A stretch of DNA of 64,000 nucleotides from Tardiphaga robiniae (GTDB lineage: Bacteria > Pseudomonadota > Alphaproteobacteria > Rhizobiales > Xanthobacteraceae), in NCBI RefSeq assembly GCF_001618955.1, contig NZ_LVYV01000001.1, positions 186,001 to 250,000 on the forward strand. Reading direction: 5' to 3'. A model generated the notes under the pieces. It ran no database searches and was not told the origin of the DNA. It worked only from the letters and a program-made list of their open reading frames with translations. Made by a program: the position numbers and the translations under genes. Positions 1 to 64,000 of this stretch are shown piece by piece; within the stretch, counting starts at the first letter, position 1, and every line of letters begins with the position of its first letter.

Positions 1-19
1 ATAGACGAGCCTGCCCGCG

Positions 20-274
20 TCAATGCTTGGGTTCGTTCTTGGTGAGCGCGCCGCTATGCGGATCGACATGGACCTCGAAGATCCGGCCGTCCTTCACGAC
101 ATCGGCTTCCCAATGACCGTCGTCGGCTTCGAGCTCCCTGACCTCGGTATAGCCCAAGCTGCGCAGCTTTTCTGTGACCTGCTGTGCGGTCATCCAGTCC
201 TTGCCGGGGGTATCTGCGGAAGCCCATGAGGGCAGCGCGAAAACGAGCGCAACGAACAGCAGCAGCGACTTCAT
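20..274 (-). CDS. PepSY-domain secreted small protein
   Basis: An 84-residue protein with a clear N-terminal signal peptide (hydrophobic residues 3-14, Ala-rich cleavage region ending SWASA) followed by one PepSY-like module: a helix (TAQQVTEKLRSLGY) and strands carrying the pattern W-E-A-D-V...G-R-I-F-E-V-H-V-D-P-H-S-G. PepSY modules are small secreted or periplasmic domains thought to inhibit peptidases or bind ligands. Here the protein is a single module and is expected in the periplasm. It is transcribed away from the next gene and has no informative operon partner within the window. The family call is firm; the role is unknown. Confidence 0.8.
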   Translation of the reverse strand: MKSLLLFVALVFALPSWASADTPGKDWMTAQQVTEKLRSLGYTEVRELEADDGHWEADVVKDGRIFEVHVDPHSGALTKNEPKH

Positions 275-505
275 GGCAAACCTCCCTGATTTGTCACGAC
301 AACTCCGGGATTGCCACTTTGTTCGGCACAGGCCTTGGCGGTGGCCTCGCCGTTCACCCTGCCGCGAAAAGTTCCGGGATTTGCTTGACGTTAACGCCGG
401 GCGGCGCTTGATGGCGGGATCGCGGCTGCCCGCTTGCGGCCCGAATCCGGTAGTATGTCGAGCGGGAACCCGGGTCTGCAGACCCTCCGATTGCGGTCGA
501 GGCGC

Positions 506-2209
506 ATGTCACAGAAGCCCAACTTGCCGAGATGGCGGATCGACCACTGGCGTGCCGAAAAGGGCGCGCTGATGGTGCTCGCCGTAGCGCTGGGCCTGCT
601 GATCGGCATCGTGGCTCCCGCGTCGGCGCAATTTTTCGGTTTCGGCGGTCCGCAGCAACCTCCTCCGCGTCCGCAGCGCAATGTGCCGCAGGGCGGCGGT
701 GGCGGCTTCGGCTGGTTCGGCGGCGGCAATGACAGTCCGTTTTTCGCGCCGTTCCAGCAGCAACAGGCGCCGAAGCGGGCCGCTCCGCGCGAGGACTATT
801 CGCGCGCACCATCGCCGGAAAAACGCGATGCCCCGGCCGAGCGCAACGTGCTGGTGCTCGGCGACAGCATGGCCGACTGGCTCGCTTACGGCCTCGAGGA
901 CGCCTATGCCGAACAGCCCGACATGGGCGTGATCCGCAAGCACAAGACCGTCTCCGGCCTGCTGCGCTATCAGCCGAAGGGCGATCCCGCCGATTGGGCC
1001 GCGGCGGCCAAGGGCATTCTCGCCACCGAGAAGCCCGATGCCATTGTCGTCATGCTCGGCCTCAATGACCGTGTCGCGATCCGCGAGCCCGACAGGGCCG
1101 CCGTGAAGAAGGGCGCCAAGAAGGACGAGAAGAAGGACAGCGCCGCGGAAGTGAAGCCCGGCGACAAGCCGGCCGAGCCCGAGGCGGACGATGCGGATAT
1201 TCCCGATCCCGGTTCGATCGCGACCGAGCGCGGCGCGCGCACCGGCGGCATGGTCGATTTCCGCGACGAGCGCTGGGGCGAGCTTTACTCGAAGAAGATC
1301 GAGGAGATGATCAATGTCGTGAAGGCGAAGGGCGTGCCCGTGCTGTGGGTCGGCTTGCCGGCGGTGCGCGGCACCAAGGCGACCGCCGACATGCTCTATC
1401 TCGACAATCTCTATCGCGAGGCCGCGACCAAGGCCGGCATCACCTATGTCGATATCTGGGACGGCTTCGTCGACGAGGCTGGCCGCTTCCTGCAGCAGGG
1501 CCCGGATTTCGAAGGCCAGATCCGCCGGCTGCGCTCGGCCGACGGCGTCTATTTCACCAAGGCCGGCGCCCGCAAGATGGCGCATTACGTTGAGCGCGAA
1601 ATCACCCGCCTGCTCTCCGGCCGCTCCGCGCCGATCGCGCTGCCGAGCGAGCCTGCGACGCCGGACCTCAATGCCGTGCCCGGCGCGCCGGCGCCGCGTC
1701 CGCTGGCCGGGCCTATCGTTCCCCTCGTCGCCTCCTCCGTCGGCACCGATCAACTGCTCGGCGGCCCCGGCGTGAAGCCGGTGAGTGTCGATGCACTGGT
1801 CGCGCGTGTATTGGTCAAAGGCGAGCCACTCGCCGCGCCCGCCGGCCGCGCCGACGACTTCGCCTGGCCGCGCCGCGAGATCGGCCGCGAACAGGCCAAG
1901 GGCGATGTGCCTGTGGCCGCAGTCACCCCGACCACATCAGGGACGAGCGGCACGACTGCTGCGGCAACCGGACCGGATGGCGTTGTCCCCGTCACGGCGC
2001 CGCCAACCGCGCCGAAGAAAAAGCCGAAGCCCGTCGTCGCCACCGAAACGCCGTCATCCTTCGGTAGCTTCTTCGGGTTCGACGAGCCGCGCCGCGCGCC
2101 CGTCCAGCTAGTGCCGCAGCGCCCCCGGCCGGCCCAGGCACCTGGCCCGCGTCCGCCGGCCAATGTCGGCCCCGCCGCCTCCGCCCCCTCCGGTTTCTTC
2201 ACGCGCTAA
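506..2209 (+). CDS. SGNH/GDSL-type hydrolase, DUF459 family
   Basis: A 567-residue protein. The ATG at 506 is preferred over in-frame upstream codons because it places a signal-anchor-like hydrophobic segment (about residues 20-42, ending at an Ala-rich ASAQ site) near the N terminus. After a Pro/Gln/Gly-rich linker comes an SGNH fold: block I as VLGDSMADWLAYGL, block III as VVMLGLNDR, and a late D-G-V-Y-F-T-K-A-G segment in place of the classical D-x-x-H block. The C-terminal third is low-complexity Pro/Ala/Lys sequence. DUF459 proteins are periplasmic, probably acting as esterases or acyltransferases on envelope polysaccharide; substrate is unknown. Length fits bradyrhizobial homologues as I know them. 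A strong terminator follows. Confidence 0.85.
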   Translation: MSQKPNLPRWRIDHWRAEKGALMVLAVALGLLIGIVAPASAQFFGFGGPQQPPPRPQRNVPQGGGGGFGWFGGGNDSPFFAPFQQQQAPKRAAPREDYSRAPSPEKRDAPAERNVLVLGDSMADWLAYGLEDAYAEQPDMGVIRKHKTVSGLLRYQPKGDPADWAAAAKGILATEKPDAIVVMLGLNDRVAIREPDRAAVKKGAKKDEKKDSAAEVKPGDKPAEPEADDADIPDPGSIATERGARTGGMVDFRDERWGELYSKKIEEMINVVKAKGVPVLWVGLPAVRGTKATADMLYLDNLYREAATKAGITYVDIWDGFVDEAGRFLQQGPDFEGQIRRLRSADGVYFTKAGARKMAHYVEREITRLLSGRSAPIALPSEPATPDLNAVPGAPAPRPLAGPIVPLVASSVGTDQLLGGPGVKPVSVDALVARVLVKGEPLAAPAGRADDFAWPRREIGREQAKGDVPVAAVTPTTSGTSGTTAAATGPDGVVPVTAPPTAPKKKPKPVVATETPSSFGSFFGFDEPRRAPVQLVPQRPRPAQAPGPRPPANVGPAASAPSGFFTR

Positions 2210-2231
2210 CCGCGCGAAAAATTCAACCTCA

Positions 2232-2267
2232 AAAAATCCCTCAACCTTTTCGGGCTGAGGGATTTTT
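2232..2267 (+). terminator. Rho-independent terminator
   Basis: A perfect 12-base-pair stem, AAAAATCCCTCA paired with TGAGGGATTTTT around a short T/C/G-rich loop, lies 23 bases after the stop of the SGNH hydrolase gene. The A-run and T-run on the two sides make it usable in both directions. Confidence 0.85.
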
Positions 2268-2351
2268 GCTTCTGGATACTTTCTTGGACGTTTTGTCGAA
2301 CACGACTGCTGACGCTTCTGCGGCGTCCGTTGTGTCAGCCGCGATCTGCTA

Positions 2352-2720
2352 TCAATAACCGAAACGGTTCGGACGACGGCGCGGCGGACGCGTCATCAGC
2401 ATCGCCAGTGCAAAGCCGATACCGCCTGCGATGAGTAGCGAGCCCAGCGGATTGTCGCGGACCTTGGCGGTGATTGCCTGCGTGCCATCGCGATAGACAT
2501 CGCTGTCAAGCGCATCCTTGGCATAGCTTGTGGCGGCATCGGATGCATCGCGCACGGCGTCCTTGGCCTGGCCGTACAGGTTCTGCACGGTGCCCGTCGC
2601 TTCGCGCGCGCGGCCCGAGGCTTCAGTCCGCTCGTCGCCCGTGGCTCGGCCGATCACACCTTCAACCTTGCCGGCCGCATCCTTGGCTGCGCCCGCAATA
2701 CGGTCCTTGTCCATGTCCAT
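2352..2720 (-). CDS. CsbD-like stress protein with C-terminal membrane segment
   Basis: A 122-residue protein that begins with the CsbD pattern (DKDRIAGAAKDAAGKVEGVIG followed by GDE-x-x-EASGRA), an Ala/Lys/Asp-rich amphipathic helix. The middle resembles the YqjD/ElaB (DUF883) type of helical repeat (AKDAVRDASDAATSYAKDAL), then a hydrophobic segment near residues 92-110 (LGSLLIAGGIGFALAMLM) and an Arg-rich tail. CsbD proteins are abundant general-stress proteins of unknown mechanism; the membrane tail suggests inner-membrane tethering. A second ATG two codons in is an equal start candidate. It stands alone between a terminator and a divergent group. Confidence 0.8.
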   Translation of the reverse strand: MDMDKDRIAGAAKDAAGKVEGVIGRATGDERTEASGRAREATGTVQNLYGQAKDAVRDASDAATSYAKDALDSDVYRDGTQAITAKVRDNPLGSLLIAGGIGFALAMLMTRPPRRRPNRFGY

Positions 2721-2796
2721 TACTCCGTGAGGAAATTCTCGCCGGTGTAATGCCTGAAGCCAGTACTGGTTCCGCCGCGATGCAGGCGCCTCGAAT

Positions 2797-3531
2797 TTAA
2801 AGGATCAAACCGCCATCGACGACGAGCGTATGACCGCAAACATAGGCTGACAGCGGCGACGCTAGGAACAATGCAGCGCCGGCCATATCGGCAGGCGTGC
2901 CGAGACGCTGCAGCGGGATCCTGGCAATCGCGCCTTCCAGCCGCTTCGGATCGGCTGTCGTGACCTTTGTCATCTTGGTGTCAACGAGCCCCGGCGCGAT
3001 ACCGTTGACGCGAATGCCGTCTTCCGACCACGCCTGCGCCAATGTGCGCGTGAGCCCAACTGCGCCGGTCTTCGACGCATTGTAGGAAGGATTGCCCTTG
3101 GTCGCATGATAGGCCGCGGTAGAACTGACAATGATCAATCGCCCGTTGCTTGCTTTGAGCTGCGCATGAAATTTCGTCGCGCAACCCATCAGGCTCATCA
3201 GGTTGACTTCCATCACCTTGCGGAAGCCATCCATCTCGAACTCGCCGCGACGATAGATCACGGCCCCCTGCGCGAGGATCAACACATCGACCCGATCGAG
3301 CTTCGGATCGAATGCTTCGATGGCCGCTGCACTGCTCACATCGAGCTGGCTGTAGCCGAGCCCGTCGAGATCGGAACCCTCATCGACCGTGTAGTCGCTG
3401 GCCTTCGCGCGCGTACCGCACACATGCACGCGTGCACCGCGCGCACGAAATGCCTGCGCCATACCATTGCCGATGCCGCTTGATCCTCCGACGATGAGCA
3501 CCTGCTGGCCGCTGAAATCGAGTTCGTTCAT
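2797..3531 (-). CDS. Short-chain dehydrogenase/reductase
   Basis: A 244-residue classical SDR. The N terminus shows the NAD(P)-binding Gly motif (GGSSGIGNG, about residues 15-23), the active-site Tyr-Lys pair in Y-N-A-S-K (about residue 151), an N-V-N-L segment near 110, and the family C-terminal V-D-G-G. The central structural motif reads LAQGA rather than NNAG. The cofactor acceptor region R-A-R-G-A-R-V-H-V-C-G-T-R suggests NADP(H). It is divergent from a second SDR with 109 bases between start codons. Substrate cannot be read from sequence; with its neighbours it may take part in oxidation of a hydroxy acid or alcohol intermediate. Confidence 0.85.
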   Translation of the reverse strand: MNELDFSGQQVLIVGGSSGIGNGMAQAFRARGARVHVCGTRAKASDYTVDEGSDLDGLGYSQLDVSSAAAIEAFDPKLDRVDVLILAQGAVIYRRGEFEMDGFRKVMEVNLMSLMGCATKFHAQLKASNGRLIIVSSTAAYHATKGNPSYNASKTGAVGLTRTLAQAWSEDGIRVNGIAPGLVDTKMTKVTTADPKRLEGAIARIPLQRLGTPADMAGAALFLASPLSAYVCGHTLVVDGGLIL

Positions 3532-3640
3532 CCCTGATCGTCCTTCTTGATTTTATCAGCGCATGTTTGACCGCGTCGTCGATCAGTGCAAGCCTTCGAT
3601 CAAGCCTCATCATGAAGGCGTACAAATTCGGAGGATAGCC

Positions 3641-4420
3641 TTGTCGGATTTCAAACAGCTCAGCCGCTCGGTCCGCGGCCTCACCGTACTCGTCACCGGT
3701 GCCGCAAGCGGCATGGGCCGGGCGACTGCACGCGTATTCGCGGCGGAAGGCGCCAATGTTGCCGTCACCGATATTTCGGCAGACGGCATTGCCGCTGTCG
3801 TTGACGCGATCACGGAGAGCGGCGGAAGCGCTCGCGCATGGACGCTCGATGTCGCCGATCCCGATCGCATTCGTACGGTGGTCGGCGACGTCGCCGCGCA
3901 TTTCGGCAGCCTCGACATCATCGTCAACAATGCGGGCATCTCGGTCAGCACAGCTATCGACCAGGACGGCTATGATGCCGCGTGGGATCGCGCCATCGCC
4001 GTGATGCTGACCTCACACCAGCGCATTATCCGCGCCGCGCTGCCTCACTTGCGCAAATCGCCATCGCCGCGGATCGTGAATATCGCTTCCACCGAAGCGC
4101 TCGGCGCGACCGCACTGCACAGCCCCTATTCCGCAGCGAAGGCCGGCGTTACCGGCCTCACGCGTTCGCTCGCGGTGGAACTCGGCCGCGACGGCATCAC
4201 GGTGAACTGCATCTGTCCCGGGCCGATCACGACGGGGATCACCGAGCGTATCAGCGACGAACACAAAGTGATCTTCGCCAAACGCCGCACCGTGCTGCGC
4301 CGTTACGGCGATCCGGAAGAAGTCGCGCATATGACGCTAAGCCTGTGCCTGCCGGCCGCGTCCTATATCACAGGCGCGGTGATCCCGGTCGACGGCGGCC
4401 TCATGGCACGCAATGCGTAA
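3641..4420 (+). CDS. Short-chain dehydrogenase/reductase (TTG start)
   Basis: A 259-residue SDR with the cofactor motif T-G-A-A-S-G-M-G-R near residue 20, NNAG near 90, catalytic Ser in NIAST, Y-S-A-A-K as the Tyr-Lys pair, and the C-terminal V-D-G-G. I choose the TTG at 3641 because a consensus GGAGG lies at 3630-3634 and the resulting length and N terminus fit the family; the ATG at 3563 would add 26 residues with no family resemblance. The Asp in AVTDISADG after the second strand suggests NAD(H) preference. It precedes a TauD/TfdA-type dioxygenase on the same strand with about 117 bases between them. Confidence 0.82.
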   Translation: MSDFKQLSRSVRGLTVLVTGAASGMGRATARVFAAEGANVAVTDISADGIAAVVDAITESGGSARAWTLDVADPDRIRTVVGDVAAHFGSLDIIVNNAGISVSTAIDQDGYDAAWDRAIAVMLTSHQRIIRAALPHLRKSPSPRIVNIASTEALGATALHSPYSAAKAGVTGLTRSLAVELGRDGITVNCICPGPITTGITERISDEHKVIFAKRRTVLRRYGDPEEVAHMTLSLCLPAASYITGAVIPVDGGLMARNA

Positions 4421-4537
4421 CTGCATTCGCGCCGATTGACATCACTCCGCACGGGCGTAGCATTTTTCTCAAGCGGCCCGACATGATCGGAAGCCGCAAT
4501 CGAATGGGTCAACCATTCCACACGGAGGAAATTTGCA

Positions 4538-5425
4538 ATGCCCGTGACGATCCGCAAACTGCATCCCTTGTTCGTCGGCGAAGTGACCGGCGTCGATCTG
4601 ACCAAGCCGGTCAGCCCCGACGATGCCGTCGCCATCGAGCGCGGCATGGATGACTACGCCGTCCTGATATTCCCGAAGCAGGATATCACCGACGAACAAC
4701 AACTCGCTTTCGCGCAGAATTTCGGCGAGCGAGAGAACCGAAAAGGCGGCTCCGTCACCAAGAAGGAAGACTACCGGCTGACATCGGGTCTCGCCGACGT
4801 ATCCAATCTCGGCAAGGACGGCAAGCCGCTGCCGAAAGACAGCCGCGCTCATCTCTTCAATCTGGGCAACTGCCTGTGGCATTCGGACAGCTCTTTCCGG
4901 CCGATTCCGGCAAAATTCTCGTTGCTGTCGGCGCGCGTGGTCAATCCGAAGGGTGGCAATACCGAATTCGCCGACATGCGCGCGGCCTATGATGCGCTCG
5001 ACAACGACACCAAGGTCGAGATCGAGGACATGATCTGCGAACACTCGCTGATGACCTCGCGCGGTGCGCTCGGCTTTCTCGACTACACCGACGAAGAGAA
5101 AGAGATGTTCAAGCCGGTGCTGCAGCGGCTGGTGCGCACGCATCCGGTGCATGGCCGCAAGTCGCTGTATCTGTCATCCCATGCCGGTGCGATCCAGGGC
5201 ATGTCGGTGCCCGAAGCCCGCGTGCTGCTGCGCGATCTCAACGAGCACGCCACGCAGCCGCAATTCGTCTATGTCCACAAATGGACGCTGCATGACCTCG
5301 TGATGTGGGACAATCGCCAGACCATGCATCGCGTCCGCCGCTACGACCAGTCGCAGCCGCGCGACATGCGCCGCGCCACCGTCGCCGGCAATGCGCCGAC
5401 CGTCGCGCAGCAAGCGGCGGAATAA
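4538..5425 (+). CDS. TfdA-like Fe(II)/2-oxoglutarate-dependent dioxygenase
   Basis: A 295-residue TauD/TfdA-family enzyme. The iron-binding facial triad is visible as His115-x-Asp117 in LWHSDSSF and His264 in TMHRVRRYD; Arg275 and Arg279 are positioned for 2-oxoglutarate binding. The stretch around residues 105-150 (N-L-G-N-x-L-W-H-S-D-S-S-F...NPKGGNTEFADMRAAYDAL) is closer to TfdA/TfdA-alpha than to taurine dioxygenase. TfdA enzymes cleave the ether bond of aryloxyalkanoates; TfdA-alpha homologues are common in soil bradyrhizobia, where the natural substrate is not settled. An AGGAGG-like site precedes the ATG at 4538. Adjacent SDRs and a Bug-type binding protein fit a small catabolic locus for a carboxylic acid. 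Confidence 0.82.
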   Translation: MPVTIRKLHPLFVGEVTGVDLTKPVSPDDAVAIERGMDDYAVLIFPKQDITDEQQLAFAQNFGERENRKGGSVTKKEDYRLTSGLADVSNLGKDGKPLPKDSRAHLFNLGNCLWHSDSSFRPIPAKFSLLSARVVNPKGGNTEFADMRAAYDALDNDTKVEIEDMICEHSLMTSRGALGFLDYTDEEKEMFKPVLQRLVRTHPVHGRKSLYLSSHAGAIQGMSVPEARVLLRDLNEHATQPQFVYVHKWTLHDLVMWDNRQTMHRVRRYDQSQPRDMRRATVAGNAPTVAQQAAE

Positions 5426-5439
5426 CCTGCCATTCAAAG

Positions 5440-5470
5440 ACAGGCGCGCCGCACGATGCAGCGCGCCTGT
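5440..5470. terminator. Hairpin between convergent genes
   Basis: A perfect 10-base-pair stem, ACAGGCGCGC and GCGCGCCTGT, with an 11-base loop sits between the dioxygenase stop (5425) and the stop of the convergent solute-binding protein gene (5478). It lacks a long T-run, so it may act as a weak or bidirectional terminator. Confidence 0.6.
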
Positions 5471-5477
5471 GTGCATT

Positions 5478-6443
5478 CTAGATCCGCTCGATCTTTGCCT
5501 TCTCCAGCACCTCGCTCCAGCGCTTCACGTCGGAGGCGAGGAGATCTATGACCTCCTTCGGCTGTGAGGCCTTCGCCTGGCTGCCGAGCGACAGCAGGCG
5601 TTCCTTCACGCTCTCATCCTTGAGCAGCGTGACCGTCGCAGCGTTCAACTTTGCCACGACGTCATCGGGAACGCCGATCGGGCCAACGAGGCTGTACCAG
5701 CCCGGCGCGGCGTAGCCGGGAAAGCCCGCTTCGGCCACGGTGGGAATATCGGGGAAAGACGGGAAGCGTTCGGCCGTGGTCACGGCCAGCGCGCGGAACT
5801 TGCCGGCCTTGATCTGCTCGATCATCGAGATCGGCGGATCGACCATGAAGTCGATGCGCCCGGCGAGGACTTCGACCACGGCCTGCGCACCGCCGCGGAA
5901 CGGAATGTGCTGAAACTTCACGCCGGCCAACTGCCCGATCTGCTCGACGATAAGATGCGGACCGGAGCCGACACCGGGCGTGCCGTAAGTGAGCGGCTTG
6001 TCCGGCTGCTTCTTTGCAGAAGCGATTAGCTCGGCGAGATTTTTGAACGGCGCGTCCGCATTGCACGAAAACATGTAGGGCGCTTCGGAGACCTGGCAGA
6101 TGCCTTTCAGGTCATCGACCGGCTTGTAAGGCAGGCTCTTGTAGAAGGCCGACGACGCACCATAGGTCGCGGTGATCAGCGAGATCGTGTAGCCGTCAGG
6201 CGCCGAGCGGGCGAGCTGCGCCCCGGCGAGCGTCGTGCCGGCGCCGGGCTTGGTTTCGACCACCACCGTCTGGCCGAGGATTTTCGACAGACCTTCGGCC
6301 AGCACGCGCGAGGTCGCATCGGTCCCGCCGCCCGGCGCGAAACCATGCAGCAGCGTAATGGACCGCTCCGGCCACGCCGCTTTGGCCTGAAATGGAAGAA
6401 GGCTTGCCGACAATCCGGCCAGCAGCGCGCGCCTGTTCAACAT
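5478..6443 (-). CDS. Bug-family tripartite tricarboxylate transporter receptor protein
   Basis: A 321-residue periplasmic binding protein with a signal peptide (about residues 1-22, LLAGLSASLLPFQAKAA) and the Bug/TctC fold: WPERSITLLHGFAPGGGTDATSR near the N terminus, VVVETKPGAGTTLAGAQLARSAPDGYT, and G-V-G-S-G-P-H-L-I-V-E near residue 160. Bug proteins capture carboxylates or other small organic acids, often without a cognate membrane pair nearby, as here: no TctA/TctB genes are seen. Its position facing the TfdA-like dioxygenase suggests uptake or sensing of a related acid, but ligand is not predictable. Confidence 0.87.
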   Translation of the reverse strand: MLNRRALLAGLSASLLPFQAKAAWPERSITLLHGFAPGGGTDATSRVLAEGLSKILGQTVVVETKPGAGTTLAGAQLARSAPDGYTISLITATYGASSAFYKSLPYKPVDDLKGICQVSEAPYMFSCNADAPFKNLAELIASAKKQPDKPLTYGTPGVGSGPHLIVEQIGQLAGVKFQHIPFRGGAQAVVEVLAGRIDFMVDPPISMIEQIKAGKFRALAVTTAERFPSFPDIPTVAEAGFPGYAAPGWYSLVGPIGVPDDVVAKLNAATVTLLKDESVKERLLSLGSQAKASQPKEVIDLLASDVKRWSEVLEKAKIERI

Positions 6444-6538
6444 CGATAGTCCCCAACGAATGTATCAAGGGGATCAGCCTAACACGCATGCTGCACTGCG
6501 GTATAATGTTATGCGCTATGGCCCTCTGCGCAGGGCGC

Positions 6539-7939
6539 TTATCTCACCCGGAGCCGGTCCAGCATCTCCGATGATGCAAACCCGTCGGCGGGCGCGCCGA
6601 CGGAGGCCTGGAAATTGCGCAAGGCTTCGCGGGTCTGGCCGCCGAACTGGCCGTCCGGTGTGCCCTTGTAGAAGCCGCGTTGCGCCAGCAGCTGCTGTAG
6701 CTCGAGCCGCTCGGCGCGGGACAGCACGCGCTCCTGACGGGGCCATGGCTGCACGAAGGGTGGACCGCCGCGCAGGCGATCGGCAAAATGGCCGATAGCC
6801 ATCGCATAGGCTTCAGCCGGGTTGTATTTCATGATGACGCGGAAATTCGTCATCATCAGGAAGCCCGGCCCCTGCGAACCTGCGGGAGCCAGCAGGTAGG
6901 CCTTCTCGGCCATCTTCGGGAACGGCTGGTTGTTGGCGCGTTTGAGGCCGAGCTGTTCCCACTGCGGCAGCGTCATCGCCCTGGCCTTGTCGGCTAGCAT
7001 GTAGTTAAAGCCTTGTGGCACGACGACCTCGTAGCCCCAGGTCTGGCCGCTCTGCCAGCCATCCTTTTTCAGGTTGTTGGCGGTCGAGAAAATCAGATCG
7101 GTCGGATTGTCCACCACGTCGCGGCGACCGTCGCCGTCGCCGTCCACCGCGAAGCGCTTGAACGCGGTCGGCATAAACTGGGTCGGCCCGAATGCGCCGG
7201 CCCAGGAGCCGCGCATCTGTTCAGGCCTCAGGTCGCCGCGATGCAGGATTTCCAGAGCAACAAGAAACTCATCCTTGAAATAGGCCTGACGGCGGCCGAC
7301 GCAGGCCAGCGTCGCCGTCGAGCGCAGCACACTGCGATCGCCGATCATCGTCGAGTAGTTCGACTCGATGCCCCAGATCGACGCGATAATGTAGCGATCG
7401 ACACCGTAGGCCTTCTCGGCTGCGTCAAAGATCGTCTTGTACTGCGCCAGCACCTCACGACCCTTGGCCATGCGGTTGTCGTTCACCAGGATGTCGAGAT
7501 AGTCCCAGATCGCCTTGGTGAATTCCGGCTGCGAATCCATCAGGTCCATGATTCGCAGATCCGGCGTCAGCCCGGCGGTGAAACGCTGGTAGCTGTCCTG
7601 CGAGATGCCGCGGCGTGCGGCATCAGGCCACAGTCCGGCAATGCAGTTGTCGAAATTACCAGCGGCCTCGCGGATCGCCTGTGCAGTCATCAGCGGATGG
7701 CCGGATGCGCCGTCCTCGCCGCTCCATGGCTGCACACCGGACGCACTGGGCACGGCTGCCTGCGGCGGCGGATCCTGCGTCTGGGACGATCCCGTGAAGA
7801 TATTGTCGAACAGGCTGAAAGGGCCGCTCTTGCCTTGCGCCCACGCCGCATCGGGCCATCCGCCCGCGAGCAAAACCACGCCGAGCGCAGCGACACCGCA
7901 TGTCAGGCTACGCACCATCTTCGTCGCAGATTTCATCAT
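6539..7939 (-). CDS. Lytic murein transglycosylase, MltB type with peptidoglycan-binding domain
   Basis: A 466-residue enzyme from the ATG at 7939 (an adjacent ATG at 7936 is equivalent), chosen because it gives a signal peptide (KSATKMVRSL then a hydrophobic core ending AAWAQ); the longer frame starting at 8023 adds an unlikely 28 residues. The central SLT_3 domain carries the catalytic Glu in IWGIESNYS and the G-A-F-G-P-T-Q-F-M-P motif. A C-terminal peptidoglycan-binding domain (about residues 405-465) shows LQQLLAQRGFYKGTPDGQFG. It cleaves glycan strands to 1,6-anhydro products in the periplasm. It is divergent from galU. Confidence 0.9.
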   Translation of the reverse strand: MMKSATKMVRSLTCGVAALGVVLLAGGWPDAAWAQGKSGPFSLFDNIFTGSSQTQDPPPQAAVPSASGVQPWSGEDGASGHPLMTAQAIREAAGNFDNCIAGLWPDAARRGISQDSYQRFTAGLTPDLRIMDLMDSQPEFTKAIWDYLDILVNDNRMAKGREVLAQYKTIFDAAEKAYGVDRYIIASIWGIESNYSTMIGDRSVLRSTATLACVGRRQAYFKDEFLVALEILHRGDLRPEQMRGSWAGAFGPTQFMPTAFKRFAVDGDGDGRRDVVDNPTDLIFSTANNLKKDGWQSGQTWGYEVVVPQGFNYMLADKARAMTLPQWEQLGLKRANNQPFPKMAEKAYLLAPAGSQGPGFLMMTNFRVIMKYNPAEAYAMAIGHFADRLRGGPPFVQPWPRQERVLSRAERLELQQLLAQRGFYKGTPDGQFGGQTREALRNFQASVGAPADGFASSEMLDRLRVR

Positions 7940-8199
7940 TATCCATCTCAAGAAGCCGGCCGGAATCCGGCCATGACTGTGCGATGACAGGAGGCCCGGT
8001 CGGGGTTTCCATCCACTTAACACTACCCAATTTCAGCCATCCCGGCGAATGCGGCAGCGTGCCCGGACAGGATAATTGCAGACACGTAGCCCTGCACCAC
8101 ACATCCGCCTTTGTTCCCGGTTGCAAACGGAACCAGCAGGCGCAATCTTCGTTGGCCTGCCTGCGTCGCTCCCCTCCAAGGTCATTGCAAAGTCCCCTG

Positions 8200-9084
8200 A
8201 TGAAAATTCGCAAAGCCGTTTTTCCGGTCGCCGGCCTCGGCACCCGCGTCCTTCCCGCCACCAAGGCCATGCCGAAGGAAATGCTGACCATCGTCGATCG
8301 GCCGTTGATCCAATATGTGGTCGACGAAGCCCGCGAGGCTGGCATCGAACATTTCATCTTCGTTACCGGCCGCAACAAGGGCATCATCGAAGATCACTTT
8401 GACCGCATGTTCGAGCTCGACGAGACACTCAAGAGCCGCAACAAGTCTGCCGAGATCGAACAGCTGGCACTGTCCCAGCCTGCCGCCGGCGCTATGAGCT
8501 TCACGCGCCAGCAGGCCCCGCTCGGGCTTGGCCATGCTGTCTGGTGTGCCCGCGATATCGTCGGCAATGAGCCCTTCGCCGTGGTGCTGCCGGATGAGCT
8601 GGTGCTGAATTCCCCGGGCTGCCTGAAGCAGATGGTCGATATCGCGGGAGCGCTTGGCGAAAAATCCAACCTCGTTGCCGTCGAGGAAGTCCCGATGGAC
8701 ATGACGCATCAATACGGCATCTGCGGTGTCGGCGAGCGCCACCCAACCCACGAGGCCGCTTTCACCATCGACGGGATGGTCGAGAAACCCCCGAAGGGCA
8801 CCGCGCCGTCCAACCTGTCGATTACCGGCCGCTACATCCTGCAGCCGGAGATCTTCAAGATTTTGGAGACCCAGGAGCGCGGCGCGGGTGGCGAAATTCA
8901 GCTCACCGATGCGATGATCGGCCTCGCCAAGAGCCAGTCGTTCTACGGCGTGGAATTCGAAGGCGAGCGGCACGATTGCGGTTCGAAGTCGGGCTTCCTG
9001 CGCGCCAATATCGCGTTCGGCCTGCAACGCCCTGATCTGCGCGAAGGTCTGCGCGCCGAAATGCTGCGTTACCTCGGAGAGTAA
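8200..9084 (+). CDS. galU: UTP-glucose-1-phosphate uridylyltransferase
   Basis: A 294-residue nucleotidyltransferase starting at ATG 8200 (MKIRKAVFPVAGLGTRVLP), which fits the normal GalU length; the open frame extends upstream without family similarity. The nucleotide-binding signature G-L-G-T-R-x-L-P-A-T-K-A-x-P-K-E-M is intact, as are the central D-E-L in VVLPDELVL and the substrate segment GVEFEGERHDCGSKSGFL near the C terminus. It makes UDP-glucose from UTP and glucose 1-phosphate for exopolysaccharide, glycolipid and trehalose synthesis. It stands alone, with a GGDEF gene convergent 3 bases after its stop. Confidence 0.93.
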   Translation: MKIRKAVFPVAGLGTRVLPATKAMPKEMLTIVDRPLIQYVVDEAREAGIEHFIFVTGRNKGIIEDHFDRMFELDETLKSRNKSAEIEQLALSQPAAGAMSFTRQQAPLGLGHAVWCARDIVGNEPFAVVLPDELVLNSPGCLKQMVDIAGALGEKSNLVAVEEVPMDMTHQYGICGVGERHPTHEAAFTIDGMVEKPPKGTAPSNLSITGRYILQPEIFKILETQERGAGGEIQLTDAMIGLAKSQSFYGVEFEGERHDCGSKSGFLRANIAFGLQRPDLREGLRAEMLRYLGE

Positions 9085-9087
9085 GCG

Positions 9088-10581
9088 CTAGGCTGCAATC
9101 GCCTGGTGCGCATCGCCTGCGATGACACACTGGTTGCGGCCTGCGGCCTTCGCCGCATAGAGCGCCTTGTCGGCAGCTTCGACCAGTCCCGTCCACTCCA
9201 TCGTCACCAGCGGCTTCACGCTGGCGACGCCGATGCTGACCGTGAGCATCGCAGGATCGGCCGGCACCTGCTCGACGCGACGTCGAATGGTTTCGGCAAC
9301 CTCATAGGCATCCTGCACGGTCGCACCGGGCAGCAGCACGGCGAACTCTTCCCCGCCATAGCGCGCGGCACAGTCGCCGGCCCGCTTCGCCGCTCCTGCG
9401 ATACAATTCGCGATCGCGATCAGGGCAGTGTCTCCGGATTGATGACCGAAGCTGTCGTTAAAAACCTTGAAATGGTCGGCGTCGATCAACAGCAGTGCCA
9501 TCGGCCGTGAATGCCTGATGGCGCGACGCCATTCCAGCTCCATCGCCGCATCGAATTTGCGGCGATTGCGCAGGCCAGTGAGACCATCCGTCGTGGCCAG
9601 TTCTTCGAGCTTGTGCTCTGCGTGTGCGCGGCGGCCTATTTCGCGCGCCAGGAACAGCGTCACTGCGGTGATGAAGATAATCAGCGCCAGCATGATGCCG
9701 CCGATCTTGATCGCCTGCTGATACCACAGACTGTAGATGCCGGCCCACGGTCGGCCGACGATCACGAGCAACGGCCGACCGCTGTCGCGCCACACATAGA
9801 GGCGCTCGATCTGGTCAACGACACCGACGCCCGAATACGACCCGTTGGACCGGCTCAGCGCCCGCATCACGCCGGGGGTCTTGCTCAGATCCCTGCCGAC
9901 CACGTCGAGATCGAACGGCGTACGCATGATCACTACGCCGTCGCGGCGGATCACCGTGATGTTGTCGTCCTTGTTCAGCCGCAAGCGGCCGAACAGATCA
10001 TGAAAATAGGCGAACCGGATCGCACCCGCGACGACGCCGGCAAAATTGCCATCGATGTCGGTGATGCGGCGGCTCAGCACGACAGAATACGCGCCCCGGT
10101 GCAGCATCGGTTTGCTGACATAGAGCCCGCGCTCGCCATCGAACTTGTGCACCTTGAAGAACTCTTCATCGGCACTGCTCTGCTTGGCGGGATCGAGCGA
10201 TGCCGCATCGATGATAAGATCGCCATGCGCATCAAACACCTGAATGGATGCGAATTGGCGCGCTGATGCCGCGTTGTCGAACAGGATCAGCTGGCGCATT
10301 TCCTTGCTGAGCTTGTCGATCTCGGGCGTATTGATACCGGAAATGACGGCGCGCAACGACAGATCGTATTGTTCAACCGTTCTGCCGATATCAGAATCGA
10401 TGGAGGTGGCAAGGTTCTCGGCAGTCTGCCGCGCCAGCGCTTCCTCGCCACGGCGCATGTCGAGCATCACAGAGCCGCAAACAGCCGAGAAGCCGAGGAT
10501 CGTGACCAGCGACGACAGAATCAACAGCTTGGCCGATAACGGCCAGCGTCGAATTCCCGTGCTTGCATTCCCCGACTTCAT
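9088..10581 (-). CDS. Membrane diguanylate cyclase with extracytoplasmic Cache sensor
   Basis: A 497-residue protein: N-terminal membrane helix (about residues 17-40), a periplasmic double-Cache-like sensor (about 45-285), a second membrane helix (about 290-312, IGGIMLALIIFITAVTLFLA) and a C-terminal GGDEF domain. The active site reads GGEEF near residue 408, and an RxxD inhibitory site (RAGD) sits exactly five residues before it, so both activity and product inhibition by c-di-GMP are predicted. No EAL domain is present. The Cache domain suggests a small-molecule ligand. Convergent with galU. Confidence 0.9.
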   Translation of the reverse strand: MKSGNASTGIRRWPLSAKLLILSSLVTILGFSAVCGSVMLDMRRGEEALARQTAENLATSIDSDIGRTVEQYDLSLRAVISGINTPEIDKLSKEMRQLILFDNAASARQFASIQVFDAHGDLIIDAASLDPAKQSSADEEFFKVHKFDGERGLYVSKPMLHRGAYSVVLSRRITDIDGNFAGVVAGAIRFAYFHDLFGRLRLNKDDNITVIRRDGVVIMRTPFDLDVVGRDLSKTPGVMRALSRSNGSYSGVGVVDQIERLYVWRDSGRPLLVIVGRPWAGIYSLWYQQAIKIGGIMLALIIFITAVTLFLAREIGRRAHAEHKLEELATTDGLTGLRNRRKFDAAMELEWRRAIRHSRPMALLLIDADHFKVFNDSFGHQSGDTALIAIANCIAGAAKRAGDCAARYGGEEFAVLLPGATVQDAYEVAETIRRRVEQVPADPAMLTVSIGVASVKPLVTMEWTGLVEAADKALYAAKAAGRNQCVIAGDAHQAIAA

Positions 10582-10784
10582 AAATGTGCTCCGTACCCCA
10601 CGGATCGCACGCGAATGCTTGCCGAGCGCTTAAGTACCGCCTTTGGGTTCCACACGGCGTTAACGAACGGTTGCGGAAAATGCTCGGATGACGCACTTCC
10701 GGTGTCGATTTACTGAAATCGCGCTGTAGCGCCTGATCGCGGGGGCGCGTATGACGTTTGCGAGATTATACCGAGGACAATTCC

Positions 10785-11057
10785 GTGCCTGACTACGACC
10801 TGCTCCGCGCCTACCTGGCCAGCCAGACCAAGGACGAATTCGTGCTGAGCATGGATGCGATCGAGGAGATCATCGACGACGCGCTGCCGCGCGCGTCGCA
10901 CCGGGCCTCGTGGTGGGAGACCGAGCGCGCGCCCGATGAGCACATGCCGCAGCGTGAGGCCTGTATTGCAGCCGGCTTCATTGCCATCCGATTGCCCGAT
11001 GGCTCCGGTGTAAAATTTCGCCGAAAGACAGCCAAGGTCATGCGGAAGTGGAATTGA
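10785..11057 (+). CDS. DUF7662-like small protein (GTG start)
   Basis: A 90-residue protein. The GTG at 10785 is preferred because GAGGA lies just upstream at 10773-10777 and the protein then begins (M)PDYDLLRAYLASQ, the usual start of this family; an in-frame ATG at 10758 has no such site. Conserved features are an N-terminal Y-D-x-L-R-x-Y-L, an I-E-x-I-I segment, an L-P-R-A-S-x-x-x-x-x-W-W motif (residues about 36-46) and a Lys/Arg-rich C terminus. I recognise this as a widespread small domain of unknown function; it is found near restriction and other accessory genes elsewhere, but no such partner is present here. Confidence 0.65.
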   Translation: MPDYDLLRAYLASQTKDEFVLSMDAIEEIIDDALPRASHRASWWETERAPDEHMPQREACIAAGFIAIRLPDGSGVKFRRKTAKVMRKWN

Positions 11058-11081
11058 GCCGAGCGACATAGCTTCCGGCTG

Positions 11082-12770
11082 CTATCGCTGCAATCTTACG
11101 CCCAGCATGACCACGGTCGAGGCCGTGCTCGCGCCAAGGATGTTTGAATCCAGGATATCGCGGCGTACCTGCGCCTTGAGCTGGATTTCACGGTTCAGCT
11201 TGTAAACGAGATCGCCCTGCAGCGAGTAGATCTTATCGAAGCGGAAGTTTTCCTGATAATCCTGCGTCACGTAAGTGAACTTGCCCACCGCAGTGAGCCA
11301 GCGCCGGAAGTCATGGCTAGCTTCCACCGTATAGGTGCGCGTCAGAATGCCGGGAACGCCAGGCACGGTGGTTTCGTCGATCGACGTGGTCGAGATGAAC
11401 TTCGCCGTGGTGAGCGGCGAGACCGACCAGATCAGCGACGCTGACGTCAGCAGGCCCTTGAGAACCTCGAGCCGTGTATCCGTATAGCTGCGCGCTGCAT
11501 ATCCGATCGACGCCTCGCCCGTCAGCAGGCGCGTGAATTCGAAGGTGGTGCCGGCCTTGATATAGCCGCCGCTGGAATCCCTGAGATAGCCGAAGCGGTC
11601 CGCCGGCACGTCATGCACGCGTACATCGCCCTGGACTTCGGCGAACGGACGCAAGCCCGGAAGCACTTCGTAACTGGCGCGACCAATGCCGCCATACTGG
11701 TTGAAATTACGATCGATATTGGTGGTCTGGGTGCCGTCGGTCAGTTTCGAATCCTGATAGACGGTGCGGTCGACGAGGCCATCGACCTTGATCTGAAGGC
11801 GATTGAAATCCTTCTCGATCCCCAGCGAACCGCCGGTGGTGGTGAACAGCGGGAAATCCTTCAATCCGGCCTGAATGTTCGGGCTACCCGGATTATCCGC
11901 ACCGACGCGCATGCGCGCCTCGCTGTTGACGCGCAGGTCGCGCGCGACATCGAGGCGGCCGGCGATCTTGCCGTTGAATTCGGCGCGATCGACATTCTCA
12001 GGTGCCGGTGAAATCTGGAATGGCGCCGCCGGAAACTCCTTCTCGTAGCCGGTGAAGGAACCGCGCAGATCAACGATGATCGAATGCCGCGTCCAGTCGG
12101 TCGCGGCCAGCAATTCCGGCGCGACCTTGTAGAACGACGATCCCTTCGGCTGCACGAAGCGCGCCGGGTTATTGTCGTAGCCGCCATAGATCTCCACGGC
12201 CGACTTCACGAGGAAGCTGCCGACGCGCACGCCGGTCGGCGCGTAAGGATCTGGATCCACCGGCAATCGCCGGCGCGGCGGCTGACCGACCACCGTGCCG
12301 GCAACCGATGGGGCGACGGGAGGCTTGGCAGCCTTGGCCGATGGCGGTGACGGCCGCGTTTCGGGCACCAGCGGCGGCGGCGGGCTGCCAGGCCCCACTG
12401 GCGGCTTCGGCTTCTTCGCGCCCGGATAATATTTGGTCTGCTTGCGCTTGCGGTTGAGCGCATCGAACCCGGTGCCGGCAGCGCCCGATGCAGCGGGCAC
12501 CGGCGGCGTGATGATCGACTGCGGGATGCGATCCGGCGATAGCTGGCTGGTCTGCAGCGTTCCAGTTGGCTGGAACGGCGCATCCGTCGTCCGGCGCGTC
12601 GGCAGATTCTGCGGTGACACGAAACCGCCCGGGACCGGCGCCAGGAGGTCTGACGTCAATGCTTGCGAGAATGCCGGAGATGGCGTGAGGAGGCTCAGGC
12701 ACAGACATGCTGAAACCGCACCGTTGAGCCAGGCGCGGTTGCGGCGGTCGCGTACTCGACCCATCCTCAC
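11082..12770 (-). CDS. Outer-membrane beta-barrel protein with proline-rich N-terminal region
   Basis: A 562-residue protein (GTG at 12770; an ATG two codons later is equally possible). A signal peptide ends near residue 36 (LCLSLLTPSPAFSQA). Residues about 40-170 are Pro-rich and low in predicted structure; residues about 180-562 are alternating hydrophobic/aromatic strands typical of a transmembrane barrel of the putative beta-barrel porin-2 type, ending in a strand with the pattern V-V-M-L-G-V-R-L-Q-R. Such proteins are often linked to exopolysaccharide export in alphaproteobacteria; here the divergent neighbour makes the Kdo precursor arabinose 5-phosphate. Function beyond outer-membrane location is inference. 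Confidence 0.78.
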   Translation of the reverse strand: MRMGRVRDRRNRAWLNGAVSACLCLSLLTPSPAFSQALTSDLLAPVPGGFVSPQNLPTRRTTDAPFQPTGTLQTSQLSPDRIPQSIITPPVPAASGAAGTGFDALNRKRKQTKYYPGAKKPKPPVGPGSPPPPLVPETRPSPPSAKAAKPPVAPSVAGTVVGQPPRRRLPVDPDPYAPTGVRVGSFLVKSAVEIYGGYDNNPARFVQPKGSSFYKVAPELLAATDWTRHSIIVDLRGSFTGYEKEFPAAPFQISPAPENVDRAEFNGKIAGRLDVARDLRVNSEARMRVGADNPGSPNIQAGLKDFPLFTTTGGSLGIEKDFNRLQIKVDGLVDRTVYQDSKLTDGTQTTNIDRNFNQYGGIGRASYEVLPGLRPFAEVQGDVRVHDVPADRFGYLRDSSGGYIKAGTTFEFTRLLTGEASIGYAARSYTDTRLEVLKGLLTSASLIWSVSPLTTAKFISTTSIDETTVPGVPGILTRTYTVEASHDFRRWLTAVGKFTYVTQDYQENFRFDKIYSLQGDLVYKLNREIQLKAQVRRDILDSNILGASTASTVVMLGVRLQR

Positions 12771-12981
12771 GATCAGAAAAACTCCAACACTATCAAAATC
12801 TTAACAAGATCACCAAGAACGACGCCGGAGGCGCGCACGGGAATTCATGGTTAAGGGAGTTAAAACGCTTATGGTTAATGGCCCGTTGAGATCGCCATCG
12901 GCAGGGTTTCACGGGGACCACCGCGCCGTGCTAAGAGGAGAACGACACAGCCGGACAATTTACGGCCGCAGGATGCGATTG

Positions 12982-14007
12982 ATGCCCCTCTCCAAGACAC
13001 CCGGCCTTCCGACGAAAACGACGGCAGCGATGAGCGATCAGGCCATTGAAGCGATTGCCTCGGCGCTCCGCACGCTGGAGGCCGAAGCCAGCGGCGTCAC
13101 CGCGCTGGCCACCGCGCTGCAATCCGACCTCGGCCCGGCCTTCGTCGCCGCCGCCGACCTGATCCTCAAGGCTCGGGGCCGCCTGATCATCACCGGCCTC
13201 GGCAAGTCCGGCCATATCGGCCGCAAGATCGCCGCGACCTTCGCCTCGACCGGAACACCCGCCTTCTTCGTCCACGCCGCCGAAGCCAGCCATGGCGATC
13301 TCGGTATGATCACGCCCGACGACGTCATCATGGCGCTGTCGTGGTCCGGCGAGCAGCCGGAAATGAAGAACCTCATCACCTATGCCAAGCGTTTCAGGAT
13401 CGGCGTGGTCGCGATCACCTCCGAAGCCACCTCGACGCTGGCCGAGGCAGCCGATGTCGCGCTGACGCTGCCGAAGGCGCGCGAGGCCTGCCCGCATAAT
13501 CTCGCCCCCACGACCTCGTCGCTAATGATGCTGGCGATGGGTGACGCGCTCGCGATCGCGCTTCTGGAAGGCCGCGGCTTTACCTCGGTGGATTTCAGCG
13601 TGCTGCATCCCGGCGGCAAGCTGGGCGCGATGCTGAAATACACCCGTGACCTCATGCATTCAGGCGACGCCGTGCCGCTCAAGCCGCTCGGCACCAAGAT
13701 GTCCGATGCGCTGGTGGAAATGTCCTCGAAGGGCTTTGGCTGCGTCGGCATCACCGATGGCAACGGCCATGTGGTCGGCATCGTCACCGACGGCGATTTG
13801 CGCCGTCACATGCGCGCCGACCTGATGACCGTTTCGGTCGACGAGGTCATGACCAGGAACCCGAAGACCATCAGCCGCGACCTGCTCGCCGGCGAAGCGC
13901 TGGAAATCCTCAACTCGTCGAAGATCACCGCGCTGCTGGTGACGGATGCGCGGAAGCCCGTCGGCATCGTGCATCTGCACGATCTGCTGCGGGCAGGCGT
14001 GGCTTAA
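12982..14007 (+). CDS. kdsD: Arabinose-5-phosphate isomerase (KpsF/GutQ family)
   Basis: A 341-residue enzyme with an N-terminal SIS sugar-isomerase domain (about 40-175, TGLGKSGHIGRKIAATFASTG; S-W-S-G-E) and a C-terminal pair of CBS domains (about 210-335). It interconverts ribulose 5-phosphate and arabinose 5-phosphate, the first committed step to Kdo for lipopolysaccharide. The start is uncertain: ATG 12982 gives MPLSKTPGL; ATG 12973 and several upstream in-frame codons remain open, but none adds conserved sequence. It is divergent from the beta-barrel gene and is followed by a palindromic repeat rather than another gene of the pathway. Confidence 0.88.
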   Translation: MPLSKTPGLPTKTTAAMSDQAIEAIASALRTLEAEASGVTALATALQSDLGPAFVAAADLILKARGRLIITGLGKSGHIGRKIAATFASTGTPAFFVHAAEASHGDLGMITPDDVIMALSWSGEQPEMKNLITYAKRFRIGVVAITSEATSTLAEAADVALTLPKAREACPHNLAPTTSSLMMLAMGDALAIALLEGRGFTSVDFSVLHPGGKLGAMLKYTRDLMHSGDAVPLKPLGTKMSDALVEMSSKGFGCVGITDGNGHVVGIVTDGDLRRHMRADLMTVSVDEVMTRNPKTISRDLLAGEALEILNSSKITALLVTDARKPVGIVHLHDLLRAGVA

Positions 14008-14010
14008 ATT

Positions 14011-14143
14011 CGCTGTCGTTCCGGGATACAGCGGGCGGCGAAGCCGGCTGATGCAGGCCCGGAACCTCAAGATGTTCATCGTCTCATATCGAGATTCCGG
14101 GTTCGCACGCAGCTAGCGCTGCGCACGCCCCGGAATGACAGCG
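14011..14143. repeat. Intergenic palindromic repeat (GTCGTTCCGG family)
   Basis: Ends CGCTGTCGTTCCGG (14011-14024) and CCGGAATGACAGCG (14130-14143) are inverted copies with one mismatch. The element fills the space between the convergent kdsD and nfeD-like genes and probably forms a long hairpin in either transcript. This sequence type recurs in bradyrhizobial intergenic regions. Confidence 0.7.
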
Positions 14144-14148
14144 TGGGA

Positions 14149-14592
14149 TCAGGCCACGTCCACCGTCAGCCTCGCCCCGTCGGCCCTCACGATCTTCACC
14201 TTTGTCCCCGCGGGCGTATCCGGGCCACTGACGCGCCAGACCGTATCGTCGATGCGTACGATGCCCTCGCCGTCGATGATCGGCCGATCCAGCGTGCAGA
14301 TACGGCCGACCAGCGCGTCGCTGCGCTTGTTGAGGAACGGGTTGGGATTGGTGCCGGGCTTCTGACGCGCGATGCGCCGCCACAGCGGAACCGCGGCGAC
14401 AGCGAACAATCCGAACAGCAGGATCTGCACCTGCCAGGACGGCGTGACGATGAAGGACAGCACGCCGACGAGAAATGCAGATAGCCCGAGCCAGAACATG
14501 AAGACGCCGGGCGCCAGCAGCTCCAGCGCCATCAGCAGCACGCCAAAGATCAACCAGTTCCAGGTGCCCAAAGTAACGAACATTTCGGCCAT
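14149..14592 (-). CDS. NfeD-family membrane protein
   Basis: A 147-residue protein with two to three membrane helices in the first 75 residues (NWLIFGVLLMALELLAPGVFMFWLG; FLVGVLSFIV; ILLFGLFAVAAVPLW) and a C-terminal OB-fold (about 90-147: LVGRICTLDRPIIDGEGIVRIDDTVWRV). This is the short NfeD1b class, which partners SPFH/stomatin proteins. Its start lies 10 bases after the stop of the SPFH gene, so the two form an operon and likely a membrane-microdomain complex. Confidence 0.9.
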   Translation of the reverse strand: MAEMFVTLGTWNWLIFGVLLMALELLAPGVFMFWLGLSAFLVGVLSFIVTPSWQVQILLFGLFAVAAVPLWRRIARQKPGTNPNPFLNKRSDALVGRICTLDRPIIDGEGIVRIDDTVWRVSGPDTPAGTKVKIVRADGARLTVDVA

Positions 14593-14602
14593 TGAAGCGG
14601 TC

Positions 14603-15601
14603 TCAGCGTTGCGGTGACGACGGGGTCGTACCCGCCGGCGGCACTGATCCGCTGCGGCGCGCAGCAGCCTGGGCCGAGGTCGAGTTCTCGCCGAAGGTCG
14701 CCTTGGCGATCTCGCCGATGCCGGCCAGCGAGCCCAGCATGCTCATGGCTTCCACCGGCAGCATGATGACCTTCTGGTTCGGCGATTCCGCAAGCTGGCC
14801 GAACGCCTTGATGTATTTGTCGGCGATGAAGTAATTCAGCGCCGCAACGTCACCCTTCGAAATCGCCTCCGACACCACCCGCGTTGCGTTGGCTTCGGCC
14901 TCTGCGGAACGCTCGCGTGCCTCGGCGTCACGGAACGCAGCCTCGCGGCGCCCTTCCGCCTGCAGGATCTGGCCCTGCTTGGCACCTTCGGCACGGAGAA
15001 TTTCCGACTGGCGCTGGCCCTCGGCCTGCAGAATATCGGCGCGCTTGACGCGTTCGGCCTTCATCTGCCGGCCCATGGCTTCGACGAGGTCTGCTGGCGG
15101 CACGATGTCCTTGATCTCGATGCGATTGACCTTGAGGCCCCATGGGGAGACGGCGGCATCGACAACGCGCAAGAGCCGCTCGTTGATCTCGTCGCGATGC
15201 GACAGCACCTGATCGAGATCCATCGCGCCCATCACCGAACGGATATTGGTCATGGTCAGCACGATGATCGCCTGATTGAGATCGGAGACCTCGTAGCTCG
15301 CCTTGGCCGCGTCGAACACCTGGAAGAACGCGACGCCGTCCACGGTGACGGTGGCGTTATCCTTGGTGATCACTTCCTGCTCGGGAATACTGATCACCTG
15401 CTCCATCATGTTCATCTTGCGACCGACGCGGTCGAAATACGGGATGATGAGGTTGAGGCCCGGCGAAAGCGTGCGTGTGAATTTGCCGAAGCGCTCGATG
15501 GTCCAGTCATAGCCCTGCGGCACGGTCTTCACGCCGGCGAACAGCGTGAAGATGATCAGCAGCACAATGGCAATGGCGAAAATGTCGAAACCGGACATCA
15601 A
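14603..15601 (-). CDS. SPFH/Band 7 stomatin-like protein
   Basis: A 332-residue protein with an N-terminal membrane helix (about 6-23), a Band 7 domain (about 25-185, [40 protein letters not shown]) and a long Ala/Glu/Arg coiled coil (about 195-260, built on repeated Q-AEG-R/K units). The C terminus is flexible Ser/Pro/Ala sequence. It matches the QmcA/YbbK type, which scaffolds membrane microdomains and protease quality control together with NfeD proteins. First gene of the pair with the downstream NfeD gene. Confidence 0.92.
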
Positions 15602-15746
15602 AGTCTCCCTGCGGCAAAATGGACGCGCGACGCACGGCGTCTCGTTGTTTTGTCGTCGGGGAGGATTTTAAGGTTCGAGACCGGGAAAAGCGAGCGCCGT
15701 CACGTCTGCGCGAGGAAACTCCGCGGACCACGGAGCTTGATGGCTT

Positions 15747-16784
15747 CTAGATCCAGCCTTGCAGCTCGCGCAGCACAAGCTGGCGGATCGTATCCATGCC
15801 CTCGTCGCTGTCGTTGAGGCAGGGGATCGCGGAGAACTGCTCGCCGCCATTATGCATGAAGATCTCGCAATTCTCCTGCGCAATTTCTTCCAGCGTCTCC
15901 AGACAGTCCGCCGAGAAGCCCGGCATTACGACAGCAATGCGACGCACGCCGTCCTTGGCGAGCTGCTCGATGGTCTTGTCAGTATAGGGCTGCAGCCAGG
16001 CATCGAAGCCGAAACGCGACTGGAAGGTCAGCAGCAGCTTCGGCGCATCCGGCCCGAGCCGCTTGCGCAGCGCTTCGGTCGTGGCCACGCATTGCGCCTG
16101 ATAGGGGTCGCCCTTGTCGATGTATTTCTGCGGCATGCCGTGGAACGACGCCACGATCATTTCCGGCACGAATGACAGCGTCGCCAGATGCTTCTCGATC
16201 GAGGTCGCCAGCGCGCCGATATAATCCGGCTCGTCATAATAAGGCGGCGTGACCCGCAGCGTCGGCTGCGCACGCATGGTACCGAGCACGCGGAACACTT
16301 CGTCGCAGACGGTCGCAGAGGTCGCCGCCGAATATTGCGGATAGAGCGGTACCACCAGAATGCGGTCGCAGCCCTTTGCGGTGAGTTCAGCGATGCGCGA
16401 GCGAATGGACGGATTGCCGTAGCGCATCGCCCAATCCACCACGAGATGGGTATGGCTATCGAGTGACGCCGCGAGCTTGTCGGACTGCGCACGGGTGATC
16501 GTCTTCAGCGGAGACTCGTTCTTCTCCGTGTTCCAGATCTTGAGATAGTCCTTGGCCTTACGGCGCGGCCGCGTGGTCAGGATGATGCCGTTGAGGATCA
16601 GCTTCCACAGCAGGCCCTGGTTCTCGATCACGCGCGGATCGGACAGGAACTCTCTGAGATAGACGCGGACGCCGCGGGTATCCGCCGTGTCGGGAGTTCC
16701 CAGATTGACTAGCAGGACGCCGACGCGTTCCGGTATCTCCAGGGTGGAGGCCGGTGGATGCTCGAGGGAAACGACATTTGTCAT
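15747..16784 (-). CDS. hemH: Ferrochelatase
   Basis: A 345-residue enzyme inserting Fe(II) into protoporphyrin IX, the last step of protoheme synthesis. Recognisable segments are LLVNLGTPD near residue 25, the catalytic His in ASFHGMPQKY (about 211), T-F-Q-S-R-F-G near 250, and the P-G-F-S-A-D-C-L-E-T-L-E-E-I segment with the conserved Glu residues near 290. Length is normal for the proteobacterial enzyme. It stands as a single gene on the minus strand. No Irr or RirA-like motif was seen before it. Confidence 0.94.
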   Translation of the reverse strand: MTNVVSLEHPPASTLEIPERVGVLLVNLGTPDTADTRGVRVYLREFLSDPRVIENQGLLWKLILNGIILTTRPRRKAKDYLKIWNTEKNESPLKTITRAQSDKLAASLDSHTHLVVDWAMRYGNPSIRSRIAELTAKGCDRILVVPLYPQYSAATSATVCDEVFRVLGTMRAQPTLRVTPPYYDEPDYIGALATSIEKHLATLSFVPEMIVASFHGMPQKYIDKGDPYQAQCVATTEALRKRLGPDAPKLLLTFQSRFGFDAWLQPYTDKTIEQLAKDGVRRIAVVMPGFSADCLETLEEIAQENCEIFMHNGGEQFSAIPCLNDSDEGMDTIRQLVLRELQGWI

Positions 16785-16856
16785 GATGCCGGTGGCTTCG
16801 CGCTTTGGCTGGACCTTGTCAAGACGACGGACTGTCCATGACGGGCAGGACAGCGA

Positions 16857-18014
16857 TTAGAAGCAGGTGACGCGTTCGGCCGCGACATAGCCCAGCAACA
16901 GGCCGACGCCGAACAGCATCACCAGCGCGGCCGCGCCGAATTCGATCCCGCGCATCACCAGCGCACCGCTGCCGTCGCGGCCACCGGCCAGACGGCCGGC
17001 GAGACCCTTGGCGGAAACAGCGATGACGGCGATGGTCGCCACCGTAATCGCCGTTCCCAGACCCATCACGAAGGTGGCGGCGATGCCGGCCCAGAACATG
17101 CCCTGCGCCAGCGCAAACACCAGCACAAGGATCGCGCCGGAACACGGCCGGATGCCCACCGTGAACACCGCCGACAGTCCGCGCGCCCAGCCGCCGGGGC
17201 CGGCGAGCTGATCCGGGGTCGGGCCGTGCGAATGGCCGCAATGCTCGTCGTGAACGTGATCGTGATGACTGTGGTCATGGTGCGCATGTGCTGAAGCCGT
17301 CGCCTCGGCATGCGCCGTATGGGCGTGCGCATGAGCATGCGCGTGTCCATGATGATCGTGGTGATGATGGTCATGACCATGATCGTGCGCGTGGGCGGAA
17401 GCGCTGGCATGCGCCATCACGAGCTGCGGCCCGGCAGCCGGCAGCGACGGTCGCAAGGCGCGGATAAAACCGCGCCCCTTGCTCCAGACCAGCCGCGCGC
17501 CGAATGCCGCGATGAGGCCGTAGCTCGCGATTTCCACCCAGCGCTCGGTGCTGCACATGGTCTTGGCCGTGACATTCAGCAACCAGGCACCAATGCCGAC
17601 GATCAGCACCGCCACCAGCGCTTGCATCAGCGCCGAGACGAAGGACAATATGATACCGCGCTTGGCCGTCTCTTCATTGGCGACCAGATAGGACGAGATC
17701 ACCGCCTTGCCATGGCCGGGGCCGGCGGCGTGGAAGATGCCGTAAGCAAAGGAGATCGCCAGCAGCGTCCACACCGCGCTGCCGTCGGACTTCGCTACAC
17801 GGATGGTCGAGGACATCGCGCGATAGAATTCGGACTGCTTGGTCAGCAGCCAGCCGATGATGCCGCCGACCTGCGAGTCCGGCAGGCCCTTCGGCGCACC
17901 GAATGGATTCTGCGCCAATGCGTCATGAAGCGCGCCATCGGTGATCAGCGACACCGCCGCGAGCACAGCGCAGGCCCACAACACGCGGCGGATCGTCATT
18001 TTCTGGAGCATCAT
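16857..18014 (-). CDS. Nickel/cobalt transporter, NicO family, with His-rich loop
   Basis: A 385-residue membrane protein. The start at 18014 overlaps the upstream stop as ATGA, indicating coupling; an additional ATG at 18020 is less favoured. Membrane segments flank a large cytoplasmic or periplasmic loop (about residues 195-265) made largely of His-Asp, His-Ala and His-Gly units. HAAGPGHGKAVISSYL and GIRPCSGAILVLVFALAQG are the conserved NicO metal-transport motifs. Family members move Ni(II) or Co(II); the RcnA type exports them. Pairing with a DUF1007 protein is common and points to a two-part metal system, direction uncertain. Confidence 0.85.
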   Translation of the reverse strand: MMLQKMTIRRVLWACAVLAAVSLITDGALHDALAQNPFGAPKGLPDSQVGGIIGWLLTKQSEFYRAMSSTIRVAKSDGSAVWTLLAISFAYGIFHAAGPGHGKAVISSYLVANEETAKRGIILSFVSALMQALVAVLIVGIGAWLLNVTAKTMCSTERWVEIASYGLIAAFGARLVWSKGRGFIRALRPSLPAAGPQLVMAHASASAHAHDHGHDHHHHDHHGHAHAHAHAHTAHAEATASAHAHHDHSHHDHVHDEHCGHSHGPTPDQLAGPGGWARGLSAVFTVGIRPCSGAILVLVFALAQGMFWAGIAATFVMGLGTAITVATIAVIAVSAKGLAGRLAGGRDGSGALVMRGIEFGAAALVMLFGVGLLLGYVAAERVTCF

Positions 18015-18658
18015 GGGCAATCGACCGTGATCTTGTTGGCGAACATCGCGCCGTAATTGCTGTTCTCACCACTCATGAAGGTGTCTTCATTCATCGTCTG
18101 CGCCTTGGCGGCGCCGTCCGACGGGCGCTGGATCGCCATCGTGCAGGAGGCCGGCGCGCCGGCCAGCTTGATCGGATCTTTCTTCTCGAGGCCGAAATCG
18201 ACGAAGAAGCTCGGATCGAAGATTTCGAGTTCCATCTTCTTCGCCTTGAACGGCGTTTTGAACGGCAGTGTGAAGTGCAGCACCAGAGCTGCATCACGCT
18301 TTTCCAGATAGTAATCGACGGGATCGTTGAAGCGCTGCTTCTTGCCCTCGACCTTGGCGAAGGTGAAGAAGGCGAATTCCTTCAGCGACTCCACATTGGT
18401 TTGGGCCAGCGGCGCCAGCTCCTCACGGGTATAGACGCCCTTTGTTTTGCTCTCGATACCCTGCAGGGCATAGGTCGAGAACATATCGTCGAACACCCAG
18501 GCATGGCGCACGCCGGTGATGGTGCCATCCGGCGCGTAGATCAACTCGCTCGATGCCGTGACGAAGACATGCGGGTGGGCGGAGGCGGCGGTGATGCTGG
18601 CTGTGAAAGCGAACAGCAGGGCGAAAACGCCTGCGATCGCACGCAGTACTCTCCGCAT
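18011..18658 (-). CDS. DUF1007 periplasmic protein, partner of NicO transporter
   Basis: A 215-residue protein starting at ATG 18658, where the signal peptide begins (MRRVLRAIAGVFALL, ending SITAASA); upstream in-frame sequence lies in an intergenic repeat and is not coding. The mature protein opens with HPHVFVTASSELIY, the signature of DUF1007, and contains acidic and His residues that could bind metal. Genes of this family sit next to NicO transporters in many proteobacteria. It overlaps the transporter start by four bases. A periplasmic metal-delivery or sensing role is inference. Confidence 0.85.
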   Translation of the reverse strand: MRRVLRAIAGVFALLFAFTASITAASAHPHVFVTASSELIYAPDGTITGVRHAWVFDDMFSTYALQGIESKTKGVYTREELAPLAQTNVESLKEFAFFTFAKVEGKKQRFNDPVDYYLEKRDAALVLHFTLPFKTPFKAKKMELEIFDPSFFVDFGLEKKDPIKLAGAPASCTMAIQRPSDGAAKAQTMNEDTFMSGENSNYGAMFANKITVDCP

Positions 18659-18796
18659 GTCATCCCCGCCTAGTGCGCCTTTGGCGCACGCGGGGCGGGG
18701 ATCCAGACACGCCGTCTTACTGTTGATCCGTGGAGCTAACCGCATCGCTTCATCACATGCTGGGAGGTTATGGATCCCCGCCTTCGCGGGGATGAC
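18659..18796. repeat. Intergenic palindromic repeat (CATCCCCGC family)
   Basis: Outer ends GTCATCCCCGCC (18659) and GCGGGGATGAC (18786-18796) are inverted. Inside are two perfect hairpins: ATCCCCGCC with GGCGGGGAT (18662-18702, with an inner TGCGCC/GGCGCA stem) and ATCCCCGC-CTTC-GCGGGGAT (18774-18793). It separates the DUF1007 and M3 peptidase genes and immediately precedes the DUF1007 start codon. Confidence 0.75.
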
Positions 18797-18821
18797 AAAT
18801 TGAGAGATCACGACACCTACC

Positions 18822-20930
18822 TCACGCCGCCTCAGGCTCTTCCAACAACCCACGCCGCCGCAGCAGCGCATCCGGCGCGGGGGCACGGCCGCGGAACGCG
18901 ACATAGGCGGATTCCGGATCGACCGAGCCGCCCGACGAATAGATATCGTCATGCAGCCGCTTGGCCACCGCCGGGTCGAAGATGTTGCCGGCTTCCTCGA
19001 AGGCGCCGAATGCGTCCGCATCCATCACCTCGGACCACATATAGCTGTAATAGCCCGACGCGTAGTGATCCCCGGAGAAGATGTGACCGAACTGGGTCGG
19101 ACGATGGCGCAAGGCGATTTCCTCGGGCATGCCGATTTTCTCCAGCTCCTTCTTCTCGAAGGCGGCGACGTCCGCCGAGGCCGAAGCCGGCTGAGTGTGG
19201 AATTCGAGATCGATCAGCGCCGACGACACGAACTCTACCGTGGCAAAGCCCTGGTTGAATTTGCGGGCGGCGATGAAGCGCTTGAGCAGGTCGTCCGGCA
19301 GCGGCTCGCCGGTCTGGTAGTGCTTGGCGAAGGTCTGCAGCACCTGTGGCTGCTCCTGCCAGTGCTCATAGAGCTGCGACGGCAGTTCGACGAAGTCGGT
19401 GAAAACCGACGTCCCCGACAACGAGGGATAGATGACGTTGGACAGCATCCCGTGCAGGCCGTGGCCGAATTCATGGAACAGCGTGCGCGCATCGTCCGGC
19501 GACAGCAATGACGGCTGGCCGTCGGTGCCCTTGGCGAAGTTGCAGATATTCAGCACCAGCGGCGCGACGTCGCCGTCGAGCTTCTGCTGGTCGCGCAGCG
19601 AGGTCATCCAGGCGCCGGAGCGCTTCGACGGCCGGGCGAAGTAGTCGCCGTAGAAGATGGCCTTGAGCGCCCCCTTGGCATCCTTGACCTCCCACACGCG
19701 CACATCGGGATGCCAGACCGGCACGTCCTTGCGCTCAGCGAAGGTGATGCCGAACAAGCGCGTCGCGGTGTCGAATTGCGCCGCGATCATATGGTCGAGC
19801 GTGAGATAGGGCTTGATCGCCGCATCGTCGAAATTGGCGCGGCGCTGGCGCAGCTTTTCGGCGTAATAGCGCCAGTCCCAGGCGGCGAGCTTGAAATTGC
19901 CGCCCTCTTCCGCGATCAGTTCCTGCAGTGCGTCGCGATCGGCCAGCGCCCGAGCTCGTGCCGGCTTCCAGACCCGTTCCAGCAGGCCGCGCACGGCCTC
20001 CGGCGTCTTGGCCATGGAATCCTCCAGCCGATACGCCGCGAAGGTCGGGAACCCCAGGATCTTCGCGGTCTCCTCGCGCAGCTTCAGGATTTCGACGATG
20101 GTCTCGTTATTGTCGTTGGCATTGCCGTTGTTGCCGCGCTGGATGAAGGCCTTGTAGGCCTTCTCGCGCAGATCGCGCCGCGTCGAGCTCTTCAGGAACG
20201 GTTCCATCGACGAGCGTGACGTCGTGATGATGGCCTTGCCAGTCATGCCGCGCTCGTCCGCCGAGGCCTTGGCCGAAGCAACGAAGCTCTCGGCGAGCCC
20301 ATCCAGATCGCCTTCGCCGAGCTCCATGAACCATTCCTGCTCGTCGCCGAGCAGATGATGGCTGAAACTGGTGCCGAGATGCGCCAGCCGCTCGTTGATC
20401 TCGGCCATCCGCGCCTTGGCGGCCTCGTCGAGGCCGGCACCTGAACGGTGGAAGCGGGTATAGGTCCGCTCCAGAAGGCGCATCTGCTCGGTGGTGAGGC
20501 CAAGCTCGGCGCGCTTGTCGTGCAGCGCCACGATGCGGCCGAACAGCACAGCGTTCATCATGATCGGATTCCAGTGCCGCGCCATCCGCGACGACACGTC
20601 CTTGTCGATCTCCAGAATCGCCGGATTGGAATGCGCCGACACCAGATCGTAGAACACCGACGCCACACGGCTGAGCAGCTTGCCGGAGCGCTCCAGCGCC
20701 GTGATCGTGTTGGCGAAGTCGGGCACGGCCGGATCGTTCACGATCGCGGCAATCTCGGCCGAATGGTCGAAAAACGCCTGTTCGAAGGCCGGCATGAAGT
20801 GCTCGGGCTTGATCTCGTCGAATGGCGGGGTCTCGAACGGGGTCTGCCATGCCTTCAACAAAGGATTCGCTTTCAGGAGCGGATTTTCGAGACCTTTCGA
20901 CGCAACCGGCGAGACCGACGTTTCTGACAT
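18822..20930 (-). CDS. M3-family metallopeptidase (oligopeptidase A / dipeptidyl carboxypeptidase type)
   Basis: A 702-residue cytoplasmic zinc peptidase. The zinc site H-E-F-G-H is in TLFHEFGHGLHGML near residue 485, with the downstream Glu and the Y-S-Y-M-W-S-E-V-M-D-A-D-A-F segment near 635 that is typical of the Dcp/OpdA branch. No signal peptide is seen. It degrades short peptides, including cleaved signal peptides in the OpdA case; the sequence does not settle Dcp versus OpdA. The extreme N terminus contains a short tandem duplication (NPLLKA twice, about residues 17-28) not expected from the family. Confidence 0.9.
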   Translation of the reverse strand: MSETSVSPVASKGLENPLLKANPLLKAWQTPFETPPFDEIKPEHFMPAFEQAFFDHSAEIAAIVNDPAVPDFANTITALERSGKLLSRVASVFYDLVSAHSNPAILEIDKDVSSRMARHWNPIMMNAVLFGRIVALHDKRAELGLTTEQMRLLERTYTRFHRSGAGLDEAAKARMAEINERLAHLGTSFSHHLLGDEQEWFMELGEGDLDGLAESFVASAKASADERGMTGKAIITTSRSSMEPFLKSSTRRDLREKAYKAFIQRGNNGNANDNNETIVEILKLREETAKILGFPTFAAYRLEDSMAKTPEAVRGLLERVWKPARARALADRDALQELIAEEGGNFKLAAWDWRYYAEKLRQRRANFDDAAIKPYLTLDHMIAAQFDTATRLFGITFAERKDVPVWHPDVRVWEVKDAKGALKAIFYGDYFARPSKRSGAWMTSLRDQQKLDGDVAPLVLNICNFAKGTDGQPSLLSPDDARTLFHEFGHGLHGMLSNVIYPSLSGTSVFTDFVELPSQLYEHWQEQPQVLQTFAKHYQTGEPLPDDLLKRFIAARKFNQGFATVEFVSSALIDLEFHTQPASASADVAAFEKKELEKIGMPEEIALRHRPTQFGHIFSGDHYASGYYSYMWSEVMDADAFGAFEEAGNIFDPAVAKRLHDDIYSSGGSVDPESAYVAFRGRAPAPDALLRRRGLLEEPEAA

Positions 20931-21061
20931 AAGAAATCCTGCTTAGAAGCCCATCGAATGCGTCGATCTATACCACGCGATGGGGCTTTTTTGGGCCCTT
21001 TAGTGCTTGCCGCAGCAGGCTTTTTCGGAGAGATTGCGGCCCGAAACAGGACCTTGAGATT

Positions 21062-21313
21062 ATGACCACCTCTACCGCCCCCCGCCGCATCTACTGGCCC
21101 AGCGTCATCACCGTCATCTCGGCGGCGATCCTGATCGGCGCGGAAGTGTTCGGCGCCGCCTTCGCGGGCGGCTGGGCGCTGTCGATCCTGTTCGGCCTCT
21201 CCACCACCGGCGAGCACATCCTGCAGGTCTGCCTGTTCCTGTGCGGCGTCGCCATCATGGTGGCCTTCCTGCGCACCGCCGCACGGATCGAGCCGTTCAC
21301 CCGCCGCGGCTGA
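21062..21313 (+). CDS. Small two-helix membrane protein of unknown function
   Basis: An 83-residue protein with two clear membrane segments (about residues 14-36, VITVISAAILIGAEVFGAAFAGG; about 50-68, ILQVCLFLCGVAIMVAFL) and a basic C terminus. I do not recognise a named family, though short conserved membrane proteins of this kind are common in Bradyrhizobiaceae. It lies alone, divergent from the M3 peptidase gene; coding is supported by the third-position GC bias and the clean ATG, but no ribosome-binding site stands out. Confidence 0.7.
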   Translation: MTTSTAPRRIYWPSVITVISAAILIGAEVFGAAFAGGWALSILFGLSTTGEHILQVCLFLCGVAIMVAFLRTAARIEPFTRRG

Positions 21314-21359
21314 TCGCTGCGCGCCCGCGCTGCTCCACTCTCCGGCTTCCTCACACTCA

Positions 21360-21494
21360 ACTGTCATCGCCCAGCCAGGCGCGAAATTGCGTGCTTGAAT
21401 TGGGCGCCCCAGTAACCGGCGCAGTTCGCGATTCGTCGCTGGCTACAGCGTTTACGGGATCCTCCCCTCTCGCGGAGGATGACAACCGAGAGCG
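21360..21494. repeat. Probable degenerate intergenic repeat
   Basis: The stretch begins ACTGTCATCGCCCAGCC and ends with GGATCC-TCC...CGCGGAGGATGACA, matching the general form of bradyrhizobial intergenic repeats in which GTCATC and GATGAC ends face each other. Pairing is imperfect, so this is a weaker call than the other repeats. Together with the following leader it explains much of the 877 bases without a gene between 21313 and 22191. Confidence 0.4.
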
Positions 21495-21849
21495 AGATGA
21501 CAGCAGGACGAGAGGACGACTACAGAACCATGACGCTGGTGTAGTTCAGCGCTCCGAGCCAGCCTCAAACCACTCCAATTCCTTAACCGAACTTAACATC
21601 CGTTCATGTTGAGCGCGCTGAGTGCGTCTCGTTTGCAACGCTGCGCGATGGCGTTGAATAAAATGCCCCGCAGCCCAAAAAAATTGTTGCGTACCAGGGT
21701 CAAAGAACCTATTTCCGGTCTTGCCCAATTTCGCACGTGCCTGTGGTCGTGTGTCAGTCGGTAGGTATCCGGACAAGAGGCCGGACAGCCGCCAAGGGAT
21801 GAAGAAGCCGAGGGTCGTTCGCGGAGTTTTGCGAAAGGCCAGCATCTCT

Positions 21850-22190
21850 CTCCAGAGATGCCGTTGAAGGTGACTTTGTTCTTTGCAACCGTGACTGGCA
21901 GCCGGAGGCGAACCGGCGCACCTCGTTCTCAACGGGGGACGCGACTTAAAGCAACGACGGAGCGGGCTTTTTTGGTCTCTGCTGGCTTTCCAACAGCCAG
22001 CGCGAATACCGAAGAGGCTTGTCCTTCATTGCCAGGTGTGCGGTAGGGTCACTCCCAACCAATCCACGGCAGCACTTACGGTCTGTACTTTTGGCTTTGC
22101 CACGCCTCCATCGCGTGTCTGGGTCCGAAAGCGCTGAACCGTCATCATTTTTTGAACGTGTCCCCGAGTCGGGCCGTTTGGGAGAGTGCT
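21850..22190 (+). ncRNA. Candidate speF-type 5' leader of ornithine decarboxylase
   Basis: Rhizobiales ornithine decarboxylase genes are known to carry a long conserved leader, the speF RNA motif. Here roughly 340 bases directly before the decarboxylase start are non-coding but structured-looking: GAGG...CCTC near 21905-21930, a GC-rich segment ending GGGC-TTTTTT at 21963-21970, and a GCTGGC/GCCAGC hairpin at 21981-22001. Gene identity, position and length fit the motif; I could not align to the Rfam consensus, and the boundaries are approximate. No clear gene is present on either strand. Confidence 0.5.
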
Positions 22191-23333
22191 ATGACCGAAC
22201 GTATTCAGGAATTCCTCCGCGCCCGCCGCAACGAGGGCACCGACGTCGAGCCGTGTCTCGTCGTCGACCTCGAAGTCGTGCGCGACAACTTCCAGAGCTT
22301 TGCGAAGGCTTTGCCCGACAGCCGCGTGTTCTATGCGGTGAAGGCAAATCCGGCGCCGGAAGTGCTGTCGCTGCTGGCCTCGATGGGCTCGTGCTTCGAC
22401 TGCGCGTCGGTGCAGGAAATCCAGATGGCGCTCGACGCTGGCGCCACGCCGGACCGCATCTCCTTCGGCAACACCATCAAGAAGGAACGCGACATCGCGC
22501 GCGCCCACGCGCTCGGCATCGGCCTGTTCTCGGTCGACTGCGCCGCCGAGGTCGAGAAGATCGCGCGCGCCGCTCCCGGCGCCCGCGTGTTCTGCCGCAT
22601 CCTCTACGATTGCGCCGGAGCCGAGTGGCCGCTGTCGCGCAAGTTCGGCTGCGATCCGGAAATGGCTGTCGACGTGCTGGATCTCGCCAAGCGTCTTGGC
22701 CTGGAGCCCTATGGCATCTCGTTCCATGTCGGCTCGCAGCAGCGCAAGGTGAAGGCATGGGACCGTGCGCTGGCGATGGCCTCGTCGGTGTTCCGTGACT
22801 GTGCCGAGCGCGGGATCAACCTGTCCATGGTCAATATGGGCGGCGGCTTCCCGACCAAGTACCTCAAGGAAGTCCCGGCGGTCGTGCAGTACGGCCGTTC
22901 GATCTTCCGTGCGCTGCGCAAGCATTTCGGCAACGCGATCCCGGAGACCATCATCGAGCCGGGTCGCGGCATGGTCGGCAATGCCGGCATCATCGAAGCC
23001 GAAGTCGTTCTGATCTCGAAGAAGAGCGACGAGGACGATGTGCGCTGGGTGTATCTGGACATCGGCAAGTTCGGCGGTCTCGCCGAGACCATGGACGAGT
23101 CGATCCGCTACGCCATCAAGACGCCGCATGACGGCGCCGAGATGACGCCCTGCGTGCTCGCCGGCCCGACCTGCGATTCGGCCGACGTGATGTATGAGAA
23201 GCTGCCGTATCCGCTGCCCGTGACTCTCGAGATCGGCGACAAGCTGCTGATCGAAGGCACCGGCGCCTATACGTCGACCTACTCGGCAGTGGCGTTCAAC
23301 GGCTTCCCGCCGCTGCGCACGTTCCATATCTGA
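22191..23333 (+). CDS. speF: PLP-dependent ornithine decarboxylase (fold III)
   Basis: A 380-residue alanine-racemase-fold decarboxylase that makes putrescine from ornithine. Start ATG 22191 has GGAGAG at 22180-22185; the frame is open further upstream but without similarity. The PLP lysine is Lys51 in FYAVKANP, the glycine-rich phosphate loop is N-M-G-G-G-F-P-T-K near residue 220, EPGRG follows near 264, and the catalytic Cys is in GPTCDSAD near 327. Length and motifs match the eukaryotic-type ODC of alphaproteobacteria, some of which also use lysine. It is followed by two strong hairpins and, further on, by homospermidine synthase, which consumes putrescine. Confidence 0.92.
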   Translation: MTERIQEFLRARRNEGTDVEPCLVVDLEVVRDNFQSFAKALPDSRVFYAVKANPAPEVLSLLASMGSCFDCASVQEIQMALDAGATPDRISFGNTIKKERDIARAHALGIGLFSVDCAAEVEKIARAAPGARVFCRILYDCAGAEWPLSRKFGCDPEMAVDVLDLAKRLGLEPYGISFHVGSQQRKVKAWDRALAMASSVFRDCAERGINLSMVNMGGGFPTKYLKEVPAVVQYGRSIFRALRKHFGNAIPETIIEPGRGMVGNAGIIEAEVVLISKKSDEDDVRWVYLDIGKFGGLAETMDESIRYAIKTPHDGAEMTPCVLAGPTCDSADVMYEKLPYPLPVTLEIGDKLLIEGTGAYTSTYSAVAFNGFPPLRTFHI

Positions 23334-23359
23334 GCGTTGCATATCTGACGTCGCTCACT

Positions 23360-23383
23360 ATATCCGGCCTCTACCCCGGATAT
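23360..23383 (+). terminator. Hairpin after ornithine decarboxylase
   Basis: ATATCCGG and CCGGATAT form an 8-base-pair stem 27 bases after the stop. It lacks a T-run, but a stronger hairpin follows directly. Confidence 0.55.
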
Positions 23384-23392
23384 GACTAATCG

Positions 23393-23414
23393 GAGAGCCG
23401 GCCCGCCGGCTCTC
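23393..23414 (+). terminator. Strong hairpin after ornithine decarboxylase
   Basis: GAGAGCCGGC and GCCGGCTCTC are perfectly complementary over 10 base pairs with a two-base loop. No T-run follows. A third small stem (ACTCCGT/ACGGAGT) lies just before the GNAT gene, so this short space holds three palindromes. Confidence 0.6.
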
Positions 23415-23481
23415 ATCCCGTCACCTTCCAATTCTGGATGACAACACTCCGTGTGAAAAACGGAGTGGGGACCGACATGCC

Positions 23482-24081
23482 ATGACCGATCTGCACGAGA
23501 CCGCCACCAACAACACTGTTGCCATGTCCATCGCAGCCCCTTCGTACGAGATCCGTGCGGAACGTGGCTCCGACGTCGCCGCCCGTGAATCTCTGCTGGA
23601 TGTGTGCTTCGGCGCTTCGCGCCATGCCCGCACCTGCCAGCGACTGCGTGACGGACGACTGCCCGCCGAAGGCCTGGCCTTCTCGGCGGTGGTGCAAGGC
23701 AGGCTGGTCGGCACGATCAGGCTTTGGCATGTCGACGCCGGGGGCCGAGCTGCATTGATGCTCGGCCCCCTGGCGGTCGATCCGGGTGCCCGCGACCTTG
23801 GCCTTGGCGCCGCGTTGATGAATCACGCGATCGCCGAGGCCTCGGCGCGCGGCCATGGCGCCATCGTGCTGCTCGGCGACGCGCCCTATTACGCACGCTT
23901 CGGATTCACGGCGGACAGGATGGCCACGCTGGCGCTGCCCGGTCCGTTCGAGCGCGACCGCCTGCTCGGCCTTGAATTGAAGCCCGGTGCGCTGGATCGT
24001 GCCCGCGGCATCGTCCTGGCAAGTGGTAAACGGGTCCGCCGCGGGGCTGCCGAGTTCCAGCCACTGGCCGACGTGGCTTGA
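23482..24081 (+). CDS. GNAT N-acetyltransferase, YhbS-like
   Basis: A 199-residue protein with one GNAT domain: strand 4 and acetyl-CoA loop as LGPLAVDPGARDLGLGAALM (about residues 93-113) and the C-terminal Y-Y-A-R-F-G-F motif (about 134-140) typical of the YhbS/COG3153 group. It transfers an acetyl group to an unknown amine. Its position directly after ornithine decarboxylase makes a polyamine substrate an attractive guess, but YhbS-group members are not known spermidine acetyltransferases and the hairpins between the genes argue for a separate transcript. Confidence 0.82.
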   Translation: MTDLHETATNNTVAMSIAAPSYEIRAERGSDVAARESLLDVCFGASRHARTCQRLRDGRLPAEGLAFSAVVQGRLVGTIRLWHVDAGGRAALMLGPLAVDPGARDLGLGAALMNHAIAEASARGHGAIVLLGDAPYYARFGFTADRMATLALPGPFERDRLLGLELKPGALDRARGIVLASGKRVRRGAAEFQPLADVA

Positions 24082-24134
24082 TTTGACCGCCAATAACCGG
24101 CATTGCGAGGCCTGTCGTGCACGAGGGCCCTGCC

Positions 24135-24521
24135 ATGACCCGCCGTCTGATTTCCACCGGATCGCCATTCGAGAAGACCGCCGGCTATAGCCGCGCAGTG
24201 ATCGATGGCGACTTCGTTTTCGTCGCCGGCACAACCGGCTACGACTACACCACGATGATGCTGCCTGCAGATATCACCGCGCAGGCACAGAACTGCTTCA
24301 AGACCATCGGTGCGACGCTGACCGAGGCCGGCTTCGCCATGGCCGATATCGTGCGCGCAACCTACTACATCACCGAGGCCCGGGACGCCGACGCTGTGTT
24401 CGCCGTCTGCGGCGAACATCTCGGCGAGATCAGACCCGCGGCCACACTCCTCGTGGTCGCCGGGCTCTACAAGCCCGAAATGAAGATCGAAATCGAAGTC
24501 ACCGCGAAACGGCGCAGCTGA
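24135..24521 (+). CDS. RidA/YjgF-family protein
   Basis: A 128-residue protein of the Rid superfamily, starting at ATG 24135 (MTRRLISTGSPFEKTAGYSRA). Rid proteins trim enamine/imine intermediates made by PLP enzymes. The catalytic Arg of archetypal RidA is expected in the segment near residue 100; here the region reads EIRPAATLLVVAGL, so an Arg is present (IRPA), in agreement with active members. The start of the domain (GSPFEKTAGYSRAV) is closer to the Rid4-7 subgroups than to RidA proper. It lies 53 bases after the GNAT gene and near a PLP decarboxylase. Confidence 0.82.
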   Translation: MTRRLISTGSPFEKTAGYSRAVIDGDFVFVAGTTGYDYTTMMLPADITAQAQNCFKTIGATLTEAGFAMADIVRATYYITEARDADAVFAVCGEHLGEIRPAATLLVVAGLYKPEMKIEIEVTAKRRS

Positions 24522-24683
24522 TCGTCAACCGCGCGTCAGGCACACCCGTTGGACGTTGCTGCTATCAACGGCGCCATCGCCGGTTGACTTTCACCACAGG
24601 ATACATAGGTTTCGGCCATCATGACGAACCTGCCCCGCAACCGCTTACTGCTCCGCGCCGGTCACCTTCAAGCAGGAATGTGA

Positions 24684-24712
24684 CCCGGGCGCACGCGTGC
24701 GTGCGGTCCGGG
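24684..24712 (+). terminator. GC-rich hairpin between RidA and Rnk-like genes
   Basis: CCCGG and CCGGG (24684-24688 and 24708-24712) enclose an inner CGCAC/GTGCG stem. A T-containing stretch follows (CTTGTTCGATTT). It divides the 272-base gap between the RidA-like gene and the Rnk-like gene. Confidence 0.45.
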
Positions 24713-24793
24713 CTTGTTCGATTTCAGCATCCTCATCATTTTTTGGCATGCTCGGGCGCTTTGCGCGCCGGGCGTCATTTGGCTGTGAAACCC

Positions 24794-25198
24794 ATGATTC
24801 ATTCCCTTCGCACTGAGCTGCCGCCCATCACACTCCGCCGCAGTGACCGTGAGCGTCTCGGCGTGCTGGCCGACGCCGCTGCAGAGAAGTACCCTGTGAC
24901 CGCCGACTTTCTGGCCAGCGAAGTTGAGCGCGCGACGATCGTGCCTGACACTCATCCATTGCCCGAAATCGTCGGCATGGAGTCCAACGTGACGTTCCGC
25001 GACGATATCAGCGGGCAGGAAAAGCACGTCACACTGGTCTATCCGACCTCCGCCGACGTGGACGCCGGGCGAATTTCGGTGTTGACCCCGATCGGAGCCG
25101 CGCTTATCGGCCTTTCTGCGGGGCAGTCCATTACATTCGAGACGCCCTCGGGGGAACCACGTTCGCTGACCGTTCTCTGGGTCGGCATACGGCGCTGA
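24794..25198 (+). CDS. Rnk-like GreA/GreB-type C-domain protein
   Basis: A 134-residue protein from ATG 24794 (a GTG three codons earlier is possible). The N-terminal half is a short helical region (RSDRERLGVLADAAAEKYP), shorter than the GreA coiled coil; the C-terminal half (about 55-134) is a GreA/GreB FKBP-like fold: MESNVTFRDDISGQEKHVTLVYP, ...ISVLTPIGAALIGLSAGQSI, and a final V-L-W-V. This matches regulator of nucleoside diphosphate kinase (Rnk), which binds RNA polymerase without the transcript-cleavage role of GreA. Upstream in-frame sequence is non-coding in character. Confidence 0.85.
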   Translation: MIHSLRTELPPITLRRSDRERLGVLADAAAEKYPVTADFLASEVERATIVPDTHPLPEIVGMESNVTFRDDISGQEKHVTLVYPTSADVDAGRISVLTPIGAALIGLSAGQSITFETPSGEPRSLTVLWVGIRR

Positions 25199-25326
25199 GC
25201 TGCACTTAATACTGGCATCAAGATTTCATTCCCGAAATTTCATTCTGATGTCACATCGTCACTGTCCTTTCCCAACCGCGCACGACGCAGCGCGTTCATC
25301 TTGATCCTGTCTGGAGTTAGAAGCTG

Positions 25327-26772
25327 ATGTCCTCATCCCCCGCCTCGCCGATCTACGCGAAGATCACTGGCCCCATCGTGATCGTCGGCTTCGGCTCGAT
25401 CGGCAAAGGCATGGTGCCAATGATTGAGCGGCATCTCGACTACGACAAATCGCGCATCACCGTGCTCGACCCCAAGGACGAAGGCCGCAAGGCGCTGTGC
25501 GACAAGCATGGCCTGCGCTTCATCCAGCAGGGCCTCACCCGGGAGAATTATCGCGAACTGCTGACGCCGCTGCTCACCGAAGGCGGCGGCCAGGGCTTCT
25601 GTGTGAACCTGTCGGTCGATACCGGCTCGGTCGATATCATGGAGCTCTGCAACGAGCTTGGCGCGCTTTACATCGACACGGTCAACGAGCCCTGGCTCGG
25701 CTTCTATTTCGACGCCTCGAAGGGCGCCGAAGCGCGCTCCAACTACGCGTTGCGCGAAACGACGCTGGCCGCCAAGAAGGCGCGCAAGCCTGGCTCGACC
25801 ACAGCCGTCTCCTGCTGCGGCGCCAATCCCGGTATGGTCTCCTTCTTCGTCAAGCAGGCTTTGCTGAATGTCGCTTCCGACCTGAAGCTCAATGCCCCGC
25901 AACCGAAGACCAAGGCCGAATGGGCGGACCTGATGCGGCAGGCCGGCATCAAGGGCGTCCACATCGCCGAGCGCGACACGCAGCGCTCCAAGTCGCCGAA
26001 GCCGCCGGAGGTCTTCGTCAACACCTGGTCGGTCGAAGGCTTCCTCTCGGAAGGCGTGCAGCCGTCCGAACTCGGTTGGGGCACCCATGAAAAGTGGATG
26101 CCGGAAAATGCACACACCCACGAGGCCGGCTGCGGCGCTGCGATTTACCTGATGCAGCCCGGCGCCAACACCCGCGTGCGCACCTGGTGCCCGACCCGCG
26201 GCGCGCAATACGGCTTCCTCGTCACCCACAACGAGTCGATCTCGATCTCGGACTATTTCACGGTACGCGACGCGTCGGGCACCGCGGTGTTCCGGCCGAC
26301 CTGCCATTATGCCTATCATCCGGCGGACGATGCCGTGCTGTCGCTGCACGAGATGTTCGGCTCCGGCAAGATGCAGACGAAGCACCATATCCTCGACGAG
26401 AATGAAATCGTCGACGGCATCGACGAACTCGGTGTGCTGCTCTACGGCCACGGCAACAATGCCTACTGGTTCGGCTCGCAGCTCTCCATCGAGGAGACGC
26501 GCGAACTCGCGCCCTATCAGAACGCCACCGGCCTGCAGGTGACCTCGGCCGTGCTCGGCGGCATGGTCTGGGCGCTGGAGCATCCGAACGACGGCATCGT
26601 CGAGGCCGACGAGATCGACTTCGAGCGCTTGCTGGAAATCCAGACGCCCTATCTCGGCCCCGTGAAGGGTTACTACACCGACTGGACGCCGCTGGAAGGC
26701 CGCCCGGGCCTGTTCCCGGAAGATATCGACACGTCAGATCCGTGGCAGTTCAAGAACGTGCTGGTGCGGTAG
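25327..26772 (+). CDS. hss: Homospermidine synthase
   Basis: A 481-residue NAD-dependent enzyme that condenses two putrescines (or putrescine with spermidine) to homospermidine. It has an N-terminal Rossmann motif (IVGFGSIGKGM, about residues 21-31) and the saccharopine dehydrogenase-like body, with the conserved SCCGANPGMVSFF near 163 and ADEIDFERLLEIQTPYLGP near the C terminus. Length matches the bacterial Hss of alphaproteobacteria. It lies about 2 kb after ornithine decarboxylase, so the two supply the main polyamine of this group. A repeat element follows its stop by 12 bases. Confidence 0.93.
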   Translation: MSSSPASPIYAKITGPIVIVGFGSIGKGMVPMIERHLDYDKSRITVLDPKDEGRKALCDKHGLRFIQQGLTRENYRELLTPLLTEGGGQGFCVNLSVDTGSVDIMELCNELGALYIDTVNEPWLGFYFDASKGAEARSNYALRETTLAAKKARKPGSTTAVSCCGANPGMVSFFVKQALLNVASDLKLNAPQPKTKAEWADLMRQAGIKGVHIAERDTQRSKSPKPPEVFVNTWSVEGFLSEGVQPSELGWGTHEKWMPENAHTHEAGCGAAIYLMQPGANTRVRTWCPTRGAQYGFLVTHNESISISDYFTVRDASGTAVFRPTCHYAYHPADDAVLSLHEMFGSGKMQTKHHILDENEIVDGIDELGVLLYGHGNNAYWFGSQLSIEETRELAPYQNATGLQVTSAVLGGMVWALEHPNDGIVEADEIDFERLLEIQTPYLGPVKGYYTDWTPLEGRPGLFPEDIDTSDPWQFKNVLVR

Positions 26773-26783
26773 CGAACACTCCG

Positions 26784-26917
26784 CCCTCATCCTGAGGAGC
26801 AAATGGCGGCTGCATCTCGCAGCCGCCATTTGCGTCTCGAAGGATGGCCGCGGGCTTCGGCTCCGTGCCCTCATGGTTCGAGACGGCGCTGAAGAAGCGC
26901 CTCCTCACCATGAGGGT
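26784..26917. repeat. Inverted-repeat element copy A, with extra inner hairpin
   Basis: Ends CCCTCATCCTGAGGAG and CTCCTCACCATGAGGG are inverted with two mismatches. Shared internal words with copy B (27322) are TCTCGAAGGATGGCCG and TCATGGTTCGAGACGGCGC. In this copy the left inner arm is replaced by a perfect 14-base-pair hairpin, CAAATGGCGGCTGC (26800-26813) and GCAGCCGCCATTTG (26819-26832). It lies between hss and the GIY-YIG gene. Confidence 0.8.
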
Positions 26918-27003
26918 TGGGCTGCAGAGCAACTTGACAGTGCGAACGACTGCTCCATTCTCGAGATTGGAACTTTCAATTTCTCAGAAAATGGAGCCGA
27001 TCC

Positions 27004-27333
27004 ATGCTGGACGGTGCGTTTCTCTATATCGTGAGGTGTGCCGACGGGAGTTATTATATCGGCATCACACGCACCTCGCTCGACATCAGAATAGCCCAGC
27101 ACAACGCCGGCACCTTTCCCGGCTATACGTCTACACGCAGACCTGTCGAACTGTTGTATTCGCAATGGTTTGAGCGCATCACCGACGCAATCGAGAATGA
27201 GCGTAAACTCAAGCGCTGGAGCAGGGCGAAGAAAGAAGCGCTGATCCGTGGCGACTTCGCGATATTGAAGCAACTTGCTCGACGCAAGTTACCTCACTTA
27301 CGGAAACCACCACATGCTCAGCCCTCATCCTGA
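27004..27333 (+). CDS. GIY-YIG nuclease domain protein
   Basis: A 109-residue stand-alone GIY-YIG domain of the UPF0213/YhbQ type. Motif one is L-Y-I-V-R-C...Y-Y-I-G-I-T (residues about 7-23), followed by the conserved Arg in TSLDIRIAQHN and the metal-binding Glu in DAIENERKLKRW (about residue 64). Small single-domain GIY-YIG proteins are putative structure-specific nucleases, cellular role uncertain. The gene is enclosed by two copies of the same inverted repeat, and its last three codons and TGA stop lie within the right copy, which suggests the gene and repeats have travelled or decayed together. Confidence 0.88.
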   Translation: MLDGAFLYIVRCADGSYYIGITRTSLDIRIAQHNAGTFPGYTSTRRPVELLYSQWFERITDAIENERKLKRWSRAKKEALIRGDFAILKQLARRKLPHLRKPPHAQPSS

Positions 27334-27433
27334 GGAGGCGCTTCTTCAGCGCCGTCTCGAAGGATGGCCGCACACTTCGACACCTCGGCCTCATGGTTCG
27401 AGACGGCGCAAGAACGCCTCCTCACCATGAGGG
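27322..27433. repeat. Inverted-repeat element copy B
   Basis: Ends CCCTCATCCTGAGGAG and CTCCTCACCATGAGGG as in copy A (26784). The left inner arm here is GGCGCTTCTTCAGCGCC, a self-complementary hairpin whose sequence appears in inverse form in the right arm of copy A. It overlaps the last codons of the GIY-YIG gene and ends 22 bases before the acetoacetate decarboxylase stop. Confidence 0.8.
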
Positions 27434-27454
27434 TCGGGCAGAGGCGCCCGCTTC

Positions 27455-28195
27455 CTATTTCGCCAAATAATCAAACGCCACTTCTCCCAACCCCAGCGTC
27501 AGGTCACACTTAAAGTGCAACGCCGACACGACCTCTCTCACCGGCAGCCGCGCCACATCCGCGAGCGCATGCGGAAAAAGGCCCAGCGCCGCCGGCCCGG
27601 TCCAGGCATCTTTCAGTTTGATATCCTCTAGATGATAGCGCACCAACTCGCAGATGCGCGGCGTGCCGTCCACATGCGGGATGATCTTGAGAATGAAATT
27701 GGGGATCGTCAGCGCCTTCATCACCGCGGCAGTATCCACCGGACTGTGCTTGTAGCCCATGGTGCCGGAGGCGCAGAGCACCGAACCGTAATGCAGCGTT
27801 CCGACCAGCACGTCGCTCTCCACCGCGATCTTCGGCGTCGCGCGCTTCTTCGGGAAGCCCCAGAGTTCGCGGCCGCCGGCAATCGGCGCATCGTCGTCGA
27901 GGTACATCGAATGGATGTAGATGCCCTCGACGCCATTGAGGCGCACCGGGATCGCCTGCCCGGTTTCGGTATAGTCGCCGAAGCCTGTGGAGTCAGGCAT
28001 GCGGATAAATTCGTATTTCACGATATTATCGACGATTTCCAGCGGCTCCGGCACCACGGCCTGCAGCGCCTCCATATCGGTGCGATAGCTGATGATGAAA
28101 TATTCGCGGTCGTAGAATTTGTAGGGCCCGCGCGGAAATGACGGATTGGTCAGCGGCATCGAATAGGCGTTACGCCTGACGTCATCGATCTTCAT
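27455..28195 (-). CDS. adc: Acetoacetate decarboxylase
   Basis: A 246-residue ADC-family enzyme that decarboxylates acetoacetate to acetone and CO2 through a Schiff base. The active-site lysine pair lies in [12 protein letters not shown] (about residues 108-119), preceded by [14 protein letters not shown] and the N-terminal [22 protein letters not shown]. Length is close to the Clostridium enzyme. No acetoacetyl-CoA transferase gene is adjacent, so the source of substrate is not shown by context. Single gene on the minus strand. Confidence 0.92.
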
Positions 28196-28377
28196 GAAGC
28201 CCCCTGTGATCTCGTTGGCAGAGAGTATGGGGGCGAGAGATGAAACTGGCGAGATCAGATTGCGGGCAGGGTCAACAAACTCGGAAATTCATCCCAAGGA
28301 CCAAGTCGCGTCGCCACGAATGGAATATCCGTTCGCAGCAGGATGGCTGCAAAACGAAATTTTGAAAGGAGCGCCGA

Positions 28378-28716
28378 CTACTTCGTCGTGATCGGAGGCG
28401 CAGTCTTCTCGGCCGGCGCTGGCGGCAGCGCCGGCTTGGCGCCGGCGTCCCGCGATTCTGCATCGGGACGCGCCGGCTGCGGCGGTGTTTCCTGCGGGCG
28501 CTGGCCAGTGGTCGCCGGTTCTGCAGGGGCCGATGGCTTGCTTTCGGCACCCGGCGTTGACTGCAGCGGCGGCGTCGCCTGGGCAAATCGCGCGGATGGT
28601 GGCGTCAGGGTAAGCCGCGCCATTGCCGACGTCGATGCGCCCAATCCTGCAGCACTCGCCAGGATCGTGATCGCGAAATACGTCCGGAACACACGCATCT
28701 GGGTCGTCGGGATCAT
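28378..28716 (-). CDS. Small proline-rich secreted protein, unknown function
   Basis: A 112-residue protein if the ATG at 28716 is used (28698 is also possible); both give a signal peptide (FRTYFAITILASAAGLGAST-then-AMA). The mature part is low-complexity Pro/Ala/Glu/Thr sequence with no recognised domain. Overlapping open frames occur on both strands here; this one is favoured only because of the signal peptide and codon character. It may be a periplasmic or envelope-associated protein. Confidence 0.5.
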   Translation of the reverse strand: MIPTTQMRVFRTYFAITILASAAGLGASTSAMARLTLTPPSARFAQATPPLQSTPGAESKPSAPAEPATTGQRPQETPPQPARPDAESRDAGAKPALPPAPAEKTAPPITTK

Positions 28717-28822
28717 GGCATCCACCGCAGTTAATGTGCGGTGACAACGGGAGCCGGTCGCCAAAGTTCCCGAGCCGGAAAGTCGCAGATCGCCGATGGC
28801 GCCTCGGACGTCTTTTAGACGA

Positions 28823-29539
28823 CTAGTCTTTGGTGCTGGCGTCCCATGTGGCGTTGCGTACACCGGCATGAGCCTCGAGCCGGGCGGCCACAGCATCCAG
28901 CTCCTTGGGATCGACGGCAGTCGAGACCAGCGTGGCCACGATCTCCTGCTGGGTGTCGCTCTGCTCGATCACCTCGACATCGCCGACCGGATATTTGGCG
29001 GCTTCCAGCGTCTCCTGCAGGCGCTCGCGCATCTCGGGCACCACCTCGGGCGAGACCGTGAGCCGCACGTAATAGGTCACTTCCGACGATTTCGCATCCA
29101 GCGGCGCCCGGTTGATCGCATTGACCAGCGGCCGCAGCAGCGTATTGCCGGCCAGCACGAAAACCGTGAGCGCGATGGCCTGCGCGATCATGTCCGCACC
29201 GGCGCAGGAGCCCACCGCGGCCGAACTCCACAGCGTCGCCGCTGTGTTGAGCCCGCGCACATTGGTGCCTTCCTTCATGATGACGCCCGCGCCGAGAAAG
29301 CCGATGCCGGAGACGACATAGGCGATCACGCGCACCGCGCCATCGGCACCGTGCAGCTGCATCGCAAGATCGACGAAAGCGGCCGCCCCGAGCGCCACCA
29401 GCACATTGGTGCGCAGGCCCGCGGTGCGCTGGCGATATTGCCGCTCGGCGCCGATCAGCGTGCCCAGCACAAAGGCCACCGCCAGGCTGAGCAAGGTGTC
29501 GAGGAAGTCGTAGGTCTGGAATGTTGCCAAAAATCGCAT
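28823..29539 (-). CDS. MgtC/SapB-family membrane protein
   Basis: A 238-residue protein starting at ATG 29539 (MRFLATFQTYDFLDTLLSL); further upstream in-frame sequence is not family-like. The N-terminal MgtC domain has four to five helices with the conserved LGTLIGAERQYRQRTAGLRTN start, G-I-G-F-L-G-A-G-V-I and N-T-A-A-T-L-W. A C-terminal ACT-like cytoplasmic domain (about 160-238) is present. Family members help adaptation to low magnesium and acid, in Salmonella by acting on the F-ATPase. It lies 94 bases after the zinc operon on the same strand, but the connection is not certain. Confidence 0.88.
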   Translation of the reverse strand: MRFLATFQTYDFLDTLLSLAVAFVLGTLIGAERQYRQRTAGLRTNVLVALGAAAFVDLAMQLHGADGAVRVIAYVVSGIGFLGAGVIMKEGTNVRGLNTAATLWSSAAVGSCAGADMIAQAIALTVFVLAGNTLLRPLVNAINRAPLDAKSSEVTYYVRLTVSPEVVPEMRERLQETLEAAKYPVGDVEVIEQSDTQQEIVATLVSTAVDPKELDAVAARLEAHAGVRNATWDASTKD

Positions 29540-29633
29540 GATGCCTGCATGCGTACAGGAAGTGACGGGCGGATGACAATGCCGCCTCGCACCGACCGTC
29601 GTGAACTCTCTCCCCACAGGGGAGGTGAAAGAG

Positions 29634-30656
29634 CTACAGCTCCAGCAGCCCGGCGTCGCCGTCCTGATCGGCAAAAGCCAGCAGCGTACCCTTGGCATTC
29701 CAGGCCAGCGCGCTGACGGGCTGCCCTTTGTTGGCGCGTACCAGAATTTCCGCGCCATCGGTCATGCGGACCATCAGGATGGTGCCGTCACTGTAACCGG
29801 CGGCGAGGATGTCCTGCTTGGGATGACAGGCCACCATGGTGACCTTGGCCTTGAGCGGCGCCAGCATGGCCGGCTCCTTGCCCATCGGACCATCCTTGCT
29901 GGCAAACGGCCAGACGATGACCGTATCGGCGCCCGAGGTCGCGAGACCCTTGCCACCGGCGCTCCAGGAAATCGAGCGCACGCGTGCCGGATAACCGGTC
30001 ATGCGCATGTGCTTGCCGTCGACGAGACGCCAGCCATGCAGCGCGGGCTCATGCATCGCGGTGACCAGAAACTTGTTGTCCGGGCTGAAAGTCACGCCGA
30101 GATGCGAGCCCGCCCATTCCAGCACTTCCGCATTGCCGGCCATGTTGGGAAACCATAGCGTCACGCCGTTGTAATGCGCGATCGCGAGCCGGAGCCCCTT
30201 GGGCGCAAATGCCAGACCGCCAACGGTCGATGGCACCTCGAAGGATTTCACCTCGCCCTTCGGCGCCTGCACGAAGGCGGTCTTGCCCGCCGACCACGCC
30301 ACGGCGCCGTCGGGATGCAAAGCTACACTGTCGATCCAACGCCGCTTGGCGTCGGTCGCGAAGGTCGAGACCGCACCCTCACGATCGAGCACGACGACCT
30401 TGCCGTCATCACAGCCCATGACGATGCGCTTGCCGTCGGAGGTCGAGCACAGGATGCCGCCGAACGCGACCTCGACCGGCGACATCGCGCCTGCCGGATC
30501 GACCAGGGTGACTTTCTCTTCGGCGCCGACAAAGGCTGCCTTGTCGCCGAGAAAATGCACGGCCGTAACGGCCGCACCAATTGCCACGGGCACGACACGG
30601 TCGGTGACCGAGACGATGGATTCCTGCTCCTGCAGCGGGTTGAAATCGGACATCAT
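29634..30656 (-). CDS. Cytoplasmic WD40-repeat protein coupled to CobW
   Basis: A 340-residue beta-propeller protein with repeated blades of the pattern aromatic/hydrophobic-S-P/A-D/G-x-x-L...V-x-x-W/V, for example VTFSPDNKFLVTAMHEPALHGW and ISWSAGGKGLATSGADTVIVW. No signal peptide or membrane segment is seen, so it should be cytoplasmic. Its ATG (30656, or the next one at 30653) shares a base with the CobW stop codon (TGATG), showing translational coupling. AztD, a periplasmic zinc chaperone, is also a propeller but has a signal peptide; this protein is not simply AztD. As last gene of a Zur-controlled operon, it is likely to work with CobW in zinc allocation (inference). Confidence 0.82.
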   Translation of the reverse strand: MMSDFNPLQEQESIVSVTDRVVPVAIGAAVTAVHFLGDKAAFVGAEEKVTLVDPAGAMSPVEVAFGGILCSTSDGKRIVMGCDDGKVVVLDREGAVSTFATDAKRRWIDSVALHPDGAVAWSAGKTAFVQAPKGEVKSFEVPSTVGGLAFAPKGLRLAIAHYNGVTLWFPNMAGNAEVLEWAGSHLGVTFSPDNKFLVTAMHEPALHGWRLVDGKHMRMTGYPARVRSISWSAGGKGLATSGADTVIVWPFASKDGPMGKEPAMLAPLKAKVTMVACHPKQDILAAGYSDGTILMVRMTDGAEILVRANKGQPVSALAWNAKGTLLAFADQDGDAGLLEL

Positions 30657-31699
30657 CAGGCGGGGATGCAGCGTTCGAAGCCGTCGCGGATCAGCTGCTC
30701 GGGCAGATCGCGACCGATAAAGACAAGACGGCTTTCGCGCTTCTCGCCGTCCTTCCACGGCCGCTGATGATCGCCTTCCAGCATCATGTGCACGCCCTGA
30801 AACACATAGCGGTCATCGTCGCCGGAGAAGGACAGGATGCCCTTGGAGCGCAGGATCTTGCCGCCCTCCTTGGCCATCAGGTCCTGCAGCCACGGCATGA
30901 AGGTCGATGCATCGAGCGCCTTGTCGGTGCGCAGCGACATCGAATGCATGTCTTCATCGTGATAGTGCTTCAGCCCGCCATGACCGTGATCATGGTGGTG
31001 ATGATGGCCGTGATCGTGGTCATGATGATCGTGACCGTCGTCCGCGTTGAGGAATTCCGGTTCGATCTCCAGAATACGGTCGAGATCGAAGGCGCCACGC
31101 TCCAGCACGTCGGACAGTTTCACCTGCGCGCGTTCGGTCTTGTGCAGCTTGGCGTAGGGGTTGATGGCGCGGATGCGTGCCTCGACTTCGGCGAGCTCGG
31201 CCTTCGACACGAGATCGATCTTGTTCAGCACGATGACGTCGGCAAAGGCGATCTGGTTCTTGGCTTCCGGCGCATCCTTGAGGCGGTCGCTCAGCCATTT
31301 GGCATCGGCCACGGTCACGACGGCATCGAGCCGCGCATGGGCCTGCACGTCCTCGTCGACGAAGAAGGTCTGCGCCACCGGGGCTGGATCGGCGAGGCCC
31401 GTGGTCTCGACGATGATCGCGTCGAACTTGCCCTTGCGCTTCATCAGGCCATCGAGAATGCGCACGAGATCGCCGCGCACGGTGCAGCAGACGCAGCCGT
31501 TGTTCATCTCGAACACTTCTTCGTCCGCGCCGATGATGAGATCGTTGTCGATGCCGATCTCGCCGAATTCGTTGACGATCACAGCGTATTTCTTGCCGTG
31601 ATTTTCCGACAGGATGCGGTTCAGCAGCGTGGTCTTGCCGGCGCCGAGATAGCCGGTCAGCACGGTCACGGGAATTTTGTTGGCAGTCGCTTCAGACAT
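30656..31699 (-). CDS. CobW/COG0523 GTPase with His-rich loop (zinc metallochaperone type)
   Basis: A 347-residue G3E GTPase starting at ATG 31699, which has GGAGTG just upstream; a GTG two codons earlier is possible. Walker A is GYLGAGKTT (residues about 17-25), the metal-binding C-x-C-C is Cys69-Val-Cys71-Cys72, Walker B ends in E-T-T-G-L-A-D-P, and NKID gives base recognition. A His/Asp-rich loop (about 222-250) precedes the CobW C-terminal domain. COG0523 proteins in zinc-limitation operons (ZigA, ZNG1 type) transfer zinc to client enzymes. It lies 56 bases after the zinc-binding protein gene and overlaps the WD40 gene. Confidence 0.92.
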   Translation of the reverse strand: MSEATANKIPVTVLTGYLGAGKTTLLNRILSENHGKKYAVIVNEFGEIGIDNDLIIGADEEVFEMNNGCVCCTVRGDLVRILDGLMKRKGKFDAIIVETTGLADPAPVAQTFFVDEDVQAHARLDAVVTVADAKWLSDRLKDAPEAKNQIAFADVIVLNKIDLVSKAELAEVEARIRAINPYAKLHKTERAQVKLSDVLERGAFDLDRILEIEPEFLNADDGHDHHDHDHGHHHHHDHGHGGLKHYHDEDMHSMSLRTDKALDASTFMPWLQDLMAKEGGKILRSKGILSFSGDDDRYVFQGVHMMLEGDHQRPWKDGEKRESRLVFIGRDLPEQLIRDGFERCIPA

Positions 31700-31755
31700 G
31701 ATCACTCCGGCGGGGTCTTTTCAGGGGCAGCGCCGGCAGCAGGGGTGCCCCTGCG

Positions 31756-32637
31756 CTAACTGGTCAGCGCGCTCGTCAGCGCCTTTATATTGTGCCTGAC
31801 CATATCAATGTAAGTGGGTGCATCGCCGTTTTCGGCCGTCAGACTGTCCGAAAACAGCGTTCCGCCGATTTTTGCCCCGGTCTCGGCGGCGATCCGGCGC
31901 ATCAGCCGTGGATCGGCGATGTTTTCCAGAAAAACAGCCGGAATTTTCGAGATCTTGAGCTGGGTGATGATGACCGCGATATCTTTCGCGCTGGGCTCGG
32001 AATCCGTCGAAACGCCCTGCGGCGCAATAAATTCGATGCCATAGGCTGCCGCGAAATAGCCGAAGGCATCATGGGTCGAGATCACCTTGCGGTGCGCCGC
32101 GGGAATGGTGGCGATAGCCGCCTTCACATCACTGTCGAGGGCCGTCAGCTTTGCGAGATAGGCCTCGGCGTTCGCCTTGTAGATGTCGGCACCTGCCGGA
32201 TCGGCCTTGGCCAGCGCATCGCGAATGTTTGCGACGTAGACCTTGGCATTGCCCACCGACTGCCAGGCATGGGGATCTTCATGGGAGTCGAGCTTGCGCG
32301 GTGCGATGCCCTGGGTTGCGGTGACGATGACAGCCTTGCCGCCGGATGATTTCACCAGCCGCGGCAGCCAGCCTTCGAAGCCGAGGCCGTTGATCACCAC
32401 GAGCTTCGCATCGGCTATCTTTTTCGCGTCACGCGGCGTCGGTGTGTAGACATGCGCATCACCGTTCGGGCCGACCAGGGTCGTAACGGCGACCCGCTCG
32501 CCACCGACATTGCGCACGAGGTCACCCAGGATGGAGAAACTCGCGACGACGTCGATCCTGTCCTGTGCACGCGCCGGAAGGATCGCAGTGATCAGCGAAG
32601 TCACGGCGCAAAGGAGCAAAACGCAAGATTTCCGCAT
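31756..32637 (-). CDS. znuA: Zinc ABC transporter periplasmic binding protein
   Basis: A 293-residue cluster A-I metal-binding lipocone protein with signal peptide (ends ILPARAQ). Predicted ligands are His62 (GDAHVYTP), His123 (DPHAW), His189 (STHDAFGYF) and Asp264 (LFSDSL), the arrangement seen in zinc and manganese receptors. The long His-rich loop of E. coli ZnuA is absent; only a short D-S-H-E-D-P-H segment is present, closer to AztC/SitA-like forms. Zinc is favoured over manganese because of the Zur palindrome and CobW gene. A GTG at 32646 is an alternative start. It follows the permease gene with 11 bases between. Confidence 0.88.
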   Translation of the reverse strand: MRKSCVLLLCAVTSLITAILPARAQDRIDVVASFSILGDLVRNVGGERVAVTTLVGPNGDAHVYTPTPRDAKKIADAKLVVINGLGFEGWLPRLVKSSGGKAVIVTATQGIAPRKLDSHEDPHAWQSVGNAKVYVANIRDALAKADPAGADIYKANAEAYLAKLTALDSDVKAAIATIPAAHRKVISTHDAFGYFAAAYGIEFIAPQGVSTDSEPSAKDIAVIITQLKISKIPAVFLENIADPRLMRRIAAETGAKIGGTLFSDSLTAENGDAPTYIDMVRHNIKALTSALTS

Positions 32638-32648
32638 GACTGACACAC

Positions 32649-33518
32649 CTACGCCTCAAGATGCCGGCCGGGGAACAACTGCCTCACCAAGCCACTGACA
32701 TTACCGAACAAAACCGAAAATACGTAGAGTACTGCGGCGACCAGAATGATCGCAGGGCCGGACGGCACCTTGGTCTGGAACGACAGCACCAGACCGAAGT
32801 AACCGGAGATCATCGCGCTCGCGACGGAGATCATCATCATCCCCGTGATATCGCGCGACCAGAAGCGCGCGATGCCCGCCGGCAGGATCATCAGGCCCAC
32901 CGCAAGCAGCGTGCCGAGCGCATGAAAGCCGTTGACGAGATTGACGACGACCAGCGCGAGAAATGCGAGATGCGCGGGCGCGCCGGCGCGCGAGACCGTG
33001 CGCAGAAACACCGGGTCGACGCATTCGATCACCAACGGGCGATAGATCACCGCCATCACCACCAGCGTGATGGTCGCGTTGAACGCGATCACCAGCAGCG
33101 TCTGATCGTCGAGCGCGAGGATATTGCCGAACAGCACATGTAGCAGATCGATATTGGTGCCGCGCATCGAGACGATGGTGACGCCCACCGCCAGCGAGAC
33201 GAGGTAGAATGCCGCGAGCGAGGCATCTTCCTTGATCACGGTGACGCGGGACACCAGACCCGCGAGCAGCGCGACGGAAAAGCCTGCAATCAGGCCGCCG
33301 AACGTCATCGCAAACAGATTGAGCCCGGAAAACAGGAAACCGATGGCGGCGCCCGGCAGGATCGCATGCGCCATGGCGTCGCCGACAAGACTCATCCGCC
33401 GCAACATCAGGAACACGCCGATGGGCGCGCCGCCGAGTGCCAGCGCGACCACGCCCGCGAGCGCACGACGCATGAACTCGAATTCGAGAAAGGGCGCGAT
33501 CAGCGCATCGTAAAGCAT
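32649..33518 (-). CDS. znuB: Zinc ABC transporter permease
   Basis: A 289-residue inner-membrane protein of the ABC-3 family with about eight membrane helices. Conserved segments include RRMSLVGDAMAHAILPGAAIGF (about residues 40-61), the family ATPase-contact region, and H-A-L-G-T-L-L-A-V-G-L-M-I-L-P-A near residue 205. It forms the channel for the ATPase encoded 5 bases upstream and the binding protein encoded downstream. Confidence 0.92.
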   Translation of the reverse strand: MLYDALIAPFLEFEFMRRALAGVVALALGGAPIGVFLMLRRMSLVGDAMAHAILPGAAIGFLFSGLNLFAMTFGGLIAGFSVALLAGLVSRVTVIKEDASLAAFYLVSLAVGVTIVSMRGTNIDLLHVLFGNILALDDQTLLVIAFNATITLVVMAVIYRPLVIECVDPVFLRTVSRAGAPAHLAFLALVVVNLVNGFHALGTLLAVGLMILPAGIARFWSRDITGMMMISVASAMISGYFGLVLSFQTKVPSGPAIILVAAVLYVFSVLFGNVSGLVRQLFPGRHLEA

Positions 33519-33523
33519 GTCGA

Positions 33524-34282
33524 TCAGGCCGCCCGCGAATGTGCGGGATCGACGACGCAGGTACCCGCGCCGTCATCGAAGGCTTCACACATGCGCCGCG
33601 CCTCCAGCAGGTTATCCGCCGTCAGCACCTGTTGGGTTGGTCCCCAGGCGACAGAGCCACGCGCCAGCAGCAGCGTCTCCGGGAAATGCGCGCGCACCAT
33701 CTCCATATCGTGCAGCGCCGCCAGCACCGTGCGCTTTTCGGCATGCCAGTGACGAACCAGCGCAATCAGATCGGCCGACGTCTTGGTATCGATCGCATTG
33801 AACGGCTCGTCGAGTACGATGACGCGCGCATCCTGCAGCAATACGCGCGCGAACAGCATGCGCTGCATCTGGCCGCCGGACAGCGTGCCGATATTGCGGT
33901 TCTCGAATCCGTTGAGGCCAACAGCGGCGAGTGCCTGTCCGATCTGTTCGCGCGCCTTCTTGCCAAGGCCGCCGAATATGCCGGTCGTGCGCCACAGGCC
34001 AGTACCGACGAAATCGAACACCGAGATAGGGAATGTGCGGTCGATATCGACGCTCTGCGGCAGATAGGCGATGTCGCGCGCCTTCAGGCCGCCAAGTGTG
34101 ATCGCGCCCGTCAGCGGCTTCAGGATGCCGACGATGCCGCGAAACAGTGTGGACTTGCCGGCGCCGTTCGGCCCGACCACCGCGAGCAAACTGCCAGCGG
34201 CGATCTCGCCATTGAGATGATGCACGGCTGGATGCCGGTCATAGCCCAGCGTGACGTTCTGGAAAGCGAGCTGTGCCGTCAT
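33524..34282 (-). CDS. znuC: Zinc ABC transporter ATP-binding protein
   Basis: A 252-residue ABC ATPase: Walker A GPNGAGKST (about 39-47), Q-loop in AYLPQSV, signature LSGGQMQR (about 138-145), Walker B VIVLDEP, and H-loop ALHD. It overlaps the stop of the His-rich mini-gene by four bases (ATGA), so it is the second gene of the operon. The C-terminal 30 residues are variable. It energises metal import through the ABC-3 permease. Confidence 0.92.
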   Translation of the reverse strand: MTAQLAFQNVTLGYDRHPAVHHLNGEIAAGSLLAVVGPNGAGKSTLFRGIVGILKPLTGAITLGGLKARDIAYLPQSVDIDRTFPISVFDFVGTGLWRTTGIFGGLGKKAREQIGQALAAVGLNGFENRNIGTLSGGQMQRMLFARVLLQDARVIVLDEPFNAIDTKTSADLIALVRHWHAEKRTVLAALHDMEMVRAHFPETLLLARGSVAWGPTQQVLTADNLLEARRMCEAFDDGAGTCVVDPAHSRAA

Positions 34283-34491
34283 GATGGCCTCATCGCCAGC
34301 AGAACCACCGCCCAGAGCGCTGCGGAAACCGCCAGCGCGGCCCCCAGCCGTGCCGGCAACGTCATGCGCAAGATCGACCAGGGTGCTGGCTGGGCCGGAT
34401 GCGGGCTTGCCGGGCCATGACTGTGCGTATGACCATGGCCGTGCGCGTGACCATGGGAGTGGTCATGACCGTGGGAATGGGAATGCGCCAT
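34279..34491 (-). CDS. His-rich membrane-anchored mini-protein, first gene of zinc operon
   Basis: A 70-residue protein. From ATG 34491, His occupies every odd position from residue 3 to residue 25 (12 His in 23 residues, alternating with Ser, Gly, Asp, Ala or Thr), then a Pro/Ala linker and one membrane helix (about 43-65, LGAALAVSAALWAVVLLAM). An upstream in-frame ATG at 34542 would run into the operator and is not favoured. The stop overlaps the ATPase start as ATGA. The sequence suggests a membrane-tethered zinc-binding tail that captures or buffers zinc beside the transporter. I know no characterised homologue of this exact form. Confidence 0.75.
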   Translation of the reverse strand: MAHSHSHGHDHSHGHAHGHGHTHSHGPASPHPAQPAPWSILRMTLPARLGAALAVSAALWAVVLLAMRPS

Positions 34492-34544
34492 GAAATCGGG
34501 CCTGGCCAATGAATATCCGACGCCAAGGCGCCTGACTGTCATTT

Positions 34545-34561
34545 ATGTTATATTATAACAT
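34545..34561. promoter_or_regulatory. Zur box of the zinc operon
   Basis: ATGTTATATTATAACAT is a perfect 17-base palindrome (8-1-8) located 54 bases before the first start codon of the zinc operon. It matches the core of the known Zur operator (ATGTTATA-N-TATAACAT). Its position, gene content and perfection make Zur control very likely; a zur gene is not in the window. Confidence 0.88.
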
Positions 34562-34580
34562 ACCGCAAGCCCAGGAGAGC

Positions 34581-34955
34581 TCAGGCAAAGTGGCGAACCA
34601 GCGCCAGACCAGCAAAAAGCCCGGCAATCGACAGCACCACTGAGCCCAGCACATAGGCCAGGGCGAGGCCCAATTCGCCGCGCTCGTAGAGCACTGCCGT
34701 ATCCAGTGAGAAGGCCGAAAAGGTCGTGTAGCCGCCGAGAATGCCGGTCATCAGGAACAGGCGCCAGGGCTGCGAGGCCTCGCCCTTGAAGGCGAGATAG
34801 CCGGCAATCAGGCCCATCACGGTCGAGCCGGTGATGTTGATGAGGAAGGTGCCCCAGGGGAAAGCCGTGCCTAAGCCCCGCGCGCTGGCGACGTTGACGG
34901 CGTAGCGCAAGGTCGAGCCGAGCCCGCCGCCGACGAAAACCAGAATGTAATTCAT
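34581..34955 (-). CDS. crcB: Fluoride channel CrcB/Fluc
   Basis: A 124-residue four-helix membrane protein from ATG 34955 (MNYILVFVGGGLGSTLRY); an ATG five codons earlier is possible. Conserved features are the G-G-x-G-x-x-x-R-Y N terminus, G-T-F-x-x-N-x-x-G-S in helix 2, and the T-G-x-x-G-G-x-T-T-F-S-A-F-S motif lining the fluoride pore. Works as an antiparallel homodimer channel exporting F-. It reads toward the Zur box of the zinc operon, and ends 20 bases before it. No fluoride riboswitch was recognised upstream. Confidence 0.92.
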   Translation of the reverse strand: MNYILVFVGGGLGSTLRYAVNVASARGLGTAFPWGTFLINITGSTVMGLIAGYLAFKGEASQPWRLFLMTGILGGYTTFSAFSLDTAVLYERGELGLALAYVLGSVVLSIAGLFAGLALVRHFA

Positions 34956-35100
34956 CACCTGTCCCACCATGGCAAAGCTGAAGCTAACGCCAAATCCCGC
35001 TTCGGGTTTTTGCCGCAAGCCCTGGGGGACAGCAAGTCACGAAGAAGCACCCCAGTAAAAAGGCGGCAGCTTACGCCGCCGCCCTTGATATTCTCTGCCT

Positions 35101-35150
35101 GTCATTGCCGGGCAGCGCGAATCGAGCTTCGCTAGATGACCCGGCAATCC
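35101..35150. repeat. Intergenic palindromic repeat (GTCATTGCCGGG family)
   Basis: ATTGCCGGG (35104-35112) and CCCGGCAAT (35140-35148) are perfect inverted 9-mers with a partly complementary centre. The element is in the space between crcB and sodB, which are both on the minus strand. Confidence 0.6.
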
Positions 35151-35180
35151 AGCACCTAAAGGACTCTTCGAAGAAGATGG

Positions 35181-35203
35181 GTACGCGGGTCAGGCCCGCG
35201 TAC
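35181..35203 (-). terminator. Hairpin after sodB
   Basis: GTACGCGGG and CCCGCGTAC pair over 9 bases with a 5-base loop, 20 bases beyond the sodB stop on the minus strand. No long T-run is present. Confidence 0.6.
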
Positions 35204-35223
35204 GACGTATGGCGCGTACTAGA

Positions 35224-35820
35224 TCAGGCCTTCGAAAAGAGTTCGTCGACATATTCCCAGTTCACGAGATGATCGACAAACGCCTTCAAGTAGTCGGGAC
35301 GACGGTTGCGGTAGTCGATGTAGTAGGAGTGCTCCCAGACGTCGACGCCGAGGATCGGCGTGGCGCCGTGCACAAGCGGGCTTTCGCCGTTCGCGGTCTT
35401 GGAGATTTCGAGCTTGCCGTTCTTGACCGAGAGCCAGGCCCAGCCGGAGCCGAACTGGCCGACGCCTGCAGCGGCGAAGTCGGTCTTGAACTTTTCGAGA
35501 CCGCCGAGATCCTCGGTGATCTTCTTCTCCAGGCGGCCGGGCAGCTTGTCGCCACCGCCGTTCGGCTTCATCCAGTTCCAGAAGTGGAGGTGGTTGTAGT
35601 GCTGGCCGGCATTGTTGAAGAGCGCGGCATTCTTGCCGAACGAGCCCTTCACGATTTCTTCAAGCGATTTGCCTTCGAATTCGGTGCCCTTCAGCAGGTT
35701 GTTGCCGTTGGTCACGTAAGCCTGATGGTGCTTATCGTGATGGAATTCCAGCGTTTCCTTCGACATATGCGGCGCGAGCGCGTCATAGGCGTAAGGCAGG
35801 TTGGGAAGCGTGAAGGTCAT
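35224..35820 (-). CDS. sodB: Iron/manganese superoxide dismutase
   Basis: A 198-residue SOD. Metal ligands are His27 (ETLEFHHDKHH), His in GQHYNHLHFWNW near 79, and Asp-x-x-x-His in LGVDVWEHSYYIDYRNRRPDYL near 158-162. Length and the residues around the active site (GSGWAWL) resemble the cytosolic iron enzymes of rhizobia, though metal choice is not certain from sequence. It converts superoxide to oxygen and hydrogen peroxide. Single gene with its own hairpin terminator. Confidence 0.93.
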   Translation of the reverse strand: MTFTLPNLPYAYDALAPHMSKETLEFHHDKHHQAYVTNGNNLLKGTEFEGKSLEEIVKGSFGKNAALFNNAGQHYNHLHFWNWMKPNGGGDKLPGRLEKKITEDLGGLEKFKTDFAAAGVGQFGSGWAWLSVKNGKLEISKTANGESPLVHGATPILGVDVWEHSYYIDYRNRRPDYLKAFVDHLVNWEYVDELFSKA

Positions 35821-35925
35821 GGGTCCAGATCCGCAATAATGGGAGAGTTGGCTTAACGGGAACCCTTATAGAAGGTTCCGTCCGGCTCCGACACTCCCAT
35901 CTTTGCGAACCCGATCGCTTCGCGA

Positions 35926-37167
35926 TCAGGCCGCACTCGGCATTGCGGTAGGGACGGCATCGCGCCGCACCGGAGGCTTCACATTCATCAGCATCTGGAA
36001 ACATCCCGCGATCAGCCCGATCACGACGGCGAATTGCCAGGCGCGATCGTAATTGCCGAGATGAGAGAAGATCATGCCACCGCCCCAGGCGCCGAGGAAA
36101 GATCCCGCCTGATGGCTGAGGAAAGCGATGCCGGTGAGTGTCGCCATAAAGCGCAACCCGAACAGTTGCGCGACGAGGCCGTTCACCAGCGGCACCACGC
36201 CAAGCCACAGCGATCCCAGCACGGCCGCGAAAATCATGGTCGTGGTCGGGGTTGCCGGAAAATAGAAATAAGTGGCGAGCGCCAGCGAGCGGACGATGTA
36301 AATTCCGCCGAGCAAAATCTGCTTCGGATAACGGCCACCGAGCCAGCCAAAGGCGTAGGAGCCGAATACGTTGAACAGGCCAACCAGCGCCAGCGCCGTC
36401 GCGCCGAGCGATGCATCGAGGCCGCAGATCGCCAGATAGTTCGGCAGATGCGTCGTGATGAAGACGAGCTGCAGACCGCAGACGAAGAACGACAGCGCCA
36501 ATACGATATAGCCGGAATGGCCGAGGGCGGATTGAACCACTTCGCTCAACGATTGCTCCGGCTCATCCGCCGATGCGTGCTCGATCTTGTCGGACTGGCC
36601 GGCAAATAATGCGGCAGGGACCATCACAGCAGCCAGACCTAGGAAGCCGATCAGTGCGACCTGCCAACCGGCTGTCGAGATCAACGTCTGCGCCAGCGGC
36701 GAGGCAATGACGAGGCCCAGCGAACCGGCGGCCGACACAGCACCCATGGTGACACTGCGCTTGGCAGCGGACACACTGCGCGAGGCCACAGTCATGGTCA
36801 TGCTCGATGCCGTACAGGACAGCGCGAGGCCGACACACAGGCCGGCGCCCAAGGTGAAAACTAGCGGCGTGGTCGCGACCATCATAAAGACGAGGCCGGC
36901 TGCATAAATCAAAACGCCGATGATCATCACATGACGGGTGCCGAAACGATCGGCGATAGCACCGATGAAGGGCTGCGAGATGCCCCAGATCACGTTCTGC
37001 AAAGCGGTGGCCAGGGAGAAATCGGCCGTGGTGATGGCGGTGTCGCGCAGAATCGAGGGTTGAAACAGGCCGAAGCTCTGGCGCATGCCCATGGCCAGGC
37101 TGAGCAGCGTCGCCGCGCCGGCCAAAATCGCCCAGCGCTGGTATTTGGAGAGCTCCGCCTCAGTCAT
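35926..37167 (-). CDS. MFS transporter, 12-helix
   Basis: A 413-residue major facilitator protein with twelve hydrophobic segments and a central charged loop (about residues 195-215, rich in Glu/Asp/Ser). The helix 2-3 loop carries the MFS signature as GAIADRFGTRHVMIIG, and the start AGAATLLSLAMGMRQSFGLFQPSI resembles the oxalate/formate and monocarboxylate-like MFS groups. The substrate is unknown. A 13-base palindrome lies 22 bases before the start codon, suggesting local regulation. It is divergent from a GNAT gene. Confidence 0.85.
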   Translation of the reverse strand: MTEAELSKYQRWAILAGAATLLSLAMGMRQSFGLFQPSILRDTAITTADFSLATALQNVIWGISQPFIGAIADRFGTRHVMIIGVLIYAAGLVFMMVATTPLVFTLGAGLCVGLALSCTASSMTMTVASRSVSAAKRSVTMGAVSAAGSLGLVIASPLAQTLISTAGWQVALIGFLGLAAVMVPAALFAGQSDKIEHASADEPEQSLSEVVQSALGHSGYIVLALSFFVCGLQLVFITTHLPNYLAICGLDASLGATALALVGLFNVFGSYAFGWLGGRYPKQILLGGIYIVRSLALATYFYFPATPTTTMIFAAVLGSLWLGVVPLVNGLVAQLFGLRFMATLTGIAFLSHQAGSFLGAWGGGMIFSHLGNYDRAWQFAVVIGLIAGCFQMLMNVKPPVRRDAVPTAMPSAA

Positions 37168-37188
37168 TCCAACGTTTCCTTGATCCCT

Positions 37189-37201
37189 AGAATATTATTC
37201 T
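37189..37201. promoter_or_regulatory. Palindrome before the MFS gene, candidate operator
   Basis: AGAATATTATTCT is a perfect palindrome (6-1-6) in the 116-base divergent space between the MFS gene and the GNAT gene. It sits where a minus-strand -10 or operator could lie. No regulator gene adjoins, so the binding protein is unknown. Confidence 0.45.
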
Positions 37202-37283
37202 CAGATAAGCACTGGATTCGACAGGTTTACTACCCTCGGACCGACCTATAAGGGCTGCACAAAGCGCAGAGGTGGCGACCGAA

Positions 37284-37808
37284 ATGAGCATCGAAATCGA
37301 AATCGTGACCGGCGATGCCTCATGGCCGAGCGTCAAGCCGCTGTTCGACCTCGCATGGCCGCGGGAGGTAGTCGAAAAGCTGTCCTGGGGGCACGTGGTT
37401 TTCGCCAACCCCGAATTGCGGGTGATCGTGGAGGACGACGGACAACCGGTCTGCCATGTCGGCCTGTATCGGCGTGAAGGCATGTGGAAAGGCCGCAAGA
37501 CGCGGATTGGCGGCATCGGCGGCGTGGTAACACACCCGGACTATCGCCGGCGTGGTCTGGCCAGTGTGGCCCTGACCGCAGCATTGCATACGCTAAAAGA
37601 CGAACGCGCCACCGATTTTGCGCTGCTGTTCTGCGAACCGCACAATGTGGATTTTTACACGCGCCGCAACTGGAAGCCGTTCATCGGCGAAGTCTTTGCC
37701 GAACAGCACGGCGAACGTATGCGCTTTGATGCCATGACGCCACTGGTCTCCTACCTGAAGCGCGCACCGCATGAAGGAGAGATGGATCTCTGCGGATTGC
37801 CATGGTGA
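37284..37808 (+). CDS. GNAT N-acetyltransferase
   Basis: A 174-residue protein from ATG 37284 (a GTG at 37272 is possible; AGAGG at 37268-37272 suits the ATG). The acetyl-CoA motif reads IGGVVTHPDYRRRGLASVAL (about 75-94), and the C-terminal half has F-Y-T-R-R-N-W-K-P. The build (early strand LRVIVEDDGQPVCHVGLYRR and short C-terminal tail DLCGLPW) recalls the AAC(2')-like GNAT group, but substrate prediction from this alone would be unsafe. Divergent from the MFS gene. Confidence 0.8.
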   Translation: MSIEIEIVTGDASWPSVKPLFDLAWPREVVEKLSWGHVVFANPELRVIVEDDGQPVCHVGLYRREGMWKGRKTRIGGIGGVVTHPDYRRRGLASVALTAALHTLKDERATDFALLFCEPHNVDFYTRRNWKPFIGEVFAEQHGERMRFDAMTPLVSYLKRAPHEGEMDLCGLPW

Positions 37809-37952
37809 CCTGTGGCCGGTCTGCTTGAGCGAACTGCGTCAAATTGAATCGATCATGATCATTTGAGACGCTGGCAATCTCAAACGCGTCGCCGCGGCAT
37901 TGCACAAATCCCATTTCTTGTTATGCAGACCGCCTGATCCGAGGAGACACGC

Positions 37953-38396
37953 ATGGCCGCCAGATTCACTGTTATGATCGCATTGCTGGGTGCAGTGTTC
38001 GCAGGCTCCGCTGCGCAAGCCCAATCGGGCGGCGAAGCAACGGGTGTCTGGCAGACCCAGGCCGGCGATGCACAGGTGCGGGTCAGCAAATGCGGCACCA
38101 TCCTGTGCGGCACCGTCGTCTCGCTGCGCGACAAGATCGATCCGCAGACCGGCAAGCCGCCGATCGACGACAAGAATCCCGATCCCGCGCTGGCCAAGCG
38201 CTCGATGATCGGTGTTCACCTGTTCTACGATATGCGCCCTACCGGATCGAACACGTGGTCCGGCCGGATCTACAATGCCGATGACGGGAAGATCTATACC
38301 AGCAACGTCGCACTGGTCGGCCCCAACACGCTGAAGGTCGAAGGCTGCGTCGGCGCATTCTGCGGTGGCGAGAACTGGACCCGCGTCGGCCGATAA
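37953..38396 (+). CDS. DUF2147 secreted protein
   Basis: A 147-residue protein with a signal peptide (ARFTVMIALLGAVFAGSAAQA) followed by the DUF2147 fold: GVWQTQAGDAQVRVSKCGTILCGTVVSL, D-x-x-N-P-D-P-A-L, W-S-G-R-I-Y-N-A-D-D-G-K-I-Y, and the C-terminal L-K-V-E-G-C-V-G-A-F-C-G-G...W-T-R. Four Cys in the mature protein may form two disulfides. Periplasmic beta-barrel-like domain, function not known. GAGGAG at 37941-37946 gives a good ribosome-binding site. Confidence 0.88.
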   Translation: MAARFTVMIALLGAVFAGSAAQAQSGGEATGVWQTQAGDAQVRVSKCGTILCGTVVSLRDKIDPQTGKPPIDDKNPDPALAKRSMIGVHLFYDMRPTGSNTWSGRIYNADDGKIYTSNVALVGPNTLKVEGCVGAFCGGENWTRVGR

Positions 38397-38411
38397 TTCA
38401 GTTCGCTTCTC

Positions 38412-39563
38412 TCAGACTGACATGGCCTTCAACGCGGTGGCCGCCGAGGCATAGCCGCCGCGCGCGCCATCGATGAAATGTACGTGATCGCTGCGGATGG
38501 CTGACGGTGTGAAACACGTCATCATCGCCGCATCCTGCCGGTGCAGACCATAGCGCACCGTTCCTTCCGAAGCTGCCGCAACAAGACGCTGCTCCAGCGC
38601 GCGTTCAAGATCGGGCGTGCAATCCAGGATCATGCGCAGGCTGTCGTCATACTTGCGGAAATCCGAGTTCTCGACCAGCTGCTGCACATAGGTCTTGGGC
38701 ACGAAGCCGCCAATGCTGATGCCAAAGCGCATCAACACAAAAACGAACAGCGTTCGCGTCGTCACCCAAAGACGAAAGCGCGACAGCGATTTCGCGCCGC
38801 GGCCGGCTCGGATTTCGTAGCCGAGACCCGCGGGCGGCCACGTCATCGCGGGACCGCCTGCGGGTACGGGACGGCCCGCATTTGGACTGCGTTCGACCAG
38901 CGCGATAATGTCTTCTATGACGCTACGAAATGCGGATGTGTCGGCGCCCGCTGCAGCCGTCACCAGCACCGACAGGATCAAGCCGTGTGTCGATGGAATT
39001 TCCTCGAAGCGACATGAGAGCCCGGAGAGATCGGGATAGGTTCCGACAGATGCGGGCGCCACGGTGAACTCACCGCGCTTCATCGCGGCCTCCGCCCAGC
39101 CTAATCCGCCACCGGAAAACATCGCATAGGACACGTTCTTCGACGGACCGAAGCGGGCCACGCGCACGTCCAGCCCCTGCGCACGGATGTCCTTGATCGG
39201 GACCAGGGCCACGCGCATCACGAGATCGAGATCGTGCTTCACCCAGGTTGCCGTCGCCGCCAATGCCCCGCTGGCGCGATCGAGGTCGTCCGGCGAGACT
39301 GCGAAGCTCGCGCCATCGCCGCCGAACACGAAGGGGAATTCGCGGCCGTCCAACGCGTTGGTCACGGCAGCAATGACGGCGGCGCCGGCCATGTTGACGG
39401 CTTTGTAGCGCTGTTCGGCGATGGCCTTGGTGGATTCGACGATATCGGCGACGCCGACGATCCAGTCATCCGGCAGCGGCTTGTACAATGCCGGGTCCAT
39501 CACCCGGTCGAAACCGTAAAATATTGAAATGCCGTCGTAAAACGCGCTGACGCCGGTCGTCAT
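38412..39563 (-). CDS. DUF3095 protein (nucleotide-cyclase-like)
   Basis: A 383-residue protein from ATG 39563 (MTTGVSAFYDGIS). Conserved DUF3095 segments: KPLPDDWIVGVADIVESTKAI (residues about 30-50), N-x-A-G-A-A-V-I-A-A-V-x-N-A-L, REFPFVFGGDGASFAV, RVALVPIKDIRAQG and VSYAMFSGGGLGWAE. The D-I-V-x-S-T and G-G-D-G patterns resemble the metal-binding and turn positions of class III nucleotide cyclases or GGDEF folds, so a nucleotide-cyclase ancestry is likely. No experimental function is known to me. It is convergent with the DUF2147 gene. Confidence 0.85.
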   Translation of the reverse strand: MTTGVSAFYDGISIFYGFDRVMDPALYKPLPDDWIVGVADIVESTKAIAEQRYKAVNMAGAAVIAAVTNALDGREFPFVFGGDGASFAVSPDDLDRASGALAATATWVKHDLDLVMRVALVPIKDIRAQGLDVRVARFGPSKNVSYAMFSGGGLGWAEAAMKRGEFTVAPASVGTYPDLSGLSCRFEEIPSTHGLILSVLVTAAAGADTSAFRSVIEDIIALVERSPNAGRPVPAGGPAMTWPPAGLGYEIRAGRGAKSLSRFRLWVTTRTLFVFVLMRFGISIGGFVPKTYVQQLVENSDFRKYDDSLRMILDCTPDLERALEQRLVAAASEGTVRYGLHRQDAAMMTCFTPSAIRSDHVHFIDGARGGYASAATALKAMSV

Positions 39564-39655
39564 GATGCGAAAATGATCCTGCGGCAACGTTGCGTCAACC
39601 CAATGACGCTCCTGAGGCAGAACTCATAGCACGCAATTTCGACGGACGTGCGATA

Positions 39656-40960
39656 TCAGCAATCCAAAGTCGTCTGCCGCTCCCATTCGGTGAGCTGACG
39701 GCAGTGCTCATTCCAGTCGCTATGTTTGAGCTTGAGATACGATCCGACCACGACCTCGCCGAGTTGATCCTTCAACACCTCGGATGCTTCGAGCGCCCGC
39801 AATGCATCGAGCAGGTTCAGCGGCAACTGCTTTGCCTTCGGCGCCTTCGCGCCTTCCGTATACATATTGATGTCGAGGCGCGGGCCGGGATCGCGGCTGT
39901 TGGCCATGCCGTCGAGACCAGCGGCGAGCAAGGTCGCCGGCAGCAGATAGGGATTCACCGCACCATCGGGCAAACGGAATTCAAAACGGCCAGCATCGGG
40001 AATGCGGATCATATGCGTGCGGTTGTTGCCGCCGTAGGTCACCGTATTCGGCGACCACGTCGCGCCGGAGAGCGTGCGCGGCGCATTGATGCGCTTGTAG
40101 GAGTTCACCGTGGGATTGGTAATAGCACAGACCGCTTCCGCCGAATGCACGAGTCCGCCGATGAAGTGATAGGCTGTCTTCGACAGACCGAGTTCACCGG
40201 CCTCATCTTCAAATACGTTCGAGCCGTCCTTGGTCGACCATAGCGACGCATGGACGTGGCAGCCATTACCGGTGAGATTGGCAAACGGCTTCGGCATGAA
40301 GGTCGCCTTGAACCCGTGCTTCTCGGCAATCGACTTCACCATGAACTTGAAAAAAGCGTGGCGATCGGCGGTCTTCAGCGCGGTGTCGAACTCCCAGTTC
40401 ATCTCGAACTGGCCGTTGGCGTCTTCATGATCGTTTTGATACGGCTTCCAGCCGAGCGCAATCATCGCATCGCAGATCTCCGCGACGATCTCGTAGCGCC
40501 GCATCAGCGCCTGCTGGTCGTAACATGGCTTGGCCTGCTGATCGGCCGGATCAGAGATCGCGGTACCGTCCGGCGAGATCAGGAAGTACTCGCATTCCAC
40601 GCCGGTCTTGAGTTCGACGCCCTGCTCCGCGGCTTTTGCGATCAAACTTTTCAGCACCTGGCGCGGATTCTGCGCGACCGGCTTGCCGCCCATATAGAGA
40701 TCGCCGGTGACCCAGGCGACACCCGGCTTCCACGGCAGCAGCGTCAGTGTGTCCATATCCGGCATCACGAGCACATCGGGATCGGCCGGCGTCATGTCGA
40801 ACCAGGCGGCAAATCCCGCGAAACCCGCGCCGGATTTGGCGACGCTGTCCATCGCGGTCGCCGGCACCAGCTTGGCGCGCATACCGCCGAACAGATCGAC
40901 AAAGGCAACGAGGAAATATTTGAGGTCGTGCTGTTTGGCTAGTTCGGTCCAGGTCGTCAT
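39656..40960 (-). CDS. glnT: Type III glutamine synthetase-like ligase (GlnT/GmaS)
   Basis: A 434-residue ATP-dependent ligase; the ATG at 40960 has GGAG just upstream and gives the family N terminus (TTWTELAKQHDLKYFLVAFVD). It has the glutamine synthetase catalytic domain, e.g. GVECEYFLIS, N-G-C-H-V-H-A-S-L, and NPTVNSYKR. In rhizobia this gene, after glxBCD, is glnT; the close relative GmaS makes gamma-glutamylmethylamide from glutamate and methylamine. Sequence by eye cannot separate the two. It follows glxD with 55 bases between, so is probably the last gene of that operon. Confidence 0.88.
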   Translation of the reverse strand: MTTWTELAKQHDLKYFLVAFVDLFGGMRAKLVPATAMDSVAKSGAGFAGFAAWFDMTPADPDVLVMPDMDTLTLLPWKPGVAWVTGDLYMGGKPVAQNPRQVLKSLIAKAAEQGVELKTGVECEYFLISPDGTAISDPADQQAKPCYDQQALMRRYEIVAEICDAMIALGWKPYQNDHEDANGQFEMNWEFDTALKTADRHAFFKFMVKSIAEKHGFKATFMPKPFANLTGNGCHVHASLWSTKDGSNVFEDEAGELGLSKTAYHFIGGLVHSAEAVCAITNPTVNSYKRINAPRTLSGATWSPNTVTYGGNNRTHMIRIPDAGRFEFRLPDGAVNPYLLPATLLAAGLDGMANSRDPGPRLDINMYTEGAKAPKAKQLPLNLLDALRALEASEVLKDQLGEVVVGSYLKLKHSDWNEHCRQLTEWERQTTLDC

Positions 40961-41015
40961 TGACATCTCCGAAGGTAAACCAGCCATTCTGGTTCGTAAG
41001 AATTACGGCGGCCTG

Positions 41016-42347
41016 TTAGATATTGCTGCCGGGAATCCAGTTCGTTCCGGCGAGAGGGACTCTCGCCATGGCCGCCGACTCCATTGTCAGCGCCACCAGA
41101 TCTTCCGGTTCGAGATTGTGGACGTGGCTCTTGCCGCAGGCGCGCGCGATGGTCTGCGCTTCCAGCGTCATCACAGAGAGATAGTTTGCGAGCTTGCGGC
41201 CGGCGACCACGGGATCGAGCCGCGCGGCTAGCAAAGGATCCTGCGTGGTGATGCCGGCGGGATCGCGGCCTTCATGCCAGTCATCATAGGCACCGGCCGT
41301 GGTGCCGAGCTTCTGGTATTCGGCTTCCAATGCCGGATCGTTATCGCCCAACGCAATCAGCGCGGCCGTGCCGATCGCGACAGCATCGGCACCAAGCGCA
41401 AGACACTTGGCCACGTCGGCGCCATTGCGGATGCCGCCGGAGACGATGAGCTGTACCTTGCGATGCATGCCGAGATCCTGCAGCGCCTTCACGGCCGGCG
41501 GAATCGCGCACATGGTGGGCAGGCCGACATTCTCGATGAACACGTCCTGCGTCGCAGCCGTCCCGCCCTGCATGCCATCGAGCACGATGGCATCGGCGCC
41601 GGACTTCACCGCGAGTGCGATATCATAATACGGGCGAGAGGCACCGACCTTCACATAGATCGGAATCTGCCAGTCGGTGATCTCGCGCAATTCCTGGATC
41701 TTGATTTCGAGATCGTCGGGCCCGGTCCAGTCCGGATGTCGGCACGCCGAGCGCTGGTCGATACCGACGGGCAGACGTCGCATGCCGGCGACGCGCTCGG
41801 TAATCTTCTGGCCCAGCAGCATGCCGCCGCCGCCGGGCTTGGCGCCCTGCCCGACCACGACTTCAATTGCATCGGCCTTACGCAGGTCATCCGGGTTCAT
41901 GCCGTAACGCGACGGCAGCACCTGATAGACGAGCAGATCGGAATGACCACGCTCTTCCGGCGTCATGCCGCCATCGCCTGTGGTGGTGGATGTGCCGACC
42001 GCCGACGCGCCGCGACCGAGCGCTTCCTTGGCGGGGCCGGACAGCGCACCGAAGCTCATGCCAGCGATGGTGATCGGAATTTTCAGATGGATCGGCTTCT
42101 TCGCAAAGCGCGCGCCGATGACGACATCGGTGGCGCATTTCTCGCGATAGCCTTCCAGCGGATAGCGGCTGATCGAAGCACCGAGAAACAGCAAATCATC
42201 GAAATGCGGCAGCTTGCGCTTGGCGCCGGCGCCGCGGATGTCATAGATGCCGGTCGCGGCAGCACGACGGATTTCCGCGATCGCGGCATCATCGAAGGTC
42301 GCGGACTTGCGCGGCGGCGTATGGATCCAGCGGTCTTGCGCGCTCAT
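41016..42347 (-). CDS. glxD: FMN-binding glutamate synthase-like subunit (GlxD/MgsC)
   Basis: A 443-residue protein equivalent to the FMN and [3Fe-4S] domain of glutamate synthase: FDDLLFLGASISRYPLEGY near 50, ITIAGMSFGALSGPAKEALGRGA, the FMN-site segment V-G-Q-G-A-K-P-G-G-G-G-M-L-L-G and GGIRNGADVAKCLALGADAVAIG. With glxB and glxC it forms a three-part glutamate-synthase-like enzyme; in methylotrophs the same set (MgsABC) makes N-methylglutamate. Its ATG shares a base with the glxC stop (TGATG). Confidence 0.9.
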   Translation of the reverse strand: MSAQDRWIHTPPRKSATFDDAAIAEIRRAAATGIYDIRGAGAKRKLPHFDDLLFLGASISRYPLEGYREKCATDVVIGARFAKKPIHLKIPITIAGMSFGALSGPAKEALGRGASAVGTSTTTGDGGMTPEERGHSDLLVYQVLPSRYGMNPDDLRKADAIEVVVGQGAKPGGGGMLLGQKITERVAGMRRLPVGIDQRSACRHPDWTGPDDLEIKIQELREITDWQIPIYVKVGASRPYYDIALAVKSGADAIVLDGMQGGTAATQDVFIENVGLPTMCAIPPAVKALQDLGMHRKVQLIVSGGIRNGADVAKCLALGADAVAIGTAALIALGDNDPALEAEYQKLGTTAGAYDDWHEGRDPAGITTQDPLLAARLDPVVAGRKLANYLSVMTLEAQTIARACGKSHVHNLEPEDLVALTMESAAMARVPLAGTNWIPGSNI

Positions 42348-43033
42348 CAGTATGATCCGACGTTATCGATGTGGAAGTGATAGAGCTTGCGCGCCGAGCC
42401 ATAGCGCTTGAACTCGTCGGGGCTGACGCCTTCGACGCCCGCGTCATCCAGCAGCTTCTTCAGCTCAACCTTGTGTTCGTCCTTGAGCGGCTTCTCGACG
42501 CAATCGGCCCCTAAGCTCGCCACCGTTCCGCGCACGAACAGCTGCGCCTCGTAGATGGAATCGCCGAGCGCCTCGCCGGCATCACCGAGCACGACGAGCT
42601 TGCCGGCCTGCGCCATGAAGGCCGACAGATGGCCGACCGAGCCTTTCACGACGATGTCGATACCCTTCATCGAGATGCCGCAACGCGCGGACGCATTGCC
42701 GTCGATCACCAGCAGGCCGCCATTGCCGCTGGCGCCGGCTGCCTGCGAGGCATCGCCGGTGACATGCACGCGGCCCGACATCATGTTTTCGGCGATGCCC
42801 TGCCCGGCATTGCCGCGCACGGTGACGCGCGCCTGCTTGTTCATGCCGGCGCAGTAATAACCGACGTGACCGTCGATCTCGATCTCGACGGGAAAGTCGA
42901 GACCCACGGCGATATTATGCTGGCCGCGCGGATTGCTGACGGTCCAGTGCGTCGCGTTGGTGTTATCAGTCAGCGCATGCAGCGCGCTGTTGAGTTCGCG
43001 CAGCGGCGAGGACGCAAGATCGACCGAAGGCAT
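42347..43033 (-). CDS. glxC: Glutamate synthase alpha-like GXGXG-domain subunit (GlxC/MgsB)
   Basis: A 228-residue protein made of the right-handed beta-helix GXGXG domain: repeated G-x-x-G turns such as VRGNAGQGIAENMMSGRVHVTGDASQAAGASGNGG and KGSVGHLSAFMAQAGKLVVLGDAGEALGDSIYEA. The start at 43033 overlaps the glxB stop by one base (TGATG). It joins the amidotransferase and FMN subunits in the complex. The C-terminal 45 residues are an extension beyond the helix. Confidence 0.9.
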   Translation of the reverse strand: MPSVDLASSPLRELNSALHALTDNTNATHWTVSNPRGQHNIAVGLDFPVEIEIDGHVGYYCAGMNKQARVTVRGNAGQGIAENMMSGRVHVTGDASQAAGASGNGGLLVIDGNASARCGISMKGIDIVVKGSVGHLSAFMAQAGKLVVLGDAGEALGDSIYEAQLFVRGTVASLGADCVEKPLKDEHKVELKKLLDDAGVEGVSPDEFKRYGSARKLYHFHIDNVGSY

Positions 43034-43926
43034 CAGTGCCGCTCCCACAGATAGACGCGGGCCGGCGCAGGCTCCCAGACTTTTGCCGCGTCGATGCCCG
43101 GCAGATCGACCAGCGCACGATATTCAGTGCCGAAGGCGACCCAGCGATCGGTCTCGGCCATCACAGCCGGCTTGCAGGCGATGGGATCACGCAGCACACC
43201 GAATCCGGTCTCGGTACCGATAACGAATGTATAGAAGCCATCCAGCGCGGAGAGCGAAGAGGTCATCGCATCCTGCAGCGATGCACCTGCCGCCATCTGC
43301 GAACTGATATAGCCGGCGGCGACTTCGGAATCGTTTTCCGTGCGGAACGTCATGCCCTGGCGGATCAGCTCGCGGCGCACGTCATTGTGGTTCGACAGCG
43401 AACCGTTATGCACCAGGCACTGATCGGTGCCTGTGGTGAAGGGATGCGCGCCATTGGTCGTCACGGCGGACTCGGTTGCCATGCGCGTATGACCGACGGC
43501 ATGGGTGCCGGTCATCGCGTTCAAGCCGAAACGCCTGGCGACATCGGCAGGCAGGCCGACTTCCTTGAACACGGCCATGCGCTTGCCGCGCGCGACCATA
43601 TCGACGTCTTTCATGCCGACGAGCGCAGACGCGACGGCAGCCTCGCGATCGGTGGGGATGCTGATGACGGCGTGGGTGTCGTGTACCTGATAGGAAATCG
43701 GCGCGCCGGCGAGTTTGCCCAGCGAAGCCATCAGTTCAGCGAAATCGAACGACGGCGCAGCGCGCAGCGTCAGCTTGATCTGGCCGTTATCTCCATCGCC
43801 ATAGACCGCGAAGCCTGCAGAGTCGGGACCGCGATCGCTCAGCGCTTCCAGCATGCCGGACAGCAGCCCGCCCAATTCGGGGGCCAGCTTTTGATCTTTC
43901 AGGAACAGACCTGCAATGCCGCACAT
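43033..43926 (-). CDS. glxB: Class II glutamine amidotransferase subunit (GlxB/MgsA)
   Basis: A 297-residue N-terminal-nucleophile amidotransferase. Cys2 (MCGIAGLF) is the nucleophile after Met removal; RGPDSAGF, GHTRMAT, N-G-S-L-S-N-H and EVAAGYI are the expected glutaminase segments. It hydrolyses glutamine and passes ammonia to the GlxCD partners. First gene of the glxB-glxC-glxD-glnT operon, divergent from an XRE-cupin regulator. No N-methylglutamate dehydrogenase genes are present here. Confidence 0.92.
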   Translation of the reverse strand: MCGIAGLFLKDQKLAPELGGLLSGMLEALSDRGPDSAGFAVYGDGDNGQIKLTLRAAPSFDFAELMASLGKLAGAPISYQVHDTHAVISIPTDREAAVASALVGMKDVDMVARGKRMAVFKEVGLPADVARRFGLNAMTGTHAVGHTRMATESAVTTNGAHPFTTGTDQCLVHNGSLSNHNDVRRELIRQGMTFRTENDSEVAAGYISSQMAAGASLQDAMTSSLSALDGFYTFVIGTETGFGVLRDPIACKPAVMAETDRWVAFGTEYRALVDLPGIDAAKVWEPAPARVYLWERH

Positions 43927-44003
43927 GAGGAACGTCTCACTCGTTGAATGCGCGTGGACCTTGCCCGAAACAAAACCGCCATGTCAACCATAGAGAAAAT
44001 AGT

Positions 44004-44018
44004 TTTCCTGACAGGAAA
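44004..44018. promoter_or_regulatory. Palindrome in the glxB/regulator divergent region, candidate operator
   Basis: TTTCCTGACAGGAAA is a perfect 7-1-7 palindrome. A half-site-like CGGGAAAT follows at 44031, repeating the CAGGAAAT half. It sits between glxB and the XRE-cupin gene, so is a natural target for that regulator. Confidence 0.55.
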
Positions 44019-44061
44019 TATCGCTATTGTCGGGAAATCATCGCACGCAGGAAACGCCACC

Positions 44062-44727
44062 GTGAAAGCGAAACCGAAGAAGACCAAATCATCACCACCC
44101 GCGCGATCGAAGCCGGAGGAGCTACGCACCGGTTCGAACGCGCCGCTGGAAGTCGGCGGCTCGCTGGAATCGAAGATCGGCAACGAAGTGCGGCAACTGC
44201 GCAAAGAGCTGGAGCTGACGGTGGCCGAGCTCAGCACGTCGGCGGGTATCTCCACCGGGATGCTGTCGAAGATCGAGACCGGCAGCATCTCGGCATCGCT
44301 GGGCACATTGAATGCGCTGTCGAAAGCACTCAACGTGCCGATCAGTCGCTTTTTTCGCGAGACCGAGGAAGAGCGTGACTGCTCCTTCGTCAAGGCCGGC
44401 GCGGGCGTCAAGATCGAGCGGCGCGGCACCAAGTCCGGCCACCACTATCAATTGCTCGGCCAGTCGATCCACGGTGAACTTGGCGTCGAGCCATATCTGA
44501 TCACGCTCAATGAAGACGCCGAGGCCTATAGCAATTTCCGCCATGCTGGCGTCGAGATGATCTACATGCTGTCAGGCAAGGTGCGTTATCGCCATGCCGA
44601 CCAGACCTATCTGATGGAGCCCGGCGACACGCTGTTCTTCGATGCCGCCGCGCGGCACGGGCCTGAGGAGCTAGTGAAAGCACCGATGACATATCTGTCG
44701 GTGATCATCTATCCGCGACGGAGCTAG
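44062..44727 (+). CDS. XRE-family regulator with C-terminal cupin domain
   Basis: A 221-residue regulator. The GTG at 44062 has AGGAAA before it and begins a Lys/Ser-rich leader; an ATG at 43948 would include the palindrome at 44004 in coding sequence and is less likely. The helix-turn-helix (about residues 40-95) reads VRQLRKELELTVAELSTSAGISTGMLSKIE; the C-terminal cupin_2 domain (about 140-220) includes HAGVEMIYMLSGKVRYR and MEPGDTLFFDAAARHGPE. This is the PuuR-like architecture, used for polyamine, amino-acid or small-metabolite sensing. Divergence from glxB suggests it controls that operon. Confidence 0.86.
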   Translation: MKAKPKKTKSSPPARSKPEELRTGSNAPLEVGGSLESKIGNEVRQLRKELELTVAELSTSAGISTGMLSKIETGSISASLGTLNALSKALNVPISRFFRETEEERDCSFVKAGAGVKIERRGTKSGHHYQLLGQSIHGELGVEPYLITLNEDAEAYSNFRHAGVEMIYMLSGKVRYRHADQTYLMEPGDTLFFDAAARHGPEELVKAPMTYLSVIIYPRRS

Positions 44728-44741
44728 GTGCTGGCTTTTTT

Positions 44742-44952
44742 ACCTCTCCCCGCTTGCGGGGAGAGGTCGGATCGCGAACGTCAGCGAGTGATCCGGGTGA
44801 GGGGCTTTCACTGCAGCGGCGCCATTCGCACACTCTCGGTTCGGAAACTTTTGCGATCCGTGATTGCGAGCATGATGAAGCGCCGTCTCCCGCCCCTCAC
44901 CCGTCTCGAACCCGCTTCGCGTGTTCGATCCACCCACTCCCCGCAAGCGGGG
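44742..44952. repeat. Intergenic palindromic repeat (CCTCTCCCCGC family)
   Basis: The left end is a perfect 12-base-pair hairpin, ACCTCTCCCCGC-TT-GCGGGGAGAGGT (44742-44767). The right end contains CCCCGCAAGCGGGG (44939-44952), and GGGTGAGGGG (44795) pairs with CCCCTCACCC (44893). It lies between two convergent regulator genes and ends about 10 bases before the GlxA-family stop, so may serve as shared terminator. Confidence 0.78.
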
Positions 44953-44961
44953 CGAGGGAAA

Positions 44962-45924
44962 TCAGCGCGCCTTCGTCGTCCCCGACATCCGGTCCTGCGA
45001 CGGTGGCACATCGAAGGCCCGCCGATACATCCGTGCGAAATGGCTGGCGCTGGCGAAGCCGCATTCGGCCGAGACCTCGACCACCGGCATGCTGGTCTGC
45101 TGCAACAGCGCGCGGGCCTTGGCGAGACGCAGGGTCAGGTAATGCTGCTCGATGGTTACGCCGAGATGCGCGGTGAACAGCCGCTCGAGCTGGCGCACGG
45201 ACACACCGGCCGCCTTCGCCAGCTCGTCGCGCGGCGCAGGGCTGGCCAGACGCCGTTCCATCACGGTGATCGCCGAGAGCACGGCGCGATTGCTGGTGCC
45301 GAGGCGCTCGCGCAATGAAATGCGCTGGCTGTCGTCGCCGAGACGCACGGCGGTTTGCAGAAACCAGTCACTGACTTTCGCTGCCAGTGCCTGGCCGTGA
45401 TCGCGGCGGATGATGGCATGCATCATGTCGAGCGCGGCGACGCCGCCGGCGCAGGTCAGCCGGCTGCCGTCGATCTCGAACAAAGTGCGCGTCGGCTCGA
45501 TCTCGGGAAAGGCCTCGATGAACGCATCGAGATGTTCCCAATGGATCGTGCAGCGGACATCGTTGAGAATGCCCGCTTTGGCGAGAATAAAAGGCCCACC
45601 AGAGACGCCGCCAATGGCGCAACCCGAACGCGCGAGGCGTCGCAGCCAGGCCAGCGTCTTCGCATCGTCAAACGCCGCGGGATTGCCGCCGGCGCAGACC
45701 AGCACCGTGTCATAGCGCACGCTGTCCGCAATGGTGTGATCGGACGCCACCGACAGGCCGTTCGACGCCAGGACCGCGTCGGCGCCGGTCGAGATCTGCA
45801 GCCACTGATACAGTTTCTTGCCGGCCAGCACATTGGCGGCGCGCAGCGGCTCGACCGCCGATGCGAAGGACATCAGCGCGAAGCCGTCGATCAGGAGAAA
45901 GCCGACGCGGTGGGGCTGGGCCAT
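44962..45924 (-). CDS. GlxA-family transcriptional regulator (DJ-1/PfpI + AraC domains)
   Basis: A 320-residue regulator. The N-terminal DJ-1/PfpI-like domain (about 1-185) has VGFLLIDGFALMSFASAVEPLRAAN and VCAGGNPAAF; the C-terminal AraC domain (about 210-312) has two helix-turn-helix units, including AGVSVRQLERLFTAHLGVTI and AECGFASASHFARMYRRAFD. This is the family of GlxA in Sinorhizobium, which adjoins glxBCD, and of GbdR/CdhR, which sense betaine or carnitine. Its nearness to glxBCD-glnT supports a role in this operon's control, but 1 kb and another regulator lie between. Confidence 0.88.
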   Translation of the reverse strand: MAQPHRVGFLLIDGFALMSFASAVEPLRAANVLAGKKLYQWLQISTGADAVLASNGLSVASDHTIADSVRYDTVLVCAGGNPAAFDDAKTLAWLRRLARSGCAIGGVSGGPFILAKAGILNDVRCTIHWEHLDAFIEAFPEIEPTRTLFEIDGSRLTCAGGVAALDMMHAIIRRDHGQALAAKVSDWFLQTAVRLGDDSQRISLRERLGTSNRAVLSAITVMERRLASPAPRDELAKAAGVSVRQLERLFTAHLGVTIEQHYLTLRLAKARALLQQTSMPVVEVSAECGFASASHFARMYRRAFDVPPSQDRMSGTTKAR

Positions 45925-45957
45925 GATATCCGCGTCGGTTCAAGCCATGACGTCAGG

Positions 45958-47214
45958 TTACGCCCACTCGCCCTTGCGGAACACCGGCACGCGACGGCCG
46001 TCGGTGTGGACGCCGTCGATGTCGATCTCGCCGGAGCCGATCATCCAGTCGATATGGATGAAGCTCTTGTTGCCGCCCTGCGCCGCGATCTGCTCGGGCG
46101 TGAGGTCGCCGCCATTGACGAAGCACTTCGAATAGCACTGGCCAAGCGCGATATGGCAGGCAGCGTTCTCGTCGAACAGCGTGTTGTAGAACAAGAGGCC
46201 ACTCGCCGAGATCGGCGACGAATGCGGCACCAGCGCCACTTCGCCGAGCCGGCGCGAGCCTTCGTCGGTGTCGAGCACCTTGTTGAGCACCTCCTCGCCG
46301 CGCGAGGCCTTGGCCTCGACGATCTTGCCGTCCTCGAAGCGTACCGCGATGTCGTCGATCAGCGTGCCCTGATAGGATAGCGGCTTGGTCGAGCGGACAT
46401 GGCCATTCACCCGCGCAGCGTGCGGCGTGGTGAAGACTTCCTCGGTCGGAATATTGGCATTGCAGATGATGCCGTTCTTGGCTGTCGACGCGCCGCCTTC
46501 CCATTCGTGGCCATCGGCGAGGCCGACCACGAGATCGGTACCCGGTCCGGTGAAGTGCAGCGCGTGGAAGCGCTGCGCGTTCAGCCATTCGGTGCGGCTA
46601 CGCAACGCAGCATTGTGCTTGGCCCATGCCGCGATGGGACCGGCATTGTCGACCCGCGACGCCGCGAAGATCGCATCCGCGAGCTTCTGCACGGCGATAT
46701 CGTCCTCGTCGCCGGGAAACACCTGCTTGGCCCACGAGAGCGTCGGATAGGCAATGATGTTCCAGTTGATGTCGAAGCCGGCGATCTTCTGCAGCGCCGG
46801 CTGATAGGCGATGGAATTCGCCTTGCTGGCGCGCGACACCTTGGCGGGATCTTCGTTGGACAGCAGCATCGGATTGTCGCCGACGATGGCGAGGCGCGCG
46901 GTGTTGCTGCCGAGCGCCTTGGCCATGCCCTCATAGAGCCAGCCGGCGGCGCGATCGAACGACACATCGTGGCCGTAGCGATAGCGCGCCAGCGTCATCT
47001 CTTCATCGGAGAAAAACGGCGTCACCAGGCCTGCGCCGGCCTTGTAGGCATGTTCAGCGATCTTGCGTACCAGCGGCAGCGCCGCAGCGGGGCCGGTCAG
47101 CAGCAGATCCTGCCCCGGCGCCAGTTGCAGCCCGACTTTCACGGCGACTTCGGCCAGACGGTCGAGCTTCACGGGATCGATAGGGGTGGACAAATTGCGC
47201 TGGTGAACGGTCAT
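45958..47214 (-). CDS. M29-family aminopeptidase
   Basis: A 418-residue metallopeptidase of the AmpS/AP-T type, starting at ATG 47214 (MTVHQRNLSTPIDPVKLDRLAEVAVKVGL). The frame is open for another 100 residues upstream with no similarity. Family landmarks: LQLAPGQDLLLTGP near the N terminus, GTDLVVGLADGHEWEGG with N-I-P-T-E-E-V-F-T-T-P (Glu metal ligand), the His/Asp site near HSSPISASGLLFYNTLFDENAACHIALG, and HIDWMIGS near the end. Needs two divalent metal ions and removes N-terminal residues from peptides in the cytoplasm. Confidence 0.93.
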   Translation of the reverse strand: MTVHQRNLSTPIDPVKLDRLAEVAVKVGLQLAPGQDLLLTGPAAALPLVRKIAEHAYKAGAGLVTPFFSDEEMTLARYRYGHDVSFDRAAGWLYEGMAKALGSNTARLAIVGDNPMLLSNEDPAKVSRASKANSIAYQPALQKIAGFDINWNIIAYPTLSWAKQVFPGDEDDIAVQKLADAIFAASRVDNAGPIAAWAKHNAALRSRTEWLNAQRFHALHFTGPGTDLVVGLADGHEWEGGASTAKNGIICNANIPTEEVFTTPHAARVNGHVRSTKPLSYQGTLIDDIAVRFEDGKIVEAKASRGEEVLNKVLDTDEGSRRLGEVALVPHSSPISASGLLFYNTLFDENAACHIALGQCYSKCFVNGGDLTPEQIAAQGGNKSFIHIDWMIGSGEIDIDGVHTDGRRVPVFRKGEWA

Positions 47215-47308
47215 GCAGAGGCCCTGACTGGTGTGAACGTAGCTGGACCCGAATGTAGGCGCAGATGCGCCTTGCCGCCAGCCGGTCAACCGCAAGCCTG
47301 CCGAACGC

Positions 47309-47545
47309 TTATGTGAGCGCGGGCTGCGGGACGAGGGCCCGGTAATGGGCCAGCGCGTAAAGACGAATCGCGGAGGAGAGATTGTTCTGCTGGCGGTTCT
47401 TGTCGATCTCGCCGACGAGCTGCGACATCGTGATCCGGCGCATGCCGGCAATCTCCTTGAGCGCCGTCCAGAACGCCTCTTCAAGACTGACGCTCGTCTT
47501 GTGTCCGGCAACAACGATTGATCGTTTCACGACGGGTGATTTCAC
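47309..47545 (-). CDS. Ribbon-helix-helix protein (RHH_4)
   Basis: A 78-residue protein: an N-terminal basic strand (VVKRSIVVAGHKTSVSLE) followed by the helix-turn-helix part of the fold (EEAFWTALKEIAGMRRITMSQLVGEID, then SSAIRLYALAHYRAL). It matches the RHH_4 family, conserved stand-alone proteins in alphaproteobacteria with presumed DNA-binding activity. No toxin partner is next to it. It ends 95 bases before the aminopeptidase start on the same strand. Confidence 0.85.
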   Translation of the reverse strand: MKSPVVKRSIVVAGHKTSVSLEEAFWTALKEIAGMRRITMSQLVGEIDKNRQQNNLSSAIRLYALAHYRALVPQPALT

Positions 47546-47773
47546 CGCGCCTCCTCCATTTCCGCCCAGTGGTCATTTTCTTTTGAGAGCAGCTTATACG
47601 GATTGAAACCTGCGGCAACAGATCAGATCATCCGACCTTAGACGAGTACTCGCACACAACCGCGCGATCACGACACAACCTCTACGGAACTGTCGATGCC
47701 TTGCCTTCGCGGCGCGCATTGAGCAGAAGCAGCATAGCGCACAACTTCGGATTCGACTTTCCTAACTGACTCG

Positions 47774-49324
47774 ATGGATTCCACTACGCTCGCACTTCCG
47801 GACGCCCGACACGTCGCCGATCAGATCGATCGCTGGATGCGCGAGCACGCCGCTTTTGCACTGCTCATCGAACAGGCCGACGGCGCAAGCTCGGCGCTAC
47901 GGCAGTTTGCATCAATCAGCCGCAATCATGGTCAGAGCGATACGGCTATCGACGCGCTTCGTGCTGCACTTGCGTTGATGCCGACGGATGTTGCTGCGTG
48001 GCGCGCGCTTGCTTCGGACTACCAGGTGAGCGGGCGCGACGAACTGGCTGAAGCATGTGCGCGACAGGCGCTCGCCATCGATCCGGACCACGCGACGACA
48101 TGGCTGCAATATGCGAGCCTCACCTACCGGCTACAGCGTATCGATGATGCTGAAGCGGCCTATCTGCGCGCTCTGTCCGGCGATGCCTCGCTTGGTGACG
48201 CTCATCTCGGCCTGGGCGTGCTGTATCTCGGGTCCCGACGGCCCGAGCAAGCGATCGTGCATCTGCAACGCGCACTGTCCTGGGGCGGCATCGACGCGGT
48301 CACGCATCTTTGCCTGGGACAGGCCTTCTACATGGCCGGCCGGTTTGGCGAGAGCGCCGATGCCTTGGCAATCGCAACCGGCTTTGTGCCGCTGGAAGGC
48401 GTGACACTGCGTCTCTACGCCCGTGCGCGTACCTTTGCCTCGATGCTGGACGGCGATGTTCACGGCGCCATCGCCCGCTACCCGACGCTTGCGGGACAAG
48501 AGACCGAATCGCTGGATGAGGTCTTGCGCACCGCATTCGCGTTATTCAGCGCCTATGGCATGCATGAAGCCGCTGCCACGGTCGGACATCTGCGACTGGA
48601 AGGCCAGCCGGACGATCCCGTGCAGCGCTACTTGCTGGATGCCGTCGGTGGACAGACACATGATCGCGCACCGGCAGCCTATGTCGAAGCGCACTTCGAC
48701 GAATTCGCCGCAGGCTTCGACAGCAAGCTTGTGGACATTCTTGGCTACAAGGTGCCGCAGCAGCTCGCCGATATGGTTGCATCATGCCAGCCAACGCTTT
48801 CGACCATCCTCGATCTCGGCTGCGGAACGGGACTGGCTGCAGAGCCGCTTGGGCGGTTCGGCGCACGGCTGACCGGCATCGACCTGTCGGAGAAGATGCT
48901 CGCCATCGCGACACGGCGGAACACCTATCACGACCTTATCAAGGCCGATGTCGTGACCTATCTCGCGGACAGCCCGCGCAGCTTCGATCTCGTCTTCGCT
49001 GCCGATCTTCTGATCTATCTCGGCCGGCTGGACGAACTCATCGGCCTGATTGCGCACGTGCTGCCTGCAGGCGGCCTCTTCGCAGCGAGTATCGAGCGCG
49101 CGGATCACGGCGACTTCACATTGCTCTCGTCAGGCAGGTTCGCACATAGCGAGACATATTTCGAAGCCTGCGCCGCGACGAACTTCGAGATCCTGCGCAA
49201 GGAGAATTCCGAACTGCGCCTCGAAGCCGGGCGCCCTGCCCTCGGTACGCTCTATGTGCTGCGTCGCCGTGGCCGGCCGAGCACCGAGAACGGCCAGCTC
49301 ACCACCGCAACAGACCACCAATAA
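47774..49324 (+). CDS. TPR-repeat protein fused to class I methyltransferase
   Basis: A 516-residue protein with about five TPR units in residues 35-250 (e.g. DVAAWRALASDYQVSGRDELAEACARQAL, DHATTWLQYASLTYRLQRIDDAEAAYLRAL) and an S-adenosylmethionine-dependent methyltransferase domain in about 300-495. Motif I is ILDLGCGTGLAAEPL near residue 344; LTGIDLSEKMLAIA follows, and FDLVFAADLLIYLGRLDELIG is motif II/III. The methyl acceptor is unknown; TPR units may bind a protein substrate. The gene stands alone between RHH and the nitrite reductase operon. Confidence 0.88.
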   Translation: MDSTTLALPDARHVADQIDRWMREHAAFALLIEQADGASSALRQFASISRNHGQSDTAIDALRAALALMPTDVAAWRALASDYQVSGRDELAEACARQALAIDPDHATTWLQYASLTYRLQRIDDAEAAYLRALSGDASLGDAHLGLGVLYLGSRRPEQAIVHLQRALSWGGIDAVTHLCLGQAFYMAGRFGESADALAIATGFVPLEGVTLRLYARARTFASMLDGDVHGAIARYPTLAGQETESLDEVLRTAFALFSAYGMHEAAATVGHLRLEGQPDDPVQRYLLDAVGGQTHDRAPAAYVEAHFDEFAAGFDSKLVDILGYKVPQQLADMVASCQPTLSTILDLGCGTGLAAEPLGRFGARLTGIDLSEKMLAIATRRNTYHDLIKADVVTYLADSPRSFDLVFAADLLIYLGRLDELIGLIAHVLPAGGLFAASIERADHGDFTLLSSGRFAHSETYFEACAATNFEILRKENSELRLEAGRPALGTLYVLRRRGRPSTENGQLTTATDHQ

Positions 49325-49536
49325 ATTGACGAGATCTTCGCCAAGCGCGCGTCGGCCGTCGAACCTGTTGTCTGCACAGATCGGGAGCCATCTCGAACCT
49401 GAAGCGCGCCGCACAAGATTTAATCACCTGCCTAGGAAATCAGTAACGCCGCTCGTTTTAACGGCACGACTGATCTGCGACAGCCGAGCTCATTTAGAAA
49501 TAGTCGAAAAATCAGAATGTTAGACGACAGGTACGT

Positions 49537-49551
49537 TGGCACGCCATTTGC
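49537..49551 (+). promoter_or_regulatory. Sigma-54 promoter of the nitrite reductase operon
   Basis: TGGCAC-GCCAT-TTGC matches the sigma-54 -24/-12 consensus (TGGCAC-N5-TTGC) exactly, about 185 bases before the nirB start. It predicts RpoN/NtrC-dependent expression under nitrogen limitation. It places the transcript start near 49563, leaving a leader of about 170 bases. Confidence 0.82.
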
Positions 49552-49562
49552 TAATAATATCT

Positions 49563-49736
49563 ACGTCAATGATGACCGCCGTCCGCCGGATGCTGAAACC
49601 GCTGCTGGTTTCAAGCGCAGGGACACAGCTCGCTTCCTGATTGTCAGGTGCGAAGCGGTCATCGTGACTCCATCCCTACCGGGCTTGGTGTGCGAGTTCC
49701 TGTTTCCGATCGGCAGCGGTCCAAACAGGTTTGCAC
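49563..49736 (+). ncRNA. Structured nirB leader, candidate NasT-type antiterminator region
   Basis: Three stem-loops can be drawn: TGAAACC/GGTTTCA with a hexaloop (49594-49613); CGCTTC/GAAGCG with an inner CTG/CAG and ATTGT loop (49631-49657); and CCTGTTT/AAACAGG (49699-49729), followed by TTT. The last stem contains the probable Shine-Dalgarno ACAGG. Two successive hairpins before a terminator-like element is the layout recognised by ANTAR proteins such as NasT in nitrate-assimilation leaders. The hexaloop A1/G4 rule is not cleanly met, so the link to NasT is inference. Confidence 0.5.
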
Positions 49737-52214
49737 ATGCTCGATCAACCGAATGCAAAGAAGCTGAAGCTCGTCATCCTCGGCAACGGCATGGCCGCCG
49801 GCCGCGTCATGGACGAGCTGTTCGCGCGCGCGCCAGAGCGCTACGACGTTGTGGTCTTCGGCGCGGAGCCGCGTGTTAATTATGACCGCATCATGCTGTC
49901 GCCGGTGCTCTCCGGCGAGAAGGCATATGCCGACATTCTGATCCACACCGATGAGTGGTACGCGACCAACAAGGTTGATCTCAGGCGCGGCGAACTCGTC
50001 GTCGCGATCGATCGCGCTGCGAAAACCGTCACCACACAGTCCGGCGCGGTCGAAGCTTATGACACGCTGATTATCGCAACCGGCTCCAAGCCGATCCTCA
50101 TTCCGGTACCCGGCGCGGAACTGCCCGGCGTCGTCACCTATCGCGATCTCGACGACGTTAACTTGATGCTCGATGCAGCCGGCAAGGGCGGCCACGCTGT
50201 CGTCATCGGCGGTGGTTTGCTCGGCCTCGAGGCTGCAGCCGGCCTCGCCATGCGCGGCATGACAACGACCGTCGTCCATCTGATGCCAACACTGATGGAG
50301 CGCCAACTCGATCCCAATGCCGCTTATCTGTTGCAAAAGGCGATCGAGGCGCGCGGCATCGAGGTGCTGACCGGAGCCAACACGGCAGCCATCCTCGGTG
50401 ACACATGCGTCGAATCAGTCCGGCTCGACGATGGTCGGACCCTGCCGACCGATCTCGTCGTGATGGCGGTCGGCATCCGCCCGAACACCGCACTCGCCAA
50501 GCTCGCCGACCTCAACGTCAAGCGCGGCATCGTCGTGGACGACCATCTACGAACCAGCGACGATCACATCTACGCGGTCGGCGAGTGCGTCGAGCATCGC
50601 GGCCAGTGCTACGGCCTTGTCGCGCCCCTGTATGACATGGCGAAGACCCTCGCAGCGACGCTCGCCGGCGAGACCGTGGACGGTTATATCGGGTCGACCA
50701 CCTCGACCAAGCTGAAAGTCACCGGCGTAGATCTGTTCTCCGCTGGCGATTTCGCCGAAGGCGATGTCAAGGATGAGATCGTGCTACGCGATCCTGCCCG
50801 CGGCATCTACAAGCGTGTCGTCTTGCGCGACGACCGCATCATCGGCGCGGTGCTCTATGGCGATACGGCCGACGGCTCGTGGTATTTCGACCTGCTCAAA
50901 AAGAACGTCGATATCGGCGCCATGCGCAACGCGCTGATCCTCGGCCAGGCCTATCAGGGCGGCGTTGCACTCGATCCGGTCGCTGCTGTCGCAGCGTTGC
51001 CGGACGATGCCGAAATCTGCGGCTGCAACGGCGTCTGCAAGGGAGCGATCACGCAGGCGATCACCGCCAATGGCCTCACCACCCTCGATGACGTGCGCGC
51101 CCGCACCAAGGCATCGGCCTCCTGCGGCCAGTGCACCGCGAAGGTGGAATCGCTGCTCGCGGCCACGCTTGGCGACAACTACTCCGCCGCCGGCCGCAAG
51201 CCGATGTGCAAATGCACCGACCTCACCCATAGCGAAGTCCGTGGCTTCATTCTCTCGAAGGAGTTGAAGTCCGTTCCCGCCGTGATGCAGGAACTGGCGT
51301 GGAAAACCTCTTGCGGCTGTCCGTCCTGCCGCCCGGCGCTGAACTATTACCTGCTCTGCGCGTGGCCGGGCGAATATGCCGACGATGCGCAGTCGCGCTA
51401 CATCAACGAGCGCGTCCATGCCAACATCCAGAAGGACGGCACCTTCTCCGTTGTGCCGCGCATGTGGGGCGGCCTGACTACACCTGACGAATTGCGCGCC
51501 ATCGCCGACGTCGCCGACCGCTTCAAGATACCGACGGTGAAAGTCACCGGCGGCCAACGCATCGATCTGCTGGGCGTGCGCAAGGAAGACCTGCCCGCAG
51601 TGTGGGCGCAACTCAACAGTGCGGGCCTCGTCTCCGGCGCGGCCTATGCCAAGGGCCTGCGCACGGTGAAGACCTGCGTCGGCTCCGAATGGTGCCGCTT
51701 CGGCACGCAGGACTCGACCGGTCTCGGCGTCAAGCTCGAGCGCTTCATGTGTGGCTCATGGGCGCCTGCGAAGGTGAAGCTCGGCGTCTCCGGCTGCCCG
51801 CGCAACTGCGCGGAATCCACGGTGAAGGATATCGGCGTGATCTGCGTCGAATCCGGCTACGACATCCACATCGCCGGTGCGGCAGGCCTGCATGTCCGCC
51901 AGACCGATCTGCTTGGCCATGTCGATACGGAGGACGAGGCGATCGAATACATCGCCGCCTTCATGCAGATGTACCGCGAGGAAGCGGGCTATCTCGAACG
52001 CGTCTGGAAGTGGGTCGAAAATGCCGGCCTCGACAAGGTACGCGCGGCGATCATGGATGATGCCGACAACCGCCGCGCGCTGCTGGCGCGTTTCGAAAAA
52101 TCACAGCGCGCGGTCCGTAGGGATCCCTGGGCCGAACGCGCCGCCGGCCGCGAACAGCATGAATTTACGCCGCTCGCAACACTCAACTCGATTATAGCCG
52201 TCCCGGCAGAATGA
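49737..52214 (+). CDS. nirB: Assimilatory NAD(P)H nitrite reductase large subunit
   Basis: An 825-residue protein starting at ATG 49737. Order of domains: FAD/NAD(P)-binding reductase (about 10-310, LVILGNGMAAGRVMDELF; ATGSKPILIPVPG), rubredoxin-reductase-like C domain, a Bfd-like [2Fe-2S] site (C-G-C-N-G-V-C near 428, then C-G-Q-C), a second Cys-rich C-K-C/C-G-C-P-S-C unit, and the sulfite/nitrite reductase half-domains, with [4Fe-4S]-siroheme ligands in TCVGSEWC (about 640-647) and GCPRNC (about 685-690). It reduces nitrite to ammonium with electrons from NAD(P)H. The stop overlaps nirD by four bases. A nitrate reductase gene is not in the window. Confidence 0.93.
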   Translation: MLDQPNAKKLKLVILGNGMAAGRVMDELFARAPERYDVVVFGAEPRVNYDRIMLSPVLSGEKAYADILIHTDEWYATNKVDLRRGELVVAIDRAAKTVTTQSGAVEAYDTLIIATGSKPILIPVPGAELPGVVTYRDLDDVNLMLDAAGKGGHAVVIGGGLLGLEAAAGLAMRGMTTTVVHLMPTLMERQLDPNAAYLLQKAIEARGIEVLTGANTAAILGDTCVESVRLDDGRTLPTDLVVMAVGIRPNTALAKLADLNVKRGIVVDDHLRTSDDHIYAVGECVEHRGQCYGLVAPLYDMAKTLAATLAGETVDGYIGSTTSTKLKVTGVDLFSAGDFAEGDVKDEIVLRDPARGIYKRVVLRDDRIIGAVLYGDTADGSWYFDLLKKNVDIGAMRNALILGQAYQGGVALDPVAAVAALPDDAEICGCNGVCKGAITQAITANGLTTLDDVRARTKASASCGQCTAKVESLLAATLGDNYSAAGRKPMCKCTDLTHSEVRGFILSKELKSVPAVMQELAWKTSCGCPSCRPALNYYLLCAWPGEYADDAQSRYINERVHANIQKDGTFSVVPRMWGGLTTPDELRAIADVADRFKIPTVKVTGGQRIDLLGVRKEDLPAVWAQLNSAGLVSGAAYAKGLRTVKTCVGSEWCRFGTQDSTGLGVKLERFMCGSWAPAKVKLGVSGCPRNCAESTVKDIGVICVESGYDIHIAGAAGLHVRQTDLLGHVDTEDEAIEYIAAFMQMYREEAGYLERVWKWVENAGLDKVRAAIMDDADNRRALLARFEKSQRAVRRDPWAERAAGREQHEFTPLATLNSIIAVPAE

Positions 52215-52561
52215 ACATGACAATGGTCCCATCCAACGACTTCTGGTTCGACGTCGGCCCACTGCGCGCGATCCCGCAACGCGGCGCGCGCACGGTGAAG
52301 ACTCCGCGGCGCGAGATCGCGGTATTCCGCACCGCCAGCGACGAGGTGTTCGCGCTGGAAAATCGCTGCCCACACAAGGGTGGTCCACTTAGCGAAGGCA
52401 TCGTGCACGGTCGCAAGGTCGCCTGCCCGCTGCACAACTGGATCATCAACCTCGATGATGGCGAAGCCTCGGGCGCTGACAAAGGCTGCGCGCGCAGCTT
52501 TCCGGTCAAACTCGAGAACGGCCGCATCTATCTCAACATGAGCGTCGCCGCCGCCCCATAG
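52211..52561 (+). CDS. nirD: Nitrite reductase small subunit, Rieske type
   Basis: A 116-residue Rieske protein with both cluster motifs present: C-P-H-K-G-G (Cys-x-His) and C-P-L-H-N-W (Cys-x-x-His), residues about 54-79. The start overlaps the nirB stop as ATGA. It completes the NirBD enzyme. In enteric NirD the Cys/His ligands are missing, so this version, with a probable [2Fe-2S] cluster, belongs to the cluster-carrying form. Confidence 0.92.
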   Translation: MNMTMVPSNDFWFDVGPLRAIPQRGARTVKTPRREIAVFRTASDEVFALENRCPHKGGPLSEGIVHGRKVACPLHNWIINLDDGEASGADKGCARSFPVKLENGRIYLNMSVAAAP

Positions 52562-52608
52562 GTGCACGCCACATCAACCGACCCCGCTCCAAAGAAAGTT
52601 TTTAAGTA

Positions 52609-53430
52609 ATGGCCTATCTCGTTCCTTCAGAATTCGTGACCAAGATGGTGGATGCCGGAGAATCCAAGATCTTCATGTCCACGCGCGACACCATCATCCG
52701 CGCCTTCATGGCCGGCGCTATCCTGGCACTCGCCGCTGTATTCGCTGTCACCGTCACGGTGCAAACAGGCTATCCAATTATCGGCGCGATCCTCTTCCCG
52801 GTCGGTTTCTGCATGCTCTATCTGCTCGGCTTCGACCTGCTCACCGGCGTCTTCGTGCTGACGCCTCTGGCGTTGCTTGACAAGCGCCCTGGCGTCACTG
52901 TCGGCGGCGTGCTGCGCAATTGGGGGCTCGTCTTCGTCGGCAATTTCATGGGCGCGATCGTCGTCGCCATCATGATGTCGATCGTGTTCACCTTCGGTTT
53001 CTCGACGCCCCCAGACAAGGTGGGTCAGGTGATCGGCCATATCGGCGAAGGCCGCACGCTTGGCTACGCGCAGTATGGCGCAGCCGGCATGCTGACGCTG
53101 TTCATCCGCGGCATGCTCTGCAACTGGATGGTCTCAACCGGCGTGGTCGGCGCGATGATCTCAACGACCGTCAGCGGCAAAGTCATCGCGATGTGGATGC
53201 CGGTCATGGTCTTCTTCGCGATGACGTTCGAGCATTCGATCGTCAACATGTTCCTGTTCCCTGCCGGCCTGATGCTCGGCGGCAAGTTCACGATCATGGA
53301 TTACATCATCTGGAACGAGATTCCGACCGTGCTCGGCAACCTCATCGGCGGTCTTACCTTCACCGGCCTGACGCTTTATGCCACACACATCAAGACAGCT
53401 CCGAAGCGCACTGCTAGTCTCGCCCGCTAG
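52609..53430 (+). CDS. nirC: Formate/nitrite transporter family channel
   Basis: A 273-residue FNT protein with six membrane helices, including FMAGAILALAAVFAVTVTVQTG (helix 1), G-F-D-L-L-T-G-V-F-V (re-entrant segment), and G-N-F-M-G-A-I and G-M-L-C-N-W-M-V-S. Pentameric FNT channels carry nitrite, formate or hydrosulfide. The operon context makes nitrite the likely substrate. It begins 47 bases after nirD. Confidence 0.9.
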   Translation: MAYLVPSEFVTKMVDAGESKIFMSTRDTIIRAFMAGAILALAAVFAVTVTVQTGYPIIGAILFPVGFCMLYLLGFDLLTGVFVLTPLALLDKRPGVTVGGVLRNWGLVFVGNFMGAIVVAIMMSIVFTFGFSTPPDKVGQVIGHIGEGRTLGYAQYGAAGMLTLFIRGMLCNWMVSTGVVGAMISTTVSGKVIAMWMPVMVFFAMTFEHSIVNMFLFPAGLMLGGKFTIMDYIIWNEIPTVLGNLIGGLTFTGLTLYATHIKTAPKRTASLAR

Positions 53431-53500
53431 GCTGATCCGCAATCCTCGCAACACGACGCCTCGGCTTCTCCAGCTGGGGCGTCCTCTTAGTGCGTGACCC

Positions 53501-55219
53501 ATGCCGCGTGAACTAACGATCTCGGTCGGCCAATATTCGGACAAGGGCCGCAAGGACACCAATCAGGACTTCCACGGCGCCCTGATTCCCACCGAGCCGC
53601 TGTTGAGCCTCAAAGGCATTGCCGTCGTCATCGCCGACGGCATCAGCAGCAGCGCAGTCAGCGGCGAAGCCAGCGAATCTGCGGTCAAGTCGTTTCTCAC
53701 CGACTATTACTGCACCTCCGAATCCTGGTCGGTGAAGACATCGGCGCAGCGCGTCATCGCTGCGACCAATTCATGGCTGCAATCTCAGACGCAGCGCGGC
53801 CGCTACCATTACGACAAGGATCGCGGCTATGTCTGCACACTGAGTGCAATGGTGATACGCGCACGCGCAGCGCACATCTTTCATGTCGGCGATTCCCGCA
53901 TCTATCGCGTATCGGACCGCGCACTCGAGCAACTCACCACCGACCACCGCGTCGTGATCTCAGCCGAGCAGAGCTACCTCGCCCGCGCGCTTGGCGTAAA
54001 CCCACAAATCGAGATCGACTATCAGGCGCTGCAGATCGATGCCGGCGATGTCTACGTCCTCGCCACCGACGGAGTCTATGATTTCGTCGGGGCGCGCTTC
54101 ATCACTTCGGCGATCGCCGATCACGCTGACGATCTCGACGCCGCCGCGAAGCTGATCGTCGACGAGGCCTATGCACAGAACAGCCCGGACAACCTCACCG
54201 TGCAGATCGTGCGGATCGATGCGGTGCCGGACGGCGAGGCCAGCGACATTCTGATGTCGCAATTGCCGCTGCCGCCGCTGCTCGAAGCCCGCGCGGCGTT
54301 CGACGGCTACAGGATCATACGCGAACTGCACGGCAGCAGCCGTAGCCACATCTATCTCGCGGTCGATATCGAGAGCGACGACCAGGTTGTCATCAAGATT
54401 CCGTCAATCGATCTGCGCGACGACCCGGTCTATCTCAAGCGGTTCATGATCGAGGAATGGGTGGCGCGGCGCATCGACAGCGCGCATGTGCTGAAGCCGT
54501 GCCGACAGTTGCGCAAGCGCAACTACCTCTACATCGTCGCGGAATTCATCGAAGGTCAGACGCTGAAGCAGTGGATGCTCGACAATCCGAAGCCGGATCT
54601 GGAAACCGTGCGCGGCATCACCGAGCAGATCGCGCGCGGCTTGCAGGCGTTTCATCGAATGGAGATGATCCATCAGGATATCCGCCCAGACAACATCATG
54701 ATCGACAAGACGGGCACGGTGAAGATCATCGATTTCGGTTCGACCCGTGTCAACGGCGTCGCCGAAGCTGATTCACCCGGCAAGCACAGCGACATTCTCG
54801 GCACGCCGCAATACACCGCACCCGAGCTGTTTCTCGGCAAGCGCGCCACGTCGAGTTCCGATCTCTATGCGCTTGGAATTCTGACCTACCAGATGCTGTC
54901 CGGGACGCTGCCTTACGGAGCGGAGGTTGCGAAGGCGACGACGGCCGCACAGCACCGCAAGCTGCATTATCGATCGCTGCTCAACGACGCCAGCGATATC
55001 CCTGAATGGATCGACGGCGTGTTGCGTAAGGCCGTGCACCCTGACCCGGCGAAGCGCTACGACGAACTCTCCGAGTACGTTTACGACCTGCGCAATCCGA
55101 AGGCGGAGTTTCTCAATCCGCCGACCGTGCCGCTCCTGGAGCGCAATCCGAACATGGTCTGGAAGGGCCTGTCGCTGCTGCTCGCCATAGCTGTCGTGGT
55201 ATTGCTGGCGAGGCGCTAA
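53501..55219 (+). CDS. PP2C phosphatase-Ser/Thr kinase fusion with C-terminal membrane anchor
   Basis: A 572-residue protein. Residues about 5-240 form a PP2C phosphatase: D-T-N-Q-D-F-H-G, V-I-A-D-G-I-S-S-S, HVGDSRIYR and ATDGVYDF supply the metal-binding Asp residues. Residues about 267-530 form a protein kinase with Lys298 in VVIKIPS, H-Q-D-I-R-P-D-N (catalytic loop, Gln in place of the usual Arg of HRD), DFGST, and a TAPEL segment. The last 20 residues are a membrane helix (LSLLLAIAVVVLLARR). The same fusion is seen in nitrate-assimilation clusters of other proteobacteria; its role is not established. It lies 70 bases after nirC. Confidence 0.9.
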   Translation: MPRELTISVGQYSDKGRKDTNQDFHGALIPTEPLLSLKGIAVVIADGISSSAVSGEASESAVKSFLTDYYCTSESWSVKTSAQRVIAATNSWLQSQTQRGRYHYDKDRGYVCTLSAMVIRARAAHIFHVGDSRIYRVSDRALEQLTTDHRVVISAEQSYLARALGVNPQIEIDYQALQIDAGDVYVLATDGVYDFVGARFITSAIADHADDLDAAAKLIVDEAYAQNSPDNLTVQIVRIDAVPDGEASDILMSQLPLPPLLEARAAFDGYRIIRELHGSSRSHIYLAVDIESDDQVVIKIPSIDLRDDPVYLKRFMIEEWVARRIDSAHVLKPCRQLRKRNYLYIVAEFIEGQTLKQWMLDNPKPDLETVRGITEQIARGLQAFHRMEMIHQDIRPDNIMIDKTGTVKIIDFGSTRVNGVAEADSPGKHSDILGTPQYTAPELFLGKRATSSSDLYALGILTYQMLSGTLPYGAEVAKATTAAQHRKLHYRSLLNDASDIPEWIDGVLRKAVHPDPAKRYDELSEYVYDLRNPKAEFLNPPTVPLLERNPNMVWKGLSLLLAIAVVVLLARR

Positions 55220-55227
55220 TGGCGTAG

Positions 55228-55395
55228 CTAGACCGGCTGACCGCCCCAATGCGCGGCCGCTGCATTCATCGCCGATATTCTGAAGTCGGCGTCCACCGTC
55301 AGGTAGGAATCGGAGACCCGGTCCAGGATCGCGCGCAGATCGGTCTCGCTTGCTCCTTCGAACTGACCGGACTTGTGTGCAAGGGTCTCGTTCAT
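55228..55395 (-). pseudogene. Truncated PAS-domain gene remnant, 55 residues
   Basis: A short frame with a strong GGGGGCGAG site before its ATG (55395). After a polar leader, the product ends with LRAILDRVSDSYLTVDADF and RISAMNAAAAHWG, which is the first strand-helix section of a PAS domain, then stops at TAG. A complete PAS domain needs about 100 residues, so this looks like the remains of a PAS histidine kinase or similar protein. It could still be translated. It is convergent with the PP2C-kinase gene, 8 bases away. Confidence 0.55.
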
Positions 55396-55772
55396 CTCGC
55401 CCCCTTATCGAAGTCTTTCGTCGAACTTAGCTCAACGTTTCATCGACAAACGTGCGTGAAGCACAGCGCACGCTGCGGTTGCAGGGTATTCCAATCCAGC
55501 AGGCAACGTCAGTGTATTTCTTGGATTTCTGGAAGATTTCTATAGCTCTCGCTGCAGAGACGTCGCCGTTTGCGGGCGAGGCGTCGAGGAACTTCATAGA
55601 AATCAACAACAGCAGTCTCTGCGTCTGCGACGCGGCCGCGATCAACGCAACCCCGGTTGGATGTATGGGGACATTCCTGCCCCATCGGTCAGGGTTTCGT
55701 CGGATATCGACATTGCGGATCGGAAGATACCATCCAAAGCCTGCCGATCATCACGCAGATCAGGAGCCTGGC
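55396..55772. other. Gene-free stretch of about 377 bases
   Basis: No convincing gene, repeat or RNA was recognised between the PAS remnant and the HdeD-like gene. Open frames on both strands here have atypical composition. It should contain the divergent promoters of these two genes; the only clear signal is CAGGAG at 55761-55766 before the HdeD-like ATG. Confidence 0.5.
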
Positions 55773-56327
55773 ATGACAGTCTACGATCGCCAGTCCGGCA
55801 TTGAGGCCCTCGGTCCACCTCCACTCTGGGCTTGCGCGCTGCTCGGCATCGTGATGATCGCCGTCGGAATATTCGCACTCCGCGACGTCGCGTTCGCGAC
55901 CATCATCAGCGTCAAACTGATCGGGCTGACAGCAATCGCAGCTGGCGCGTTCGAGATCATGCATGCGTTCTGGACCAGGGGATGGGGCAGCATCCATTGG
56001 CAGATGATCCTCGGCGCGCTCTATCTCGCTTTCGGACTCGTGCTGCTCACGCAGCCGGCCTTTACCCAGGTGATGGAGGAAACCGTGCGCAGCAAGAACC
56101 GATGGCTTCTTGCCGCCCTGCTGGCAGCTCTTCTTGTTGGGGCAACCTGGTACTGCGTATCGGTATGGCGAGCGGCGCCATCAATGCCACTCTACGGCAA
56201 CATCATCGTGGGAGTTGCCGCCATACTGGTTCTCGTGGCCGGGTGCGGCCTGATCACGCTCATATTCTACACCCATCGCAAGGGTTACGACGAGTCAGCG
56301 CGCAGCAATCGGCCTCCGCGAGAGTGA
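55773..56327 (+). CDS. HdeD-like membrane protein with unrelated C-terminal half
   Basis: A 184-residue protein with five membrane segments and a good site (CAGGAG) before ATG 55773. Residues about 15-98 look like the first three-helix repeat of HdeD (LLGIVMIAVGIFAL; IISVKLIGLTAIAAGAFEI; MILGALYLAFGLVLL). In a normal HdeD this unit is followed by a second similar unit. Here, after a charged joint (TQVMEETVRSKNRW), come two helices of a different kind (LLAALLAALLVGATWYCVSVW; GNIIVGVAAILVLVAGCGLITL) and a polar tail. It appears to be a natural fusion. It stands 72 bases before the RND pump genes and may be cotranscribed. Confidence 0.7.
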   Translation: MTVYDRQSGIEALGPPPLWACALLGIVMIAVGIFALRDVAFATIISVKLIGLTAIAAGAFEIMHAFWTRGWGSIHWQMILGALYLAFGLVLLTQPAFTQVMEETVRSKNRWLLAALLAALLVGATWYCVSVWRAAPSMPLYGNIIVGVAAILVLVAGCGLITLIFYTHRKGYDESARSNRPPRE

Positions 56328-56399
56328 GCGAGGTCTAGCAGGTCTTCGAAGAGTACTGGCCCAGCAGTTGTTTTCCGAACTCGGGGCAAGGAGTGCAAG

Positions 56400-57644
56400 A
56401 TGTACCTTGCCAAGGTCTCGTTCAGACTGTTCGCGGCGAGCCTTGTCACGATCGCGACCGGCGGAGCGGGCTTGACCCAGCCAGCTCCGGCCGGTCCGCC
56501 CGCGGTTGGCGTGATCGAAGCGACCAGGCGACCGATCACCGAGACCAGCGAATTCCTTGGGCGGATTGAGGCGATCAATCGGGTCAACGTCGTCGCTCGA
56601 GTCACCGCGTTTCTGGAGCGGCGCCTGTTCGAGGAGGGCGCCGAGATCAAGAAAGGCGATCAGCTCTATCAGCTCGAGCGTGGTCCCTTCGAAGCCGATC
56701 TCGCATCGAAGCAGGCGCAGGTGGCGCAACTCCAGGCAACACTCGAAAATGCCAGGCTGACGACCGAGCGCGCGCGCACCCTGCTGGGCGGGCCAGCAGG
56801 GCAACAGTCGACTTACGACGCGGCCGTCGCAAACCAGCGCAGCCTCGAAGCGCAAGTCCAGGCCGCGGAAGCGCAGGTCCAGGCGTCCCGGATCAATCTC
56901 GACTACACCATGATCAGCGCGCCGATCGACGGCAAGATCGGACGCACAGCGGTGACGGAAGGTAACGTCGTCGGTCCAAGCTCGGGCGTGCTGACCACGA
57001 TCGTCAGCCAGGACCCGATGCATGTCACCTTTCCGGTGCCGCTGCGCCAGGGGCTGGAGCTGCGCGAACGATACGGGCCGCAAGGCGGCCTGGAAGCCGT
57101 GGTGATCAGGCTAAGACTGCCCGATGGCCGCATGTATGGTTACTCAGGCAAACTGAATTTCGTCGACAATACCATCGCGCAAAACACCGACACGATCACC
57201 GTGCGGGGCGAGATCGTCAATCCGATCCTGCGTGCTCCATCCGTGGCAGGCGTGACCATTCATGAGCTGACCGACGGCGAATTCGTCACCGCCGTGCTCG
57301 AAGGCGTCCATCCGATCGAGGTTCTGGCGATCCCGCGCTCGGCGGTCCTTTCCGACCAGCAGGGCGATTACGTTCTCGCGGTCGGTCCCGACAACAAGGC
57401 CGAGCAGCGCCGTATTCAACTCGGACAATCGACTCCAACTGTCGCCTCCGTCATCAGCGGCCTTGCCGTCGGCGACAAGGTGATCGTCGAGGGCCTGCAG
57501 CGGGCTCGTCCCGGTCAGGCCGTATCGCCGGGACCGGCAAGTCCGCAGATTCTGTCGAGTATGAAGGCCGCCGCCGGCGACGCAACTCCGCAAGCGGATC
57601 GCGGCGCCTCCAGCAAGACGCACCCGGTGGACAACAAGCCATGA
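56400..57644 (+). CDS. RND efflux periplasmic adaptor subunit
   Basis: A 414-residue membrane fusion protein with a signal peptide ([17 protein letters not shown]), a lipoyl/hairpin region ([42 protein letters not shown]), a coiled-coil pair (about 95-160), and beta-barrel and membrane-proximal domains. Links the inner-membrane pump with an outer-membrane channel. No lipobox Cys is seen. Its last four bases overlap the pump gene (ATGA). Closest in layout to the AcrA/MexE-type adaptors of HAE1 pumps. Confidence 0.9.
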
Positions 57645-60600
57645 TATCTGCCGTCTTCATCGATCGTCCGCGGCTTGCGATGGTGATCGCCTTCATCATC
57701 ACCATCGCCGGCGCGTTGGCGCTGATGCAGATCCCGGTGGCGCAATTTCCGGACATCGTGCCGCCGCAGGTCACGGTCGCCGGTACCTTCCCCGGCGCTT
57801 CCGCCGAGGTCGTTGAGAGCAGTGTTGCCCAGCCCCTGGAGGCGCAGGTCATCGGCGTCGACCGCGCACTCTACATGAAATCGACCAGCGCCAATGACGG
57901 CAGCTACACACTGACGGTTTCGTTCGCGCTCGGCACCAATCCCGACATCAATACCGTCAATGTCAACAATCGCGTGCAGAGCGCCCTGTCGCAATTGCCG
58001 ACCGAAGTGCAGCAGCAGGGGCTGACGGTACAGAAGAGATCCTCATCGATCCTGCAATTCCTCGTGCTCTACAGCGCCGACGGACAACAAGATCCGCGGT
58101 TCATCACCAACTATGCCATCATCAACGTGCTCGATGCGATCGCGAGTACGCCGGGCGTCGGCCAGGCGAATCTGTTCGCCAAGATGAACTATTCGATGCG
58201 GATCTGGTTCGATACGCAGCGGCTCACCAGCCTCAATCTCACGCCATCGGATGTCATTGCCGCGATCCGCACACAAAGCGTCCAGGCGCCGGTCGGCCGC
58301 ATCGGAGCGCGGCCGATCAGCGACGACCAGCAATTCCAGTTCAACGTGCAGACCCTGGGTAGGCTCGCCACCGTCGATCAATTCGCCAATATCGTACTGC
58401 GCGCCAATCCGGACGGTTCGTCACTGTTGGTGAAGGACGTCGCCCGTGTCGAGATGGGCGCACAAAACCTCGACAGCGAAGCGCGGATCGATGGGCGCGC
58501 GGCAGTGCCGATCGCGATCTATCTGGCACCAGGTGCCAATGCCGTGACCACCGCGCAGGCGGTCGCGGCTACGATGCAGCGCCTGTCCAAGCGATTTCCA
58601 ACGGGGCTCAGCTACCTCGTGCAATACGACTCCACGAGCTTTGTGCGGGATACGATCACGGAGGTGTTGCGGACGCTGGGCGAGGCCTTCGTCCTGGTCG
58701 TGATTGTCGTCTACCTCTTCCTCGGCAATCTCCGCGCCACCGTGATCCCAGCTGTTGCCGTTCCCGTCAGCCTGATCGGTACCTTCGCCGTCCTGCTCGT
58801 CCTCGGCTATTCGGCGAATACGGTGTCGCTGCTCGCAATGGTGCTCGCCATCGGCATCGTGGTGGACGACGCCATTGTCGTCGTGGAGAACGTCGAGCGC
58901 GTTATGGAGGAAGAGCCTGATCTGTCTCCGGCCGAGGCTAGTAAAAAGGCCATGACGCAGATCACCGCGCCGATCATCGCGATCACGCTGGTGCTGCTCT
59001 CCGTGTTCGTGCCAATCGCATTCATCCCCGGCATCTCCGGCACACTGTTTCGTCAGTTTGCGGTAACGATCAGCGCCGCCATGATGATTTCGGCGCTGAA
59101 TGCACTGACGCTGTCGCCTGCATTGTGCGCGCTGTTCCTGCGTCACACCGGCCCTCGGCGCGGCATCATGGGCCGCGTCCTCGGCGGTATCGACTGGCTA
59201 CGCGATCGCTACAGTGGCGGCGTACGCCGGCTGGTGCGCGTGGCAGGCCTCTCCCTGCTGCTCGTCGCCGTCTTCGCCGCCAGCATCTTCGGCATGTCGC
59301 TGATCACGCCAACGGGGTTCCTCCCCGAGGAAGACCAGGGCGCCTTCTTCACCTCGGTGCAACTGCCGGATGGCGCGTCGGTGGCACGAACCAGCGAAGT
59401 CACCCGACAGGTCGAAGATATCCTGAAGCAGATGCCCGCTGTCGACCACGTCCTTGCCATCATCGGCTTTTCCTTGCTCGATGGCGCATCCGAACCGAAC
59501 AGCGCGCTGGTGGTCACGCGCCTGAAGCCGTTTGCCGATCGCAAGGCAGCAACAGATTCTGCGCTAGCGCTGATCCGACAAACCTTCGCGGTCGGCGCGC
59601 AGATCCGACAGGCCAACGTGCTGCCGTTCAACCTGCCGCCGATCATCGGGCTCTCCACCAGCGGCGGGTTCGAATACCAGCTCCAGGCGCTGGAAGGACA
59701 GAGTCCAGCCGCGATCTCCAGCGTCGCGGGCGCGCTGATCGGTGCTGCCAACGCCGATCCACGGCTTGCACGCGTCTTTTCGACCTTCACTGCGACCAAT
59801 CCATCCATCTATCTCGACATCGACCGCCGCAAGGCACAGGCGCTCGGAGTGACAATCAGCGACATCTTCACAGCCCTGCAGGCAACGCTCGGCGGCATCT
59901 ACGTCAACAACTTCAACCGGTTTGGCCGCACCTGGCAGGTCAACGTTCAGGGCGAAGCGTTCGACCGCGCCGACATCTCGGACATCTGGCGCATCTATCT
60001 GCGCAACGACACCGGCCAGATGGTGCCGATACGGTCTCTGGCTGGCATCAAGATCGTCACCGGACCGCAGGTGATCACCCGCTACAACAACTATCGCTCG
60101 GTGACGGTGAATGGCAGTCCGGCGCCCGGTGTCTCGTCCGGCACTGCGATTGCGGCGATGGCTGACATCTCCAATGCGGTGCTGCCTGCGGGCTACAGTT
60201 TCGCTTGGACCGGCACCGCCTATCAGGAGCAACAGGCTGCCGGCCAGACCGGTATCGTGCTCGCACTTGCCGTGCTGTTCGCCTATTTATTCCTGGTTGC
60301 ACTCTATGAGAGTACGATCATCCCTATCCCGGTGCTGCTGTCGGTCATCGTCGGCGTGTTCGGCTCCTATGTCGGCATCAAGTTCGCCGGCCTCAATCTC
60401 GATCTCTACGGCCAGATCGGGCTCGTGGTCCTGATCGCGCTCGCCGCCAAGAACGGCATCCTGATCGTCGAATTTGCAAAGGAGCAACGCGAAGCGGGTG
60501 TGGCGCTTAACGAGGCTGCGATCCTGGGCGCACATATGCGCTTCCGCGCGGTCATGATGACCTCGGCCGCCTTCATCCTTGGTCTCTTGCCGCTCGTGAT

Positions 60601-60799
60601 TGCAACCGGTGCCGCTGAGCTGAGCCGCCGAGCTGTCGGTACCGCCGTCTTCGCCGGCATGCTCGCCGCAAGTTCGATCGGGATCTTTATGGTGCCGATG
60701 CTCTACGTGACGTTCCAGCGCTTGCGCGAACGCGTGAAGGGAGCTTCCAAATCAATCAATCAGCTGACGCCGCCTGTCGATGAACGGTCTAGGCCATGA
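57641..60799 (+). CDS. RND efflux pump, HAE1 family
   Basis: A 1052-residue inner-membrane pump with twelve helices and two large periplasmic loops. The N terminus [28 protein letters not shown] and [14 protein letters not shown] is typical; helix 4 has the proton-relay pair in [21 protein letters not shown], and helix 10 a Lys in [23 protein letters not shown]. Trimeric drug or solvent exporter driven by the proton gradient; substrates unknown. It overlaps the adaptor gene by four bases and a short following gene by four bases. Confidence 0.93.
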
Positions 60800-60954
60800 C
60801 AGGCAATCGAAAACGCCGGCTGATCGCCCTCCTCGCTGTGGTCCTGCCGCGCGAAAGCGCCCACGTGCCGGCAAATCAGACCAGTATCTCGGTCGCTGAA
60901 GTCGCCAAGTTGCCACTCATTCTCCCGACCAGCGTCGGTGCGCAACTCAGGTGA
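60796..60954 (+). CDS. 52-residue ORF overlapping RND pump stop
   Basis: The ATG at 60796 overlaps the pump stop (ATGA), the same arrangement as between adaptor and pump. The product begins [18 protein letters not shown], which resembles the start of a signal peptide, continues with no recognised domain and stops at 60954. RND operons often carry an outer-membrane channel gene in this place, so this may be its broken first part. It could also be a small coupled gene in its own right. Confidence 0.45.
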
Positions 60955-61095
60955 AGGCGTTCGGCCTATCACGCGCCGACAGAATTTAGCTGAGCGACTG
61001 ATGATGATCGACAAAATGTGCCGGAAGTTAAACACAATGCAAGGCTGTGAAGCTAAGAGCTTCTATTGATCCAAGGGTCACGCACTCGTGTCCGA

Positions 61096-62007
61096 TCAGC
61101 GCAGATAGCTCGCCAGATTCAGACTCTGGACCTTGGCAATCGCAGCGTAGGATGCCGTGAGCTGCGCCTGATAGGTCGATAGTTTGGCGGTGACCGCTGC
61201 AACGTCCACACTGGTGAGATCGCTACCGAGCGTCTGGGCATAGGATTGATAATCGGTCTGATAGGCGCTGGCCCGCTCGATCGAGGCCGATGCATTGGAT
61301 ATTCGCGTCTGCACCACGCCAAGCTTGTCGATCGAATCGACCGCCAGATCGAGCGCCTCATTGAGCGTGTCGGTCGAGAGCGGCGAATTGCTCGCCACCA
61401 GATTCATCGCCCGCATGATCTGCTCGAACGCAGTATTGTCCGCCGTCACGCCGTAAGAGACTGTCTGATTGTCCGAAACGCGCACGGCAGCAAGCTGGCT
61501 GTCGCCCTGATAATAGCCGGTATCAGCAGTGGACGGCGACGACGCTGCGGCATAGACGGAGCTTGAGAGGTCTACCGGCGCGGTCGTGGTGGCGGAGCCG
61601 CCGAACAGATAGCCGCCGTTGTATTGAGTGTTGAGCAGCGACGCCATCTGCTCAAGCATGTTGCGAGCCGTTTCGGTGACGCTGGCCGCGTCGGTGCTCG
61701 ACGCGCTCGAGGCACTGGTCAGCAGGGTCCGGAACTGGGTGACCAGATCGGATACCGAATTGACGGCCGAATACATCACCTGGACCTTGCTATTGGTCAG
61801 CGTGGCCGCATCGATATAGGACTGCGCGCGGGTGACCGAGACCTGCAGATTGAGCACCTGTTGCGCCGACGACCCGAGCCCACCGAAATCCGACGAGACG
61901 AGCCCCGAGGCTTCCTGGATCTGCTGATTGGCCATCGTGCTTTGCGTACGCAAGGCGGATGCGATCATCTGATCATTGATCGCAAAGGTGGCAACGCGCA
62001 TCTGCAT
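61096..62007 (-). CDS. flgL: Flagellar hook-filament junction protein FlgL
   Basis: A 303-residue protein of the flagellin superfamily. The N-terminal helix region (MRVATFAINDQMIASALRTQSTMANQQIQEASG) and the C-terminal helix (AAVTAKLSTYQAQLTASYAAIAKVQSLNLASYL) are the coiled-coil ends; the middle is Ser/Thr/Ala-rich. It matches the rhizobial flagellar hook-associated family protein (HAP3). It follows flgK with 14 bases between. An ATG two codons further (62001) is also possible. Confidence 0.9.
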   Translation of the reverse strand: MQMRVATFAINDQMIASALRTQSTMANQQIQEASGLVSSDFGGLGSSAQQVLNLQVSVTRAQSYIDAATLTNSKVQVMYSAVNSVSDLVTQFRTLLTSASSASSTDAASVTETARNMLEQMASLLNTQYNGGYLFGGSATTTAPVDLSSSVYAAASSPSTADTGYYQGDSQLAAVRVSDNQTVSYGVTADNTAFEQIMRAMNLVASNSPLSTDTLNEALDLAVDSIDKLGVVQTRISNASASIERASAYQTDYQSYAQTLGSDLTSVDVAAVTAKLSTYQAQLTASYAAIAKVQSLNLASYLR

Positions 62008-62021
62008 CAGTTCAGCTCCCG

Positions 62022-63791
62022 TCAGCTTGCGCTCTGCACCGCGGCGATCAGTGACGAGAACATATCATTGATGGCCTGCATGAGCTGCGATGCGGCGGTG
62101 TATTGGTTCTGCAGCGTGCTGATCTTCGCGGTCTCTTCGTCGAGATTGACGCCTGACTGCGAAGCCAGCGCATTTGCAAATGACGACTGCGCCGTCGACT
62201 TCGACGTATAGGTGGTCGCTGCCAACGTCGCCTTTGACGCGACATTGGCAATCACGGTGGCCGCATAGTCGGCAAAGGAGCCGGTCGACGAACCGAGCCC
62301 GCCAGACGCGCCAAATGTGCGGGAATCCGTCAGTGCCGAATAGATCTCGTCAACCACATCGGTCGCGCCTGCGCTCAGCACCGTGCTGCCTGTGGTCAAC
62401 GTCGCCGACGCATCGAGGGTCGCGACAGCGAACAGACCGGAATTGCTCAGGAGATCGCTGCGCACGGCAATGTTGGACGCACCGGTTCCGGTCACCAGGT
62501 CATTGAGGCCGAGATAGTCCGACAGACCGATCGCGCTGCTGCCGACGGCACTCGTCATCTCGTTGATGGCGATACCGTTGGTGCTACTGGTGCTGGCAAT
62601 CACCACCTTACCGCTGGCATTGATCGACGCGCTCAGGCCAGAAATGCCGTTGATCGCAGAGACCAGGTCGCCCACCGTCGCATAGGTCGACAGATCGAGA
62701 TCCGCGTAGGACACCAGGCTACCGGACTGATCGGCAACGGCGATGCGCACTGTGCCGGTCGCATCCAGCGCGGTCGCCGCGGTGACCGTCGTGGTCCCGG
62801 TCAGCGTCGTCGGCGGCGGCAGTGACGTGCCTTGATTGTTCGCGGCGTTCAGGCTGTCTGCCAGCGTATTGGCGAGCTGGTCGAGCTGCGACTGCGCTGC
62901 GGGCAGCACGCTATCACGCAGGCTGAGCAATGAGCCGATCTCACCGGATGTGATCTGTGCGGTCACATCGACGCCATTGACCGAAATACCGCTCAATCCG
63001 CTGGAGGAACCCGCGGTGTAGCTGACATTGGCTGTGACGGACGATGCAGCCGTGAAACTGAGCAGATGCGCACTGCTATCGACCAGCGTTTGGCCCGATG
63101 CCGTATAGACCTGCATATCGCCGGTCGATGAGATGAAGTAGCTGACATTCATCTTCGACGCGACGGTCTGCAGCGCGACATTGCGCTGGTCCTCAAGATC
63201 GCCAGTCGGCTGGCCGGCGGCCGCCGCCTGTTTGATCTGGGCATTCAGGCTGGCGATGGCCGTCAGATTGGCATTGACCTGATCGACGTCGGAGGAAATC
63301 GCAGCATCGGCCGTCCCGCGTAGTTGCTGGATCCCCGACGACGTCTCGCGCAGTTGCGAGGCGAGATTGTCGAGTGCGCTGACGACGTTGGCCTGCAAAG
63401 ATGCGCTGCTGGTGGTACCGGCCAGCGACGAGACGGCGGTTTCAAGGGATGCCAGGGTATTGGCGATCGACGTGCCGGTATCGTCCGCTCCCGTCATGCT
63501 GCCATACAGCGCCTGCAACCGGTCCAGATAATCGGTGTTGATGTCGGCTGCGCCGAGGTCCGAGGTGGCGGAGATCAGCGATTTGAACAGCAGGCGGTCG
63601 ACGCTGCTGGTGATACCCGTGATCGACACGCCGGTGCCGACGCCGCCACTGGTGGTCGCCACCTGATTGGCGGTCTTGACCGTGTAGCCGGTAGTGTCCG
63701 CGTTCGAAATATTCGACGAGGAAACACTTATCTGAACCTGGCTAGCCATCAGGCTGCTGACGGCAATGCTGCGGGCTATCTCCAGCGACAC
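62022..63791 (-). CDS. flgK: Flagellar hook-associated protein FlgK
   Basis: A 589-residue HAP1. The N terminus (SSLMASQVQISVSSSNISNADTTGYTVK) carries the ANxxTxGY-like motif of rod/hook proteins, here NISNADTTGY; the C-terminal helix (SQSGVNLDEETAKISTLQNQYTAASQLMQAINDMFSSL) is conserved in FlgK. The centre is long and rich in Ser, Thr and Ala. First junction protein on the hook, exported through the flagellar type III system. Lies between the FlgN-like gene and flgL on the same strand. Confidence 0.93.
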   Translation of the reverse strand: MSLEIARSIAVSSLMASQVQISVSSSNISNADTTGYTVKTANQVATTSGGVGTGVSITGITSSVDRLLFKSLISATSDLGAADINTDYLDRLQALYGSMTGADDTGTSIANTLASLETAVSSLAGTTSSASLQANVVSALDNLASQLRETSSGIQQLRGTADAAISSDVDQVNANLTAIASLNAQIKQAAAAGQPTGDLEDQRNVALQTVASKMNVSYFISSTGDMQVYTASGQTLVDSSAHLLSFTAASSVTANVSYTAGSSSGLSGISVNGVDVTAQITSGEIGSLLSLRDSVLPAAQSQLDQLANTLADSLNAANNQGTSLPPPTTLTGTTTVTAATALDATGTVRIAVADQSGSLVSYADLDLSTYATVGDLVSAINGISGLSASINASGKVVIASTSSTNGIAINEMTSAVGSSAIGLSDYLGLNDLVTGTGASNIAVRSDLLSNSGLFAVATLDASATLTTGSTVLSAGATDVVDEIYSALTDSRTFGASGGLGSSTGSFADYAATVIANVASKATLAATTYTSKSTAQSSFANALASQSGVNLDEETAKISTLQNQYTAASQLMQAINDMFSSLIAAVQSAS

Positions 63792-63818
63792 GGCGGCGAC
63801 CTCATTTTGCGGTTGGGT

Positions 63819-64000
63819 TCAAATCCGCACGTTGCGTGCGTAGGATGCCGATTGCGCGCTGACGCGACCATTGGCGCCATAAGGCGCATTGTCCGACATC
63901 TGCTCCCGGATCGCCACCATGACCGCATCGATGCGACGTTGGCTCGCTTCGATCGCCGCCCGCAGGCGGGTGACGTTCTCGTCCATCACGGTACGGAGTT
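63819..64000 (-). CDS. FlgN-like flagellar chaperone, C-terminal part
   Basis: A frame that enters from the right edge of the window and stops at 63819, 27 bases before flgK. The 59 visible residues read as a helix (LRTVMDENVTRLRAAIEAS, RRIDAVMVAIREQM) and a tail with Y-G-A-N-G-R-V. This is the typical end of FlgN, the chaperone of FlgK and FlgL, which is encoded next to flgK in many bacteria. The call rests on this short segment and on context; the N-terminal part is outside the window. Confidence 0.6.
   Translation of the reverse strand, partial: LRTVMDENVTRLRAAIEASQRRIDAVMVAIREQMSDNAPYGANGRVSAQSASYARNVRI

Follow-up and report, generated by a model that had tools for sequence, protein, structure and literature searches.

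An operon for a zinc importer in Tardiphaga robiniae opens with a gene for a 70-residue protein, which belongs to a widespread family, apparently not described before, of very small membrane proteins with a single helix, linked to AztA/ZniC-type ATPases. The gene lies in a 64,000-nucleotide stretch of DNA (assembly GCF_001618955.1, contig NZ_LVYV01000001.1, positions 186,001 to 250,000), hereafter the window, to which all coordinates below refer. As judged from aligned sequences, the conserved part of this microprotein is its last ~35 residues and not its histidine tail. We consider it fairly probable that the microprotein is a single-pass inner-membrane protein with a cytosolic N-terminus that serves as a dedicated partner of AztB/AztA (ZniB/ZniC), and to which a His tail was added in the lineage of the window. 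In the sections consulted of the papers describing them (PMC10797113, PMC12183173), the Klebsiella and rhizobial zinc importers of this branch are presented as consisting of three genes, and a conserved fourth gene heading the operon would change what to express, delete and purify for their study.

The microprotein gene and its operon

The microprotein gene, recognised by reading the ORF and by its conservation in relatives, occupies 34279..34491 on the minus strand and is translated from 34491 to 34279 (70 codons) as MAHSHSHGHDHSHGHAHGHGHTHSHGPASPHPAQPAPWSILRMTLPARLGAALAVSAALWAVVLLAMRPS. Its product comprises a His tail (residues 1-26, 34414..34491), a linker and a helix (residues 37-66, 34294..34383) carrying the family motif S-x-L-R...R-L...L-W. 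Histidine stands at residues 3, 5 and so on up to 25, amounting to 12 His codons within 23, with one more at residue 31. AlphaFold2, run on the single sequence, predicts one helix at residues 37-66 and an unstructured tail devoid of strand (mean pLDDT 72.5). Translation and prediction thus bear out the design described in the initial annotation, with His at every second position, a linker and one helix, but not the β strand with a single His face that it had proposed for the tail; the H-H spacing in the tails of near relatives, moreover, is not always 2 but can also be 4 or 1. We took the Met at 34491 as the start because the residues preceding it vary among relatives and because the frame of one relative (L011) has no earlier ATG; the alternative start further upstream would give 87 aa.

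The microprotein gene shares 4 nt with the next gene through the ATGA overlap initially annotated. This next gene encodes an AztA/ZniC-type ATPase (33524..34282, minus strand) and is followed on the same strand by genes for an AztB/ZniB-type permease (32649..33518; Pfam ABC-3) and an AztC/ZniA-type binding protein (31756..32646; Pfam ZnuA, 312 bits). AztA, AztB and AztC are the closest NCBIfam models, though each score is below its cut-off (215.8 for 220, 261.2 for 280 and 309.5 for 350 bits, respectively), and AztD has no match at E ≤ 1e-10 in the genome of the window, which places the locus outside AztABCD. The binding protein was said to lack the His-rich loop of E. coli ZnuA, and indeed only one His is present in the 32 residues before DPHAW. 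With a Zur box, the gene order ATPase-permease-binding protein and no His loop, the window corresponds to the ZniCBA type, under a definition worded here from the consulted parts of PMC10797113 and PMC12183173. A gene for a COG0523 (CobW-type) GTPase (30656..31705, minus strand; Pfam cobW and CobW_C) lies 50 nt downstream of the binding protein gene and is probably co-transcribed as part of the zinc operon. This GTPase has a His stretch of its own, HDHHDHDHGHHHHHDHGHGG.

Upstream of the microprotein gene, a scan for the Zur-type pattern ATGTTATA(A/T)TATAACAT found a perfect palindrome, ATGTTATANTATAACAT, at 34545..34561, which is the sole match in the window at ≤2 mismatches and had no counterpart in 100 shuffles. 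The microprotein gene is therefore the first one after the Zur box, as originally read. Zur-like boxes (≤1 mismatch) are found at 94 of 217 microprotein loci, and at none of 217 shuffled ones. The stretch that immediately precedes the Zur box, 34581-35018, appears by eye to encode, on the same strand, a CrcB-like small membrane protein.

Conservation of the microprotein beside AztA

Among 65 ATPase orthologues (≥55% identity, 101 genomes), a set picked by the ATPase alone, unlike the larger set presented below, 64 have a short ORF of the same layout directly upstream. The one orthologue without it is L072; L064, L067 and L070 were missed by the regular expression, and their ORFs are visible in the upstream sequence. 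A tail-less alignment of 51 microproteins, including that of the window, defines a 38-position core with a Ser, an Arg and a Trp invariant in 51/51. Searching 385 genomes of the class with the profile of this core gave matches in 117 at E ≤ 0.1; the best 30 of these 117 were examined and all lie directly beside AztA, 28 in genomes outside those used to make the profile and two inside. At ≥8 bits, the profile matches 233 of 336 upstream stretches, a set that includes duplicates and distant loci, but nothing on the antisense strand, none of 318 stretches further upstream and none of 84 distant transporter loci. We propose to delimit the family by this core motif, lying within a single helix encoded immediately before the ATPase gene, as found in the window.

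Among distinct AztABC/ZniCBA-type loci (AztB ≥44% identity), the microprotein is present in 218 of 242, which is not a random sample since L080-L109 were taken for their match to the microprotein profile and L362-L366 to seek absences. The 242 loci derive from 302 with an ATPase match, from which we dropped those with AztB <44% or absent, the sister loci L074, L076, L077 and L078, and duplicates (the sister locus L345 was kept); distant loci (L117-L189) had been excluded beforehand, and for the weakest ATPase matches flanks were fetched for part only. A microprotein was scored as present at ≥7 bits in the region from -330 to +40 relative to the ATPase start, itself inferred by alignment, and five microproteins were accepted by eye (L257, L264, L269, L278 and L289). 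Carriers occur in both alpha- and gammaproteobacteria and include Klebsiella, Enterobacter, Pseudomonas sp., Kushneria, Skermanella, Azospirillum, Mesorhizobium sp. and Neorhizobium. The conservation in relatives on which the initial annotation had staked its proposal is thus observed both in close orthologues and across the broader set.

Weighted conservation over the 218 microproteins is 0.99 for the Arg before the helix, 0.93 for the Trp and 0.81 for a second Trp; the Ser of the motif reaches 0.93 where it is aligned, i.e. in about two thirds of them. Conservation of one face of the helix is not significant over the same 218 (p 0.29). The pooled pN/pS is 0.36 for the microprotein core, compared to 0.24 for aztA (24 loci, 276 non-independent pairs), indicating that the microprotein is under purifying selection and behaves as a gene. 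In 177 of 217 loci its stop codon falls between 15 nt before and 16 nt past the inferred ATPase start; of the 217, 64 have a 4-nt overlap of the two genes and 22 a 1-nt overlap.

Twenty-four of the 242 loci have no microprotein, 21 of which group together on the tree while the others represent three single losses; AztABC can thus work without it. In 20 of these 24, a Zur-like box (≤2 mismatches) lies 31-80 nt from the ATPase start, so that the space for the microprotein is gone. When the microprotein is present, the median distance is 206 nt (94 boxes, ≤1 mismatch), although the two values differ in method, as the search stopped 60 nt before aztA in loci with a microprotein and had no such stop in those without. 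Of 62 loci with 3 Kbp of downstream sequence, 46 have only the microprotein, 12 only AztD, four neither and none both (Fisher 8e-10). At these loci AztD occurs only among the 21 clustered microprotein-less ones; in whole genomes, it is matched in 4 of 80, three of them without the microprotein and the fourth, which has it, by a weak partial match (33%). This pattern suggests that AztD replaced the microprotein in one clade. Note that a tree test leaves one independent pair only, so the exclusion, stemming from about one evolutionary event, is an association and not a proof of replacement.

Five sister loci (L074, L076, L077, L078 and L345) are AztABC-like, with ATPases at 38-42% identity, and lie behind cobalamin riboswitches (98-139 bits), a position from which these importers are presumably for cobalt. 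Four of the five have a small helix ORF that the profile of the zinc branch matches at 12-20 bits. The association of the core thus seems to be with the transporter branch and not with zinc.

Topology and role of the histidine tail

The 15 residues preceding the helix contain more Lys and Arg than those following it in 213 of the 218 microproteins, as many in four and fewer in one, although the comparison is lopsided as a mean of only 3.4 residues follow the helix. By the positive-inside rule, this bias points to a cytosolic tail, which would then be on the wrong side to stand in for a periplasmic loop. A His-rich tail (≥4 His in 12 residues) is found in 78 of the 218; the 140 others have none, and the tail cannot therefore be the core function. 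It is present in 60 of 73 microproteins whose AztA is ≥64% identical, compared to 18 of 145 others. The AztB tree requires at least 14 changes of the tail and four in the presence of the microprotein. Together with the variable spacings of near relatives, these repeated changes indicate that strict alternation is locally restricted and that bare helices have repeatedly acquired the tail; in other relatives, the tail contains runs such as HHHHHH. We regard the tail as an optional, probably cytosolic extension, which probably binds zinc.

In the reading that we favour, the microprotein gene would head a Zur-controlled operon, usually no more than about 15 bases from the ATPase gene and often overlapping it, and its helix, with an Arg at its cytosolic end followed further along by two Trp, would pack against the permease. 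By analogy with CydX, AcrZ or TorE and their partners, the packed helix may stabilise the permease or tune its cycle. The N-terminal His tail added in the window's lineage would be placed at the cytosolic mouth of the permease, where it could catch exiting zinc and either hand it over, the COG0523 GTPase of the neighbouring gene being one candidate recipient, or, once loaded, slow the transporter. As tailed, bare and absent versions exist in nature, the effect of the tail on the transporter is directly testable, and so is the possible swap of an inner-membrane helix for a periplasmic chaperone. A more far-reaching version, which we put forward tentatively, would make this branch of importers, for zinc and probably cobalt, one with a hidden fourth core part: a permease-binding helix of 33-45 residues, without which transport would be slow or unregulated, the cytosolic His tail added in some lineages acting as a sensor that slows import once loaded with zinc, and one clade having swapped the helix for the periplasmic AztD.

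The microprotein could instead act without touching the transporter, as a membrane-tethered cytosolic zinc buffer that supplies the GTPase or the whole cell. This is compatible with the cytosolic side of the tail indicated by charge and with the COG0523 gene that flanks 16 of 23 tailed loci; the gene also flanks 10 of 23 tail-less ones, however, a link too weak for us to retain a coupling between tail and GTPase. Since the microproteins without a His-rich tail retain both the helix and the position next to aztA, and since a mere anchor would have no need for near-invariant Arg and Trp, we judge such a free-standing buffer improbable.

It is less probable still that the product is of minor importance and that translation of the microprotein ORF opens or times that of aztA. 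Runs of His codons could make ribosomes stall, as in the his leader peptide, and the ORF in the window has 12 His codons; the 4-nt and 1-nt overlaps would also suit this reading. Yet selection preserves the protein sequence while synonymous sites vary, Arg and Trp are invariant in the 51 aligned cores, most members have no His-rich tail and the gap to aztA is variable, all of which speak against it.

The initial annotation had supposed that the mini-protein does the job of the ZnuA loop in trans, and had proposed comparing whether its presence tracks with the loss of that loop. With loop His counted automatically, tail and loop His do not covary over 147 loci (rho 0.10, p 0.21; -0.03 for 66 close relatives): 25 have both and 45 neither. 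Tracking thus fails for the His of the tail; for the presence of the microprotein there is a weak trend (Mann-Whitney p 0.06), as ≥3 loop His are found in 16 of the 21 loci that lack the microprotein compared to 62 of the 149 that have it, most of the 21 belonging to one clade. A periplasmic tail collecting zinc for the binding protein or the permease would suit the loop-less binding protein and very His-rich tail of the window as well as this weak trend, but the charge bias, the missing covariation and the single clade behind most of the trend make it very unlikely, and we abandoned the loop substitute in trans.

Relation to described systems and annotation

The ZniCBA systems of Klebsiella pneumoniae and Rhizobium leguminosarum, for which three genes are named in the consulted parts of their descriptions, resemble the window in gene order, control by zinc and a binding protein without His loop (PMC10797113, PMC12183173). 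The zniCBA locus of K. pneumoniae sits between mltB and pncC, and the Zur box of R. leguminosarum is 153 bp before zniC, according to the same sources, which leaves room for a microprotein gene in the latter. At the Klebsiella zniCBA locus, the microprotein is a bare 35-residue helix behind a Zur-like box (identified by eye); its gene overlaps zniC and, unlike that of the window, encodes no His tail. AztA, AztB and AztC of the AztABCD system of Paracoccus denitrificans (PMC5387054, PMC7463823) provide the best NCBIfam models for the transporter of the window. AztD is the periplasmic zinc chaperone of that system (PMC5387054), and AztD-bearing loci, e.g. those of Paracoccus versutus and P. alcaliphilus, differ from the window in that 12 of 12 with long flanks have no microprotein. 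The ZniCBA of Cupriavidus metallidurans shares the name but was set aside, being an efflux pump as described in PMC11647595.

CydX and AcrZ (PMC4325964, PMC7267776) and TorE/NapE (PMC6134056) are, like the microprotein, small proteins with one helix, each with one larger membrane partner; the microprotein differs from them in having no family model, an ABC importer as its would-be partner and an optional His tail. In COG0523, HypB and UreG (PMC2770081), His stretches are likewise optional on a conserved core, but this core is a GTPase, whereas that of the microprotein is one membrane helix.

Small membrane proteins such as CydX and AcrZ have Pfam/NCBIfam models. For the window microprotein and five relatives (four tail-less, one tailed), Pfam and NCBIfam gave no family match, although HMMER filters can miss very short proteins, and PHROGs gave no match to a known family for the microprotein. 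Pfam ZrgA (PF10986) was rejected for the window microprotein, with 13.5 bits against a gathering cut-off of 27.4 over residues 4-25 only, as were two PDB profile hits (E 2.4 and 4.8) that look like chance. No description of such a microprotein was found among the open-licence papers listed as matches, in line with the earlier remark that no protein of this form was known.

The microprotein gene is easily overlooked. The profile finds it in 7 of 16 plasmid regions, and in the five of these seven with gene tables it is listed as a hypothetical protein in two (Skermanella rosea and Paracoccaceae strain La 6) and unlisted in three, although these tables are incomplete and an unlisted gene may be annotated elsewhere. 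The microprotein of the zniCBA locus is listed as 'Uncharacterised protein' in K. aerogenes and unlisted in Enterobacter hormaechei, while the silence of the K. pneumoniae table is uninformative since zniC and zniA are also left out. Among the Klebsiella records, a 5.37-Mbp "plasmid" (L383, CP125156.1), in which zniC is matched in two pieces, looks like a chromosome, and plasmid pBio30 of K. pneumoniae (L347), typed as conjugative, harbors aztABCD distinct from the chromosomal zniCBA type.
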